Shown here: positions 1 through 64,000 of the stretch, one piece after another
Layout of the letters: the number at the start of each line of letters is the position of its first letter
Numbering within the stretch: position 1 is the first letter of the stretch
Assembly (NCBI GenBank): GCA_902532565.1
Contig: CACAIR010000003.1
Coordinates: 1 to 64,000 of the forward strand
Source: an uncultured Pelagibacteraceae bacterium
GTDB taxonomy: Bacteria; Pseudomonadota; Alphaproteobacteria; Pelagibacterales; Pelagibacteraceae
Length of the DNA: 64,000 bases
Reading direction: 5' to 3'
Notes under the pieces: generated by a model
Seen by the model: the letters and a program-made list of their open reading frames with translations, nothing else
Told to the model about the DNA's origin: nothing
Databases searched by the model: none
Translations under genes and position numbers: made by a program

Positions 1-236
1 CTATTGTTCCGTTAATTAATCAAACAAAAATACACAAAGTATTTGTTAAAGGAAAAATGGTTAAAAAGATATTTAAAGATATATCAAATACAAAGAAAGG
101 AAGAATTTTTAATAATAAATCAGAGATTTTTCAATTTATAGGCAAAGATCTTAAAAATAATGATTATTTGATGATTAAAGCCTCACTTGCGACAGGTTTC
201 AATAACATAGTAAAAGATTTAAAAGGATTAAATTAG
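1..236 (+). CDS. murF: MurF, C-terminal end (partial, enters from the left edge)
   Basis: An open frame runs from the window edge to a TAG that abuts the next ATG (TAGATG). The visible 77 residues end in 'MIKASLATGFNNIVKDL', which resembles the end of UDP-N-acetylmuramoyl-tripeptide--D-alanyl-D-alanine ligase, where a 'lvKgS...m..iv..L' tail is typical. MurF adds D-Ala-D-Ala to the cytoplasmic UDP-MurNAc-tripeptide. Its position directly before mraY is the classical murF-mraY order and is the main support for the name. It points towards murE here, opposite to the usual co-directional arrangement; see the finding on the mraY/murE junction. Confidence 0.75.
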   Translation, partial: IVPLINQTKIHKVFVKGKMVKKIFKDISNTKKGRIFNNKSEIFQFIGKDLKNNDYLMIKASLATGFNNIVKDLKGLN

Positions 237-803
237 ATGCTTTATCAATTTTTATTAAATTTTATTGAGAGTTTTAGTTTTTTGAATGTATTTAAATATT
301 TAACTTTCAGGACAGGTTTATCTTTTTTTACTTCATTAATTATAGTTCTAATCATTGGAGGTCCATTTATAAAATTTTTTTCAAATCAAAAAATATTAAA
401 TCCTATTCGAAATGATGGACCAGAAGATCATATAGTTAAAAAAATTGGCACACCAACAATGGGAGGGGTAATAATTTTATTAGGATTGTTGATCTCAGTA
501 ATTTTTTGGGCAGACCTATCAAATATTAATATTTTATTTTGTATTTATATTGCCATCTCTTTTGGACTTCTTGGAGCTTATGATGATTTTAAAAAGATTA
601 AATACAGTAATTCCTCAGGAATTTCTTTTAAATCTAAATTAATTTCACAAATAATTTTGGCTATTGTAGGTGTTGGATTTTTTGTTTATCTAAACGATTA
701 TCAAGATTTAAATAATTTATATTTTCCATTTTTTAAATTGTTAGATAAATTTTTATTCTTAATTTTGATTGAATTTAATATTATTTTTCTATCTGAAAAA
801 TAA
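237..803 (+). pseudogene. mraY: MraY, N-terminal fragment fused to antisense murE sequence
   Basis: MraY (phospho-MurNAc-pentapeptide translocase) makes lipid I at the inner membrane. The first ~167 residues are convincing: hydrophobic segments, 'TPTMGG' at about 72-77 and 'GAYDDFKK' at about 113-120, the family's Mg2+/substrate loop. Full-length MraY is about 360 residues; this frame stops at 188. The last ~20 codons (after 'YFPFFK') are simply the antisense of the murE 3' end, so mraY homology stops near base 735-740. The remaining transmembrane helices and C-terminal catalytic Asp/His residues are absent. Because MraY is essential, a real broken copy would be surprising; an assembly or amplification chimera is more likely than a natural pseudogene. 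Confidence 0.8.
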
Positions 804-2200
804 ATTTTTTTATTTCTAATATCTTGCGTTTTCTCATGTCCTTTTCCGGCAACTAACAAGATATCTCCAGAATTTAAATTATTTATAGCCTCAAATATTG
901 CTTTAGCCCTACTAGGAATTTCTTTAAATTTTATTTTAATACCTTTTTTAATATGAGTTCTTATTTTTTCAGGATTTTCAAATCTTGGATTATCATTTGT
1001 CAAAAAAATATAGTCTGAATTTTCACTAGCAATTTGGCCCATTTTTGATCTTTTATTTTGATCCCTATTTCCCCCGCATCCAAATAAAACTGTTATCTTT
1101 TTATTAGGAAATTGTTCTCTTAGGTTTAAAAGACATGTTTTCAGCGCATCAGGTGTATGAGCATAATCTAAAATTACTTTTGATCGATTTTTAATTTTAC
1201 CAATTTTTTCAAATCTGCCTTCAACCGGTTTCAATTGTTTAATTACTTCTAAGATTTTATCTAAATTTATATCACTATTTTTTGCAGCGATAATAGACAT
1301 TAATAGATTCTTTAATTGAATTTTTCCGATTAAATTAATTTTAATATTCTTTATTAAATTATTATGTTTAATTTTAAGCAATTGAGTTTCTCCTGAGAAA
1401 CAATGTGATATAATTTCAAATTTATTTTTTTTATCAGCAATTGTTTGCAAATTTAATTTTTTATTTTTTGCAATTTTTTTTAAATTTTTAAATTCAGCGA
1501 TAGTTTCATCTGTTATTATATTTCCTTTTTTTTTTATTAACGACTTAAATAAATAAAGTTTTGATTTTAAATAATCTTTTAAACTTTTATGATAATCAAG
1601 ATGATCTTGAGATAAATTTGTAAATATGGCTGTATCAAAATTTAATCCATCTAATCTATTTTGCTTAAGGCCGTGACTAGAAGCTTCCATAATAACATTT
1701 TCAACTTTTTGATTTTTAAGAATTGTTAATATTTTTCCAAGTTTGATTGGATCTACGGTAGTATTATTTAAATTTAAATTAAATTTTTTTGATTTAACCC
1801 CTAGAGTTCCGATAGATGCAACTTTTTTTTTGTTTAATCTTAATATTTGATAATAAAATTCTGCAACTGATGATTTTCCGTTTGTTCCGGTAACGGCAAT
1901 TAAATTTTTTGGTTTTTGCCTATAAATTTTAAAGGAGATTTCAGATAATAATTTTCTGATATTTTTTGTACGAATATACAAAACTCCTTTATAGTATTTT
2001 TTAATTTTTTTTTCTGTTACAATAATTTTTGAACCTTTTTTAATTGCAATTGAAATAAATTCGTTTCCATCTTTATAATTCCCTTTAATTGCAAAAAAAA
2101 TATGATCTTTTTTTATATTTTTAGTATCAAAAGAGATTCCTGAAAAAAATTTGTTTTTATAATTATTGTTTATATCTAAAAAATAATTTCCAAGTAACAT
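701..2200 (-). CDS. murE: UDP-N-acetylmuramoyl-tripeptide synthetase (meso-DAP adding)
   Basis: Adds the third stem-peptide residue to UDP-MurNAc-L-Ala-D-Glu in the cytoplasm. Visible are the Mur-ligase P-loop 'TGTNGKSS' (about 104-111), 'MEASSHGL' (171-178), 'YAHTPDAL' (346-353) and 'DNPR' (403-406), the motif linked to meso-diaminopimelate selection. At 499 residues the length is normal. The last dozen or so residues ('NGKYKLFKS') are antisense to mraY and probably not native, because the 3' end lies on the suspected chimeric junction. It follows ftsI with a 2-bp gap, so it belongs to the mraZ-ftsZ-rsmH-ftsL-ftsI operon. Confidence 0.95.
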   Translation of the reverse strand: MLLGNYFLDINNNYKNKFFSGISFDTKNIKKDHIFFAIKGNYKDGNEFISIAIKKGSKIIVTEKKIKKYYKGVLYIRTKNIRKLLSEISFKIYRQKPKNLIAVTGTNGKSSVAEFYYQILRLNKKKVASIGTLGVKSKKFNLNLNNTTVDPIKLGKILTILKNQKVENVIMEASSHGLKQNRLDGLNFDTAIFTNLSQDHLDYHKSLKDYLKSKLYLFKSLIKKKGNIITDETIAEFKNLKKIAKNKKLNLQTIADKKNKFEIISHCFSGETQLLKIKHNNLIKNIKINLIGKIQLKNLLMSIIAAKNSDINLDKILEVIKQLKPVEGRFEKIGKIKNRSKVILDYAHTPDALKTCLLNLREQFPNKKITVLFGCGGNRDQNKRSKMGQIASENSDYIFLTNDNPRFENPEKIRTHIKKGIKIKFKEIPSRAKAIFEAINNLNSGDILLVAGKGHEKTQDIRNKKIYFSDRKIILNSIKIKNKNLSNNLKNGKYKLFKS

Positions 2201-2202
2201 GC

Positions 2203-3885
2203 TTAGTTAAACTGTATATATTTTGTGGCTAAAATGGGCCCAATTTTTTCAATTATTTGACCAGCAACTTCGACTGAAGTCCATCCAGCTGTGTTGAATG
2301 GTGTACCTTTATACTTTGTACCTGAACCATCTCTATAATGATATACATACTCACTATTAGTTTTAGGCTCATCTAACATTATAATTAATGTGTATTTTGG
2401 ATTAGATGTTGGAAATACTGAAGCAAATGTATTAACTTTATTTTTTGAATATCCTCCGTCGACACTTTTTTGTGCAGTTCCAGTTTTACCACCAACATCA
2501 TATCCTTCAACATTTGCCAATGAAGCTGTCCCTTCTTTTGTTGTAACAATTTTTCTTAAAATCGGATTAATTTTTTTTGAAACGTCGTTATTAAGTATTT
2601 TTCTATTTGTTTTATAATCATTTTTCTTAATAAGAGTTGGATTAATTCCATAACCTCCATTTACTATTATTGAGTAAGCATTTGCTAATTGAAGCATTGT
2701 AGTTGTAATACCGTGACCATAAGAAGTAGTCGCAAGTTTACATTTTCCCCAATTGAAAGGTATTGGAGTGCCAATTTCTTCAATATCAAACACTAAAGGA
2801 TTAATTAAATTTAGATCATTCATAAATTTCTTAAATTTTTCAATACCTAAAGATTGACCAATTCTAACTGATCCAATATTTCCTGAACGAATTAATATTT
2901 GTTCAGCAGTTAAATTTGATGGAATTTTATCATCATATTCGTTTATAGTATTTTTTCCACATTCTAATTTTTTTTCTAAATCATTAAATTCTGTGTCTGG
3001 CTGAATGATTCCTTCATGAAAACCTGCCGCTAGAGTAAAAGTTTTAAATACAGATCCAAACTCATAAACACCTTTTGTAACTCTATTAATGTAATTAACA
3101 TCTGTAATACTAGATCTCAAATTAGGGTCAAAATCAGGAATTGAAACTAAAGATAAAATTTCTCCATTATAAACGTCCATCAAAATTGCTGCACTACCTT
3201 TTGCCTTAAAAATTTCATTGTATTTGATCAATTCTTCTCTAATTAGAAATTGAATATCTTTATCTACAGTCAATTTAATTTTATCTTTATTTTTTTTCAA
3301 TTTATCATCCAATGATTTCTCTAATCCAGAAATACCTCGATTATCACTATCTATTTGACCAATAATATGACTGAACAAATTTTTTTGAGGATAAATTCTT
3401 ATAAGTTTTTCCTCAGGTTTTATTGATTTGTCACCTAACATCATTATTTTTTCATAATTTTCTTCAGAGATTTTTTTTTCAAACCAAAAAAACTTATTTT
3501 TTTTAAATTTAGATAATATTGATTGATAGTCTTTGTTTGGAAAAATATAACGTAAATTAAGTAATAATTTTTTTTGATCAATTACTTCAATTGGATTAAT
3601 ACCGATATCAATTGAGCTTACTGTTTTTGCTAAAAAATTTCCATTTCTATCAACAATATCTGCTCGTTTAAGTTTGTTATCAACATTTATTTGATTGTTG
3701 ATTGGATTTTTCAAATTTCTTGAGCCAAGATGAATTAAATGAATTGTATAAATTAACGAGATTATAAAAAAAACGAAGAATATAAATGCGACCCTGCTAA
3801 ACTTTGTTTGAATATTATTATTTTTTTTATCATATTGAAATTCTTTATTGTTCTCATAAAAAAAAAATCTTTCTTTATTACTCAT
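2203..3885 (-). CDS. ftsI: Peptidoglycan D,D-transpeptidase FtsI (PBP3)
   Basis: Septal class B penicillin-binding protein that cross-links peptidoglycan with FtsW at the division site. One N-terminal transmembrane segment (about 31-50) follows a short cytoplasmic tail. The transpeptidase triad is complete: 'SVFK' (278-281, nucleophile Ser), 'SGN' (334-336) and 'KTGT' (467-470). The 560-residue length suits the family. The start ATG overlaps the end of the ftsL-like gene by one base, indicating translational coupling, and murE follows after 2 bp. Confidence 0.95.
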   Translation of the reverse strand: MSNKERFFFYENNKEFQYDKKNNNIQTKFSRVAFIFFVFFIISLIYTIHLIHLGSRNLKNPINNQINVDNKLKRADIVDRNGNFLAKTVSSIDIGINPIEVIDQKKLLLNLRYIFPNKDYQSILSKFKKNKFFWFEKKISEENYEKIMMLGDKSIKPEEKLIRIYPQKNLFSHIIGQIDSDNRGISGLEKSLDDKLKKNKDKIKLTVDKDIQFLIREELIKYNEIFKAKGSAAILMDVYNGEILSLVSIPDFDPNLRSSITDVNYINRVTKGVYEFGSVFKTFTLAAGFHEGIIQPDTEFNDLEKKLECGKNTINEYDDKIPSNLTAEQILIRSGNIGSVRIGQSLGIEKFKKFMNDLNLINPLVFDIEEIGTPIPFNWGKCKLATTSYGHGITTTMLQLANAYSIIVNGGYGINPTLIKKNDYKTNRKILNNDVSKKINPILRKIVTTKEGTASLANVEGYDVGGKTGTAQKSVDGGYSKNKVNTFASVFPTSNPKYTLIIMLDEPKTNSEYVYHYRDGSGTKYKGTPFNTAGWTSVEVAGQIIEKIGPILATKYIQFN

Positions 3886-4190
3886 TAATTTCCAGAAATT
3901 TTCAAATCATTTATAACTATTTGATCACCTAAAATTTTAAAAGTTTTCAAATCTTTCAATGATTTTTTTACCAATAAATTTTCAAAATATAATTTTTGAT
4001 ACTCTAGTAATTTTTCTGAGGAACTTAAGTAATGAAATTCTAATTGTGAGTCTTTAAATCTTTCATCCAAAAATAAAATATTTTCTTTTATTGAATAAAT
4101 TTGCTCATCTAGATTTTTAGTAGAATTTTTTATTAAAGATGTGCAAACAATTAAAGATAATATTAATAAAAAAATAAATGATTTGATCAT
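3885..4190 (-). CDS. ftsL: FtsL-like division protein
   Basis: A 101-residue protein with an N-terminal hydrophobic segment (about 2-20) and then a Glu/Lys/Leu-rich stretch that looks coiled-coil. FtsL proteins are short bitopic membrane proteins that help recruit and activate FtsWI; their sequence is poorly conserved. The call rests on size, topology and position between rsmH and ftsI, where ftsL sits in most dcw clusters. It overlaps rsmH by 4 bp (ATGA-type overlap) and ftsI by 1 bp. Sequence alone would not prove the identity. Confidence 0.7.
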
Positions 4191-5197
4191 AATTTTGAGC
4201 CTAATTTTTCAATTTCTAACAAGTAGGAAAATTTCTCTATTATATCAGTTTTTATTTCATGGGAGTCTGTTGTTTTTATTAAATATCTTAATTTAGCTGA
4301 TCTTGATGGAGGGTTTTCTTTAATTTCTTTTCCAGATGGAATAATTGGTTTTTTTTGAGGCATTAGGAACATTAATTCATTTTGTTCTATTTTAGGCTCA
4401 TATCTTGAAACACTTTTATTTTCAGACAAATTTTTAAAGAAATATTTAACTATTTTATCTTCTAAAGAATGGAAAGTTACTACAGCTATAACGCCATTTT
4501 TTTTTAGAACTTTTGTAGAATTTATTAAACCATATATAAGTTCACTAATTTCTTTGTTAACAAATATTCTTAGAGCTTGAAAAGTTTTTGTAGCACTATG
4601 TGTTTTGTAATTTTTTTTTCTTTTTGATCTATCAATTATATAGACAAGATCAGGTGTATTTATCTTTTTCTTTTGTCTAAATTTTATAATATTTTTTGCA
4701 ATTATTCTTGCGTCCCTTTCATCACCAAAATATTTTAAAATTTTTTCCAATTCATGTTTTTCTAATTTATTTATAACTTCACTAGCAGAAAAATCATTAA
4801 GTCCCATCATCATATTAAGTTTTCCCGGTGAATTAAAAGATAAACCTTTGTTCGGATCTTTAATTTGAACGAAGGAATAACCTAGATCAAATACAATCCC
4901 TTTTATATTTTCATTTTTTAATTTTAAATTACGTAATTTACTAAATATTAAATTTTTAAAATGTAACCTATTTGGAAATTGTTTTTCTATATCGCTAGCA
5001 TTTTTTTTACTTGCTATATCTCTATCAAACGCAATAACTTTTGTATTATTATAATTTAAAATTTCTTTTGTGTAACCACCTTGTCCAAATGTGCAATCAA
5101 TAAATGTGCCACCATGTTGAGGGGTAATAACGCTAATAATTTCTTTTAGCAGTACTGGATAGTGCTTTATTTCATCCGTTACTATGGTGGCTTCCAT
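4187..5197 (-). CDS. rsmH: 16S rRNA (cytosine(1402)-N4)-methyltransferase RsmH
   Basis: SAM-dependent methyltransferase that modifies C1402 in the decoding centre of 16S rRNA. The SAM-binding loop '[14 protein letters not shown]' lies near residue 34, followed by '[10 protein letters not shown]' and a C-terminal '[13 protein letters not shown]' block typical of the MraW/RsmH family. The 336-residue length is normal. It lies 18 bp downstream of ftsZ rather than next to mraZ, which is unusual for a dcw cluster. Confidence 0.95.
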
Positions 5198-5215
5198 TTA
5201 TTTTTTTGAAGACCA

Positions 5216-6697
5216 TTAATTCTTTTGTCTTCTTAAAAATGCTGGTATTTCTAAATCATCTTCTTGGTCATCTTTGTGATCAGAAGACAGTAATTCATCA
5301 GAATTTGAATTCTCGCTATCATCATTAAACAAATCAGGTGCATTTGGCTCTACCCCAAATTCACTTAAATCATTTTTTACTTCTTGCTCTATATTCAAGT
5401 TTTCCTCTTGTATAGCTTCTTGTGTGAAAGAAATTTCATCTTCAGTTGATAAATTTTCTTCAATATTCTCTGCATCTTGATTCTTGAGTAGTTCTTGGTG
5501 ATATTGATCATTAACATTATTAATATCTTCTTTAGCAGAAGTTTGGCTAAACATCTCAGAAGTAATTTCATTTTCGACTTTTAGCGCATTTGCACCATGA
5601 GAAACCGGATTTGAATTATTACTTGAAAAGTTAAATGACGGAGTTGGTCCAAGATTTGAAAAATCAGAATATCCTGTATTTCTATTCTGAATTCTATGTA
5701 CCATATTAATCACCGATTTTCTCTCAGGTTGTAGACCATCTAAAGATGTTGCTACAATTGAAACTCTGATTTTACCAGCAAGAGCCTCGTCAGTTATAGC
5801 ACCTATGATAACTTCTGCTTCTGCCTCTACCTCTGATCTAATTTTGTTTACCACTTCATCAACTTCAAAAAGTTTAAGATCTTTCCCTCCGGTAATATTA
5901 ACTAATAAACCTTTGGCTCCATTTAAAGTATAGTCATCAATTAAAGGATTGCTTATAGCCATTTCTGTAGCTTTCATAGCTCTACCTTCTCCCTCTGCTT
6001 CACCAGTTCCCATCATAGCTTTACCCATTGAGGCCATAACAGTTTCAACATCAGCAAAATCAAGATTAATTATACCCGGTCTAACCATAAGGTCAGTAAC
6101 ACTCTGCACTCCATGCATTAATACATTATTTGAAAGATTAAAAGACTCTTCAAAAGTAGTTTGTTCATTAGCTATTTTGAACAAATTTTGATTTGGTATC
6201 ACTATGATTGTATCAACATGTTTTCTTAGTTCTTCAAGTCCAATTTGTGCTCTTTTCATTCTTGAGGGACCTTCATATAAAAAAGGAAGTGTAACTACTC
6301 CAACAGTAAGAATATTCAATTCTTTTGCAGCTCTAGCTATTACATGTGCTGCACCTGTCCCGGTTCCACCACCCATTCCTGCTGCAATAAAAACCATATT
6401 TGCACCCTGTAAAACATTAACAATATCGTTTAATGACTCATCGGCAGCAGCTTGACCAATATCAAGTTTAGCACCAGCACCTAATCCTTTTGTTAAATTT
6501 AAACCAATTTGAATTTTAGATTTTGCTTTGCTATGTTTCAAATCTTGTGCATCAGTATTTACAGCTATAAATTCTACACCTTGCATTCCATTATCTATCA
6601 TTTCATTAATTGCATTTCCGCCTGCACCTCCAACTCCTAGAACTAGTAGTCTTGGTTGCAGTTCTTTTATCTCTGGTGTTCTTATGTTAATTGTCAT
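5216..6697 (-). CDS. ftsZ: Cell division GTPase FtsZ
   Basis: Tubulin-like GTPase that forms the division ring. Present are the N-terminal Gly-rich nucleotide loop '[10 protein letters not shown]' (about 21-30), the tubulin signature 'GGGTGTGA' (109-116) and the T7-loop region. After the folded core (about 1-320) there is a long acidic, Asn/Gln/Glu-rich linker of about 150 residues, ending in the conserved C-terminal peptide '[10 protein letters not shown]' that binds FtsA and other partners. The long linker is common in Alphaproteobacteria. It lies 14 bp after mraZ, directly under the MraZ-controlled promoter; in most dcw clusters ftsZ is the last gene, not the second. Confidence 0.97.
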
Positions 6698-6711
6698 TTT
6701 ATTATCCCCCG

Positions 6712-7167
6712 TTATTTATTAAGTTGAAGCTCCCATTTAAGGCTTGCACGATTTAAATTTGCTTTTTTTCTTGCATTTACCTTAAATTTTTCAAATATTG
6801 TTGGTTCCCAAATTTGGAATATTTTTCCTTGCCCAACAAACATCATGCTCTTCTTAATTTTTGCATGTTTTAATAATTTTGGTGTAAGTGAAATCCTTCC
6901 CTCACTATCAAATTGTAAATTAATACTTTCAGACAGTATTGATGTTGCAAAAAAATCTCTTTTCTCCTCAAAAGGATTGAGGGAGTCAATTGTATTTGAA
7001 ATTCTTTCGATTCTGTCTTGAGGCCATGCTTCTATTGATTGATTATTAAAGGATGGATAACATATTACTCCATTATATCCTAAATTAGATAAATAAGATC
7101 TAAAACTTGCAGGCACCGACACCCTTCCTTTTTTGTCCAATTTGTTTTCGTAGGTTGATAAAAACAT
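6712..7167 (-). CDS. mraZ: Transcriptional regulator MraZ
   Basis: First gene of the division operon. MraZ is a ring-forming DNA-binding protein of two AbrB-like (SpoVT/AbrB) repeats. The first begins '[18 protein letters not shown]' and the second contains '[13 protein letters not shown]'. The 151-residue length matches the family. MraZ of other bacteria represses its own operon by binding TGGGN repeats 10 bp apart; exactly such repeats occur just upstream (7197-7221). Autoregulation of the mraZ-ftsZ-rsmH-ftsL-ftsI-murE operon is therefore likely. Confidence 0.95.
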
Positions 7168-7196
7168 AAACCATAAATTTCTTTATCCCCAATATA

Positions 7197-7221
7197 TGGG
7201 AATATTTGGGATATTATGGGT
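7197..7221 (-). promoter_or_regulatory. MraZ operator: three TGGG boxes with exact 10-bp spacing
   Basis: On the plus strand TGGG occurs at 7197, 7207 and 7217, as TGGGA-5 nt-TGGGA-5 nt-TGGGT. This is the known MraZ-box architecture (TGGGN repeats with 5-nt spacers). The -10 hexamer of the mraZ promoter lies exactly between the second and third boxes, so bound MraZ would cover it. Family knowledge supplies the ligand; the repeats are seen directly. Confidence 0.85.
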
Positions 7222-7239
7222 TTTATATATACACGTCAA
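7211..7239 (-). promoter_or_regulatory. Sigma-70 promoter of the mraZ-ftsZ operon
   Basis: Reading the minus strand, TTGACG (7239-7234) is followed by exactly 17 nt and TAATAT (7216-7211). Both hexamers are close to consensus. The predicted start near 7204 gives a leader of about 37 nt before the mraZ ATG. It overlaps the MraZ boxes. Confidence 0.8.
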
Positions 7240-7275
7240 TACCTAATATTTTAGATTTTGGTGGTTTTCCTAAAA

Positions 7276-7303
7276 TAGAAAATGTTTTCTACAGTGTAGA
7301 AAA
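7276..7303. repeat. Cluster of three alternating TAGAAAA half-sites (palindromes)
   Basis: TAGAAAA occurs at 7276-7282, inverted as TTTTCTA at 7285-7291, and direct again at 7297-7303. The second and third copies form a perfect 19-bp palindrome (TTTTCTACA-G-TGTAGAAAA). It lies between the rnpB 3' end and the mraZ promoter. It could be an operator or help end rnpB transcription; no clear U-tract follows, so I do not call it a terminator. Confidence 0.5.
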
Positions 7304-7347
7304 TGAGAACAAACTAAGAAACTTCTAATGATATTATAATTTATGAA

Positions 7348-7709
7348 ATGCCAGATAAACTATAAGCCGGGTTCTGTCATTTAAACTTATCATTTGTCTA
7401 GGCTTAAAATCACTCTTAAGCTCAAGCAACTAACCCTGATGACGAGCCAAGGATGGCTTTTAGTTTTTTCACAATGTCACCTCTACTTAGTCTTGCTCCC
7501 AGTGGGGTTTTCCAGCGTTCATTGTTACCAATAGAACCGGTGTGCTCTTACCACACCTTTTCACCCTTGCCATGTTATGGCGGTTTATTTTCTGTGGCAC
7601 TATCCCTAGGGTCGCCCCCGCCAGGAATTACCTGGCACTGTATCCTTGCGGAGCCCGGACTTTCCTCTTTAATAAATATTATTAAAGCGACAAGTTATTT
7701 ATCTGGCAT
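7348..7709 (-). ncRNA. rnpB: RNase P RNA, bacterial type A
   Basis: Catalytic RNA that matures tRNA 5' ends. On the minus strand the 5' part contains 'GAGGAAAGTCCGGGCTCC' and the 3' part 'ACAGAACCCGGCTTAT', the two halves of the universally conserved core around P4. The ends form a perfect 12-bp P1 helix (ATGCCAGATAAA at 7348-7359 with TTTATCTGGCAT at 7698-7709), which sets the boundaries; length is about 362 nt. GC content is clearly higher than the surroundings. ORF 7453-7731 on the other strand is a shadow of this RNA. Within the gene-poor stretch 7168-7749 I see this RNA, the mraZ control region and the TAGAAAA palindromes. Confidence 0.97.
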
Positions 7710-7749
7710 GCTTAATTTAATACTCAATTAAAAAACTTCAAGAAAAAAA

Positions 7750-8493
7750 TTAGTAATATTTTTTAATAATATTATTACTTATCATAAAACACTCCTTGTC
7801 TATAGTTCCATTAACCAATTCTTGCCTAAATCTTCTTTGAAATGCCTTAACAGTTGTTTTATTTTTGTTAGTTTGGGATAGATTTTTTAAAAAATTTCCA
7901 ACATATCCGATTTTAGATAAATTCTTAAAAAAGGTTTTTTTTTCTTTGGTATTAGTCTTAATCTGTCTATTAGTTTTTAAATATTTAACAGATAATGAAT
8001 GCCATAAACCAATTTTTTTTCTTGCTAAATATTTCCAAGGAAACTTTTCTCCTGGATCTTTTTTTCGATCAGGAGCGATATCTGAATGTCCTAAAATATT
8101 TTGTTTTTTTATTTTATATTTTTTTATTAAATATTTACTTAAAATTAATATTGAATTTATTTGTTTTTGAGAATATTTTTCATAATTAAATTGATGTCCG
8201 GGATTATTAATTTCAATTCCAATAGAGTATTTATTCAGAGATTTATAATTTTTCCATGATGATTTTCCTGCATGCCAGGCTATATACAAATCTGGAACCA
8301 TTAGAACTATATTTCCATTTTTTTTGATAAAATAATGACTACTAACCTGAGATTGTATTTTTGTAAGTTTCCTTATGGCTTGAGATTCTCTTTTCATCCC
8401 GGTGTAATGAAATACTAAAAATTTTATTTGTTTAGATCTTCTTTTAATAGGATGAAAATTTGGGGAATAATTTGAATTTATTTTTAAAGCCAT
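7750..8493 (-). CDS. N-acetylmuramoyl-L-alanine amidase, AmpD/AmiD type
   Basis: Zn-dependent amidase_2 that cleaves the MurNAc-L-Ala bond. Motifs include 'VFHYTGM' (first Zn His, about residue 29), 'SSHYFI', 'WHAG' and 'GHSDIAPDRKKDPG', which holds the second Zn His and the catalytic region. The C-terminal part ('VKAFQRRFRQELVNGTID') resembles a peptidoglycan-binding repeat, as in AmiD. No clear signal peptide is seen (N-terminus 'MALKINSNYSP'), so a cytoplasmic recycling role (AmpD-like) or atypical export are both possible. The 247-residue length fits. It is divergent from mlaA. Confidence 0.88.
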   Translation of the reverse strand: MALKINSNYSPNFHPIKRRSKQIKFLVFHYTGMKRESQAIRKLTKIQSQVSSHYFIKKNGNIVLMVPDLYIAWHAGKSSWKNYKSLNKYSIGIEINNPGHQFNYEKYSQKQINSILILSKYLIKKYKIKKQNILGHSDIAPDRKKDPGEKFPWKYLARKKIGLWHSLSVKYLKTNRQIKTNTKEKKTFFKNLSKIGYVGNFLKNLSQTNKNKTTVKAFQRRFRQELVNGTIDKECFMISNNIIKKYY

Positions 8494-8570
8494 ATTTCAG
8501 TCATTTTTAGCACTAAAAGCCGTTATAGTTTATCTGGATATACATTATAAATTAATTATAATAACTTGTA

Positions 8571-9362
8571 ATGATTAAAATTTTACAAACATCATTAATA
8601 ACATTTTTTATAATGTTTTGCGCTAATGCCGGCACAGATGGCGTCAATGAACTTTCTAAAAATAAACCTCAAGAAGTTAAAGATTGTTTTGAAACACTAA
8701 ACAGAGGTACTTTTGCGCTAAACCAAGGTTTAGACAAAGTGATTTTTAAACCTGTAGCAAAAGCTTACAGATCTTTACCTTCTCCGGTAAGAACAGGCAC
8801 AAGTAATGCACTTCTAAATCTATCTTCACTTGTAACAATACCTAATAATGTTTTACAAGGTCAGTTTAAAACAGCCGGAGTTAATACTGGAAGGTTTATA
8901 GTTAATACAACTATAGGAATTTTTGGATTATTTGACGTAGCAACAAAAATGGGATTTTCAGAGTATGAGAAAGAAGATTATGGCCAGACACTTGGTGTAT
9001 GGGGAGTAGGTCCTGGATGCTATATAGTGCTGCCAGTATTAGGTCCTTCAACTTTAAGGGATACTGCCGGTTCGTTCATCAATCTAATGGGTGGTGATCC
9101 ATACTATAATGTTTCAGCCCATGGTAATAACGAATACTTAGATAAATCTGATTATATGTTAACAAAAACGTTAACAGCAATAGACTTTAGGGCGAAAAAT
9201 TTAGAAACATTTGATAATTTAGAGAAAAATTCTCTTGATTTTTATGCTTCTGTAAAAAGCTTGTACATTCAAGACAGGCAAAGAAAGATAGCTAATACTA
9301 AACCAAGCGCTACAATTGAAATTCTATATGAAGGCGATTGGGAAGAAATAGAAACACAATAG
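8571..9362 (+). CDS. mlaA: MlaA (VacJ) outer-membrane lipid asymmetry protein
   Basis: MlaA removes mislocalised phospholipids from the outer leaflet of the outer membrane and passes them to periplasmic MlaC. The body has the VacJ pattern 'FNR/LNRGTFALNQGLD', 'PVAKAYRSLP', 'GRFIVNTTIG', 'EDYGQTLGVWGVG' and 'GPSTLRDTAG'. An N-terminal hydrophobic stretch of about 20 residues serves as signal; there is a Cys at 17 but not a clean lipobox, so lipid attachment is uncertain. The 263-residue length is normal. mlaC follows 14 bp later. Confidence 0.93.
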   Translation: MIKILQTSLITFFIMFCANAGTDGVNELSKNKPQEVKDCFETLNRGTFALNQGLDKVIFKPVAKAYRSLPSPVRTGTSNALLNLSSLVTIPNNVLQGQFKTAGVNTGRFIVNTTIGIFGLFDVATKMGFSEYEKEDYGQTLGVWGVGPGCYIVLPVLGPSTLRDTAGSFINLMGGDPYYNVSAHGNNEYLDKSDYMLTKTLTAIDFRAKNLETFDNLEKNSLDFYASVKSLYIQDRQRKIANTKPSATIEILYEGDWEEIETQ

Positions 9363-9376
9363 AATAATAGTCAATA

Positions 9377-9977
9377 ATGTTTTTAAAAAAAAAAATTATT
9401 GTAATTTCACTAATATTTTTAAATTTAATAGGAACTACTAGTTTAAAAGCTATTGAACCAGATGTATTTGTTCAATCAACAGTAAATAGAGCCTCAAAAC
9501 TTCTGTCTGAAAATATAACAAGAGAAGAAAAAATAGAGAAATTAAAACTAATTGCTAAAGATACGGTTGATATTCAAGGTATCGGGCTTTATACACTTGG
9601 TTCAGTTAGAAAAACTTTAAATGATGATGAAAAATCAATTTATTCACAAAGATTTGAACAATATTTTTTAAAAAGTTTTTCAAGTAGATTAGCAGAATAT
9701 ACAAATCCTGAAATTGACGTTTTTTGCAAAAGAAGTATTAAATAAAAATTACACTATTGTAAATAGTATTCTTAAAGCTACAAATGATCGACCAGAAATA
9801 AAAATTGATTGGAGAATTTATACTAAAGATCCAGACCAACCATTAATTAGAGATTTAATTATTGAAGGTTTAAGTTTAGCAAGAACTCAAAAAGAAGAAT
9901 TTGCATCAGTTTTAAATAGTAATGATGGTGACATTAGGGCCCTTTTTAAAATTTTAGAAGAATTCTCGAATAAATAA
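9377..9977 (+). pseudogene. mlaC: MlaC (Ttg2D) phospholipid-binding protein, frameshifted
   Basis: Periplasmic carrier that moves phospholipids between MlaA and the inner-membrane MlaFEDB complex. The first frame (9377-9745) gives a signal-peptide-like start and the N-terminal half, ending 'YTNPEIDVF'. The second frame (from about 9717 to 9977) continues with 'AKEVLNKNYTIVNSILKATN' and the normal C-terminal end. Skipping one T in the T6 run at 9720-9725 restores a continuous frame of about 199 residues, the usual MlaC size. The extra T may be a sequencing error or a recent mutation; both halves look well conserved, which favours error. The track's second ORF starts at a TTG that is not a real start. 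Confidence 0.88.
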
Positions 9978-9993
9978 TTTTTTAAGTGAAGAT

Positions 9994-10070
9994 TGGTGGG
10001 CCCGCCAGGACTCGAACCTGGGACCAATACATTATGAGTGTACTGCTCTAACCAACTGAGCTACAGGCCC
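9994..10070 (-). tRNA. tRNA with CAT anticodon, probable tRNA-Ile2 (lysidine-modified)
   Basis: A complete cloverleaf with encoded CCA: acceptor GGGCCTG/CGGGCCC, D-arm GCTC..GAGC, anticodon stem GTACA/TGTAT, loop CTCATAA, and T-arm with TTCGAGT. The anticodon is CAT. The pairs C4-G69, C5-G68 and the G27-U43 wobble pair are the determinants described for TilS recognition of E. coli tRNA-Ile2, whereas elongator Met differs there. I therefore prefer Ile2, reading AUA, over elongator Met. It marks the left end of the glycan island. Confidence 0.9.
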
Positions 10071-10221
10071 TTTGATAAATCTACGTTTATATCATTAAAA
10101 AAGTTAATCAAGCTTGAATGCTTTTAAGTGCATATTTTCCTCTTAAAAAATTAGGCTTTAAAGAAACTGAGGATAAAATAAAGAGTTAATTACCTTTATA
10201 TCCTTTAGTAATAGGTAGTAA

Positions 10222-10261
10222 GTTTTTATTGATTAAAAATTTCAATAGATTAAATAAAAAC
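10222..10261. repeat. Inverted repeat just before the CysC-like gene
   Basis: GTTTTTATT (10222-10230) and AATAAAAAC (10253-10261) are perfect 9-bp inverted copies separated by 22 nt, ending 4 bp before the ATG at 10266. In such AT-rich DNA this may be chance; if real it could be an operator or a structure that hides the ribosome-binding site. Confidence 0.3.
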
Positions 10262-10265
10262 TGAT

Positions 10266-10793
10266 ATGGTTATTTGGTTAGCTGGACTATCTGGAAGCGG
10301 TAAGTCTACATTTGCAACATACATTGCGCATGAATTAAAAAAAAAATATAAAGGGAAAGTTTTAAAAATTGACGGAGATGAAATAAGATACCTTTTTAAG
10401 AATGATCTTGGCCATTCTTTAAAAGATAGAATCAAAAACGCAGAACGTCTTTCAAAATTAGTTTATTTTTTACAGAAAAACACGGACTTAATAATAGTTG
10501 TCTCTGTTCTATCTATTTCTCAAAAATGGCTCAATTGGAATAAAAAAAAAATCAAAGATTATTTTCAAATTCTTATAGATGTTCCATTTAAAATACTTTC
10601 TGAACGAAATAGTAAAGGTGTTTATTCCAATAAAAAACACGTAGTTGGTGCAGATATAAAATATAGAAAACCAAAAAAAAATGACATGGTTGTAAAAAAT
10701 AATTTCAGAACAAAAGAAATTGAAAGATTTTCAAAAAAAATTTTTTCTAATAAAAAAATCTTAAACTTTTTGATTAAGTATAACAAAAATTAA
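10266..10793 (+). CDS. CysC-like (adenylylsulfate kinase family) kinase in glycan island
   Basis: A P-loop kinase with 'GLSGSGKST' (about 7-15), 'DGDEIR' and 'GHSLKDRIKNAERL', the APS-kinase pattern, and a C-terminal block 'VVGADIKY' seen in capsule-locus relatives. APS kinase makes PAPS from adenylylsulfate. Homologues in polysaccharide loci can instead phosphorylate other nucleotide substrates (for example cytidine diphosphoramidate kinase of the Campylobacter capsule). No ATP sulfurylase or sulfotransferase is next to it, and SAR11 is described as lacking assimilatory sulfate reduction, so a role in decorating surface glycans is more likely than cysteine synthesis. That role is inference. 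175 residues is family length. Confidence 0.8.
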   Translation: MVIWLAGLSGSGKSTFATYIAHELKKKYKGKVLKIDGDEIRYLFKNDLGHSLKDRIKNAERLSKLVYFLQKNTDLIIVVSVLSISQKWLNWNKKKIKDYFQILIDVPFKILSERNSKGVYSNKKHVVGADIKYRKPKKNDMVVKNNFRTKEIERFSKKIFSNKKILNFLIKYNKN

Positions 10794-10811
10794 TAAAACC
10801 TATGTAATTAA

Positions 10812-11990
10812 ATGATTTATTTATTAATATTTATATTTTTTGTTCTTATTTTTGAGTTTTATCTGAGAAAATTAATAGATAGAGGTCAAAAAAAAATTCA
10901 ATGGATATTAACAAATAATAGTGAAAATTTCAAATTTGATCAAAAAATAATTAATAAGATTTTTAAAAATTCTTTTCATAAAACTTTGGGATGGGATAGA
11001 TTCCCTTATCAAAAAATAAAAGTAAAAAAGAATTTTAATAAAACCTTATTTTATAAATTCACTAAAGAAGGATTTAGATATATTGGATCAAAACATAAAA
11101 ATAAATTTGCTATTTTTGGGGATTCATTTGCATTTGGTTCTTTTGTAAATGATAATTCATGTTGGTCATCTCTTGTTTCAAAAAAAGTAAAAAAAAATTT
11201 TATCAATTATTCTGTACCTAATTATGGATTTGATCAATCTTTACTAAAATATGAAAATAAAAAGTTAGATAAAAATATTGAGAACATCATTATTGGAGTT
11301 GTTCCAGAAACAATTTCGAGAATTCAAAATATTTGGAAACATTATCTTGAATTTGGTAATATTTATGGATTCAAGCCTAGATACATTGTAAAAAATAATA
11401 AACTAAGTTTGTTGAAGAGTCCTTTGCAAAGTAAAAGAGATTTTAAAAAAATCAAACAAATTATTGAAAAGTGTAAAAATAATGATTTTTTTTATAAAAA
11501 AAAATATCTAGTTTTTAAATTTAAATCTATTTATTTTATAGATTTTTTAAAAAATTTTACTTTTAACATAAGTCTATTCTATTTTTTGATTAAATATAAA
11601 AATAATTACACAAAACTTAATAAATCTATTTTCACTCTAGTTTATAAACACAATATTAGGAGCGCTAATGATCTATATACACATCCAGAGTCTAAAAAAT
11701 TATTTGAAAAACTGATTTTTAAATTCGTGAAAGTTGCAAAAAAAAGAAATCATAGGCCTATTATTATTATTTTCCCACAGAAATACGATTTAGAGCTTTA
11801 TAAAAATAAAAAAAATAAGTTTAATGACTACTTTAATAAATTTAAAAATAAAATTCTTATAATAAACTTAACCGAAGACTTTTCTAAAGTAAATTATTCC
11901 AAATTTTTTCAAGATGATAAATATGGAGGTCATTTAAATGAAAAAGGAAACTTTTTTGTAGCAAAAAAAATTCTTGAAAAAATTAGTTAA
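10812..11990 (+). CDS. Membrane-anchored SGNH/GDSL hydrolase-like protein
   Basis: The N-terminus (about 1-18) is one transmembrane segment. The domain then shows an SGNH block I 'FAIFGDSFAFGS' (nucleophile Ser near residue 105), a block 'NYSVPNYGFDQSLLKYE' and a C-terminal 'GGHLNEKGN' carrying the His of the catalytic pair. Such proteins remove or transfer acyl groups on extracellular polysaccharides. The substrate is unknown. It follows the CysC-like gene closely and its 3' end overlaps the convergent methyltransferase gene by 8 bp. Confidence 0.7.
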   Translation: MIYLLIFIFFVLIFEFYLRKLIDRGQKKIQWILTNNSENFKFDQKIINKIFKNSFHKTLGWDRFPYQKIKVKKNFNKTLFYKFTKEGFRYIGSKHKNKFAIFGDSFAFGSFVNDNSCWSSLVSKKVKKNFINYSVPNYGFDQSLLKYENKKLDKNIENIIIGVVPETISRIQNIWKHYLEFGNIYGFKPRYIVKNNKLSLLKSPLQSKRDFKKIKQIIEKCKNNDFFYKKKYLVFKFKSIYFIDFLKNFTFNISLFYFLIKYKNNYTKLNKSIFTLVYKHNIRSANDLYTHPESKKLFEKLIFKFVKVAKKRNHRPIIIIFPQKYDLELYKNKKNKFNDYFNKFKNKILIINLTEDFSKVNYSKFFQDDKYGGHLNEKGNFFVAKKILEKIS

Positions 11991-12906
11991 TTTTTTTTGT
12001 TTTAAAAATAATGTTGTCTGCGACTTTAATTAAAATGAAAGAAAAAATTTTTTTATCCATTAAAAACTGAAGTAATGAGTTGAAAAATCTTTTAATAAAT
12101 GAATATTTATCTTCAGGATCATATAAAAATGGTCCGCCATCTTGATTTTCAATTTTAAATCTATTTTTTTCTAAACAATTTTTAAGTGATTTATGTGAAA
12201 AAAGTCTTTTATTTATCTTATAATTCCATACATCATGCTTGTTTAACATAAATTTAGAATTCATAAATTTACTATCTTTATATTTCAAAAAATATTTTTT
12301 TAATTTTGTTTCTGTTAACATTGATTTGAATGAGAGGGAATAAGAGTAATGAAATTTTTCATTCGTAAAATATCTAATTAAAGATAGCAGAAAATGTCTA
12401 GGAGTTATTAATTTATCTAATTGAAATTGATTTCCTTGACATACAACAAATCTATTTCCATCTTTTAAGACCCTTCTTACTTCATTGATACAAAAATCAA
12501 GATCTTCTGCATATTGAAGGGCTCCACAAACAAATACTGCATCAAAATAATTATCTTCAAATGGATATTTTTCCTCTAAACTTTGATTAATAAATACAGC
12601 TTTATTATCTTTAACTTCATCTTTAAATCTGTCACTTGCAAAATCACAAAGATGAGCTGAAATATCCATTCCAGAATAGTTGTAACCAAGTTTTAAAATA
12701 TCATCGGCTGCATCTCCCGAACCAAATCCTAATTCTAAAATCTTTGAGTTTGGAGATAAATTCAAGGATTTTATGTAATTTATTGTTTTTTCCCTTCTTA
12801 CTGAATAATGATAAAATCCTTTATGGTTTTTATCGGCGGTGATAGAGTGCCATTTCTTGGTTTTTTCAGAGTTCCACCACTTTTTTACTTCATCTTTATG
12901 AGACAT
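11983..12906 (-). CDS. Class I SAM-dependent methyltransferase
   Basis: A Rossmann-type methyltransferase with 'ILELGFGSGDAADDIL' (motif I, about 55-70), 'YSGMDIS' (motif II) and 'YFDAVFVCGALQYAEDLD' (motif III/IV). It belongs to the methyltransf_11 group; the substrate cannot be read from sequence. It is the only minus-strand gene among the first five of the island and is divergent from the glycosyltransferase. A sugar or lipid target is plausible from context only. Confidence 0.8.
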   Translation of the reverse strand: MSHKDEVKKWWNSEKTKKWHSITADKNHKGFYHYSVRREKTINYIKSLNLSPNSKILELGFGSGDAADDILKLGYNYSGMDISAHLCDFASDRFKDEVKDNKAVFINQSLEEKYPFEDNYFDAVFVCGALQYAEDLDFCINEVRRVLKDGNRFVVCQGNQFQLDKLITPRHFLLSLIRYFTNEKFHYSYSLSFKSMLTETKLKKYFLKYKDSKFMNSKFMLNKHDVWNYKINKRLFSHKSLKNCLEKNRFKIENQDGGPFLYDPEDKYSFIKRFFNSLLQFLMDKKIFSFILIKVADNIIFKTKKIN

Positions 12907-13017
12907 GTGTTCTTAAAATTTAATTTTTTTGATAAGTGTATATAGATTTCATATAACAATGTCAAAAAATGTAACATCGTTTTGTTTTGTATTAAATTAT
13001 ATTAGATCTGTTTTTAA

Positions 13018-14064
13018 ATGATATTATTTTATCTTACTAGCTCAAACTTAAAATCATTGCCAGCTAATGCAATACAGACAACACATATGTATAATGCATT
13101 CTCAAATATTGGATGTTCAGTAAAGTATTTTGTTAAAAGATCTAATCCAAATTATCATAATGGACTCATTTGGCCGTCTGGATTTATTCTTCTATATATA
13201 TTAATATTTAAAATTTTTAATTTTAAAAAAAAAATTTTTATTCATTCAAGAGACAGAAATAAACTCGCAATAATACTAGCACTTCTTGGCTTTAAAGTTG
13301 GTATTGAATTACATAATTTAAAAAGATTAAATAATTTCGAATGTTTAATCATAAGATCCTTAACTAAAAAAAAACTATTAAAATTATTCTTTACTTCTAG
13401 GACATTATATAACGAATTTATAATTAAGAATCCTCTTGGTTCAAAATTACCTTTTACAAGATTGGAAAATGCTACCTCAAAAAACTTTATTGAAAATGAT
13501 TTACATAAAAATATTTTTAGTAAAGATCTCTCTTTTGCTATGGTTTCAAGCAAAAGAAAAGGTAAAGGGCAAGAAAAAATAAGTAAATTATCAAAGATGT
13601 ATCCTAATTATAAATTTACAATTATTGGACCTACCTTAGAGGGTATTAAAAAATCAAATAACTTGAGTCTTATTGGTAAAATCGAAAATAGAGATGTTGT
13701 TTCTTATTTAAATAATGCAGATATATTTTTAGCAATAATAGATAAAGTTATGGAAGTTGAAGGAGGTTTATTTGAGGATGGTGATTTGGCTTGTCCTTTG
13801 AAGATATTTGAATATCTAGCTTTGGCAAAACCTATAATTATGTCAAAACGTACTGCAATGACCGAGCTTTTTTCTTGTTTACCTGGTGTTTGGTTTATTC
13901 ATGATGATCTTTCAAATTTTAAAACTGTAATAAACGAAATTTGCAGCTTAGATGAAAATAAAATTAAACACATACAAACATCTCATAAACAATTTATAAG
14001 TGAATTAAGTTGGGAAAATAGAGCTAAGAAAGTTATTAAAGTTTTAAATGAAAAAGAAAACTAA
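13018..14064 (+). CDS. Glycosyltransferase, GT4 (GT-B fold) type
   Basis: The 348-residue protein has a GT-B layout. The N-terminal acceptor domain includes 'ANAIQTTHMYNAF'. The C-terminal nucleotide-sugar domain starts near 'FAMVSSKRKGKGQE', with 'FTIIGPTLEG' and 'LKIFEYLALAKPIIMSK', the EX7E-like region of GT4 enzymes. It probably adds a sugar to a surface glycan; donor and acceptor are unknown. Its end overlaps the next gene by 17 bp. Confidence 0.8.
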   Translation: MILFYLTSSNLKSLPANAIQTTHMYNAFSNIGCSVKYFVKRSNPNYHNGLIWPSGFILLYILIFKIFNFKKKIFIHSRDRNKLAIILALLGFKVGIELHNLKRLNNFECLIIRSLTKKKLLKLFFTSRTLYNEFIIKNPLGSKLPFTRLENATSKNFIENDLHKNIFSKDLSFAMVSSKRKGKGQEKISKLSKMYPNYKFTIIGPTLEGIKKSNNLSLIGKIENRDVVSYLNNADIFLAIIDKVMEVEGGLFEDGDLACPLKIFEYLALAKPIIMSKRTAMTELFSCLPGVWFIHDDLSNFKTVINEICSLDENKIKHIQTSHKQFISELSWENRAKKVIKVLNEKEN

Positions 14065-14749
14065 ATTAATTGAAATAATTGGTAGTCCTGGATCAGGCAA
14101 AACATTTATATGTACCAAACTTCAATTAGTAAAAAAAAATTCTAAACAATTTTTTTTTCATAGTAGTAATTTAAAAAATTTTAAAAAATTTAATAGATTA
14201 AATTATTCAACTCGCTTTTTTATTAAAATCAAAGTCATTTTTTTGATAATCAAATTTTATTCATTATTCTATAAAAGATTTTTTTTAAGAAAAATTTACA
14301 AACGCAGTTTTTTTATCAGAACAATGTTGCTGGTTTATAGACATCTAATTTCAATAGAAATGTTTAAAAAAGCTTTAAAAAAAGATGAGTTCTTAATAAT
14401 GGAGCCTGGATTAATAATGTATTTTTTACAAGACTATTTTTATTCGGATCAAACTGTATCAAATAATGATATAAAAATTTTTAATCAAATATTTTTAAAA
14501 GCTGATTATATTATTAATGTAAATTGTGATATTAAAACGCAAATTAAAAGATTACAAATAAGAAAGCGTGGTATGCCACAAAGAATGGCAAATTTAAACA
14601 AAAAAGAAATTTATAATACAATTAAGAAATCAAATAATGAAATCAAAAAATATGTTTCAAATAGTTATGATTTAAAACATAGGTTTATAAATGTTGATAC
14701 TTCAAAAAACTTTAATAAAATCAAAAAATTAGCTAATTTATTTTTTTAA
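14048..14749 (+). CDS. P-loop NTPase, kinase-like, in glycan island
   Basis: Starts with 'LIEIIGSPGSGKT', a Walker A loop at about 7-19. Further on are 'LIMEPGLIMYFLQDYFY' and 'ADYIINVNCDIKTQIKRLQIRKRG', which resemble the core and lid of nucleoside/nucleotide-kinase-like proteins. The middle is very Lys/Phe rich. I cannot name a substrate. Close linkage to the glycosyltransferase suggests a role in surface-glycan precursor metabolism, but this is only context. Confidence 0.6.
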   Translation: MKKKTKLIEIIGSPGSGKTFICTKLQLVKKNSKQFFFHSSNLKNFKKFNRLNYSTRFFIKIKVIFLIIKFYSLFYKRFFLRKIYKRSFFIRTMLLVYRHLISIEMFKKALKKDEFLIMEPGLIMYFLQDYFYSDQTVSNNDIKIFNQIFLKADYIINVNCDIKTQIKRLQIRKRGMPQRMANLNKKEIYNTIKKSNNEIKKYVSNSYDLKHRFINVDTSKNFNKIKKLANLFF

Positions 14750-14766
14750 AAAAAATATTTTTAAGT

Positions 14767-16560
14767 TTAAATAAAATTAGCACTTTCCCAAAACTGCTTA
14801 TTAGTTTTTAATAATTCTTGATAAGTACCTTCATCTTTAAGTTCACCCTTATCAAACAAAAAAATTTTATCACATTTTTTTACAGTGCTTAAACGATGTG
14901 CTATTAAGATTTTTGTAATTTTATAATCAGTGATATGAATAGACTCCATTACTGATTTTTCTGTAATATTATCTAATGCACTTGTTGCTTCATCAAATAT
15001 TAACAACTTTGGTTGATGATACAAAGCTCTAGCTATTCCAATTCGTTGACGTTGACCACCAGATAACCTAACCCCTCTTTCGCCAATAGTTGTTTGGTAC
15101 TTAGATGGTAACTCATTTACAATAAATTCGTGTAAGTTTGCAATTTTTGCTGCATGTTTGACATTTTCATGATTTATCTCATTTTTATCAACACCAAATG
15201 CAATATTTTCAGACACTGTAGTGTCAGCTAAATATATTTCTTGAGGAACATAGCCAATAGAATTCTGCCATGTTCTTTTATTTTCATTATTAATAATTTT
15301 GCCATCAACTTCTAAAGTTCCTTTTTGCGCGTCAAGTAATCCAAGAATTAAATCTATTACTGTTGTTTTTCCACTACCCGTCTCACCTACTATTCCTATA
15401 GTTGTGTATGCTGGTATTGTAAGATTTACATTTTTTAATATCATCCTCGATGATTCAGGATAAGTATAAAAAATGTTTTTTAATTTTATACTTTCATTAA
15501 AAATAAATTTATCATTATCATTATCATCAATCTTTAAATTCAGTTTTTTTAAATCATTATATAAAGATGTTATAGCTGGACCTGATAAACGCAAAGAAGT
15601 GACATTCACAAAAATTTTTTGTACTGCAGGCATCAATCGGTATCCTGCAAATGCATAGAGGGCTATTTTTGGTAAGATAGTTGTAATATCATTTGTAGCT
15701 AGCATATAAAAAATTATTACAAGTATTAATCCTCCAAAAGCAATTGCCTCAAGTATAAATCGTGGTAATTGACCAATTATGTCTACTTTAGCAAAATTGT
15801 ATGCCATATTTTTAGAAGGTTCTATGAAACGATTTATAAAACTTCTCTCCAATCCACCAACTTTGACTTCCTTAATCCCACTAAAAGCTTCTGATAAAGC
15901 TTTGAATTTTATTTCATTATCTTTGTAAGTTTTTGTTGCGATTTTGTTTAATAGTTTTCTTAATAATATGTAAACTATCAAATAAAATGAACCTATAGTA
16001 ATTGCAATAGTCAATATGAGTTTAGTATCAACATAAAGCAACATCAAAAACAATGTTAAGGTAACTAAAATATTCGATATTAAAGAAATAGCTGGCTTTA
16101 AACCTCTGCCAATGACATTGCCTGTTTCAGAAAGAATAGTTTTACCTATGTAAGAAGTATTTTTATTTAAAAACCAACCATAGGGTTGATAAATATACCG
16201 TTTAGCTAGACGTTCTGACAAAGAGAACTCACAATATCTAATATATCTAGATTGAAAATATGTTGTTAAAGCCTTGAAGAAAATTGATATTATTAATATA
16301 AAAAAAACTAAAATTCCTACTAAGATTAAAAATTCTTGTTCGTCTTTTACACCGATAAATTCAGCTTTTTTATAAATAAAATTTAAAATATTATTTGTAG
16401 TTATAGTCTCAGGATTTGTAAGTAAAGCTATAAAAGGCATTATAGATGCAACACCAAGCATATCTATCAAAGCCATACATAGAATTAATATAAGTAAATA
16501 CCATGCACGTCTTCGCTCTTTTTTTGATAAAATATATAAAATTTTATTTATATTTAGCAT
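14767..16560 (-). CDS. ABC exporter, fused TMD-NBD (PglK/MsbA-like)
   Basis: 597 residues: an N-terminal transmembrane domain (about 1-330, six hydrophobic helices) and a C-terminal ATPase with Walker A 'GETGSGKTT', signature 'LSGGQRQRIGIARAL' and Walker B 'LLIFDEATSALD'. The opening 'KKERRRAWYLLILILCMALIDMLG' resembles PglK-type lipid-linked oligosaccharide flippases. With the neighbouring glycosyltransferase, a flippase for a lipid-linked glycan is a reasonable inference; MsbA-like lipid export is the alternative. It is convergent with the P-loop gene and ends the island just before tRNA-Val. Confidence 0.85.
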   Translation of the reverse strand: MLNINKILYILSKKERRRAWYLLILILCMALIDMLGVASIMPFIALLTNPETITTNNILNFIYKKAEFIGVKDEQEFLILVGILVFFILIISIFFKALTTYFQSRYIRYCEFSLSERLAKRYIYQPYGWFLNKNTSYIGKTILSETGNVIGRGLKPAISLISNILVTLTLFLMLLYVDTKLILTIAITIGSFYLIVYILLRKLLNKIATKTYKDNEIKFKALSEAFSGIKEVKVGGLERSFINRFIEPSKNMAYNFAKVDIIGQLPRFILEAIAFGGLILVIIFYMLATNDITTILPKIALYAFAGYRLMPAVQKIFVNVTSLRLSGPAITSLYNDLKKLNLKIDDNDNDKFIFNESIKLKNIFYTYPESSRMILKNVNLTIPAYTTIGIVGETGSGKTTVIDLILGLLDAQKGTLEVDGKIINNENKRTWQNSIGYVPQEIYLADTTVSENIAFGVDKNEINHENVKHAAKIANLHEFIVNELPSKYQTTIGERGVRLSGGQRQRIGIARALYHQPKLLIFDEATSALDNITEKSVMESIHITDYKITKILIAHRLSTVKKCDKIFLFDKGELKDEGTYQELLKTNKQFWESANFI

Positions 16561-16654
16561 TAAATTTATGGAACAAGTAAATGATATATAAGATTACAGT
16601 TTATTTAAAAAGGATTAAAATTTTATTTAATTCATTATAATTTTTAAGGCTTTA

Positions 16655-16730
16655 TGGTGGGCCGTGTTAGAATCGAACTAACTGCCCCCTCGATGTCAAC
16701 GAGGTACTCTAACCGATGAGCTAACGGCCC
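16655..16730 (-). tRNA. tRNA-Val (GAC)
   Basis: Complete cloverleaf with encoded CCA: acceptor GGGCCGT/ACGGCCC, anticodon stem CCTCG/CGAGG, loop TTGACAT with anticodon GAC, T-arm GTTAG..CTAAC. It begins only 5 bp after the rpoD stop codon on the same strand, so it is probably released from the end of the yqeY-dnaG-rpoD transcript. It marks the right end of the glycan island. Confidence 0.95.
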
Positions 16731-16735
16731 AGAAA

Positions 16736-18556
16736 TTAACTTTCTAAGAAACTTTTAAGCTGTTTTGATCTGCTTGGATGTTTTAATTTTCTTAAAGCTT
16801 TAGCTTCAATTTGTCTAATTCTTTCTCTAGTGACAGAAAATTGTAGTCCAACTTCTTCTAAAGTATGATCAGTGTTCATTCCTACACCAAATCTCATTCT
16901 TAAAACTCTTTCCTCTCTTGGTGTCAAAGTTGATAATATTTTTGTGGTTGCCTCACCTAAATTTGATTTAATTGCTTGTTCTAATGGAGCAAGAGCTTTT
17001 GTATCCTCTATGAAATCTCCAAGACTACTGTCTTCCTCATCACCTACTGGTTTTTCCAAAGAAACTGGTTCCTTTGAAATTTTTAAAACTTTTCTTACTT
17101 TATCTAATGGCATTCTTAATTTTTTAGCTAGTTCCTCTGGAGTAGCTTCTCTACCAAACTCACTTAAAATTAGTCTTTGTGTTCTTACAATCTTGTTAAT
17201 CGTTTCAATCATGTGCACAGGAATTCTAATTGTTCTCGCTTGATCAGCAATTGATCTTGTTATTGCTTGTCTAATCCACCAAGTTGCATATGTTGAAAAT
17301 TTATAACCTCTTCTGTATTCAAATTTATCAACAGCTTTCATCAAGCCTATATTGCCCTCTTGGATTAAGTCTAAAAATTGAAGACCTCTATTAGTATATT
17401 TTTTTGCAATTGAGATAACTAATCTTAAATTTGCCTCAACCATTTCTTTTTTTGCAATTCTTGATTCTTTTTCACCTTTTTGTACTCTACTAACTAATTT
17501 TTTAAAGTCCGTTACAGACATTCCAAGTTTGTAACTTGTTTCAACTAATCTTTCTCTTATGTTTTTAAATTCATTTTTATTTTTAGTGAAAAATTGTTTC
17601 CATGTTGTATTAGTGTCTAAAAATTTCTTTAAATTAGGATTTATCTCATTACCTATATAAAATTTTATAAATTCATTTCTGGAAATCTTACTATCCATTG
17701 CAAGTCTTAATAAATTTCCCTCCAAAGAAATAATTTTTTTATTTTCACTATAATGTTTTTGTACAAGTTCCTCTAAAACAGATGGTGATAATTGCAGGGA
17801 TTTAATATTTTCAAGAATATCATTAACAATTTTTTCGTACCCTTTTTCTTTTGCTATTGAAAAGTTTTGATAATTTAAAACGCATTCTAGTTTTTCTTTT
17901 TGGTACTTAATTAATTTGCTATATTCTTTTGTAAGAGTTTGAATTGTTTTTAAAACTTTAGGCTTAATTTCTGTCTCCATTGCTGCAAGTGTTGGATTGA
18001 AATCATCATCTTCTGTTGTCTCATCTTCTTTCTCAGTTTCACCTGCGTTTTTTTGTTTAGCACTAGGTCCTGTGCTTTCATCTTCCATATAATTCGTATC
18101 AATATCAATAATTTCTCTTACTAAAATTTCATCTTTTTGTAATTGTTCATTCCACTCATAAAACTGTTGAGCTGTTATAGGACTTTGAGATAATGCTATT
18201 AACATTACATCTTTGCCTGCCTCTATCCTTTTTGCGATTGCAATTTCACCTTCTCTAGAAAGAAGTTCGACTCCACCCATTTCTCGTAAATACATTCGGA
18301 TAGGGTCATCGCTTTTCTCAATTGTCTTTCCCTCTTCTTTTGAGGAAGATTCTTTTTTTCTTAAAACTTTGTAATCAGATTTCTTTTCTACAAGTGCAAC
18401 TTTTTCATCTAAAATATGAATAAATGCTTTAGATAAATTTTCATCAGATAGGTTTCTTTTCCCAAGTGATTTGCTTAATTCCTCATAAGTTATAAAACCT
18501 CTGTGGGTTCCTCGACCCATTAATCTAGCAAATGATTTTGTAATAATTCGTTCCAC
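16736..18556 (-). CDS. rpoD: RNA polymerase primary sigma factor (sigma-70/RpoD)
   Basis: Housekeeping sigma factor. Region 1.1 is near the N-terminus ('[11 protein letters not shown]'), region 1.2 '[11 protein letters not shown]', an acidic non-conserved insert, region 2 ('[22 protein letters not shown]' and '[13 protein letters not shown]'), region 3, and region 4 '[17 protein letters not shown]' for -35 recognition. 606 residues is normal for Alphaproteobacteria. It lies downstream of dnaG (67-bp gap) and just upstream of tRNA-Val. Confidence 0.98.
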
Positions 18557-18623
18557 AGCAATATAAGTTTGGGAGTCTTATATAATGTCAAATTAACAAA
18601 AATCCATTACTAATTTTATAAGA

Positions 18624-20399
18624 TTAATTGATATTTTGCTTTTTTTTAAGCTCTTTTAGCTCATTAAATGTGGACTCGCTCATATCAACAGAGAACTTCG
18701 ATTCTAATTCTTGAATTCTAAACTCAAGATCGTAATTAGTCAGATCTCTTGAAATATCATCTAATAACTCGATAATTTTTTGATCATCATTAGTTTGATT
18801 TTTAAGGATATGCTTGATTGGTGCAAATTTATTTATTTTTTCTAACAATTGATTATCTAATTTTAAATCCTCAATTGTGATTTGCTCTCGAGATTTAAGC
18901 TTCTCAATTATTAGTTCAAATATTTTTCTATTAACTTCAGTAAATAATTTAATATTTTCAATTAAATGTATATTTAATTGTAACAAATCTAAATTATTCA
19001 TTACTAAATATAATAATGAAAACTCTTTAAGCTCTACACCAGTTAATGATTGGCTATCTTTAAAATGTTTCTTAGTGGTGTCTAGTGATTTTGTTCTTTT
19101 AACAAAAAACTTTTTTTTATTTAGATTGGAATGAGGTGTTAATTCTGCAATTTTTTCTAGGAAATATTCTAATACATATTTCTTAATAAAATTATCTTTA
19201 ATTGTGTTAGCTATACTTCTCAATTTTTTTTCAAAAATTGCCAACGAAGAAGGATTATTTTCTGTTTGTTTTTTATAATGATTAAAAATAAATTGATGAA
19301 TAGATAGCTTACTTTGTTTAGTAAAATCAATAAAATGAGCTTTACCATTTTTATTCACATAGCTATCAGGATCTTCCTTGTTTGGTAAAAATAAAAATGA
19401 AATTTGTTTTTCAGGTTTTAATTCTTTTATGGAATTCTCTGCTGCTCTTAATGCTGCTTTATAACCACTTTCATCACCATCAAAGCAGATAATGATATCA
19501 TCAAAAAATTGGTTAAGAGTTAAAATCTGTTTATCTGTCAAAGAAGTTCCAAGATTTGCAACTGCATTGTCGACTCCATTTTTACTTAAACCAACTACAT
19601 CCATATAACCCTCAACTAAATAAATGTGATCTATTTTGTTGGAAAGTTTTCGAGCTATATCTAGATTATATAAATTGGATCCTTTTTTGAAAAAATTTGT
19701 TTCAGGTGAATTTATATATTTAGCTAAATAGTTTAGACTTTCAATTATTCTTCCACCTAATGCTATTGGTTGACCTGAAATATTATTGATTGGAAAAATT
19801 AATCTCCCTCTAAATCTCTCAACATATATTTTCTTTTTTTCATCCAAATAAAACAAACCCGTTTCAGCTAAGGTTTGCTCACTATATTTATTTTTTAATT
19901 TTTCATAAAAATTTGGATTTTTTCCTATGTATCCGATTTTGAATTTTTTAACCTCTTCTTTAGTTAAAGATCTATTTTTTAAATAATCTCTCGCAACAGA
20001 GTAACTCTCATTTTTTAATAATTCGTTATGATAAAAATCTACGTATTGACTAAAGATTGATTGGTACTCTTTCCACTTTTTTTCTCTTTCTTCATCTTGT
20101 TTTGAAAACATATAAGGTTGCATACCAGCTAATTGAGCTAAATGCTTGACTGCCTCACCAAATTTAAGATTTTGAATTTTCATTACGAAATCAAAAATAT
20201 TTCCATGCTCTGATGTTGCAAAACAATGGTAAAATTCTTTTTCATCATTGACTGTAAATGACGGAGTTTTTTCATTTTTGAAGGGAGATAAACCAAAAAA
20301 CTCTTTCCCTCTTTTTTTTAAGACAACAGTTTTTGACACAACTGTTGACACTTTTAATCTTGTTTTAATTTCATCAAGATATTCCTTAGGATATTTCAT
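18624..20399 (-). CDS. dnaG: DNA primase DnaG with a degraded zinc ribbon
   Basis: Makes RNA primers at the replication fork. The zinc-binding domain is recognisable ('GLSPFKNEKTPSFTV...FYHCFATSEHG'), but of the usual C-x2-H...C-x2-C ligands only Cys59 remains; the others are Ser38, Lys41 and Thr62. The Toprim catalytic core is intact: 'EGYMD' (262-266) and 'DGDESG' (306-311). A C-terminal helicase-interacting region follows. Length is 591 residues. The dnaG start overlaps the yqeY stop by one base. Reading frame and neighbours look healthy, so the domain is divergent, not decayed. Confidence 0.95.
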   Translation of the reverse strand: MKYPKEYLDEIKTRLKVSTVVSKTVVLKKRGKEFFGLSPFKNEKTPSFTVNDEKEFYHCFATSEHGNIFDFVMKIQNLKFGEAVKHLAQLAGMQPYMFSKQDEEREKKWKEYQSIFSQYVDFYHNELLKNESYSVARDYLKNRSLTKEEVKKFKIGYIGKNPNFYEKLKNKYSEQTLAETGLFYLDEKKKIYVERFRGRLIFPINNISGQPIALGGRIIESLNYLAKYINSPETNFFKKGSNLYNLDIARKLSNKIDHIYLVEGYMDVVGLSKNGVDNAVANLGTSLTDKQILTLNQFFDDIIICFDGDESGYKAALRAAENSIKELKPEKQISFLFLPNKEDPDSYVNKNGKAHFIDFTKQSKLSIHQFIFNHYKKQTENNPSSLAIFEKKLRSIANTIKDNFIKKYVLEYFLEKIAELTPHSNLNKKKFFVKRTKSLDTTKKHFKDSQSLTGVELKEFSLLYLVMNNLDLLQLNIHLIENIKLFTEVNRKIFELIIEKLKSREQITIEDLKLDNQLLEKINKFAPIKHILKNQTNDDQKIIELLDDISRDLTNYDLEFRIQELESKFSVDMSESTFNELKELKKKQNIN

Positions 20400-20860
20400 T
20401 AACTATTTAATAATTCTCTAATAAGAGGTCCTGCTTTTGCAAAATCAATTTCATCTGAATGCAGTTTTTTTAATTCACCCATTACTTTACCCATGTCTTT
20501 AACTGAATTTGCGCCAAGTTTAGAAATCAGTTCTGCACAAATTTTTTTTGTTTCCTCTTCACCAAGCTGTTTTGGTAAAAATCCAGTTAAAATATTATAT
20601 TCATTTTGCTCTACCTCTAAAAGATCAGTCCTATTATTTTTTTTGTAGATATCCATCGATTCGGCTCTCTGTTTTACCATTTTTTTCAAAAGCTTTTTTA
20701 TGTCTTCATCATCTGTTTCTTTTTTATTTGGACCAGACCTATTTGTAATATCTAGATCCTTTATTGATGATAAAATTAACCTATAAGTTGATATTTTTGT
20801 TTTATCTTTAGCTTTTAAGGCGTTTTTATATTCAGTTTCGATTGTCTCTTTTAATGGCAT
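20399..20860 (-). CDS. yqeY: GatB/YqeY domain protein
   Basis: A 153-residue helical protein homologous to the C-terminal tRNA-binding domain of GatB ('KMVKQRAESMDIY', 'FLPKQLGEEE', 'MGKVMGELKK'). YqeY proteins are of uncertain function and have been linked to tRNA amidotransferase-like activity. It is the first gene of the yqeY-dnaG-rpoD operon, in the place held by rpsU in Gammaproteobacteria, an arrangement common in Alphaproteobacteria. Confidence 0.9.
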   Translation of the reverse strand: MPLKETIETEYKNALKAKDKTKISTYRLILSSIKDLDITNRSGPNKKETDDEDIKKLLKKMVKQRAESMDIYKKNNRTDLLEVEQNEYNILTGFLPKQLGEEETKKICAELISKLGANSVKDMGKVMGELKKLHSDEIDFAKAGPLIRELLNS

Positions 20861-20986
20861 ATATTTTTAATCTACTTCAAAGAAAAAAATCTTCAAAAGA
20901 AAAATTGTTTTTTTACAGTTTTATAATACATCTCTGTTGCGATAATAAATCAATTATTGTATTAACCTTTAACTTATGAGTTGTAA

Positions 20987-22177
20987 TTGATCAAAAAAGC
21001 AAAAAAAACAAACTCAAAAAAATCTCAAAATCATACGGGCGTTTTAGTTCTTGAAAATAAGAGAGTTTTAAAAGGTATCGGAATTGGTTACCCAGGAGAA
21101 GCTACTGGTGAGGTTTGCTTTAACACCTCTTTAACAGGGTACCAAGAAATTATTTCTGATCCTTCTTATGCGGGTCAGATTATTAACTTTACATTCCCAC
21201 ATATCGGAAATGTTGGAACTAACAAAGAAGATATTGAGTCTGATAAGATCTGGACAAGAGGTGTAATCTTTAATTCTGAAATTACTTCTCCATCAAATTA
21301 TAGAGCATTTTTGCATTTAGATGCCTGGCTCAAAAAAAATAAAATTGTTGGAATTACAGGGCTAGATACTAGAAGTTTAACAAACTTTATTAGAGATAAA
21401 GGGGCGCCTAAGGGAACAATTTGTTATTCAAAAAATGGAAAATTTAATGTTAGCAAATTAACAAACTCAACTATTAAATGGGGTGGATTAAAAAATCTTG
21501 ATCTTGCAGAGACTGTGACGACGTCAAAAAACTATATTTGGAAAGGCCTTAAAACCTGGAAGAAAGAAACGGGATATAAAAAAAATACAAAAAATTATTT
21601 GCATGTGGTTGCAATTGATTATGGAATTAAAAAAAATATTTTAAGATATTTTTCAGACTTCAAATGTAAAGTAACGGTTGTTTCTTGCAAAACCTCTGCT
21701 GAAAAAATATTAGACCTTAAACCGCATGGAATATTTTTATCCAATGGTCCCGGTGATCCTGCGGCAACAGGAAAGTATGCAATAGAAATACTTAATAAAT
21801 TAATTAAAAAAAATTTACCTATATTTGGGATTTGTTTAGGTCATCAAATTTTAGCATTAGCGTTAGGTGGAAAAACAAAAAAAATGAAGTTAGGACATAG
21901 AGGCGCAAACCACCCTGTCAAAAATTTAATCCATGATAAAGTTGAAATCACTAGCCAAAATCATGGTTTTGTAGTGGTTGAAGAAACTTTACCAAAGAAA
22001 ATTGAAGTAACTCATAAATCTCTTTTTGATAATACCATTGAAGGAATAAGACTTAAAAACAGACCAATATTTTCAGTGCAATATCATCCAGAGTCAAACC
22101 CAGGACCACAGGATAGTGTCTACTTGTTTGAAGAATTTATTAACAATATTAAAAATGCCAAAACGAAAAGATATTAA
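20987..22177 (+). CDS. carA: Carbamoyl-phosphate synthase small subunit
   Basis: Glutaminase subunit that feeds ammonia to CarB for pyrimidine and arginine synthesis. The class I glutamine amidotransferase nucleophile is Cys283 in 'GICLGHQ', with '[10 protein letters not shown]' giving the catalytic His. The best start is TTG at 20987: the frame has no ATG before the conserved '[13 protein letters not shown]' block. A four-codon open frame (ATG AGT TGT AAT TGA, 20976-20990) overlaps this TTG and could couple initiation. The 3' end overlaps carB by 23 bp. Confidence 0.95.
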
Positions 22178-25100
22178 AAAAATATTAGTTGTAGGCGCTG
22201 GACCCATTATCATTGGCCAGGCATGCGAGTTTGATTACTCAGGTACACAAGCTTGTAAGGCATTAAAAGATGAAGGTTACAAAGTAATTTTAATTAACTC
22301 AAATCCTGCAACTATTATGACTGATCCAGATGTTGCAGATAAAACTTATATAGAGCCAATAACATTAGAAGTTTTAGAAAAAATTCTTAAGAAAGAAAAA
22401 CCAGATGCAATTCTACCAACTATGGGGGGTCAAACTGCTCTTAATCTCGCAATGGAATCTGAGAAAAAGGGAATTTTAAAAAAATATAAGATTGAGCTTA
22501 TAGGAGCAAACTCTAAGGCAATTGCTAATGCAGAGGATAGAAAGAAATTTAGAAAAAATATGATCGATATTGGATTAGATTTGCCTAAATCTGAAATTGT
22601 AAACAATATCAAACAATCATCTAAAATTTTAAAAAAGATTGGTCTTCCTGCAATTATAAGACCTGCATTTACACTTGGAGGTCTCGGTGGTGGTATAGCC
22701 AAAAATAAAAAAGACTTCCTTAAAATAATTAAAAGTGGGCTTCAAGAGTCGCCAGTTAAGCAGGTATTGGTTGAGGAATGTTTAGAAGGGTGGAAAGAAT
22801 TTGAGATGGAAGTTGTAAGGGATAAAAAAGATAACTGTATCATCATCTGCTCAATTGAAAATGTTGATCCGATGGGAATACATACTGGTGACTCAGTAAC
22901 TGTTGCCCCGGCACTTACATTGACTGATAAAGAATACCAAGTAATGAGAAATGCTTCTATTGCGTGTTTAAGAAAAATTGGAGTTGAAACAGGTGGATCA
23001 AATGTCCAGTTTGCAATCAATCCTAAAAATGGCCGAATGGTTATAATTGAGATGAACCCTAGGGTATCAAGATCATCAGCACTTGCATCAAAAGCAACTG
23101 GATTTCCGATCGCAAAAGTTGCTGCAAAACTTGCCGTAGGTTACACTTTGGATGAATTAAAAAATGAAATTACCAAAGTAACGCCAGCTTCATTTGAACC
23201 AAGTATTGATTATGTCGTAACAAAAATTCCAAGATTTACTTTTGAAAAATTTTCAACTTCTCCAGCAACTCTTGGTACATCAATGAAATCAGTTGGTGAA
23301 GCTATGGCTATAGGAAGAAACTTTAAAGAGTCTGTTCAGAAAGCACTAGTATCTCTTGAAACCGGTTTTTCAGGATTAGATAGAATTTTCAATTTAAATA
23401 AAAAACAGATTGAAAAAAAACTTAAAGAAAATATTCCAAACAAACTCTTACTTGTTGCTGAGGCAATTAGGAAAAGAATAAATTTGAGAAGAATTTATAC
23501 CTTATCAAAAATTGACCCCTGGTTTCTTGAGCAGATTAAGGAAATAGTGGACAATGAAGCTAAGATTAAAAATAAAGGCTTACCAAAAGATTTCAATGAA
23601 TTTAATAGAATTAAATCGATAGGCTTTTCTGACAAAAAATTAGCAGAGTTAACAAATACATCAGAAGATATAATAAGACGAAAAAGGACTGCCCTTAAAA
23701 TTTTACCAGTTTTTAAAAAAGTTGATACTTGTGCAGCTGAATTTAAATCATTTACACCTTATATGTACTCAACATATCAACGAAATTTCTCAATTAATTC
23801 AGAATGTGAAGCAGATCCATCAACTAAAAAAAAGATTATTATTCTAGGTGGTGGTCCTAATAGGATTGGACAAGGAATAGAATTTGACTATTGCTGCTGC
23901 CAGGCGAGTTTTTCATTAAAAGAAGGTGGATTTGAAACGATTATGGTAAATTGTAATCCCGAAACAGTTTCAACAGATTATGATACAAGCGATAGATTAT
24001 ATTTTGAACCACTCAAAGAAGAATATGTTTTTAATATAATTAAGAAAGAAAAAGAAAAAGGAAACTTAGTTGGAATAATTGCTCAATTTGGTGGTCAAAC
24101 TCCAATTAAACTATCAAAATTTTTACATGATAACAGGCTTCCAATTCTAGGAACACAATATACATCGATTGATTTAGCAGAAGATAGAGATAGATTTAGA
24201 AATTTACTTAATAAGTTAAAGCTAAAACAGGCTGAAAGTGGAATTGCTAAAACTTTTAAACAAGCTATTCAAATAGCTAATAAAATCGGCTTTCCTTTGA
24301 TGGTTAGACCCTCATATGTTCTTGGTGGAAGAGCAATGGAAATAGTTCATGAAAAAGGCCAGCTTAAAAATTTTGTTGAAGAAGCATTTAAAGCAGCCGA
24401 AAAAAATCCAATTTTAGTTGATAAATTTATTGATCATGCAATGGAAGTTGATGTTGATGCAATATCTGATGGAAAACAAGTACACGTGGCAGGCATTATG
24501 CAACACATTGAAGAGGCTGGAATTCACTCTGGTGACTCGGCTTGTAGTTTACCACCAATATCTATCAAACCATATTTAATTAAAGAAATTGAAAATCAGA
24601 CTAAAAAATTGGCCTTGGCTTTAAAAGTTAAAGGTTTCATGAATGTTCAATACGCAATCAAAAAAGATGAAATTTATGTGATCGAAGTTAACCCTAGGGC
24701 AAGTAGGACAGTGCCATTTGTCTCGAAAGCAAAAGGATTACCCCTTGCAAAAATTGCATCACGTGTGATGGCTGGTGAAAAATTATCTGAATTTAATTTA
24801 AAGGATAGTTCTAAAGGAATGTATGCAGTTAAAGAAGCTGTGTTCCCTTTTAATAAATTTCCAAACAGCGATTTGCTTCTAGGTCCAGAGATGAAATCAA
24901 CAGGTGAAGTAATGGGATTTGATAAAAACTTTGGAATGGCTTTTGCAAAAAGCCAAATAGCATCTTCTAATTCTTTACCCAAAGATGGATTGGCATTTAT
25001 TTCCTTAAAGGATAGTCATAAAGACGAAGGAATAGGTTTAGCAAAAGAATTAATTAAATTAAATTTTACACTTTGTGCAACTCGAGGAACAGCTAAATAC

Positions 25101-25379
25101 ATTAGAAAACATCGGATGAAATGCAGAATTATTAATAAAGTCAGTAGTGGCTCCCCTCATATTGTTGATGTGTTAAACTCTAAAAAAATTGCTCTTGTTA
25201 TTAATACTGGTGGTGGAAACACCGAACACAGATTAAATGATGCTATAGCCCTTCGAAGAGGAACACTTAAAAACAAAGTTCCCTATTGTACTAATATGTC
25301 AACAGCACTGGCATGTTTAGAGGCAATCAAATCACTTAAAACAAAAAAATTAGAGGTTACTTCTCTTCAGGATATATAA
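22155..25379 (+). CDS. carB: Carbamoyl-phosphate synthase large subunit
   Basis: Makes carbamoyl phosphate from bicarbonate, ammonia and two ATP. I place the start at ATG 22155 ('[17 protein letters not shown]'), matching the family N-terminus, not the track's upstream ATG inside carA; this gives 1074 residues, the normal length. Two ATP-grasp halves are visible, each starting with a dinucleotide-like loop ('[17 protein letters not shown]' and '[15 protein letters not shown]'), then an MGS-like allosteric domain at the C-terminus ('[10 protein letters not shown]', '[10 protein letters not shown]'). Convergent with the ATP-grasp gene, 3 bp apart. Confidence 0.98.
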
Positions 25380-25382
25380 ATT

Positions 25383-26828
25383 TTATACATCGACAATTAA
25401 TGTGTCTTTAGATCCTCCACCCTGAGAACTATTTACGATTGTGCTTCCTTTTCTAAGTGCAACTCTCGTTAATCCTCCTGTACTCACATAAGTAGTTTTT
25501 CCACTAAGAACAAAAGGTCTTAAATCTAGGTGTCTAGGCTCAATATCATTTTCAGTGATTGTTGGTGCTGTTGAGAGAGTTTCAAGTGGTTGCGCAATAT
25601 ACTCTCTTGGATTTTTTTTTATTTTGGCAATTACTTCATCTCTTTCTTTTTTATCTGCTCGAGGTCCTATCATTATTCCATAACCACCAGAGGCATTGGC
25701 GGGCTTAACAACTAACTTAGAAATATTTTCTATCACATAGTTTCTCTCATTTTTATTGTGACATAAGTAAGTTTCTACCTGATTCAAAATTGGCTGTTCG
25801 CCAAGATAATAAACAATCATTTTATTAACATAAGAGTAAACTACTTTGTCATCAGCAACACCTGTGCCTATAGCATTAATTATACCAATATTTCCTTTTC
25901 GCCAGCTTTTAAACAATCCTGGTACACCTATTAGTGAACCTTTGAAAAATACTTTTGGATCTAAAAAATTATCATCGAGACGTCTGTATATGCAATCAAC
26001 CTTCAAGGGACCTTTGACAGTTTTCATGTAAACAATGTCATTCTCAACGAATAAATCTTTTCCTTCGACTAAAGCAATTCCCATCTGATCAGCTAAAAAA
26101 GAATGCTCAAAATAAGCTGAGTTATATATTCCAGGTGTTAAAACTACCATATGTGGGTTTGCAGTTTTTTTTGGAATACATTCGACCATACAATTGAATA
26201 ATTTGTTTGTGTATTGATGAATTGATGCAACTTTATATCTTGTGAATAATTCGGGAAAGACATCTCTCATTACCATCCTGTTTTCGAGCATATAAGATAC
26301 ACCTGAAGGTACTCTTAGATTATCCTCTAAAACTAAATAATCACCATTTGTATTTCTTATCAAGTCAACTCCAGAAATATTTGACCAAGCCTTATGTTTA
26401 GGAGAAAATCCATCACATTCTTTTACATAAAAGGGAGAATTGAAAATAATTTCTTTTGGTACTACATTATCCTTAAATATTTTTTTTTGATTATAAACAT
26501 CATCAATAAATAAATTTAAAGCCTTTACTCGCTGCTTTAAACCTTTTGAGACTTTGTTCCATTGTGTTTTTGGGATTATTCTTGGGATTATATCAAGAGG
26601 CCATTTTTTTTCTTCTGCTCTATTATTAGCAGCATAAACTCTAAAATTAATACCCCTAGCACTTATGGTACTCTGACAATTTTTTTCAATTTCTTGAAGT
26701 TTTTTTTTGCCGTATCTCTCTAAAATTGATGAAATTATTGTAGCGTGCTTTCGAAGTTTATTATCTTTGGTAAAATAACCATCATAAGCATGTTTTGAAT
26801 TATAATTTTTCCAGAGCTTTGTAACCAT
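25383..26828 (-). CDS. Circularly permuted ATP-grasp protein (Anbu-associated)
   Basis: A 481-residue member of the circularly permuted ATP-grasp family (old DUF404/DUF407). Typical stretches are 'NISGVDLIRNTNGDYLVLEDNLRVPSG', split here by the family's fold, and 'VVKPANASGGYGIMIGP', the ATP-binding segment, plus 'RHLDLRPFVLSG' near the end. Such proteins are thought to ligate amino acids or peptides; the substrate is unknown. In many bacteria the gene sits with Anbu, an alpha-E protein and a transglutaminase-like protease. Here it is divergent from Anbu across 112 bp and the other two partners are absent from the neighbourhood. Confidence 0.88.
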   Translation of the reverse strand: MVTKLWKNYNSKHAYDGYFTKDNKLRKHATIISSILERYGKKKLQEIEKNCQSTISARGINFRVYAANNRAEEKKWPLDIIPRIIPKTQWNKVSKGLKQRVKALNLFIDDVYNQKKIFKDNVVPKEIIFNSPFYVKECDGFSPKHKAWSNISGVDLIRNTNGDYLVLEDNLRVPSGVSYMLENRMVMRDVFPELFTRYKVASIHQYTNKLFNCMVECIPKKTANPHMVVLTPGIYNSAYFEHSFLADQMGIALVEGKDLFVENDIVYMKTVKGPLKVDCIYRRLDDNFLDPKVFFKGSLIGVPGLFKSWRKGNIGIINAIGTGVADDKVVYSYVNKMIVYYLGEQPILNQVETYLCHNKNERNYVIENISKLVVKPANASGGYGIMIGPRADKKERDEVIAKIKKNPREYIAQPLETLSTAPTITENDIEPRHLDLRPFVLSGKTTYVSTGGLTRVALRKGSTIVNSSQGGGSKDTLIVDV

Positions 26829-26912
26829 AATAATTTAGTGTTTAATACTTAGATAAAATAAGCAAATGCATATTGGATATATCTGTTATGCTTTTAATTG
26901 ATTATGAAAAAA

Positions 26913-26921
26913 TGTTATAAT
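26913..26921 (+). promoter_or_regulatory. Extended -10 promoter for the Anbu gene
   Basis: TGTTATAAT (TG-n-TATAAT) lies 19 bp before the Anbu ATG in the 112-bp divergent region. No good -35 is seen, as expected for an extended -10 element. The predicted leader is about a dozen bases. Confidence 0.5.
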
Positions 26922-26940
26922 TAACTAATTATTAAGCGAG

Positions 26941-27666
26941 ATGACTTACTGTATAGGTATTAAAACAAACGAAGGTCTTGTTTTTGCTTCAGACTCAAGG
27001 ACAAATGCTGGTTTAGATAATGTAAATATTTATTCCAAAATGATGACACACGATGTAGGTGATAGAACTATTGTAATCGTAACATCAGGCAATTTAGGAA
27101 CATCTCAGGCAGTTTATAAAACAATTGAAAAAGATCTAAAGAGTACTTCAGGCATAATGAATTTAAATACTTGCAATGATTTTGAACAAATAGCATCGTA
27201 TGTTGGCTCACTAAATATTAAACACTCAGCTCCTCAAGGAATAAATACTGATAATGTTTTGTTAGGTTCCACTTTTATTGTTGGTGGGCAAATTAAAGGT
27301 CAGCAACATGAATTATATTTAGTTTATCCTCAAGGAAATTATATAAGACCAGCAGATAGTAAACCGTATCTTGTAATCGGTGAGGTAAAATACGGAAAAC
27401 CTATTCTTGATAGAGTAATTAAACCAAATGTTTCAATTGGTGATGCATCAAGATGTGCGCTGATTTCTATGGACTCTACATTAAAAAGTGATCTTACTGT
27501 TGGACCTCCAATAGATTTTGCAGTGCTAAAAAAAGATGATGATAATCTTTCTTCACTTGAGTGTTTAAATGTTACAGATGAGAATTATTCAAAGGTTTGT
27601 AATCAATGGTCTGAGGGAATTTTTAAAGTTTTCGACTCTTTTCCTAGATTTGATTGGGAAAAATAA
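26941..27666 (+). CDS. Anbu, proteasome-like peptidase
   Basis: Ancestral beta-subunit (Anbu) family, related to HslV and 20S proteasome beta subunits. It begins 'MTYCIGIKTNEGLVFASDSRTNAG': after Met removal Thr2 would be the catalytic nucleophile, with the Asp of 'SDSRT' and the Lys of 'YSKMM' in the expected places. 241 residues fits the family. Anbu assembles into ring-like oligomers in other bacteria; its substrates are unknown. The gene is divergent from the ATP-grasp partner, supporting a shared pathway. Confidence 0.92.
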   Translation: MTYCIGIKTNEGLVFASDSRTNAGLDNVNIYSKMMTHDVGDRTIVIVTSGNLGTSQAVYKTIEKDLKSTSGIMNLNTCNDFEQIASYVGSLNIKHSAPQGINTDNVLLGSTFIVGGQIKGQQHELYLVYPQGNYIRPADSKPYLVIGEVKYGKPILDRVIKPNVSIGDASRCALISMDSTLKSDLTVGPPIDFAVLKKDDDNLSSLECLNVTDENYSKVCNQWSEGIFKVFDSFPRFDWEK

Positions 27667-27667
27667 A

Positions 27668-28330
27668 TTATTTAACTCTCCAATCTGTTTCAAAAGTCAC
27701 ATAATTGACTTGTACACATCTTCTTTCTTTAACTATTTTCTTTTTTTCCATTCCGTGCCAAGTATTAGGGCCACTAGTAAAAAGATATCCATAATTATGT
27801 CTATAAGGAATTGTTTTTACTTTTTCTAATTTGTCATTATAAAAATCTGTACCTAAATCTTCGGACTCATTAGTATTATTCACAAAAATTAATCCTGACA
27901 TTAATTTTTCTTTGATATCGCAATGGGGTTTAAGCCAAAATCCTTCTCTATCACAAATAACTTCAACTCTTACATATGAATTTGATAAATCTTTGTTAAT
28001 CATTTTTGAAATAGTTTGATGTACCTCTTTAGCTTGAAGTTCGTTAATAAATTTTACTAAGTGTGGAAACTGTGAAGCGTTTTCCTTCGTTATAAAACAT
28101 CTAAATTTAATTGCTTTACCTCCAGATGCGATTCCTTCTCTAAACTCTGCAGCACCACCATCAATAGCTCTTGTTCCATCATAATTAAGATTATGTTTAC
28201 TAACATCTGGAATATCTGCTTTAATAATTTCTTCTATTGCTTCATTTGTAAGAGCATTAGTATATTCCCAATGATCAAAAGGAAATTCATGTTTTTTGGA
28301 TTTATCTTTAATTGAATTTAAAAATGACAT
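27668..28330 (-). CDS. 2-oxoglutarate/Fe(II)-dependent oxygenase-like protein
   Basis: The C-terminal half has the jelly-roll oxygenase motif: HxD in 'LKPHCDIKEK' (about 133-138), a distal His in 'TWHGMEKK' and an Arg in 'KERRCVQVNYV' for 2-oxoglutarate. The substrate is unknown; related small marine proteins are usually annotated only as 2OG-Fe(II) oxygenases. Its start overlaps the stop of the ELM1-like gene by one base, so the two are co-translated. Confidence 0.75.
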   Translation of the reverse strand: MSFLNSIKDKSKKHEFPFDHWEYTNALTNEAIEEIIKADIPDVSKHNLNYDGTRAIDGGAAEFREGIASGGKAIKFRCFITKENASQFPHLVKFINELQAKEVHQTISKMINKDLSNSYVRVEVICDREGFWLKPHCDIKEKLMSGLIFVNNTNESEDLGTDFYNDKLEKVKTIPYRHNYGYLFTSGPNTWHGMEKKKIVKERRCVQVNYVTFETDWRVK

Positions 28331-29274
28331 TAAGATTTAATTTTTTGTTTAATGATATTTGCCACTCTATTCGTTTCATCTAGTTTTTGATAGCTCCAAT
28401 TTCCTTCTTCTTCACCTAAATTTCTTATTATATTTAATTCTCTAAATAAATTTCTAAATTCTTGAAATCTTTTATCATTTTTTCTTGGTAAAATATTTGC
28501 GACATAAATAGGTTTTCCTGTTAATGCTGCCTCTGAAATCATTGAGCTTGAGTCACACGTAACAACTATACAATTAGATATAGATAAAGCAGATAAATAA
28601 GCTTTTTTATCAACGTTATCTATTATTGTATGATTTTCTCCAAAATATTTTTTAGCATAATCGATTGAATTTTTTGGAGTTCTCATAGATGGAATTATAA
28701 CAAGTTGAAGATCTTTTTTTTTTAGTAAATTATTCAAAATGGAAAAAATATTTTTCATATTCTCTGAGGAATAATCATAATACTTTGTCGGACCACCCAA
28801 AATTAATGAACAAATTTTTCTATGATCTTTTTTAATGAATGAACTTAAATAATCTTTATTTTTAATAATCTCTTCATCCGTAAGATAGTGAATCGCACCT
28901 TTTGTACTAATTACATTTTGACCTTTTATAGAGTCATGCTCAGGAGCAACAATAAAATCAAAATGATTAAAGTTTACCTTTGGATCTTGGATATGAATGT
29001 TGATTACCTTTTGTTTTGAATTATTTTTTAAGTGAATTGAAGGAATTACACTTTTACGTCCACAAGAAATAATTATATCAAAATCTAGTTGGTTAATTTT
29101 TTTATAAACACTTTGAGAAATTGGAGTAAGTTTAGGAGGAATCATTTTCCAAAAATTATTTAGTTCAACTGTCTGGTGTGTAAAATCAATGTCTAAAGCT
29201 TTTGCCAGTCCCTCTACTTGGCTGATCATACCGTGCATACCTTGAGTCAATAATATACCTTTTAATTTGTTCAT
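28330..29274 (-). CDS. ELM1/DUF1022-family protein (GT-B-like)
   Basis: Resembles the bacterial and plant-mitochondrial ELM1 (DUF1022) family: 'LLTQGMHGMISQVEGLAKAL', 'SCGRKSVIPSI', 'NIHIQDP' and 'FIVAPEHDSI', with a C-terminal 'VVTCDSSSMISEAALTGKPIYV' that looks like the nucleotide-sugar end of a GT-B glycosyltransferase. The plant protein affects mitochondrial fission; the bacterial function is not established. A glycosyltransferase-like activity at the envelope is possible. It is upstream of, and coupled to, the 2OG oxygenase. Confidence 0.8.
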   Translation of the reverse strand: MNKLKGILLTQGMHGMISQVEGLAKALDIDFTHQTVELNNFWKMIPPKLTPISQSVYKKINQLDFDIIISCGRKSVIPSIHLKNNSKQKVINIHIQDPKVNFNHFDFIVAPEHDSIKGQNVISTKGAIHYLTDEEIIKNKDYLSSFIKKDHRKICSLILGGPTKYYDYSSENMKNIFSILNNLLKKKDLQLVIIPSMRTPKNSIDYAKKYFGENHTIIDNVDKKAYLSALSISNCIVVTCDSSSMISEAALTGKPIYVANILPRKNDKRFQEFRNLFRELNIIRNLGEEEGNWSYQKLDETNRVANIIKQKIKS

Positions 29275-29295
29275 TAATTACTATATAGCTTTCAT

Positions 29296-30243
29296 ATGAG
29301 TCAAAATCCAACTAAACACACAAAAGTGTTAATAATTGGATCCGGTCCAGCTGGATATACTGCTGCAGTTTATGCTGCACGCGCAATGCTAAATCCAATT
29401 TTAGTTTATGGGTCTGAGCCCGGAGGACAATTAACAACAACTACTGATGTTGAAAATTATCCCGGATTTGCTGACGTGATACAAGGACCTTGGTTAATGG
29501 ACCAAATGAAAGATCAAGCAAAAGCAGTTGGAACTCAAATGATTGAAGATCATATTAGTTCTGTAAATTTAAAATCTAAACCTTTCGAGGCAGTTGGAGA
29601 TAGTGGTCAAAAATATACTGCTGACAGCATCATTATTTCAACTGGTGCTCAAGCAAGATGGTTAAATATAAAATCAGAACAAGAATTCAGAGGCTTTGGA
29701 GTATCGGCATGTGCTACATGTGACGGATTTTTCTTTAAAGAGAAAGAAGTAGCAGTAGTTGGTGGTGGAAATGCTGCTGTAGAAGAGGCAATGTTCCTTA
29801 CGAAATTTGCCTCTAAAGTAAAACTAATCCACAGACGTGACAGCTTAAGAGCAGAAAAAATGCTTCAAAAAAAATTAATGGAAAACAAAAAAATTGAAAT
29901 CATTTGGGATACTATTATTGAAGATGTGATAGGTGATCAAGAGCCTAAGAATGTAAAAGGTATCAAAGTAAAAAATGTGAAAACAAATAAAATAGAGGAA
30001 ATTAAAGTTGATGGATTATTTGTTGCAATTGGTCATGATCCAGCAACCTCTCTATTCAAAGATCAACTAAAAATGGATAATGAAGGATATTTGATTACCA
30101 AACCAGATTCTACTGAAACTAATGTTCCTGGTGTCTACGCTGCAGGAGATGTAAAGGACAAAACTTTTAGACAGGCAGTGACTGCTGCAGGTATGGGATG
30201 TATGGCTGCTCTTGAGGCGGAAAAACATCTTTCTCATAACTAA
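29296..30243 (+). CDS. trxB: Thioredoxin-disulfide reductase
   Basis: FAD/NADPH enzyme that reduces thioredoxin. N-terminal FAD loop 'VLIIGSGPAGYTAAVYAAR', redox-active 'CATCDG' (about 143-148), NADPH loop 'VAVVGGGNAAVEEA' and C-terminal 'GVYAAGDVKDKTFRQAVTAAG'. 315 residues is normal. The ADP-ribosylglycohydrolase-like gene follows at once (GTG start two bases after the stop). Confidence 0.97.
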   Translation: MSQNPTKHTKVLIIGSGPAGYTAAVYAARAMLNPILVYGSEPGGQLTTTTDVENYPGFADVIQGPWLMDQMKDQAKAVGTQMIEDHISSVNLKSKPFEAVGDSGQKYTADSIIISTGAQARWLNIKSEQEFRGFGVSACATCDGFFFKEKEVAVVGGGNAAVEEAMFLTKFASKVKLIHRRDSLRAEKMLQKKLMENKKIEIIWDTIIEDVIGDQEPKNVKGIKVKNVKTNKIEEIKVDGLFVAIGHDPATSLFKDQLKMDNEGYLITKPDSTETNVPGVYAAGDVKDKTFRQAVTAAGMGCMAALEAEKHLSHN

Positions 30244-30244
30244 A

Positions 30245-31192
30245 GTGAAGAACAATTTACACGTTTTTTTGGGAGCAACTGTAGCTGATGCTGCTGCTAG
30301 ACCATTACATTGGGTTTATAATCAAAAAAAGCTTCTAAGTTATATTAAAGGAAAAAAAGATTTTACTTTCTTAAAAAAAAATAAAAGTCCTTTTTATAAT
30401 ATCAAGACAGGAAAAGTTTCAGGATATAATGAAATTGGTCAAGTTATGTTCAAGACATTGCTCGAAGATCATAGGAATATTGAGGAAAGATTTAAAAAAA
30501 ATATCACAAAAAGTTTTGGTCCAGGAAGTATTTACTGGAAAAATTTGAACCTAAGATCGAAATATAAAAAAGTTAAAGATTGGCGTGGTATAATTAAGGG
30601 CCCTTGGATTCATCAAAATATTATTGAAACAATTCAAAATATTAAAATTAAAAAAAAATTAACAGGTGGAGACAAAGTTAACGAGTCAGATGGATATTGT
30701 GCTGCTCTACCATATTTTTTATTCGGCTATGATTTAAATGAAATAAAAAAAATTATTTCTATAGTTACTGTTTCAAAAATAAGCCTTAAGTATGCTTTAG
30801 CTAAGTTTCATCTAATAGATTTAGCTTTAAAAGGTGCAAAAAATCCTATCAATGAATTCTCAAAAAAATTTAAAAAAAATTCATATTTTAAGAGTGTTGT
30901 TGAAGATATTAAGAAAGTAAAAAGACACAAATCAAGTTCTCATCCTAAAGTAGTTAAAAAATTAGGAATGGCATGTAGTTATCCTGGAACTTTTAACAGC
31001 TCAATTCATTCAATTATTAATTCTACAAATTATAAAAGTGCAATTTTAAGAACAATTAAAGCTGGAGGCTGTAACTGTTCAAGAGTTAACTTTATTGGAG
31101 CATATTTTGCTGCTTTAAAAGGGGTGAATACTATCCCTAAATCTTGGATAAGAAAAACAATACCTGCTAAAAAAATATTAGATCAAAAATAA
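30245..31192 (+). CDS. ADP-ribosylglycohydrolase/J1-crystallin-like protein with altered metal site
   Basis: I choose GTG 30245, just after the trxB stop; the track start lies inside trxB. The protein shows an ARH-type opening 'FLGATVADAAARPLHW' and end 'AGGCNCSRVNFIGAYFAALKG...IPKSWI'. In active ADP-ribosylglycohydrolases the corresponding end is a GGD(T/N)x block with metal-binding Asp, and a TDDT-like acidic motif occurs after the N-terminal block. Here the Asp is Cys (GGCNCS) and the TDDT region reads 'GYNEIGQVM'. Hydrolase activity with the usual Mg site is doubtful; the role is unknown. Confidence 0.7.
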   Translation: MKNNLHVFLGATVADAAARPLHWVYNQKKLLSYIKGKKDFTFLKKNKSPFYNIKTGKVSGYNEIGQVMFKTLLEDHRNIEERFKKNITKSFGPGSIYWKNLNLRSKYKKVKDWRGIIKGPWIHQNIIETIQNIKIKKKLTGGDKVNESDGYCAALPYFLFGYDLNEIKKIISIVTVSKISLKYALAKFHLIDLALKGAKNPINEFSKKFKKNSYFKSVVEDIKKVKRHKSSSHPKVVKKLGMACSYPGTFNSSIHSIINSTNYKSAILRTIKAGGCNCSRVNFIGAYFAALKGVNTIPKSWIRKTIPAKKILDQK

Positions 31193-31198
31193 TACTAT

Positions 31199-34578
<3,380 letters not shown>

Positions 34579-34597
<19 letters not shown>

Positions 34598-35334
34598 TTA
34601 TTACTGGTGGAGCTACAAGGATCGGTGCCGCAATTGCTGAAAAATTATCTGGTCCAAATATAGAAATCACTATCCATTTTAATAGATCAAAATTGAAAGC
34701 TCAAAATTTAAAAAAAAAATTACAAAAATTTGGAACAAAGGTTTATTTAATAAAAGGTGATTTAAGTAAAGAAAATGATATTCACAAAATAATTAAATTC
34801 TCAAAATCAAAAATGAAATTTTTTGACTGCTTAGTGAATAATGCTTCATTATTTGAAAATGATAAATTAGAAAATTTTAGTTCCAAAAGTTGGGAAAAGC
34901 ATATTTCTACAAATCTTAAGGCACCCGCTCTTTTATCAAAAGAATTTTCAAAGAATATCAAAGGTAAAAATAACAATATAATTAATATAATTGATCAAAG
35001 AATATTTAAGCTTACTCCATATTTTTTTTCTTATACATTAAGTAAAACAGGTTTATATACATTGACTAAAACTTCTGCGATGAGTTTATCACCAAAGATT
35101 CGAGTTAATGGTATAGCTCCAGGACCAACAATTAAAAATAAAAGACAGTCACCGAAACACTTTAAGAATCAATATTTGGCTACACCACTCAAACAACAGG
35201 TTAATGTAGACGAGATTTGTAATGCTGTTGACTTTTTTATAAAAAATAGCTCTATTACAGGACAAGTTTTAGCAATTGATAGTGGTCAAAGTTTAAATTG
35301 GCAAACAACTGATATAATTAAAGGTAAAGAATGA
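34579..35334 (+). CDS. SDR oxidoreductase, pteridine-reductase-like (probable FolM)
   Basis: Short-chain dehydrogenase with NADPH loop 'TGGATRIG' (the Arg form typical of pteridine reductases), 'NNAS', and catalytic Tyr/Lys in 'SYTLSKTGL'. The C-terminal '[14 protein letters not shown]' is normal for the fold. The next gene, overlapping by 4 bp, is a dihydroneopterin-aldolase-type gene, so a dihydromonapterin/dihydrofolate reductase role (FolM) in pterin metabolism is a good inference. 251 residues. Confidence 0.8.
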
Positions 35335-35756
35335 AAAAAAATAATCTCAAAATAGTTAAAATAGATAAATTAAAAAACCTTTTTAACTATGAAAAAAAAA
35401 TTCTTATTAATGATCTTATTTTAGATTTAAAGCTCGGATATTATGATTTTGAAAAGGAAAAATCTCAAAAGATAAAATTTAGTCTTGAAATTGATTATCA
35501 GGATAAAAAACCAACAAGTGACAAAGATATAAAATCTATTGTTAACTACGATACTATTGTCAAACTCATTACAAAATTAGTTAAAAAGAATCATTATAAT
35601 TTTTTGGAAACTCTAGCTGAAGCTATTTTTGATGAACTGTTTAAAGATAAAAGAATCGCAAAAATAATGCTAAAAATTGAAAAATTAGAAATTTTAAAAC
35701 AATGTTCATCTGTTGGTATTCAAATTACCAAAAAGAGAAGTCATGATAATCTCTGA
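35331..35756 (+). CDS. folB: Dihydroneopterin aldolase-type protein
   Basis: A 141-residue FolB-like protein: '[27 protein letters not shown]' near the N-terminus matches the FolB opening (folate enzyme 'g..g...E...Q'), '[11 protein letters not shown]' and '[15 protein letters not shown]' match the middle (Glu of the active site), and the end 'GIQITKKR' is the usual terminal strand. FolB converts dihydroneopterin to hydroxymethyl-dihydropterin in folate synthesis. Coupled to the SDR by an ATGA overlap. Confidence 0.85.
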
Positions 35757-37578
35757 TATTGGTAAAGAAGTAATAAAAAAAGAACTACCATTAATTCCAA
35801 AGTTGCCTGGTGTTTATAGAATGTTAAATGAAAAAGGAGATATTCTTTATGTTGGAAAAGCAAAAAATTTACCAAATAGGTTAAAAAGTTATGTTGCTGA
35901 AAAAAATCATATTATCAGAACAGAAAGGATGTTGTCTCAAACAAGAAAATTGGAGATAACAACAACTTCAAATGAAAGTGAGGCTTTACTTCTTGAAGCT
36001 AATTTAATCAAAAAACATAAGCCAAAATTTAATATTCTATTGCGAGATGATAAATCTTTTCCTTTTATATTTATTGGTAACAAAAACAAATGGCCTCAAA
36101 TAAAAAGACATAGAGGGAAAAAAACAAAAGAGGGTTTTTATTTTGGACCTTTTGCTTCAGCAGGCTCAGCTAATTGGACAATAAAGATGATACAAAAAAT
36201 TTTTCATTTAAGAGTTTGTGATGATACTGTCTTTAAGAACAGGCAACGTCCTTGTATATTATATCAAATAAAAAGATGTTCTGGTCCATGTGTTGGTTAC
36301 ATAGAGGAGTATGAATATAAAAAAACTGTTGAGGATGCAATTGAATTTGTTTCTGGCAAGTCAAGAAAAATTCAGAAAAATCTCTCAGACCAAATGGAAA
36401 AAGCTAGTGATGGTTTAGATTTTGAAAAAGCAGTAATTTTACGGGATAGAATAAAATCTTTAAACATTATTCAATCATCTCAAAGAATTAACGAAGCAAA
36501 TTTAATTGAGGCTGATGTAATTGCTGGCTACAAAGAGTCGGGTAAAACTTGCATTCAAGTTTTCTTTTATCGCTCAAAACAGAATTGGGGTAATCAAGCT
36601 TTTTTTCCAAAACATGACCCTGATGAAAAACTAAGTGAAATATTGAATTCTTTTGTTTCTCAATTTTATGAGAATAAAAGTGTTCCTTCATCTATAATAT
36701 TATCTGAAGAAATTAAAGAAAAAATTTTAATTGAAAAAACTCTTTCTCAAAAAGAAGAAAAGCAAATAAATATTTCTATTGCGAAAAAAGGATCAAAATT
36801 AAAAGTAATTAATCAAGCAATAAAAAATGCAAAAGATAGCTTGAATAGAAAGCTTTATGAAAGTCAAAATAATAGAGAGCTTTTTGATGCAGTAGCAAGT
36901 AAATTTAATCTAGAAACAAATATTAATTTGGTAGAAGTTTATGATAATAGCCATATACAAGGAACTAATAGTGTAGGAGCATTAATTGCCTATGGAGATG
37001 AAGGATTTATAAAAAAAAGATACAGAAAATTTAATATAAAAATTAAAAATAACGAACAAGATGACTATGGAATGATGCGTGAAGTTCTTAATCGAAGATT
37101 TAAAAGAGCTATACAAGAAAAAGAAAATTACCTTACTTTTCCTGATCTAGTTCTGATTGATGGCGGAAAAGGTCAATATTCAGTTGCAAGAGAAACTCTT
37201 AATGAACTTGGGCTTCATGATTTACCAATAGTTGCGATAGCTAAGGGAAAACAAAGAAATAGTGGGAATGAGACTTTTTTTCATGATGGTAAAGAGTTTA
37301 AATTCTTTAAAAATGACCCCACTCTCTTCTTTCTTCAAAGAATAAGAGATGAATCACATAGGTTTGCAATAAGTGCTCACAGAGCTAGGAGGAAAAAAGG
37401 AATAAGCAAATCTTTACTTGATCAAATTGAAGGCATAGGTTCCATAAGAAAAAGGGCATTATTAAATCATTTTGGCTCTGCAAGAGCTGTTGAGTCTGCA
37501 AGCTTAGATGAAATTAAATCAGTTGAAGGTGTTGAGGCAAAAGTTGCGAAAAAGATATATAACTTCTTCCATGAATAA
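35743..37578 (+). CDS. uvrC: Excinuclease ABC subunit C
   Basis: Dual-incision nuclease of nucleotide excision repair. The GIY-YIG domain opens with '[23 protein letters not shown]', then a Cys cluster ('[15 protein letters not shown]'), a UVR motif, an RNase H-like endonuclease domain with '[19 protein letters not shown]' and '[10 protein letters not shown]', and C-terminal HhH motifs ('[18 protein letters not shown]'). I prefer ATG 35743, inside the folB end, over the track's TTG 35713; this gives 611 residues. Confidence 0.97.
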
Positions 37579-37586
37579 ATTTTATA

Positions 37587-38171
37587 ATGCTTAGAAAAAT
37601 ACCAAATATTTTAACTGTAGGTCGAATTCTGATTGTACCTTTTTTTGTATTAGCATTTTACTTGCCTGGTTTTTATGGAGATCTAACAGCTTTAATATTA
37701 TTTATTGTTGCCTCATTTACTGATTTTTTAGATGGAATGCTGGCTAGATTGCTGGGTGAAGAATCTAAGCTTGGTGAATTATTAGATCCAATAGCTGATA
37801 AAATTATTGTCGCCACTGCTTTAATTTTGTTAGTCATGGATGGAACTATTCGGAACTATGAGGTAATCGCTGCAATAATTATACTCACAAGAGAAATATT
37901 AATTTCTGGTTTGAGAGAATTCTTGGCAAAAGGAAAAATTAAATTGCCAGTCTCAAGCCTTGCAAAATTAAAAACTGTTTTACAAATGGTATCAATAGCT
38001 CTTCTGCTCTCAGGGGAAACGGGAAATAAAATTATTAATTTTCAGGATTATAACGCTCAAACTATTGGAATAATTTTCCTATGGCTTTCTGCTGCTCTGA
38101 CACTTTTTACTGGATACGAATATATGCGTAAAGGAATTGACCACGCTATATCTGAAGACAATAAAGATTAA
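37587..38171 (+). CDS. pgsA: CDP-diacylglycerol--glycerol-3-phosphate 3-phosphatidyltransferase
   Basis: Makes phosphatidylglycerophosphate at the inner membrane. The CDP-alcohol phosphatidyltransferase signature D-G-x2-A-R-x8-G-x3-D-x3-D is complete in 'DGMLARLLGEE...GELLDPIAD'. Several transmembrane helices fill the 194 residues, the normal size. It follows uvrC after 8 bp, as in many proteobacteria. Its stop overlaps the convergent ilvE stop by 4 bp. Confidence 0.95.
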   Translation: MLRKIPNILTVGRILIVPFFVLAFYLPGFYGDLTALILFIVASFTDFLDGMLARLLGEESKLGELLDPIADKIIVATALILLVMDGTIRNYEVIAAIIILTREILISGLREFLAKGKIKLPVSSLAKLKTVLQMVSIALLLSGETGNKIINFQDYNAQTIGIIFLWLSAALTLFTGYEYMRKGIDHAISEDNKD

Positions 38172-39049
38172 GCTGCTTTTTTCTTTCTAACTAAAATTTG
38201 ATAACTTTTATTTAGATCTATAATTAAGTCACAAACTTTAAACTGATTTTCAGCTATACATGAAACTGGTGTAACTTCTGCGGCTGTTCCAGTCAGAAAA
38301 CATCCCTCAAAATTGGATAACTCTGAAGGGTTTATTTTTCTTTCATGAACTTTAATATTTTTTGATTTAGCAATTTCGATAACTGTTCGTCTTGTTATAC
38401 CATCCAAAAATGAATCTGGTATCGGGGTATGTATCTCACTATTTTTATCTTTAAAAAAAATATTTGCTCCTGTTGCTTCTGCAATATTGCCTTCATGATC
38501 TAACATTAAAGAGTCAGTATATCCTTGGCTTTCTGCTTCATGTTTTGATAGAGTACAAATCATATAAAGACCTGATGCTTTAGTGTCCCAAGGAATTGTG
38601 TTGGGTGCTGGTCTTCTCCAACTAGAAATATTTAATGTTATTCCATCAATTTTTAATTTCGGATCAAAATATGAGCCCCATTCCCAAGTTGCTATAGCTA
38701 CATGAATTTTTGTTTGTTGTGCAGAAATTGCCATCATTTCACTACCTCTCCATATTGTAGGTCTAACATAACCATTCTCAACTTTTTGAACTGCTATAAT
38801 TTGATTGCAGGCATCGTTAATCTCTGCCTCAGAATAGGGAACCTTCATTCCCATTCTTTTTGCAGAATAAAAAAGTCTAGCTGTGTGCTCCTCTAATTTG
38901 AATATTGAACCATCATAAACTCTTTCTCCTTCAAAAACACAACTCGCATAGTGTAATCCATGATTTAGAATATGAATATTAGCATCTGCCCAGTCAACAA
39001 GCTCACTATTATACCAAATTTTTCCTGATCTTTTATCGTAAGGTATCAT
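38168..39049 (-). CDS. ilvE: Branched-chain amino acid aminotransferase
   Basis: Fold-type IV PLP aminotransferase. 'WADANIHILNHGLHYASCVFEGERVYDG' is the family opening; the PLP Lys is in 'WDTKASGLY'; 'DSLMLDHEGNIAEATGANIFF' and 'FLTGTAAEVTPV' are typical of IlvE. It catalyses the last step of Leu, Ile and Val synthesis. 293 residues is normal. D-amino acid transaminase or ADC lyase is less likely given the length and motif set. Confidence 0.93.
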   Translation of the reverse strand: MIPYDKRSGKIWYNSELVDWADANIHILNHGLHYASCVFEGERVYDGSIFKLEEHTARLFYSAKRMGMKVPYSEAEINDACNQIIAVQKVENGYVRPTIWRGSEMMAISAQQTKIHVAIATWEWGSYFDPKLKIDGITLNISSWRRPAPNTIPWDTKASGLYMICTLSKHEAESQGYTDSLMLDHEGNIAEATGANIFFKDKNSEIHTPIPDSFLDGITRRTVIEIAKSKNIKVHERKINPSELSNFEGCFLTGTAAEVTPVSCIAENQFKVCDLIIDLNKSYQILVRKKKAA

Positions 39050-39116
39050 TTATGAAATAAAATTATTACTGAAAATTATCTTTGTATCTGTAATATGTCA
39101 ATATAACTTACCAACC

Positions 39117-39554
39117 ATGAAAGAACTTTTATATTTAAAAGATAATCAGTTAAAAGATCTAATCGAAAAATTGATTATAGGATATAGAGATATTTTTTCA
39201 GATTCAAAAAAAATCCTAGATAGATATTCTATTGGACTAGCCCATAATAAGGTGATCCATTTATTATCTATGTATGAAGGAATTTCTATTTCTGAATTAT
39301 TAAAAAGACTAAAAGTTACTAAACAGAGTCTTAATAGAGTTCTTAAAGACTTAGTTAAATTAGAGGCTATTGAATTTAAAAAAAATAAAAATGACACTAG
39401 GATAAAACATGTTTTTTTAAACGAAAAAGGTAAAGTAATTTCTAATGAAATTTTTCAGGTACAAAAGAAAAGAATTTATAATGCATTACTCAACTCTAAA
39501 TCTGAGGAAGTATTGAACTTTGATAGTGTACTAAATAAAATTATAAATGGATAA
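39117..39554 (+). CDS. MarR-family transcriptional regulator
   Basis: A 145-residue winged-helix protein. 'LSMYEGISISELLKRLKVTKQSLNRVLKDLVKLEAI' is the helix-turn-helix and 'NDTRIKHVFLNEKGK' the wing. It overlaps the following response-regulator gene by 8 bp, so it is the first gene of a MarR-regulator-kinase operon. Ligand and targets are unknown. Confidence 0.88.
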   Translation: MKELLYLKDNQLKDLIEKLIIGYRDIFSDSKKILDRYSIGLAHNKVIHLLSMYEGISISELLKRLKVTKQSLNRVLKDLVKLEAIEFKKNKNDTRIKHVFLNEKGKVISNEIFQVQKKRIYNALLNSKSEEVLNFDSVLNKIING

Positions 39555-40224
39555 TTTTTTAGCTCATATTCTTATAGTTGATGATGATGAGGGAATAAGG
39601 TCATTAGTAAAAAAATATTTAAATGAAAATCAATATTTAATTAATACTGCTAGTAATGCTGAAGATGCCTCAAAAAAAATCAAAATAATTAAATTTGACT
39701 TAATAATTCTTGATATAATGATGCCTGGTAAAAGTGGTTTAGAATTTATAAAAGAAAATAAAAAAAATCTTGATACCCCAGTTATATTGTTAACTGCAAA
39801 AGGCCAGCCAGATGAACGAGTGGAAGGTTTAGAAATTGGTGCTGATGACTATTTGCCAAAACCATTTGAACCAAAGGAATTGCTTTTAAGAATAAAAAAT
39901 ATTTTGAGTAAAACAAAAAAAATTGATCAAAAAAGAGTAATAGAATTCGAAAATGTTAAGGTTGATTTGAATAAACTATTAATAATAAAAAATGAAACAG
40001 AGTACAAAATAAACAATACTGAAAAAATTATTTTGGAAAAAATGATTAATAACCCTGGAAAAATTTTTGATAGAATGGAGATAGGTAAGTTAATTGACTT
40101 AGAAAAAGAAAGATCGATTGATGTAATAATTACAAGATTAAGAAAGAAAATAGAATTAGATCCAAAGAATCCTAAATTTCTGCAAACAATAAGAGGTGCT
40201 GGCTATGTTTTATGGATTGAATAA
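39547..40224 (+). CDS. Two-component response regulator, OmpR/PhoB type
   Basis: Receiver domain (about 8-120) with acidic 'VDDDEG', phospho-acceptor Asp in 'LDIMMPG', Thr in 'LTAKG' and Lys in 'PKPFEPKEL'. The C-terminal half is a winged-helix output domain ending 'LQTIRGAGYVLWIE', as in OmpR. It pairs with the histidine kinase gene that overlaps its 3' end. The signal is not evident from sequence. Confidence 0.92.
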   Translation: MDNFLAHILIVDDDEGIRSLVKKYLNENQYLINTASNAEDASKKIKIIKFDLIILDIMMPGKSGLEFIKENKKNLDTPVILLTAKGQPDERVEGLEIGADDYLPKPFEPKELLLRIKNILSKTKKIDQKRVIEFENVKVDLNKLLIIKNETEYKINNTEKIILEKMINNPGKIFDRMEIGKLIDLEKERSIDVIITRLRKKIELDPKNPKFLQTIRGAGYVLWIE

Positions 40225-41524
40225 ATTTATTAAAAATTTGCTTCCTAAAAGATTATTTTATAGAGCACTATTAATTGTAGCAATTCCAGTAATAGTACTA
40301 CAAATAATAATCACAATTGTATTTTTCGATAGCCTATGGATAAAGACAAACCAAGGTATGACTAGAGCATTGGTTAATGAAGTAAAAACTTTTATTGAAG
40401 TTTATAAAAATGATAATTATGACAAAAATGAAATAACCAATCTTTTTTCAGTTTATCAAGATTTAAATATTGAGTTTATTAAGGATAAAAAGTTTAATTA
40501 TGATTATTCTGAGAGGTGGTTTAGCCCCATAGATAGAACCCTAAGAAGAGAATTAAAATCTAGGTTTGGTATTGGGGGGTATTGGTTCAATACAACAAAT
40601 TACAAAGAGTTAATTGACTTAAGAATTAAATATCAAAATGGTTATTTTAAATTTTTGATACCTAAAGATAGGCTTACAAGTTCATCTGCTAGAATTTTTG
40701 GTTTATGGATCACGGTCCCAGCATTCATTATGATAATTATATCATTAATATTTCTGAAGAATCAAACTCGGCCTATCACTGCTCTCGCTAAAGCTGCTGA
40801 AAAATTTGGTAAAGGAGAGGAAATTGAAGACTTCAAACCCTCAGGCGCATCTGAAATAAGACAAGCTGGTTTAGAATTTGATCGAATGAGAAAAAGAATA
40901 TTTAGGCATCTAAATCAAAGATCCGAAATGCTATCTGGTATAAGTCATGATCTCAGAACGCCATTAACCAGAATGAAATTACAAACTGCTTTTATTAATG
41001 ACAAAGATATTTCAAGTAAATTGGTCGAAGATATCAATGAAATGGAAAAAATGTTGAATGAATACCTTCAATTCACAAGTTCAACATATGTAGAAAAAGA
41101 TGAATTATTCAATTTGAGTGAATTACTAAACCAAATTATTAAAAAATATAATAATAATGATATCTCAAAAAACATTAACGAAAGAGTCTATTTAAATGGG
41201 AGAAAAAATTTAATTAATCGTTGTATAAATAATTTGATTGATAATGCTTTAAAATATGGAAAAAAAATTAATATAGAGCTATCAAAAAAAAGCACGAATA
41301 TATTTATCAAAATTGAAGATGATGGTCCAGGAATACCAGAAAAAGAATATAATAATGTCTTTAAACCGTTTTATAAAATAGATAAAGGCAGAGGTGAAAA
41401 AAGGTCCAGTGTGGGTTTGGGTCTTTCAATTGCCTCCGATATTATTCGCTCTCATGGTGGAAATATAAAATTAGAAAAATCTAAATTAAATGGACTTGAA
41501 GTTAGGATCTTTTTACCCGTTTAA
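40205..41524 (+). CDS. Sensor histidine kinase, EnvZ-like
   Basis: A membrane kinase with two transmembrane helices (about 15-40 and 160-185), a periplasmic sensor of about 120 residues, HAMP, a dimerisation/phosphoacceptor helix 'GISHDLRTPLTRMKLQ' and an ATPase domain with 'NRCINNLIDNALKYG', 'EDDGPGIP' and 'GLGLSIASDI'. The track start is GTG 40196; ATG 40205 is a better start, and TTG 40220 is possible; all lie in the end of the regulator gene. It matches the EnvZ family. Confidence 0.92.
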   Translation: MFYGLNKFIKNLLPKRLFYRALLIVAIPVIVLQIIITIVFFDSLWIKTNQGMTRALVNEVKTFIEVYKNDNYDKNEITNLFSVYQDLNIEFIKDKKFNYDYSERWFSPIDRTLRRELKSRFGIGGYWFNTTNYKELIDLRIKYQNGYFKFLIPKDRLTSSSARIFGLWITVPAFIMIIISLIFLKNQTRPITALAKAAEKFGKGEEIEDFKPSGASEIRQAGLEFDRMRKRIFRHLNQRSEMLSGISHDLRTPLTRMKLQTAFINDKDISSKLVEDINEMEKMLNEYLQFTSSTYVEKDELFNLSELLNQIIKKYNNNDISKNINERVYLNGRKNLINRCINNLIDNALKYGKKINIELSKKSTNIFIKIEDDGPGIPEKEYNNVFKPFYKIDKGRGEKRSSVGLGLSIASDIIRSHGGNIKLEKSKLNGLEVRIFLPV

Positions 41525-41753
41525 CTTTTTTTTTCTTTTGCGGTTGTAATTTTTCAAGTTTTTTCTCTAAAGTTTCAACCCTTTTTGATAAAACCTCAAA
41601 TTCATCTTTGCTTGTAAGTTTCATTTTAAAAACAATTTCATCTCTTTTAGATTTTAAGATTGTAATTATTTCATTTCCTATATCTCTTGATGAAACAAGG
41701 CCTTGTTCAAACAATTTTGTGATTTTATCAAATACAAATTTAGAATTTTTCAT
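41502..41753 (-). CDS. ubiK: UbiK-like (BMFP/YqiC family) accessory factor
   Basis: An 83-residue protein with a helical N-terminal half and a C-terminal coiled coil ('SKRVETLEKKLEKLQ') followed by a very basic tail. This is the BMFP domain layout; UbiK assists the Ubi ubiquinone complex in E. coli and purified family members affect membranes. It is convergent with, and overlaps by 23 bp, the histidine kinase gene. Confidence 0.8.
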   Translation of the reverse strand: MKNSKFVFDKITKLFEQGLVSSRDIGNEIITILKSKRDEIVFKMKLTSKDEFEVLSKRVETLEKKLEKLQPQKKKKVKRVKRS

Positions 41754-41803
41754 ATATTTATTTAATATCTTATTATATTTATATCCTATATTTATTATTT
41801 ATA

Positions 41804-42571
41804 ATGTTCATTAATAATTTTGACCCAGTTGCTGTAGAGATTTTTTCAATTGAAATACGCTGGTATTCTCTTGCGTATATAATTGGTATTTTAATAGGTT
41901 GGTACTTAGCAAAAAAATTTTTTGTAAATAAAAATATTTATTATAGATTTGATGACTATATAACATTCATTATCATAGGTTTATTATTAGGAGGAAGATT
42001 AGGTTACGTTTTGTTTTATAATTTCGACTTTTATATAAATAATCCTTTGGAGATAATTAAGTTATGGCAAGGAGGCATGTCGTTTCATGGCGGCGTGATG
42101 GGAATAATTATAGCGAGTTTGATATTTGCTAAAATGAATAATGATAAAGTTTTTGATTATCTTGATGTAGTAGCTTTAGTCTCCCCAATTGGTATTTTTT
42201 TTGGAAGAATTGCAAATTTTATTAATTCTGAGCTTTATGGTATCGAAACAAGTATGCCATGGGGTGTTAAATTTATTCAAGTAGATAATTTTTACAGACA
42301 CCCAACTCAATTATACGAGGCATTTTTGGAGGGTATTGTTTTATTTCTAATACTTTTATTTTTTAAAGGAAAAGAAAACTTAAAATTATCCGGAACAATC
42401 TCTGCTTTCTTTTTAATATTCTACTCAATGTTTAGATTCATTATTGAATATTTTAGAGTTCCAGATGAACAGTTGGGTTACTTAATTTTAAATTTTACAA
42501 TGGGTCAACTGTTAAGTCTAATATTTTTCATGGCAGGTTTAATTTTGTTTTATAAAAAAATTAATGTTTAA
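41804..42571 (+). CDS. lgt: Prolipoprotein diacylglyceryl transferase
   Basis: Inner-membrane enzyme that attaches diacylglycerol to the lipobox Cys of prolipoproteins. Signature 'GGRLGYVLFYN', 'WQGGMSFHGGVMG' (essential His/Gly region) and 'GRIANFINSELYG' are clear, within a seven-helix 255-residue protein. It opens a plus-strand run that continues with the midA-like gene (8-bp overlap). Confidence 0.96.
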   Translation: MFINNFDPVAVEIFSIEIRWYSLAYIIGILIGWYLAKKFFVNKNIYYRFDDYITFIIIGLLLGGRLGYVLFYNFDFYINNPLEIIKLWQGGMSFHGGVMGIIIASLIFAKMNNDKVFDYLDVVALVSPIGIFFGRIANFINSELYGIETSMPWGVKFIQVDNFYRHPTQLYEAFLEGIVLFLILLFFKGKENLKLSGTISAFFLIFYSMFRFIIEYFRVPDEQLGYLILNFTMGQLLSLIFFMAGLILFYKKINV

Positions 42572-43607
42572 AAGAAATCAAACTTTAACACTCGATAAGT
42601 TCATTGACTATTGTCTTTACGACAAAAAAATTGGGTATTATATGACAAAAAATATTTTCGGTGTGACTGGAGACTTTGTTACCGCACCAAATATTTCGAG
42701 ACTGTATTCTGAAATGTTAGCTATTTGGACAATTAGTTTTTGGGAAAGCTTAGGGTGTCCAAAAAAATTTAATTTAATTGAATTAGGAGCAGGAAATGGG
42801 GAGATGATGAAAGTAATGATTGAAAGTTTTAAAAAGTTTCCTCTATTTATGAATTGTTGCAATATTTTCATCTATGAAAGAAGTCCAAAATTAATTTTAT
42901 TGCAAAAAAAAAGAATTCAATCAAAAAAAATTAAATGGATTAAAAATTTCAAAAATCTAAATAAGTCACCAAATATTTTTTTAGCAAATGAATTTTTTGA
43001 TGCTATGCCTATTAAACAATATTTTAAAGAAGGAAATCATTGGTTTGAAAGATTAATAAAAATATCAAATAAATATAATATTAGTTTTTGGAAAAAAAAA
43101 ATAAATTTTAAAATTTTAGAAAAAAAATTTAATTTTCAGATTTCAGAAAAACAAAATTTTATTGAATATTCGCCCTTAGGTATGAAATACCTAAATGAGA
43201 TTATAAAAATTATAGATAAGAAAAATGGGGGATTATTAGTCGTCGATTATGGTTTTTATGGAAAAAATTTTAAAAATTCCCTGAAAGCTATTTATAATAA
43301 AAATCACTCGAATGTTTTAGAGAACATTGGAAAGTCAGACATAACACATAATATAAATTATTATTTATTTGAAAAGACTTTAAAAAATTTTAAAAATATA
43401 AATAATAATTATACTACTCAAAAAAATTTTTTGACAAATCTTGGAATCTTTCATAGAGCTGAGATCATTAGTAATAATAAAACATTTTCTGAAAAGGCAG
43501 ACATATTCTATAGAATAAAAAGATTGACAGATAAAAATCAAATGGGTGATTTGTTTAAAGTAATGTTAATAAAGAATTCTTTCATAAAATCACGAATAGG
43601 TTTTTAA
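42564..43607 (+). CDS. MidA/NDUFAF7-like SAM-dependent methyltransferase
   Basis: DUF185-type methyltransferase. 'FIDYCLYDKKIGYYMTKNIFGVTGDFVTAPNIS', in two conserved pieces, marks the family start; 'IELGAGNGEMM' is the SAM loop; 'FLANEFFDAMPI' is the conserved middle motif. The mitochondrial relative NDUFAF7 methylates an Arg of a complex I subunit; the bacterial role is not settled. Coupled to lgt by overlap and followed by the yfiH-like gene after 2 bp. Confidence 0.88.
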   Translation: MFKRNQTLTLDKFIDYCLYDKKIGYYMTKNIFGVTGDFVTAPNISRLYSEMLAIWTISFWESLGCPKKFNLIELGAGNGEMMKVMIESFKKFPLFMNCCNIFIYERSPKLILLQKKRIQSKKIKWIKNFKNLNKSPNIFLANEFFDAMPIKQYFKEGNHWFERLIKISNKYNISFWKKKINFKILEKKFNFQISEKQNFIEYSPLGMKYLNEIIKIIDKKNGGLLVVDYGFYGKNFKNSLKAIYNKNHSNVLENIGKSDITHNINYYLFEKTLKNFKNINNNYTTQKNFLTNLGIFHRAEIISNNKTFSEKADIFYRIKRLTDKNQMGDLFKVMLIKNSFIKSRIGF

Positions 43608-43609
43608 AA

Positions 43610-44371
43610 TTGATTAAATCAAAAAGATTATCTTGCTTTTCAAAAATTGAACACGGATTTTTCAACAGAAATGGTGGTGTTTCTAAAGGAATTTATAAAA
43701 GTTTAAATTGTGGAATTGGTTCTAAAGATCAAAAGATAAATGTAAAAAAAAATCTTCAAATAGTGAAATCTAAAATAAGATCAAAATCAAAAAAAATTTT
43801 TTTAGTCAAACAAACACACGGGAATCAATTTGTATTTTTAAAAAGCAAATCTAAGATTAAATCTAGAAATGTAATTGGAGATGCAATTATTTGTGAAAAA
43901 AGAGGAATACCTATTGCAGTTCTTACTGCTGATTGTGTGCCAATTTTAATTTATGATGAAAAAAGAAAGATGATTGCTGCAATTCATGCTGGATGGCGTG
44001 GGGCTTACAAAGATATTATTAAAAAAATAATTAAATTTATGATTAAAAAAGGATGCGACCCTAAAAATATGGTTGCTGCTATTGGACCTGCAATATCTAA
44101 GAAAAATTATGAGATTAAATCAGAATTTAAAAAAAGATTTATTAGAAGAAATAAAAAAAATATGAAGTTTTTCTCTTCAAAAGCAAATAAAATTTATTTT
44201 GATTTAAAAGCTTATGTAAAAAATCAAATTAAATTGAACTTAATTAATAATATTGACATTATAAATATTGATACATTTGATACAAAAAATAATTTTTTTA
44301 GTGCAAGAAAATCTTTGAAACTTGGATATGATGATTATGGTAGAAATATATCTGTAATTATGATTAATTGA
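43610..44371 (+). CDS. Laccase-domain protein, YfiH/LACC1 family
   Basis: A 253-residue member of the multicopper-polyphenol-oxidase-like family: 'FLVKQTHGNQF' (His ligand), 'LTADCVPILIYD' (Cys) and 'AAIHAGWRGAYKDI' (His), the Zn site. Relatives act as purine nucleoside phosphorylases or deaminases; YfiH has also been tied to peptidoglycan precursor quality. The only suitable start is TTG 43610, two bases after the midA-like stop; no ATG is available before the conserved region. Confidence 0.9.
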   Translation: MIKSKRLSCFSKIEHGFFNRNGGVSKGIYKSLNCGIGSKDQKINVKKNLQIVKSKIRSKSKKIFLVKQTHGNQFVFLKSKSKIKSRNVIGDAIICEKRGIPIAVLTADCVPILIYDEKRKMIAAIHAGWRGAYKDIIKKIIKFMIKKGCDPKNMVAAIGPAISKKNYEIKSEFKKRFIRRNKKNMKFFSSKANKIYFDLKAYVKNQIKLNLINNIDIINIDTFDTKNNFFSARKSLKLGYDDYGRNISVIMIN

Positions 44372-44378
44372 GCTATCT

Positions 44379-45311
44379 ATGAAATTATTATCTGGAAATA
44401 GCAATAAACCACTAAGCAAAAAAATTGCTAAATTCTTAAAATCAAAACTTGTGAATTCAAGTATAAGAAAGTTTTCTGATGGTGAAATTTACACTGAGAT
44501 TAACGAAAACATAAGAGGAAATAGCATCTTTATTATTCAATCTATTTCATCGCCAGCTAATGATAACTTAATGGAATTGCTGCTTTGTATCGATGCCTTA
44601 AAAAGATCATCTGCTAAAAATATTACAGCAGTGATACCGTATTTTGGTTATGCCAGACAAGACAGAAAAGTTGTACCAAGAACATCTATTTCAGCTAAAT
44701 TAGTTTCTAATTTAATAACCAAGGCTGGTGCAGATAGAGTTGTAACAGTTGACTTACATGCAGGTCAAATACAAGGTTTTTTTGATTTACCAGTTGATAA
44801 CCTTTTCTCTACACCGATTTTTGCAAGACATATCAAGAAAAAAATAAAAAATAAAAATTTAATTTGTATTGCTCCAGATGTTGGAGGGACTGAAAGAGCA
44901 AGAGCTTTAGGAAAGTTATTAAATGTTGGCTTAGCTATAGTGGATAAAAGAAGACCCAAACCTGGTCAATCTCAAGTAATGAATGTAATTGGTAATGTAA
45001 AAGATAAAACTTGTATAATTGTAGATGATATAATTGATTCTGGTGGGACTATTATAAATGCTGCAAAAGCACTTAAAGATAGAGGTGCAAAAGAAGTTTT
45101 TGTTTATATTTCTCATGGTGTGCTTAGTGGTGATGCTGTGAAAAAAATTAAAAAATCAATGATTAAAAATTTAGTCATAACAGATACTATTGATAATGAA
45201 GAAAAAGTTAAAAGTGCCAAAAATATTGAAGTTTTATCAATTTCCAGCTTAATGGGTGAGGCTATTAAAAGAATTTCAAACTCAACTTCTGTTTCCGATT
45301 TATTTAAATAA
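44379..45311 (+). CDS. prs: Ribose-phosphate pyrophosphokinase
   Basis: Makes PRPP from ribose 5-phosphate and ATP. 'FSDGEIYTEINENIRG', 'YFGYARQDRK', 'VDLHAGQIQGFF' and the PRPP-binding 'CIIVDDIIDSGGTI' are all present. 310 residues is the normal size. It precedes rplY-pth-ychF, a common alphaproteobacterial neighbourhood. Confidence 0.97.
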   Translation: MKLLSGNSNKPLSKKIAKFLKSKLVNSSIRKFSDGEIYTEINENIRGNSIFIIQSISSPANDNLMELLLCIDALKRSSAKNITAVIPYFGYARQDRKVVPRTSISAKLVSNLITKAGADRVVTVDLHAGQIQGFFDLPVDNLFSTPIFARHIKKKIKNKNLICIAPDVGGTERARALGKLLNVGLAIVDKRRPKPGQSQVMNVIGNVKDKTCIIVDDIIDSGGTIINAAKALKDRGAKEVFVYISHGVLSGDAVKKIKKSMIKNLVITDTIDNEEKVKSAKNIEVLSISSLMGEAIKRISNSTSVSDLFK

Positions 45312-45355
45312 TTACCTTGAGTTATTTTAGAACATAAGCTAAAAACCTATTTTTT

Positions 45356-46075
45356 ATGATTTCACTAGAAGCAATTTCCAGAGATAATAAAACTAAAGGG
45401 CAACTTAGTGCTATAAGAAATAGCGGTAATGTACCTGCTATAGTTTATGGTGGAAAAGATAAAAATGAAAAAATCTCTATCTCAAAAAAGATATTAAAAT
45501 TAACAATTGAAAAAGAAAATTTTTTATCAAATATAATTACCCTCTCAATTAACGGAAAAACTCAAAATGTTTTACCAAAAGAGGTAATATATGATGTTAT
45601 AACTGATGAGCCCGTACATATTGATTTTTTAAGAGTTGTGCCTGGAGTGTTAATTAGAATTGAAGTGCCTGTTGAATTTATTAATCATGAGAAATCACCC
45701 GGTTTAAAAAGAGGTGGAGTGCTGAATATTGTAAGAAGAAAAATAGAACTAAAATGTCCAAGTGAAAAAATACCTGAAAAACTAACTTTAGATCTTGATG
45801 GTATAGATATTGGTGAAAGTTTTAAAATTTCATCTGTAAAATTAGAGGATGATGTGATTCCTACAATTCAAGGAAGGGATTTTGTTATTGCAACACTAGC
45901 AGCTCCAACAGTCATGAAAGAACCTGAAAAACCAGTTGAAGAGGAGGCTGCAGAGGGAGAGGCGACTGAGGCAGCAGCCGAGGGTGATAAACCAGCTGAG
46001 GGAGTTGAGGGTGAGAAAAAAGAAGGCGACGATAAAAAAACTTCTGAAAAAAAATCTTCTGAAGAAAAAAAATAA
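45356..46075 (+). CDS. rplY: Ribosomal protein L25, Ctc (long) form
   Basis: Binds 5S rRNA through the N-terminal L25 domain (about 1-95: 'RNSGNVPAIVYGG'); a beta-barrel TL5 domain follows ('DFLRVVPGVLIRIEVPVEF'). The last ~50 residues are a Glu/Ala/Gly/Lys low-complexity acidic tail. The DNA coding this tail is locally richer in G than the rest of the window. 239 residues. It precedes pth by 34 bp, with a small inverted repeat (TGAAAT-CTAA-ATTTCA) between. Confidence 0.95.
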   Translation: MISLEAISRDNKTKGQLSAIRNSGNVPAIVYGGKDKNEKISISKKILKLTIEKENFLSNIITLSINGKTQNVLPKEVIYDVITDEPVHIDFLRVVPGVLIRIEVPVEFINHEKSPGLKRGGVLNIVRRKIELKCPSEKIPEKLTLDLDGIDIGESFKISSVKLEDDVIPTIQGRDFVIATLAAPTVMKEPEKPVEEEAAEGEATEAAAEGDKPAEGVEGEKKEGDDKKTSEKKSSEEKK

Positions 46076-46109
46076 TCAAAAAATTGAAATCTAAATTTCA
46101 GTAAAACTT

Positions 46110-46670
46110 ATGCTTTTATTTGTAGGTCTTGGCAATCCAACATCAGATAGTGAAAATAATCGACATAATGTTGGTTTCAAAATCATAGACGCAATAAATA
46201 AAAAATTTAGCCTTTCAAAACAAAAACCAAAATTTAAAGGACTTTTGACTACTGGAAATATTGAAGGTGAAAAGGTTTATGCGATAAAACCTTTAACTTT
46301 TATGAATGAGTCAGGGATTTGTATTAGAGAATTGTTAGAATATTTCAAATTTGACGCCAAAGATGTAATTGTATTTCATGATGATCTTGACATTGAATTT
46401 GGAAAAATCAAAGCGAAGTTCGGAGGCTCGAGTGCAGGACACAATGGGATTGCTTCTATTGATAAATTTATAGGCAAAGATTATTCAAGGGTAAGGATTG
46501 GTATCGGTAAACCAAAAACACCTATAGATATTAAAGATTATGTTTTGCAAAATTTTGATGAAGATGAACTTGTCGGTATAAATAAAATTTCTGAGAATAT
46601 AACCGAGTCGATCGGGGACTTAATTAAGAAAAAGTTAGATATATTCGCTAGTATAATTAACAATAAATAA
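46110..46670 (+). CDS. pth: Peptidyl-tRNA hydrolase
   Basis: Recycles peptidyl-tRNA. 'LFVGLGNPTSDSENNRHNVGF' carries the Asn/His active-site region, 'PLTFMNESG' and 'HDDLDIEFGKIK' the catalytic Asp, 'GGSSAGHNGIASI' the Gly/His loop. 186 residues is typical. The TAA and the ychF ATG overlap by one base. Confidence 0.97.
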   Translation: MLLFVGLGNPTSDSENNRHNVGFKIIDAINKKFSLSKQKPKFKGLLTTGNIEGEKVYAIKPLTFMNESGICIRELLEYFKFDAKDVIVFHDDLDIEFGKIKAKFGGSSAGHNGIASIDKFIGKDYSRVRIGIGKPKTPIDIKDYVLQNFDEDELVGINKISENITESIGDLIKKKLDIFASIINNK

Positions 46671-47743
46671 TGAGTTTGAAGTGTGGAATAGTTGGTCTAC
46701 CTAATGTAGGTAAATCAACTTTGTTCAATGCTTTAACAAATTCAAGTAAGGCTCAAGCGGCTAATTTTCCGTTTTGTACTATTGATCCAAATATAGGAAT
46801 AGTACCTGTTCCAGATGAAAGATTAAATAATCTTGCGAAAATATCAAAATCTAAAAAAATAATTAATACTACAATTTCTTTTGTTGATATTGCTGGATTA
46901 GTAAAGGGGGCATCTAAAGGAGAGGGATTAGGAAATAAATTTTTATCTCATATAAGAGAAGTTGACGCTACAATTCATATGATAAGGTGTTTCGATTCAG
47001 ATGATATACAAAACGTAAATCCAACTGTGGATCCAGTTAGAGACCTAGAGATTATTGAGACTGAGATGATGCTTGCAGATTTAGAATCTATCCAAAAAAG
47101 ACTAGAAAAAAATAATAAAAAAAATATTGATAATGAACAATTAAAAATACTTGAGTCCGCTCTTAGCTATATAAACGACAATAAGAATATGAATGATCTA
47201 AAGAGTTTATTCGATAAAAAACAACTAAATCAAAGCGGATTATTATCAATAAAACCTAAAATTTATGTTTGTAATGTAGATGAACAAAGTATTCAGAATG
47301 GAAATCATCATACAAAATCTTTTGTTGAAAAGTATGGTCAAGAAAACACAATAATTATTTCTGCAGATATTGAAAATCAGATAAATGAATTAGATTTGAA
47401 AGAAAAAATAAATTATATGGAAATGATTGGTTTAAAAGAAACTGGTTTAAATTTATTAATTCAAAAAGGATATAAAATTTTGGATCTTGAAACATATTTT
47501 ACCTCAGGCCCAGAGGAAACCAGAGCATGGACCATTCAAAAAAACTGTACGGCTCCAAAAGCTGCAGGCGAAATTCATACAGATTTTGAAAAAGGTTTTA
47601 TTAAGGCAGAAACTGTGTCTTATGAAGATTTTATCTCTAATGAAGGTTGGGTTAATTCTAAAACAAATGGCAAGATGAGATTAGAGGGAAAAGATTATAT
47701 TGTTAAAGATGGAGATGTTTTAAACTTCCGTTTCAATACGTGA
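46670..47743 (+). CDS. ychF: Redox-regulated ATPase/GTPase YchF
   Basis: OBG-family P-loop protein: G1 'GLPNVGKSTLFNALT', G3 'VDIAGLVKGASKGEGLG', a coiled-coil insertion and a C-terminal TGS domain ('RAWTIQKNCTAPKAAGEIHTDF'). YchF hydrolyses ATP and associates with ribosomes and stress response. 357 residues. Its 3' end overlaps the convergent petC by 24 bp. Confidence 0.97.
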   Translation: MSLKCGIVGLPNVGKSTLFNALTNSSKAQAANFPFCTIDPNIGIVPVPDERLNNLAKISKSKKIINTTISFVDIAGLVKGASKGEGLGNKFLSHIREVDATIHMIRCFDSDDIQNVNPTVDPVRDLEIIETEMMLADLESIQKRLEKNNKKNIDNEQLKILESALSYINDNKNMNDLKSLFDKKQLNQSGLLSIKPKIYVCNVDEQSIQNGNHHTKSFVEKYGQENTIIISADIENQINELDLKEKINYMEMIGLKETGLNLLIQKGYKILDLETYFTSGPEETRAWTIQKNCTAPKAAGEIHTDFEKGFIKAETVSYEDFISNEGWVNSKTNGKMRLEGKDYIVKDGDVLNFRFNT

Positions 47744-48499
47744 CCAAATCCTTTTCATACTAAAATATACAAGCACTGTAAGAATTATTAAATATATAAT
47801 TGCTTTAAAACCCATTTGATGTCTTGCCTCTAAATGAGGTTCAGCTGCCCACATTAAAAATGTTGTTACATCTTTAGACATTTGCTCAACTGTTGAATTG
47901 GTTCCGTCGGCATATTCTATCAATCCATCTGATAACTGATTAGACATTTTAATTTTATTTCCATACATATATTTATTGTAATAAACTCCATCATCTAATG
48001 AAACACCTGCTGGCGGATCTTCATATCCTTGTAAAAGAGAGTAAATGTAATCCACTCCACCACCTCTTGCTTTAACTAACACAGACATATCTGGAGGATA
48101 AGCTCCTCCATTGGCGGCTTGAGCGGCCTTAACATTTTCATAAGGCATCACAAATTTATCAGATAGCTTACCAGGTCTAGTAAACATCTCTCCATCTGCG
48201 TTTGGTCCATCTTTAACCTCAAATGATGCTGCTATTGCTTTTGCTTGAGCCTCACTAAATTCTGGTCCACCCTTTTCAGCCAAATTTCTATAACTTAAAT
48301 ATTTCATTGAATGACAAGAGGAACACACTTCCGTGTACACTTGATAACCTCTTTGAAGTGCACTTCTATCAAACTTACCAAAAAGACCCTTAAAACTCCA
48401 ATCAGTTTTCAAATACTCAGCTTTTTCAGCTGAAAATGAATTATTTTGAGGTCCGACAAATAATAGGATTAATAATGATATCCTTAAAAAATTTTTCAC
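47720..48499 (-). CDS. petC: Cytochrome c1 of the bc1 complex
   Basis: Heme c subunit that passes electrons from the Rieske protein to cytochrome c. It has a signal peptide (about 1-23), the heme-binding 'CSSCHS' (about 59-64), '[14 protein letters not shown]', and a C-terminal membrane anchor ('[13 protein letters not shown]'). 259 residues. It overlaps petB by 4 bp and is the last gene of the petABC operon. Confidence 0.96.
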
Positions 48500-49761
48500 T
48501 TAATTGTAAAACTTTCCTTGTTTTTAGCAGCTGCAAAATTTGTGGATCCTCCTAACACAGAGCCTGTAATGCTTAGAGGTATCGGAAGAGTTTTCTCCTT
48601 ATAACCTAAGACTGGTAAAATAATTAAAAAATGTATGAAATAATATGCCGTAGCAACTCTAGCTATCAATAAATATAAGCCTTCAGCCGGCATCGCTCCC
48701 ACGTAACCTAATATCAAAACATCTACAACAAGTATCCAATAAAATTGTTTATATAATGGTCTAAATACTGCTGATCTAATTTTAGATGTATCTAACCAAG
48801 GAAGAGCTGCTAAAATGAAAATAGCAGATAACATGGCAACTACTCCTAACAATTTATCTGGAACCGATCTTAAAATTGCATAAAAAGGTAGCAAATACCA
48901 TTCAGGTACTATGTGAGCTGGTGTCACTAGTGGATCTGCCTCAATGTAATTATCTGCATGACCTAAAATATTCGGTGTATAAAAGACAAAAAATGCAAAA
49001 ACAATCATAAACATCAATAAAGCAAAACCATCTTTGATTACAATGTACGGATGAAATGGGACCGTATCCTTGGAAGGTTTTTTTACATCTATACCCACTG
49101 GATTATTGTTGCCTGGCACATGTAGTGCCCATATATGTAAAACTACTAAACCTAAAATTAAAAAAGGAATTAAATAATGTAGTGTAAAAAATCTAGTTAA
49201 TGTAGGATTATCAACTGAATAGCCACCCCATAACCATGTAACAATTCCTTCACCAACCAATGGTATTGCACTAAATAAATTTGTTATTACGGTTGCTCCC
49301 CAAAAACTCATTTGTCCCCAAGGAAGCACATATCCCATAAACGCCGCCGCCATCATTAATAAATAAATGATAATACCTATAATCCATATTATTTCTCTTG
49401 GAGCCTTGTAAGAACCATAAAATAAAGATCTAAAGATATGAATATAAACTGCTAAAAAAAACATAGATGCTCCATTTGCATGTATATATCTAATTAGCCA
49501 ACCATAATTTACATCTCTCATTATATGTTCAACGCTATCGAAAGCCATATCAGCATGAGCAATATAGTGCATCGCTAATACCAAGCCTGTCACAATTTGT
49601 GTAATTAAACAGAAAGTAAGAATACCTCCAAATGTCCACCAATAATTAAGATTTTTTGGAGTTGGATAGTCTGTTAAATGGTTAGCCAATGTTAACAATG
49701 GTAAACGATCGTTAAACCATTTTCCAACTTTTGACTTTGGTGTGTATTCCTGATCACTCAT
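48496..49761 (-). CDS. petB: Cytochrome b of the bc1 complex
   Basis: Membrane diheme subunit with quinol sites. Typical blocks are '[15 protein letters not shown]', '[20 protein letters not shown]', '[19 protein letters not shown]' and the Qo-site '[15 protein letters not shown]' (PEWY). Eight or so transmembrane helices in 421 residues. petA lies 5 bp upstream. Confidence 0.98.
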
Positions 49762-49766
49762 GAGTT

Positions 49767-50276
49767 TTATCCAATTTTAATTGTGTTTGCGTTAACAAAT
49801 TCATATTTCGGAATTTCCATATTTGTGGGTGCAGGACCTTTTCTAATTCTGCCAGATATATCATAATGTGATCCATGGCATGGACAAAACCAACCGTTGT
49901 AATCCCCTTTTTGGTCTAATGGAACACATCCTAAATGAGTGCACACACCAAGCATCACTAACCACTCGGGATCTTTTGCTCGATCTTCATCTTTCTCTGG
50001 ATGTTTTAATTCCTCCAACTTTACTGATTTTGCTTCTGCTATTTCTTCTTGAGTTCTTCTACGAATAAAAACAGGTTTACCCCTCCATAAAACTGTAATA
50101 GTTTTGCCTGGATTAACTGTACTAACATCGACCTCTGTACTAGCCAAAGCTTTAACCGAAGCATCTGGATTCATTTGATCTATCATGGGCCAAATAGTTG
50201 CACCTACACCCACGGCCCCAACAGCATAAGTAGCTGTAAATAAGAAATCTCTTCTATTGGTTTTTTTATCTGACAT
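49767..50276 (-). CDS. petA: Rieske iron-sulfur protein of the bc1 complex
   Basis: First gene of the petABC operon. An N-terminal Tat-like start ('[19 protein letters not shown]') anchors the protein. The Rieske cluster ligands are in 'CTHLGCVP' and 'CPCHGSHYD'. 169 residues is normal. It is divergent from trmL across 93 bp, which must hold promoters for both directions. Confidence 0.97.
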
Positions 50277-50369
50277 TAGTTTATTTAGTTAAATATACTC
50301 AATTTAGAATTTTTCTACTTAATTATATGATTTCATATAATATAAATTATCAAATTTACTACTGAAAGA

Positions 50370-50843
50370 ATGACACAGAAATCATCAAATCAAAGGCCTA
50401 AAATTGCATTATTTGAACCTGATATACCGCAAAATACAGCATCAATAATTAGAACATGTGCATGTCTTGGTGCAAAACTAGAAATTATAGAGCCATGTGG
50501 ATTCTTGCTGTCTGACAAGAGGTTTAAAAGAGTTGTAATGGATTACATGGATGAAAAAGATATCAACTTTTATCAGAGTGCCGAGATCTTTTTTAATAAA
50601 AAGCAAAATGAGAGAGTTATATTGATGACCACTAAATCTTCAGTATCATATTCTAAATTCAAATTTGAAAAAAATGATACTATTTTATTCGGGCGTGAAA
50701 GTGCTGGAGTTCCAGAAAAAGTACATAAAATTGTTAGGAAAAGGTTAAAAATACCATTGGAAAATAATAAACGATCATTAAATTTAGCATCATCTGTTGC
50801 AATTATTTTAGCAGAATGTTTAAAACAAACAAGATGGACTTAG
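50370..50843 (+). CDS. trmL: tRNA (cytidine/uridine(34)-2'-O)-methyltransferase TrmL
   Basis: SPOUT-family methyltransferase for the wobble ribose of certain Leu tRNAs. 'LFEPDIPQNTASIIRTCACLGA' is the family opening; 'LFGRESAGVP' and 'SLNLASSVAIILAE' form the trefoil-knot SAM site. 157 residues. The end overlaps hemF by 10 bp when hemF starts at 50834. Confidence 0.93.
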   Translation: MTQKSSNQRPKIALFEPDIPQNTASIIRTCACLGAKLEIIEPCGFLLSDKRFKRVVMDYMDEKDINFYQSAEIFFNKKQNERVILMTTKSSVSYSKFKFEKNDTILFGRESAGVPEKVHKIVRKRLKIPLENNKRSLNLASSVAIILAECLKQTRWT

Positions 50844-51661
50844 AAATTAAAAAAGATTTAACAAGTAACTGGTTTAAATTACTTCAAGACTCAATTTGCA
50901 TTGACATCTTAAACTTAGAAAATAATAAAATTAAATTTCAAACAACTTCTTGGAAAAGAAATCTAAACAGAGATGAGGGTGGAGGAGAGTACAGAATATT
51001 AACAAATGGTGATGTGTTTGAAAAAGTAGGTGTAAATTTTTCAAAGGTTTACGGAAAATTTCCTGAGAAATTTAAAAAAAATATCTTTGGTGCAGAAAAA
51101 AATCCTCGATTTTGGGCATCGGGAGTATCTGTTGTCATGCACATGAAAAATCCTTTAATTCCAGCGATGCATTTCAACACTAGATATATATCCACTACTA
51201 AGCAATGGTTTGGTGGGGGTATGGATGTAACTCCATCAAAAATAGATAATTTAGAAAAGAAATATTTTCACCAAACTATAAAAAAAATGTGTGATAATCA
51301 TAATAAGAATTATTATAAAAAGTATAAAAAATGGTGTGATGAGTACTTTTATTTAGCACATCGAAAAGAAGCCAGGGGTATCGGTGGAATTTTTTTTGAC
51401 TATAAAAATAATAATTTTGAAAAAGATTTTACTTTTGTTAGAGATGTTGGCGTTACATTTCAGATTATTTTTAATGATATTATTCGGAAAAAATTGAAAA
51501 AAAAATGGACTATTCGCGATAAAGAAATTCAATATTTTAAAAGAGGTAGATATGTTGAATTTAACTTATTGTATGATAGAGGAACAAAATTTGGATTACA
51601 GACTGGTGGAAATATAGAAGGAATTTTAATGTCACTTCCTCCTTTTGCTAAATGGAAATAA
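50834..51661 (+). CDS. hemF: Oxygen-dependent coproporphyrinogen III oxidase
   Basis: Heme synthesis step that uses O2. '[25 protein letters not shown]', in two adjacent conserved blocks, '[10 protein letters not shown]', '[11 protein letters not shown]' and '[21 protein letters not shown]' are diagnostic. I start at ATG 50834 ('[11 protein letters not shown]'), six codons inside the track start, giving 275 residues. The oxygen-dependent enzyme fits an aerobic surface-ocean lifestyle. Confidence 0.97.
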
Positions 51662-51662
51662 T

Positions 51663-52139
51663 ATGGAAAAAGAACCAATAACCATCCAAGGATTAGAGAA
51701 ATTAAAAGAGGAATTAATTTATTTAAAAGAAAAAAAGAGACCAGAAATAGTTGCAGCTATTGCTGAGGCCAGGTCTCATGGAGATTTAAAAGAAAATGCT
51801 GAATATCACGCAGCAAAAGAAGAACAGTCACACAATGAAGGTAGAATAACAGAAATAAATGATATTATTGCAAGAGCTAATGTAATTGATGTAACAAAAA
51901 TAAATAATGATGGCAAAGTAATTTTTGGTGCTACTGTTTTTTTAGAAAATTTGGATACAGGAGAAAAGATTAATTATAAAATTGTAGGAAAAGATGAGGC
52001 TGATTTAAAAAAAAAACTAATCTATTTTCAGTCACCAATCGGTAAAGGACTAATTGGAAAAAATAAAAAAGACCTTGTTGAAATAGACACCCCAGCTGGC
52101 TTAAAAAATTTTGAAATTATAGATGTACAATATATCTAA
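51663..52139 (+). CDS. greA: Transcription elongation factor GreA
   Basis: Rescues backtracked RNA polymerase by stimulating transcript cleavage. The N-terminal coiled coil contains '[22 protein letters not shown]', shared between two conserved acidic-tip stretches, and the C-terminal FKBP-like domain includes '[17 protein letters not shown]'. ATG 51663, one base after the hemF stop, gives 158 residues, the standard GreA length; the track start is six codons further upstream. Convergent with cca with a 4-bp overlap. Confidence 0.97.
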
Positions 52140-53410
52140 CTATTAATAATTTTATCTATCTGTTTTTCAGACAGCTTAAAATCATTATTTACCCACTCTT
52201 CCTCAATATCTTTAAGCTTATTTCCAAGAATTTTTCCTTCTGGAATTTGGTAATTTTCCATCAAAAATTTTGCTCCTACAGGCATGGAAGGTAAGTTTTT
52301 AGATTGAAATGCTTCAATATATTTAAGAAGTTTTTTCTCAACTTTTCGTGATTTAAAAATCTTAAAACTTAAAATATCAATTAAAGATTGTTTGCCTTGA
52401 TAATAAAAGATTTTGTTCAAATTCTTTTCAGAAAAGGAGTTTGATAAAATTTTACTTTTATAAAACTCATTTATTGTCTTAAGTCGTTTTTGCTCTTTTT
52501 TAGATAAGTTAAATTTATAAAGAAAAAAATCTAAATTATCAGTTTTATCAATAGTTAAAATTGATAATAAAAATATAAAATCTGCTTCTTCTATTTTCAT
52601 TTTTGCAAATGTATTGGGATTAGAAAAAATTTTAATATTTATAAGTTGAGGAAAAATAATCTCAAATAATTCTAAGGAAAATTTATCTTTAGACAATTTT
52701 GTAAATATATTTGATTTAAAATATTTTTTTAGCTCATCAAATAATCTCTCATTAGATAAATTAGAAATACCAATAATGTTTCTTTTAATCAGACTTACAA
52801 TATAAAATTCATGATTATAATTTGAATAATTCAAATGAAATCTTAAATAACGAAGAATTCTTAAATAATCCTCTTTAATTCTTTTTTCTGGATCTCCAAT
52901 AAATTTAATAACGCCCTTCTCTAAATCGTCTTTTCCATTAAAAGGATCAAATAAATTTCCATCAATATCTGAATAAATTGAATTGATCGTAAAATCTCTC
53001 CTAGATGCATCTTTTTTCCAATCTTTTGAGAAACTTACTTGGGCATGTCTACCATCTGTTTCTAGATCTTCTCTTAAGCTTGTAATTTCAAAACTATGAC
53101 TATCTATTACAGCCGTAACAGTACCATGTTCAATTCCAGTTTTGTAAAATTTTATATCACTTTTTTTTAAGGCATCACATACCTGTTCTGGATTCAAATT
53201 TGTAGCTAAGTCAATATCATCAACTTCCTCTTTTTTAATTATTTTTCGGATACAACCACCTACATATCGAATTTCTGCATCACTTGAAAAATCATTTATA
53301 GAACTGAAAATTTTCTTAACTGGAGTATTTTTTGATAGTTCAATTATTTTTTTTGAAACATAATTTTTATTATTTGTTCTTTTTATAAAATTATTTAAAA
53401 AATTAATCAT
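52136..53410 (-). CDS. cca: CCA tRNA nucleotidyltransferase / poly(A) polymerase family
   Basis: Class II nucleotidyltransferase: '[10 protein letters not shown]' (substrate loop), '[10 protein letters not shown]' (metal-binding Asp pair), '[19 protein letters not shown]', '[12 protein letters not shown]' and '[12 protein letters not shown]'. It repairs or adds tRNA CCA ends; every tRNA gene in this window already encodes CCA. 424 residues. The ATG starts 3 nt after the encoded 3' CCA of tRNA-Gln on the same strand, so tRNA 3' processing would leave an almost leaderless cca mRNA. Confidence 0.93.
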
Positions 53411-53413
53411 ATT

Positions 53414-53487
53414 TGGCTGGGGCGCTAGGATTCGAACCTAGGATGCAGGTACCAAAAACCCGTGCCTTACCACTTGGCTACGCCCCA
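53414..53487 (-). tRNA. tRNA-Gln (TTG)
   Basis: Complete cloverleaf with encoded CCA: acceptor TGGGGCG/CGCCCCA (the weak 1-72 pair is typical of tRNA-Gln), anticodon stem CGGGT/ACCTG, loop TTTTGGT with anticodon TTG, T-arm CTAGG..CCTAG, discriminator G. It lies between ispE and cca on the same strand, 33 bp after ispE and 3 bp before cca. Confidence 0.96.
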
Positions 53488-53520
53488 ATAATATCTTCGT
53501 ATAGCACAAAAAATACAAAT

Positions 53521-54366
53521 TTATATAGTTTTTGATGTCTTGCACCAATAATTTCTGAATTGTTTTTTCACTTTTTTTTCAGCCTCTTTGCACAATTTAG
53601 CCGAACTGAAGTAAGTTATTATTGCAGAACCAGAACCTGTCATTCTTACAAATTCGATATTAGAAAGATTTTCTAAAAAATTCTTTAAATTTTTTAACTT
53701 TGGGTATTCTTTAAGTGCAATTGTTTCTAAGTCATTTCTCTTATTCTTTAAAAATCTAGTGGTGAATATGTCCTTAGATATCAAATTGAATTCCGGTTTA
53801 GAAAACTTCTTAACTTTCGAGTAAATTTTTTTTGTAGAACAGCCAAAACCTGGTTTAACAATTAAAACATGAAATTTATTCTTAGATAGCAAAGTTTTAA
53901 TTTTGTAATTTTTTTTTAAAACTAAATTTTTTGAGTAAAGTCCCAGAATGACATCAGATCCAATCAATTTAGATATTTCGATTACCCTTTTTTTTTGTAA
54001 TTTGATTAATCTTTTTTTTAAAAAAAAATTTAATACACTCGCTGCATTCATCGATCCTCCTCCAAGACCAGATTTTGAAGGAATATTTTTTTTTATAGTT
54101 ATCTTATATTTTTTTTTAAGTAATTTTCTTTTTTCAAATAATTTCATTAAATGAGAGACTGTATTATTAGGCTTTATCCCTGTAGAAAATTTTCCATAAA
54201 ACCTTACTTTATGGTTTTTAAGGTCGATTTTTTTTATCTTAATTTCGTCATGTAAATCTAAAAAACTAACAAGGCTCTCGATCCTATGGAGTAATTTTGA
54301 TTTACCAACTACATTTAAAGCTAAATTAATCTTCGCATGAGATTTAATTGTAGAATAACTCATCAT
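53521..54366 (-). CDS. ispE: 4-diphosphocytidyl-2-C-methyl-D-erythritol kinase
   Basis: GHMP kinase of the MEP isoprenoid pathway. 'SHAKINLALNVVGK' opens the family, 'PSKSGLGGGSMNAASVLNFF' is the ATP loop, and 'VRMTGSGSAIITYF' the C-terminal Gly-rich motif. 281 residues. It overlaps the end of the TPR gene by 4 bp and is followed by tRNA-Gln. Confidence 0.95.
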   Translation of the reverse strand: MMSYSTIKSHAKINLALNVVGKSKLLHRIESLVSFLDLHDEIKIKKIDLKNHKVRFYGKFSTGIKPNNTVSHLMKLFEKRKLLKKKYKITIKKNIPSKSGLGGGSMNAASVLNFFLKKRLIKLQKKRVIEISKLIGSDVILGLYSKNLVLKKNYKIKTLLSKNKFHVLIVKPGFGCSTKKIYSKVKKFSKPEFNLISKDIFTTRFLKNKRNDLETIALKEYPKLKNLKNFLENLSNIEFVRMTGSGSAIITYFSSAKLCKEAEKKVKKQFRNYWCKTSKTI

Positions 54367-56049
54367 GAGTTTTTTAGTCCAGTAACTAGTTTGATTTTAA
54401 TTTGTTCTAATAAATCTTTTTCAGTGCCTTCCATTTTTAAAACCATCGACCAAAAATATCGTGCCTGAATTTTTCTATTTAGTTTCCAAAGAATATCGCC
54501 GTAGTGATCATTAACAATAGGATCATCCGGCATTAGTAGTACAGCTCTTTTTAAAAAATTCTCAGCTTTGACATATTCCTCAATCAAATAATACGCCCAA
54601 CCAATAGAATCTATAATGTAAGGATCATCATTTTTTTGTTCATATGCTATTTCTAGCATTTCTATTGCTTGATTTATTTTGTAATTTCTTTCAAGCCAAG
54701 AATAAGCTAAATAATTTAATACATAAGCATCATTTGGTTTAATCAAGAGAGATTGTTGTAAATCTTTGTCAGCATTTTCAAAATCTTTCATCCTTTCATA
54801 GCTTCCACCTCTGCGATATAACAAATCTGCTTTTATCTCATTATCATCATTTAATTTATCAATGATAAATGAATAATATTTAATGGCTTTTTTATATTTT
54901 TTTGATTTTTTATAAAAATTTGCAATATCAAAAATAAATTTATCATTAGGATTTCTTATTTTCTCAAATTTCGAAGATATATAATTTAATGCTTCATCAC
55001 GACCTTTGGTTTTTGTTATTATTTGAGCTTCTTTTTTTTGACCTATACCAATAATAAAAATCTTGGTTTTTATCAAAATTTTTTAAGATTATTTTAGATT
55101 TTTCATAATTTTTATTTAGATATAAATTTTCTGCCACTAATGATAAATTAAAAACAAACTTAGGATTTAAATAATTTGATAAACTAAGATAAAAGTTTGA
55201 TTTTTCATATTTATTCTGAGATGAAAACAAATTTGATATTAGAAATAAAAATTCGCCTATGATATCGTTATGATTACTACATGAAAAAACTTTGTTAAAT
55301 TCATTATTTTTATCTCTATCTATCCAGCTTTTTCCCTGAGATAATAACAAAGTTGAATTTATATAATCTATTTCATCAGTAATTGCTTTTGCATCCTCAA
55401 TTCTATTTTTTTCAATTAAATAAGTTAAATAAAAAAAGATATATCTTGAATAATCAGCTTGTGAATTATTTATTAATTTTAAAAAAAAAGAATCAACATT
55501 CTTATCGTCTAGATAACATAGTTGGAAAGTTTCAGAGATTACTGATAAATTTCCAAAATTACCTTTTTCTTTTTTAATTTGTTTATTTTTGAAAACATTT
55601 GCATATTGTATTAATGAATTTACAATAATAAAATTAACTCTATCAGTCTGTAATTCATCAGGGATAGAAAATAAAATTTCAATTGCTTTCTTAATTTCAT
55701 TTTTTTTAAGACTATCTAGAGTTAATAATATATAGGCCTCAAAAAAGTTTGAATTTTTATTCTTTTTATTTGTTTTGATTAGATTGATTGCTTGTGTAAT
55801 CTTATTCTCTAAAATTAAGGTCATTACTAACTTTTCTAAAAATGGATCATGTCTATTTAACAAAATTTTAGTAGAGTTAAAAAAATCTAATGCTTGGGAA
55901 TTATTTTTATTTTCAAAAGCTACAATACCAGAAAAATATTTAGATAAATTTTTTGAATTAAATTCACTAAAACTTATGCTTTTAGATAATAAAGGCGTCT
56001 GATATAATAAAACTGTGATAAAAATGATTATAAGTTTTTTTTTTAACAT
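54363..56049 (-). pseudogene. TPR-repeat protein, frameshifted
   Basis: Two overlapping minus-strand frames belong to one gene. The upstream frame (54997-56049) starts with a signal peptide ('MLKKKLIIIFITVLLYQTPLLS') and carries helical repeats to 'YYWYRSKK'. The downstream frame (54363-55076) continues with 'EAQIITKTKGRDEALNYISSKF' and clear TPR units ('AIKYYSFIIDKLND', 'NADKDLQQSLLIKPNDAYVLNYLAYSW', split here). Dropping one A from the A8 run (plus-strand T8 at 55032-55039) restores a single protein of about 561 residues. It is probably periplasmic; function unknown. It is coupled to ispE and divergent from the UDG gene by 14 bp. Confidence 0.85.
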
Positions 56050-56063
56050 AAAAAAAGAATAAT

Positions 56064-56783
56064 ATGACTAAAAAGTCTTTAGATCAAAATATGTATTACA
56101 GAGAAGAGCTATTAAATTCAATAGAGCCGAATTTCATTTTTTCTAAAAAACCCTTAAATAGATTTAAAATTCAAAAAACTGAAAACAAAAATAAAAACTT
56201 AGATAAAATAGGAGAAATTAACGACCTCAAAAAAATTATAAATTCAATTAAAAATTGTAATCTAAAAGATAACTCTAAAAATTTAGTTTTGGGAGACGGT
56301 GATTTAAATAGTCCAATTATGATCATTGGTGAAGCCCCAGGTTTTAAAGAGGAAAAAATTGGTAAAACTTTCCAAGGTGATACTGGCTCATTACTGGAAA
56401 AAATGCTTAACGCTATAAATATATCTAAAGAGAAAGTGTATTTTTGTTACGCAGTAAATTTTAGGCCTCCGGAAGATAGAAAACCCACAACTCAAGAGAT
56501 TAAGAGATATTCCGTTTTTTTAAAAGAGCATATTTCAATAATTCACCCAAAAATTATAATTCTTTTGGGAAGTACTGCAATGGAATCATTAACCCCAACA
56601 AATAAAAAAATTTCTCACGAAAGAGGAAAATGGAATGAAATTATATTAAAAAATAAAACTTATCCTATTATGATAACATTTAGCCCATCTTACCTTATTA
56701 GATTTCCTGAAAATAAAAAATTTTCCTGGATTGATTTAAAGAAAATTAGACAAAAAATTCTAGATTTAAAGATTGAGATTTAA
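56064..56783 (+). CDS. Family 4-like uracil-DNA glycosylase with Fe-S ligands lost
   Basis: Excises uracil from DNA. The active-site block 'GEAPGFKEEKIGKTFQGDTG' (89-108), 'NFRPPEDRKPT' and a C-terminal 'ITFSPSYLIRFPENK' identify the family-4/5 superfamily. Family 4 enzymes hold a 4Fe-4S cluster by four Cys. Here only the first (Cys65) is in place; the equivalents of the other three read Lys68, Phe (in 'VNFRPP') and Tyr/Ser. A cluster is therefore unlikely. A ~60-residue Lys/Asn-rich N-terminal extension precedes the domain. It overlaps rnhB by one base. Confidence 0.85.
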   Translation: MTKKSLDQNMYYREELLNSIEPNFIFSKKPLNRFKIQKTENKNKNLDKIGEINDLKKIINSIKNCNLKDNSKNLVLGDGDLNSPIMIIGEAPGFKEEKIGKTFQGDTGSLLEKMLNAINISKEKVYFCYAVNFRPPEDRKPTTQEIKRYSVFLKEHISIIHPKIIILLGSTAMESLTPTNKKISHERGKWNEIILKNKTYPIMITFSPSYLIRFPENKKFSWIDLKKIRQKILDLKIEI

Positions 56784-57355
56784 TGAAAATAACTGCTGGA
56801 GTAGATGAAGTAGGTAGAGGAAGTTTAATTGGACCTGTTTTTGCTGCTGTGGTAATCTTAAAGAAATCTATTAATTCAAATTTACTAAAAGATTCAAAAT
56901 CTCTTAGTAAAAAAAAAAGAGAATATCTATGTTATTGTATCAAAAAAAATTCCATATGGGCTCTGGGGAAAGCATCGGTAAAAGAAATAGAAAGCCTAAA
57001 TATATTACAAGCAAGTTTATTGGCTATGAAAAGAGCTATAAAAAAACTAAAGATAAAACCATCACTTATTTTAATAGATGGAAATAAAATTCCAAATTTA
57101 AAGAATTATAATCTAAAATCAGTTATTAAAGGAGACAAAAAAGTTCCCTCTATTTCAGCAGCTTCAATAATTGCAAAAGTATCAAGAGATAAGTTTATAA
57201 CCACCTTATCAAAAAAAAATAAAGGTTATGATTGGGATAAAAACTTTGGGTACGCAACAAAACAGCATTTAAAAGCTTTGAAAAAATTAGGTATTACTAA
57301 ACATCATAGAAAAACTTTTTCACCAATATCTAAAATAAATCAACACTACATCTAG
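56783..57355 (+). CDS. rnhB: Ribonuclease HII
   Basis: Removes RNA from RNA-DNA hybrids and misincorporated ribonucleotides. 'AGVDEVGRGSLIGPVFAA' holds the catalytic DEDD Asp-Glu, 'LILIDGNKIP' the next Asp, and 'SAASIIAKVSRD' is conserved. 190 residues. Coupled to the UDG gene (TAATG) and upstream of ccrM; the three make a DNA-maintenance group. Confidence 0.96.
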   Translation: MKITAGVDEVGRGSLIGPVFAAVVILKKSINSNLLKDSKSLSKKKREYLCYCIKKNSIWALGKASVKEIESLNILQASLLAMKRAIKKLKIKPSLILIDGNKIPNLKNYNLKSVIKGDKKVPSISAASIIAKVSRDKFITTLSKKNKGYDWDKNFGYATKQHLKALKKLGITKHHRKTFSPISKINQHYI

Positions 57356-57382
57356 TTACCTTATAATTTAAAAACACTAATA

Positions 57383-57435
57383 GAATCCAAATTTTTCAAT
57401 CTCAGGTTGACCGCAAAATCTATTTAGAGTCTAAT
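57383..57435 (+). promoter_or_regulatory. ccrM promoter with two GANTC methylation sites
   Basis: TTGACC (57407-57412), exactly 17 nt, then TCTAAT (57430-57435): a strong sigma-70 promoter 12 bp before the ccrM ATG. GAGTC (57427-57431) overlaps the first two bases of the -10, and GAATC (57383-57387) lies upstream of the -35. Both are GANTC, the CcrM recognition sequence. The expected leader is only about 5 nt. Confidence 0.75.
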
Positions 57436-57447
57436 TAATCTTTACAA

Positions 57448-58518
57448 ATGAAAAATGATTTCAAAAATAAAATAATAAATGGAGATAGTCTCGAGGAATT
57501 AAAAAAAATTCCACGTGAAACTTTTAATTTAATTTTTGCTGATCCTCCTTACAACTTACAATTAAAAAGCGAATTAACTAGACCCGATAGATCAAAGGTT
57601 AGTGCGGTAAATGATAAATGGGATCAATTTGAAAATTTTAAAAAATATGATGATTTCACTTATGAATGGCTTAGTGAATGTAAAAGAATTTTAAAAAAAG
57701 ATGGAGCTATTTGGGTTATAGGAAGTTACCATAATATTTTTAGAGTTGGCACAGCAATCCAAAATTTAGGTTTCTGGATTTTAAACGATGTCATTTGGAA
57801 TAAAAACAATCCTATGCCAAACTTTAGAGGGACACGTTTTACTAACGCTCATGAAACTTTAATATGGGCTTCTAAAAGTGAAAAATCAAAATACACATTC
57901 AATTATCAATCTTTAAAATGTTTAAATGATGATTTGCAAATGAGATCTAATTGGGATCTTCCAATATGCAATGGTTCGGAAAGACTTAAAAAGGATGGAA
58001 AAAAAATTCACTCTACACAAAAACCAGAAGCATTATTACATAGAATTTTACTAGCTACATCTAATAAAAATGACCTAATACTTGATCCTTTTTTAGGATC
58101 AGGAACAACAGCTACAGTAGCAAAAAAATTAGGAAGAAATTATTTTGGAATAGAGAAAGAAAAAAATTATTTTAAAGCTGCTGAGCAACGCATAAAGGCC
58201 ACAAAGCCTATTGAAGATGATTTATTAGATACGCTTAAAAATAATAGATCAAAACCAAGAATTCCTTTTGGTTCATTAGTAGAGCTTGGAATAATTAAAC
58301 CTGGAACTAATATTTTTGATAATAAAAAAAAAATAACAGCCAGAATTATGGCTGATGGCAGTATAAAAAATAATCAAGCAGAGGGTTCTATACACAAAGT
58401 TGCAGCTACTATTTTAGGAGCTGAAAGTTGCAATGGGTGGACTTTTTGGCACTGTGATATAAATGGACAAACTTATCCTATTGATTATCTAAGACAAAGA
58501 TTAATTTCTAAAAATTAA
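57448..58518 (+). CDS. ccrM: CcrM-type DNA adenine methyltransferase (GANTC)
   Basis: Beta-class N6-adenine methyltransferase. Catalytic 'DPPYNL' comes first (about 31-36), then 'LDPFLGSGTT' for SAM. The C-terminal ~90 residues ('PFGSLVELGIIKPGT', 'ARIMADGSIKN', 'NGWTFWH') are the extra domain of CcrM enzymes that recognises GANTC. 356 residues equals the CcrM size. In other Alphaproteobacteria it maintains cell-cycle methylation. No restriction partner is adjacent, consistent with an orphan regulatory methylase. Confidence 0.95.
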   Translation: MKNDFKNKIINGDSLEELKKIPRETFNLIFADPPYNLQLKSELTRPDRSKVSAVNDKWDQFENFKKYDDFTYEWLSECKRILKKDGAIWVIGSYHNIFRVGTAIQNLGFWILNDVIWNKNNPMPNFRGTRFTNAHETLIWASKSEKSKYTFNYQSLKCLNDDLQMRSNWDLPICNGSERLKKDGKKIHSTQKPEALLHRILLATSNKNDLILDPFLGSGTTATVAKKLGRNYFGIEKEKNYFKAAEQRIKATKPIEDDLLDTLKNNRSKPRIPFGSLVELGIIKPGTNIFDNKKKITARIMADGSIKNNQAEGSIHKVAATILGAESCNGWTFWHCDINGQTYPIDYLRQRLISKN

Positions 58519-59657
58519 CTTTTATAAATTTTACCCAAATAACTTTGTAAAAATTTTTTATTATTAGTTAAAAGTTTTAAAAAAAAATTTCTAATTATGA
58601 CCATAATTGGATTTGATAAATGGAAGACAAATTGATTGAAATTAGATCTGCTGTTAATCATTTTTACTCTCTTTAATCTGATATCATAAAAATTATTATT
58701 ATCTATTAAACATTCATATAATTCATTAGCTCCCTCAATTGATTGGGAAGCTCCTTGTGCAAATGAAGGTGAAAAAGCAAAAAAAGCATCTCCTACAAGG
58801 AATATATTTTTTGGAGGACTATATAAATTTTTACTTACAAATATTGGGAATAATTTAATATTTTGAAGACTTTCCAAAAAACTTTGAGAAACTTTTTGAG
58901 ATAATTCAAATTTAATATTTTTTATAAAAGAACTCTCGGTAAAAAAATTATATTTCTCTTGCTCATTTGAATTTAATTTATGTTTTAAAATGCCAATAAA
59001 ATTTAAATTTTTATCATTATTAATTGGATAAACAACATAATGAAAATTCGGTCCTAAAAACAAAGAAACATTTTCTTCATTTATATTTTGAAGATTTTCT
59101 CTCGATATACTGGCCCTAATAGCAATCGTATCATTGTAAATTGGTTTTGATTTATTGGTTGAAATTAATAACTTCCCCTTAGAAAACACACCGTCTGAAA
59201 TAATTAAATAATCACAAGTTATTTTATTTTTATCAAATATTAATTTTATTGAATCTTTATCATAATCAATCTGTTCAATACTGTGGTTATATTTAATTAT
59301 ATCTTCGTCCAGTTGTCTTTTTAAAAATTGAAGTAATTTTGATCTTTTCAATGTTGTGTATTTACAATCTTCAGAATTAAATTTTGAAATGTTTAAATCA
59401 CAAATTTTTTTTGAATTTTTAATTTCATAAAAATCAATTTTTTTTGGATTAAATTTTTCTTCTTCAGTGAGAGAAGTAAAGCCTATTTTGTTTAAAAGCT
59501 TTACGCTATTTACAGACAACTGAATTCCATAGCCTTCATCTATTTCTATTGAATTTCTTTTTTCATAAATCGTAACTTGATAATCCTTATGATCTTTGAA
59601 TAAATTGGCAATATATAAACCAGAAATTCCAGCACCAATTATTGATATTTTTTTCAT
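58515..59657 (-). CDS. FAD-dependent monooxygenase (UbiH/salicylate hydroxylase-like)
   Basis: PHBH-fold flavoprotein: FAD loop 'ISIIGAGISGLYIANLF', 'YLIISDGVFS' (DG motif) and 'NIFLVGDAFFAFSPSFAQGASQSIEGA' (GD motif, split by the conserved GQG-like turn). 380 residues fits. The aromatic or ubiquinone-ring substrate cannot be decided. It overlaps the mutY 3' end by 4 bp on the same strand and is convergent with ccrM (4-bp overlap). Confidence 0.85.
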   Translation of the reverse strand: MKKISIIGAGISGLYIANLFKDHKDYQVTIYEKRNSIEIDEGYGIQLSVNSVKLLNKIGFTSLTEEEKFNPKKIDFYEIKNSKKICDLNISKFNSEDCKYTTLKRSKLLQFLKRQLDEDIIKYNHSIEQIDYDKDSIKLIFDKNKITCDYLIISDGVFSKGKLLISTNKSKPIYNDTIAIRASISRENLQNINEENVSLFLGPNFHYVVYPINNDKNLNFIGILKHKLNSNEQEKYNFFTESSFIKNIKFELSQKVSQSFLESLQNIKLFPIFVSKNLYSPPKNIFLVGDAFFAFSPSFAQGASQSIEGANELYECLIDNNNFYDIRLKRVKMINSRSNFNQFVFHLSNPIMVIIRNFFLKLLTNNKKFLQSYLGKIYKS

Positions 59658-60640
59658 TTTTGACTTTCTAAAAACTTTACTATCTTTTTTGTAAATGTTG
59701 GTAGTATATAAGTTTGAAGCTTTGTTGGATCAATCCAATAATTATTTTTATTTGAATTATATTTATTTTTATATTCAATTTTAATATTCATGCTCATATT
59801 AGACATTTTTAAATTTAAATCTTTATCAAAATTTTTAGGAGTATTTAATTCTTCCATGGGGAAAATATTTAAATTTTTCAAAAAATTAAATTTGTTATTT
59901 TTGATTAATAAATAGTGATTATTTTTTTTATAAACATTTAGTTTGTAGAAAGTTTCTTTATCTTTTTTTTTTAATTTTACTAAGTCAAAATTTTTATTTT
60001 TAAATGATTTGCATTTTTTTACTAATGGACACTTCTTACAATTAGGACCAACAGGTTTACAAATTAATGCTCCTAATTCCATTAAAGCTTGAGCATAATC
60101 ACTGGCCCTTTTGTTAGATGTTCCAAAAATTTTTTTCTTCTTGTGTAAGTTTTCTTTTTTTATTTGATCTTGTTTTTTTAAAAATAAATATCTCTTAAGC
60201 ACTCTTTCAATATTACCATCTAGAGGAATTATTGATTCATTAAATGCAATTGCTAAAATTGCACTTGCTGTATAATCTCCAATTCCTGGAAGAGACTTTA
60301 AATCCAAAAAATTTCTAGGTATTTTTTTATTAAAATTTTTAACAACTATTTGAGCGGTTTTTTTTAAATTTCTTACTCTTGAATAGTATCCTAGACCCTC
60401 CCAAAGTTTAAATAATTTTCTATCATCATATTTAGATAATTTTTCAATAGTAGGAATATTTTTTATAAATCTGTTAAAATATGGTATCACAGTTACAACC
60501 TGAGTTTGCTGTAACATGAATTCACTTACTAAAGTGTAATATTCCTTTTTTGTTTGAGAAACATTATTTCTCCAAGGTAAAGATCTTTTATTAATATCAT
60601 ACCATTTAAGAATATTATTTGTTATTATTCTATCTTTCAT
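59654..60640 (-). CDS. mutY: A/G-specific adenine DNA glycosylase
   Basis: Removes A opposite 8-oxoG. HhH-GPD fold: 'LPWRNN', 'EFMLQQTQVVTVIPYF', 'LPGIGDYTASAI' and catalytic Asp in 'PLDGNIERVLKR'. A 4Fe-4S loop C-x6-C-x2-C-x5-C is intact ('ICKPVGPNCKKCPLVKKC'). I use ATG 60640 ('MKDRIITNNIL') instead of the track's 60685; this gives 328 residues. The start codon touches the ATG of the divergent dciA-like gene (CAT|ATG). Confidence 0.95.
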   Translation of the reverse strand: MKDRIITNNILKWYDINKRSLPWRNNVSQTKKEYYTLVSEFMLQQTQVVTVIPYFNRFIKNIPTIEKLSKYDDRKLFKLWEGLGYYSRVRNLKKTAQIVVKNFNKKIPRNFLDLKSLPGIGDYTASAILAIAFNESIIPLDGNIERVLKRYLFLKKQDQIKKENLHKKKKIFGTSNKRASDYAQALMELGALICKPVGPNCKKCPLVKKCKSFKNKNFDLVKLKKKDKETFYKLNVYKKNNHYLLIKNNKFNFLKNLNIFPMEELNTPKNFDKDLNLKMSNMSMNIKIEYKNKYNSNKNNYWIDPTKLQTYILPTFTKKIVKFLESQK

Positions 60641-61129
60641 ATGCAATTTAAAAATAATACTAAGCAGAGAAACGCCAGCATTCAAGGATTAAGATCTTTC
60701 AAAGACACTTTGCCAAAAAACGTGAAAAAAATAATTAATAAAAAAGGGCATGTATTTTCAGAAACACTTACCAATTGGAAATATTTAGTTGGAAATGAAT
60801 TATTTAAGATTTGCTACCCAAAGACATTTAAAAATTCAAATAAATTTGGAGTCAGCACCTTAGTGATTATGGTTAAGAGAGGACATGAAGTTGACATGGA
60901 ATATTCAAAAAAAGATATTTTAGATAAAATGAATAGTTTTTTTGGCTATGCCGTTGTTGAAAAATTAAAATTTAAAAGTTTTGATCATGATCAAAATATT
61001 GTTTTTACTGAAGAAAATGATGATAAAAATGAGACAATAAAGAAATATCAAAACAAAATTAATAACATTAAAAATGAAAAAATTAAAAAATCATTAATTA
61101 AGTTTGCAAAAGTATTTAAACAAAAATGA
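60641..61129 (+). CDS. DUF721/DciA-like protein
   Basis: A 162-residue DUF721 protein: 'LTNWKYLVGNELFKICYPKTF' and 'LVIMVKRGHEVDMEY' match the domain core (W..iVG..ia....P). DciA proteins load the replicative helicase DnaB in bacteria lacking DnaC; this member is from the alphaproteobacterial mutY-linked group, so the role is inferred. It is followed by the DsbA-like gene with a 4-bp overlap, then smc. Confidence 0.8.
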   Translation: MQFKNNTKQRNASIQGLRSFKDTLPKNVKKIINKKGHVFSETLTNWKYLVGNELFKICYPKTFKNSNKFGVSTLVIMVKRGHEVDMEYSKKDILDKMNSFFGYAVVEKLKFKSFDHDQNIVFTEENDDKNETIKKYQNKINNIKNEKIKKSLIKFAKVFKQK

Positions 61130-61716
61130 AAAAACTAATTTCATTCCTTTTTTTTATATTATTAACTAAGATTTCATTTACTAGTGAAGTTAGCTCAAAT
61201 GAGATTAAAAGAATAATTATTGGTAATAAAGATGCTAAAATAAGTATTATTGCCTACGAGTCATTGACCTGCAGTCACTGTGCAAGTTTTCATATTGATG
61301 TTTTACCAGATCTTAAAAAAGAATATATTGATACAGGTATTGTAAAAATTGAATTTAGACATTTTCCATTAGATGTTGCTGCTTTTAATGCATCAAAAAT
61401 AGCACAATGTAAAAATGATGGTAACTCAGGAATTTTAAATAGTTTATACCTAAATCAATCCAAATGGATCAAAGGAAATACAATTGAGGAGGTTAATGAA
61501 AACTTAAAAAATTTTTTACTTTCTGAGGGAATTAAAGTTGATTTCGATAAGTGCACAACTGATAAAAAAATTGAGGATTTTGTTTTAAATGATCGAATCG
61601 AAGGTGTAAAAAAATTCCAAATAAATGCTACTCCTACGATTATAATTAATGATAAAAAGTTTGAAAAATCTCTAAATTATAAAAATTTAAAAAAAACTTT
61701 AGAAAAACTGATATAA
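61126..61716 (+). CDS. DsbA-family periplasmic thiol-disulfide protein
   Basis: N-terminal signal peptide ('MKKLISFLFFILLTKISFT'), then a thioredoxin fold with active site 'TCSHCASFH' (CSHC) near residue 48 and the cis-Pro loop 'NATPTIIIN'. 196 residues. The group resembles the thioredoxin_4 DSBA proteins found beside smc in many Alphaproteobacteria. It probably acts in periplasmic disulfide chemistry; the partner is unknown. Confidence 0.9.
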   Translation: MKKLISFLFFILLTKISFTSEVSSNEIKRIIIGNKDAKISIIAYESLTCSHCASFHIDVLPDLKKEYIDTGIVKIEFRHFPLDVAAFNASKIAQCKNDGNSGILNSLYLNQSKWIKGNTIEEVNENLKNFLLSEGIKVDFDKCTTDKKIEDFVLNDRIEGVKKFQINATPTIIINDKKFEKSLNYKNLKKTLEKLI

Positions 61717-61724
61717 CTTAGTGC

Positions 61725-64000
61725 ATGGAGTTTAAAAAAATCCAACTCAATGGATTTAAATCATTTGCTGATAAGACTAATTTTTTAATTGAAAACGGTT
61801 TAACTGGAATAGTAGGCCCAAACGGTTGTGGTAAGTCAAATATTGTTGAGTCATTAAAATGGGTAATGGGTGAAACCTCTGCTAAAAGCATGAGAGGGTC
61901 TGGTATGGAAGATGTTATATTTTCTGGAACTTCAAATAAAACTTCAAAAAATATAGCCGAGGTATCCATATCAGTCACTAACCCAAGTAATGAAGGTCCA
62001 ATACAATATAGAGAATTGGACGAGGTAAATGTTAGAAGAAAAATAGAAAAAGACAAGGGATCAAAATTTTATATAAATAATAAAGAAGTAAGAGCAAGAG
62101 ATGCTCAAATGTTTTTTGCTGATCTTTCAACTGGTGCTCACTCCCCTTCTATCATAAGCCAAGGACGTATTGGTGCTTTAGTTACTGCAAAACCTACTGA
62201 TCGTCGAGCTATTTTAGAAGAAGCAGCAGGAATCTCTGGACTTCACGTAAGAAGACATGAAGCTGAATTGCGATTAAGCGCTGCAGAAAATAATTTAAAA
62301 AGGGCAGATGAACTGAGAAGACAACAGGAGAGACAATTAGCAAATCTTCAAAAACAAGCTGAGGAAGCAACAAAATATAGATTTATTTCTGAAGAAATAA
62401 AAAAGATAGAAGCTGGTCTTTTTTATTTAAAACTAATTGAGATAGATAAAGAAATTACAATTGAAAATGAAATAAATAATGAGGCCGAGGATGAAGTTGC
62501 TGGCTTTAATGAAAAAATTAATGAGTTTGAAAAACAGATAAAATTTGAAACAGACAAAATTAATCCACTTAGAGAAAAAAATATAGAAAATTTATCAAAA
62601 ATTCAAAGATTAAATTTAGAGCTTCAAAGTTTAGATGAAGAAAATACCAGAATTGAAAGTGAAATAGAGACTATAAAAAAATCTCTTAACACTTTAGAGG
62701 AAGATATATCGAGAGAGAAAGGTATTATAATTGATGCAAACTCTAATGAAAAACGTTTAAAAGAAGAAAAGAGTGAATTAATCGAGATAGATTCTAAATA
62801 TTTTGAAACTGAAAAATTATCAAATGATGATCTTGAAACTGCAAAAAACAACTTAGACGAAAAACAGAAAGAAATTGATGATATAGTTAATAATATAGCT
62901 GAAAGTAATTTAAATATTAGCTTAGGACCATTAAATAATGTTAAAACAACTATTAATAGAGTTAAAGAATTTATTGAAAATAATGAAATAAATCAAGCAC
63001 TAACACTTTTAGATAGATGCAATATTGAGCTTAATGAATTTTTAAAAAGTATCAAAGATGAAAAGAGTAGGAGTGAACTTATTGGTATTACTGAAAAATC
63101 AAAAAATATTAAAACTCTTCAAAATAAATATGTAGATATATTTAGTACAAATCAATCAATAAAAAAAGAGTCTATTAAAAGAAATGAAAGAATTAAAACA
63201 ATTGAAACAGAAGTAAAAAGTTGGCAAAATCTTTTAGTTAATTCTGAAAAAATGGTTAATGAGTTAACGGAAAGGAAAAATAAATTTAATCAACAATTGG
63301 AGCAACTAGAGAATCAACCACGAACACAAGCTGAAAAAAAAGGTAAAATATCTGAAAACTTAAGAATTTCAGAAAAAGAGAAAAATGAAAATAATATAAT
63401 TATAAGCGAAACTGACGACAAAATTGAAAATTTAAGAAATGAGCTAAATAAGATACAAGAACAATCAATACAAATTAGGGAGAGAAAAGCAAGTTCAAGT
63501 GCAACAATTGAGGGCCTTAATAAAAGAAAATCTGACTTACTAGATAGAATAGGTTCTGATCTGAATTTAACTGAAAATAATATTTTAGAAAATTCAAATT
63601 TAAACGGTCTTGAGGAATTACCAAACCATGTTGATCAAGAGGATCTGTTGGACAAAAAAAAACAAGAAAGAGAAAAGCTTGGATCTGTAAATCTAAAGGC
63701 TGACGAAGAAACAAATAAATATGAAGTTGAAATTAAAAAAATGGAACAAGACCGTTCTGATTTAGTAACTGCAATTATTAAACTCAAGGAGAGCATTAGT
63801 GAACTAAATCAAAAAGGAAGGGAGAGATTAATTGAGGCATTTGAAAAAGTTAATAGAAAATTTAATGAGGTTTATACAAAATTATTCAATGGGGGTAGCG
63901 CAACGTTAGAATTGGTTGACTCTGATGACCCTCTTGAAGCAGGACTCGAGATGCTCGTAAGTCCACCTGGAAAGAGATTGCAATCAATCACTTTATTATC
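61725..64000 (+). CDS. smc: SMC chromosome-segregation ATPase, compact form (runs off the right edge)
   Basis: Not in the ORF track because no stop falls in the window. ATG 61725 opens 'MEFKKIQLNGFKSFADKTNF'; Walker A 'GPNGCGKSN' is at 31-39; the Q-loop region 'ISQGRIGALV' follows. Residues ~165-395 are coiled coil, ~398-450 a short non-heptad tip ('SLGPLNNVKTTINRVKEF'), ~450-690 coiled coil again. The C-terminal head starts at ~713 ('FNEVYTKLFNGGSATLEL...PPGKRLQSI'). About 145 more residues would finish the head, so the whole protein should be ~860, against ~1150-1190 in most bacteria. I see no SMC hinge domain. Confidence 0.95.
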   Translation, partial: MEFKKIQLNGFKSFADKTNFLIENGLTGIVGPNGCGKSNIVESLKWVMGETSAKSMRGSGMEDVIFSGTSNKTSKNIAEVSISVTNPSNEGPIQYRELDEVNVRRKIEKDKGSKFYINNKEVRARDAQMFFADLSTGAHSPSIISQGRIGALVTAKPTDRRAILEEAAGISGLHVRRHEAELRLSAAENNLKRADELRRQQERQLANLQKQAEEATKYRFISEEIKKIEAGLFYLKLIEIDKEITIENEINNEAEDEVAGFNEKINEFEKQIKFETDKINPLREKNIENLSKIQRLNLELQSLDEENTRIESEIETIKKSLNTLEEDISREKGIIIDANSNEKRLKEEKSELIEIDSKYFETEKLSNDDLETAKNNLDEKQKEIDDIVNNIAESNLNISLGPLNNVKTTINRVKEFIENNEINQALTLLDRCNIELNEFLKSIKDEKSRSELIGITEKSKNIKTLQNKYVDIFSTNQSIKKESIKRNERIKTIETEVKSWQNLLVNSEKMVNELTERKNKFNQQLEQLENQPRTQAEKKGKISENLRISEKEKNENNIIISETDDKIENLRNELNKIQEQSIQIRERKASSSATIEGLNKRKSDLLDRIGSDLNLTENNILENSNLNGLEELPNHVDQEDLLDKKKQEREKLGSVNLKADEETNKYEVEIKKMEQDRSDLVTAIIKLKESISELNQKGRERLIEAFEKVNRKFNEVYTKLFNGGSATLELVDSDDPLEAGLEMLVSPPGKRLQSITLL

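Follow-up and report, generated by a model that had tools for sequence, protein, structure and literature searches.

What does the left end of this SAR11 contig represent? The window (the whole 64,000-nucleotide stretch analyzed, G000:C3:1-64000) opens with part of a cell-wall gene cluster in which a truncated mraY runs head-on into murE. Either a chromosome carries its genes in this way, or the arrangement was made after the DNA left the cell. We examined the junction itself, the same locus in related genomes, and the draft assembly from which the contig comes.

Structure of the junction

At the left end of the window, mraY homology on the forward strand meets murE homology on the reverse strand, and this inverted join is present in the sequence as given (Table 1). 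Against most relatives, tblastn ends the mraY match at residue 167 (base 737) and the murE match at residue 490 (base 731), and the blastn match of the left arm stops in most cases at base 737. Not one of the 80 mraY relatives aligned past residue 167. Consistent with truncation, the mraY fragment scores 98.9 bits against TIGR00445, under the 192-bit cut-off. Both reading frames run beyond their homology into false tails, and the apparent stop of the murE frame at 701-703 sits within antisense mraY.

Table 1. Features at the left end of the window.
Feature	Position	Strand	Basis and remarks
murF 3' end, C-terminal ~77 codons	1-236 (coding 3-236)	+	Part of the flipped block; tblastn against relatives
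mraY codons 1-167, cut off by the junction	237-737	+	Homology ends at 737; relatives have ~361 codons
False tail of the murE frame (antisense mraY)	701-730	-	Alignment to relatives
TTTTAAA, 7-base match common to both arms	731-737		Alignment to 12 mraY and 11 murE-murF sequences of relatives
MurE portion, 490 codons, of a fused murE-murF gene, cut off by the junction	731-2200	-	Homology, NCBIfam
False tail of the mraY frame (antisense murE)	738-803	+	Alignment to relatives
Remaining division and cell-wall cluster: ftsI, ftsL, rsmH, ftsZ, mraZ	2203-7167	-	Order and direction identical in relatives; NCBIfam names

The short match at the junction probably guided the join, because random inverted joins at this locus reach seven or more shared bases with a probability of only about 0.002. 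Microhomology alone cannot tell artefact from biology: a real microhomology-driven inversion would show the same match. The junction does not fold into a hairpin any better than shuffled sequences do (z 0.67), and a search for tandem repeats found none.

The locus in related genomes

Our comparison set consists of other species, the nearest relative being about 85% identical in nucleotides on the left arm. In twelve genome stretches murE, murF and mraY are co-directional. This normal order, together with a full-length mraY, was found in 75 of 80 related loci from GTDB genomes, the other five being cut by contig ends. The junction seen in the window occurs in none of the 80. Its 40-mer was not found outside the window's own loci, and no relative aligns across it. 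Placed on relatives L037 and L052, the two break points fall within a single co-directional operon, with 1,872 bp between them. As a separate observation, an apparent frameshift near codon 68 interrupts mraY in the one-contig relative G012 (L043, about 9371-9577).

The relatives also show what murE should look like. In all 74 assessable relatives, murE runs in frame into murF as one gene of 946-948 codons (~947); 77 related loci had a murE match, and the gene start was present in 74 of them. After murE codon 490 these genes continue with an in-frame linker and then the MurF domain, and the break in the window falls at this MurE-MurF linker. Because the relatives continue in frame past codon 490 into murF, the fused murE-murF gene of the window is truncated as well as mraY, and the end of murE at the junction is not natural. 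The top-scoring NCBIfam model for the window murE protein is NF008896 (bifunctional MurE/MurF), which matches over the MurE half only and does not reach its cut-off.

These results refine an earlier note on this DNA, made from the sequence alone. Its premise that the three genes are normally co-directional is borne out by the comparison with related SAR11 clusters that it had proposed, and its junction near 735-740 is placed by homology at 731-737. The note had described mraY as head-on to the 3' end of murE. The inverted join and the truncated mraY hold, but the murE end is not a natural 3' end, since relatives run on into murF. It had further pictured a flipped murF-mraY' block with a break inside mraY. 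That break lies at codon 167, and a second one, inside the fused murE-murF gene, has to be added.

Beyond the junction, the cluster has an unremarkable layout shared with relatives. Within it, mraZ and rsmH flank ftsZ (window 5216-7167 region), which is found near the cluster start rather than its end; relatives of the genus share this position, as does L046, from another family. A search of a literature library found no paper on dcw order in SAR11. Farther along the window, the gene after an mlaA-like gene (9377-10000) is by its position probably mlaC. Its reading frame seems to shift near 9730: the first frame stops at 9745, and the next stays open to about 9980. Additionally, positions 57383-57451 match the bablM sRNA family of Rfam at 66.5 bits, against a cut-off of 38.

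The draft assembly around the junction

Base 1 of the window is base 1 of contig C3, and the flipped block takes up the first 737 bases of the contig. The SAR11 draft, 66.85% complete, consists of 33 contigs totalling 872,069 bases. The earlier note had suggested looking for a second mraY or the missing mraY 3' half; this draft contains neither. With no mraY 3' half anywhere in it, no reciprocal junction was found in this ~67%-complete assembly. The draft likewise holds no Mur ligase central domain besides that of the window murE. Because it contains neither another mraY match nor another such domain, we conclude that the true continuation of the operon (murF, the rest of mraY, and murD) was left unassembled. 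Taken by itself, the missing second mraY is weak evidence, the draft being two-thirds complete.

Searching the rest of the draft for a copy of the left 800 bases returned short AT-rich matches only, and a search for self-inverted repeats at contig ends gave short, weak matches. Among 53 contig-end stretches of the draft, the window junction was the sole local inverted join; such joins are therefore not widespread in this assembly, a point that weighs somewhat against an amplification origin. Among the contig ends compared with the complete relative G012, the left one of C3 falls at about 182-186 kb and the next on that side, from C10, at about 211 kb. Two other contig ends show gene order jumping to a distant, opposite-strand G012 position: the right end of C4 (L165, 775-2007) and the right end of C10 (L171, 1830-1836). 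Such jumps may reflect either genuine rearrangement or additional chimeras.

Origin of the junction

Four features separate artefact from biology at this locus: the join lies at a contig end, it breaks two genes that should be essential, the draft has no further copies of them, and relatives lack the junction. If murE-murF and mraY had truly been inverted in the chromosome of a living cell, the contig would look identical, since C3 ends inside murF before the two possibilities could be distinguished. However, MurE-MurF and MraY are both expected to be essential, the inversion would disrupt both, and no relative shares the junction; the draft offers no spare copy of either gene, although at about 67% completeness this does not amount to proof. 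We regard such an inversion as very improbable, and the more specific version in which unassembled intact copies rescue a SAR11 cell with mraY and the murE-murF fusion broken as more doubtful again. Foreign or contaminant DNA attached at the contig end could be suspected from the left arm, whose best relative is 84.7% identical in nucleotides, against 80.3% for that of the right arm. Yet mraY is the more conserved gene, both arms are neighboring parts of one operon, and relatives closer to one arm tend to be closer to the other as well (Spearman 0.52 between identities, 77 loci), which fits a single organism. Contamination is the explanation we find hardest to credit.

A pure assembly error, in which graph paths were joined through a short AT-rich match and no chimeric molecule ever existed, would agree with the AT-rich sequence of the match and with the location of the join at the contig end, the part with the least support. 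It would seldom happen, however, that an error of this kind brought together two inverted arms of one operon 1.87 kb apart, and usual assembler k-mers far exceed the seven bases available. An origin in assembly alone is therefore unlikely, though slightly easier to accept than an inversion.

The first 737 bases come from this same cell-wall gene cluster but are attached in reverse, and we conclude that they are almost certainly an amplification artefact and not a chromosomal rearrangement. Specifically, we favor an inverted chimera with an intervening deletion, formed in vitro during multiple displacement amplification (MDA) and kept as the end of C3, at a probability of roughly 0.92. The genome itself probably came from an amplified single cell, as suggested by its incompleteness, its fragmentation, and its relatives, which are nearly all AG-, AH- or SCGC entries, some labelled MAG. 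We infer that amplification, rather than the cell, made the join. While phi29 polymerase was copying the murE-murF-mraY region, the growing 3' end would have been displaced, would have reannealed via TTTTAAA/TTTAAAA to the same-sense displaced strand 1.87 kb away, and would then have been extended in the opposite direction. With the real sequence beyond it (the rest of mraY, and murD) absent from the draft, the chimera would have been the assembler's remaining path.

The earlier suspicion that amplification or assembly had created an artefact at a short AT-rich match gains support from the intact order in relatives, none of which has the junction, and from the lack of a second mraY or an mraY 3' half in the draft. 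The accompanying doubt as to whether the sequence left of about 740 belongs there was justified insofar as it is a flipped artefact join, but its source is not unrelated DNA; it is the same locus, 1.87 kb away.

A second inverted join in the same gene cluster

We screened 110 related loci for reverse-orientation stretches and obtained a single hit, L059, on the SAR11 contig AG-461-A22_NODE_39 (CACKZH010000039.1). Here the normal order murF, mraY, murD is followed, from about 3530-3549, by inverted upstream sequence from the murE/ftsI side, which makes up the last ~920 bases of the contig (3530-4450). The two arms share AAAAAAAATATTATTTTTTT (20 bases, AT-rich) and are about 5.0 kb apart when measured in L052. 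L059 resembles the window in having a local inverted join in the same gene cluster, close to the end of a contig, with a short AT-rich match shared by the arms. Unlike the window, its break runs from murD to murE, its spacing is about 5.0 kb, and its match is 20 bases long. Because the break points differ, the L059 join is an independent event of the same kind.

Inverted amplification joins can therefore persist at the contig ends of SAR11 drafts, with two independent cases in one gene cluster. For C3, trustworthiness ends at the junction: we advise trimming or flagging bases 1-737, and the hybrid frames 237-803 and 701-2200 should be kept out of databases, where they would pass for real variants of MraY or MurE.

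Comparison with known amplification chimeras

The finding is an ordinary one: a contig end that carries an inverted amplification chimera, and not a real chromosomal feature. When a single E. coli cell was amplified by MDA, 406 of 475 chimeras (85%) were inverted, and in 337 of those 406 the arms lay <10 kb apart. Complementary junction bases, up to 21, occurred in 93.5% of the close inversions. The commonest chimera was inverted, with an intervening deletion, arms <10 kb apart, and a short match (Lasken & Stockwell 2007, PMC1855051). Unlike those chimeras, the window case is known from an assembled contig rather than from reads, and its single-cell origin is presumed. In other respects it resembles them closely: its second arm is inverted, head-on where relatives are co-directional; the spacing of the arms, 1,872 bp in L037 and L052, is within the <10 kb range; the 7-base TTTTAAA falls within the 2-21 complementary bases of the published junctions; and the intervening sequence has been lost.
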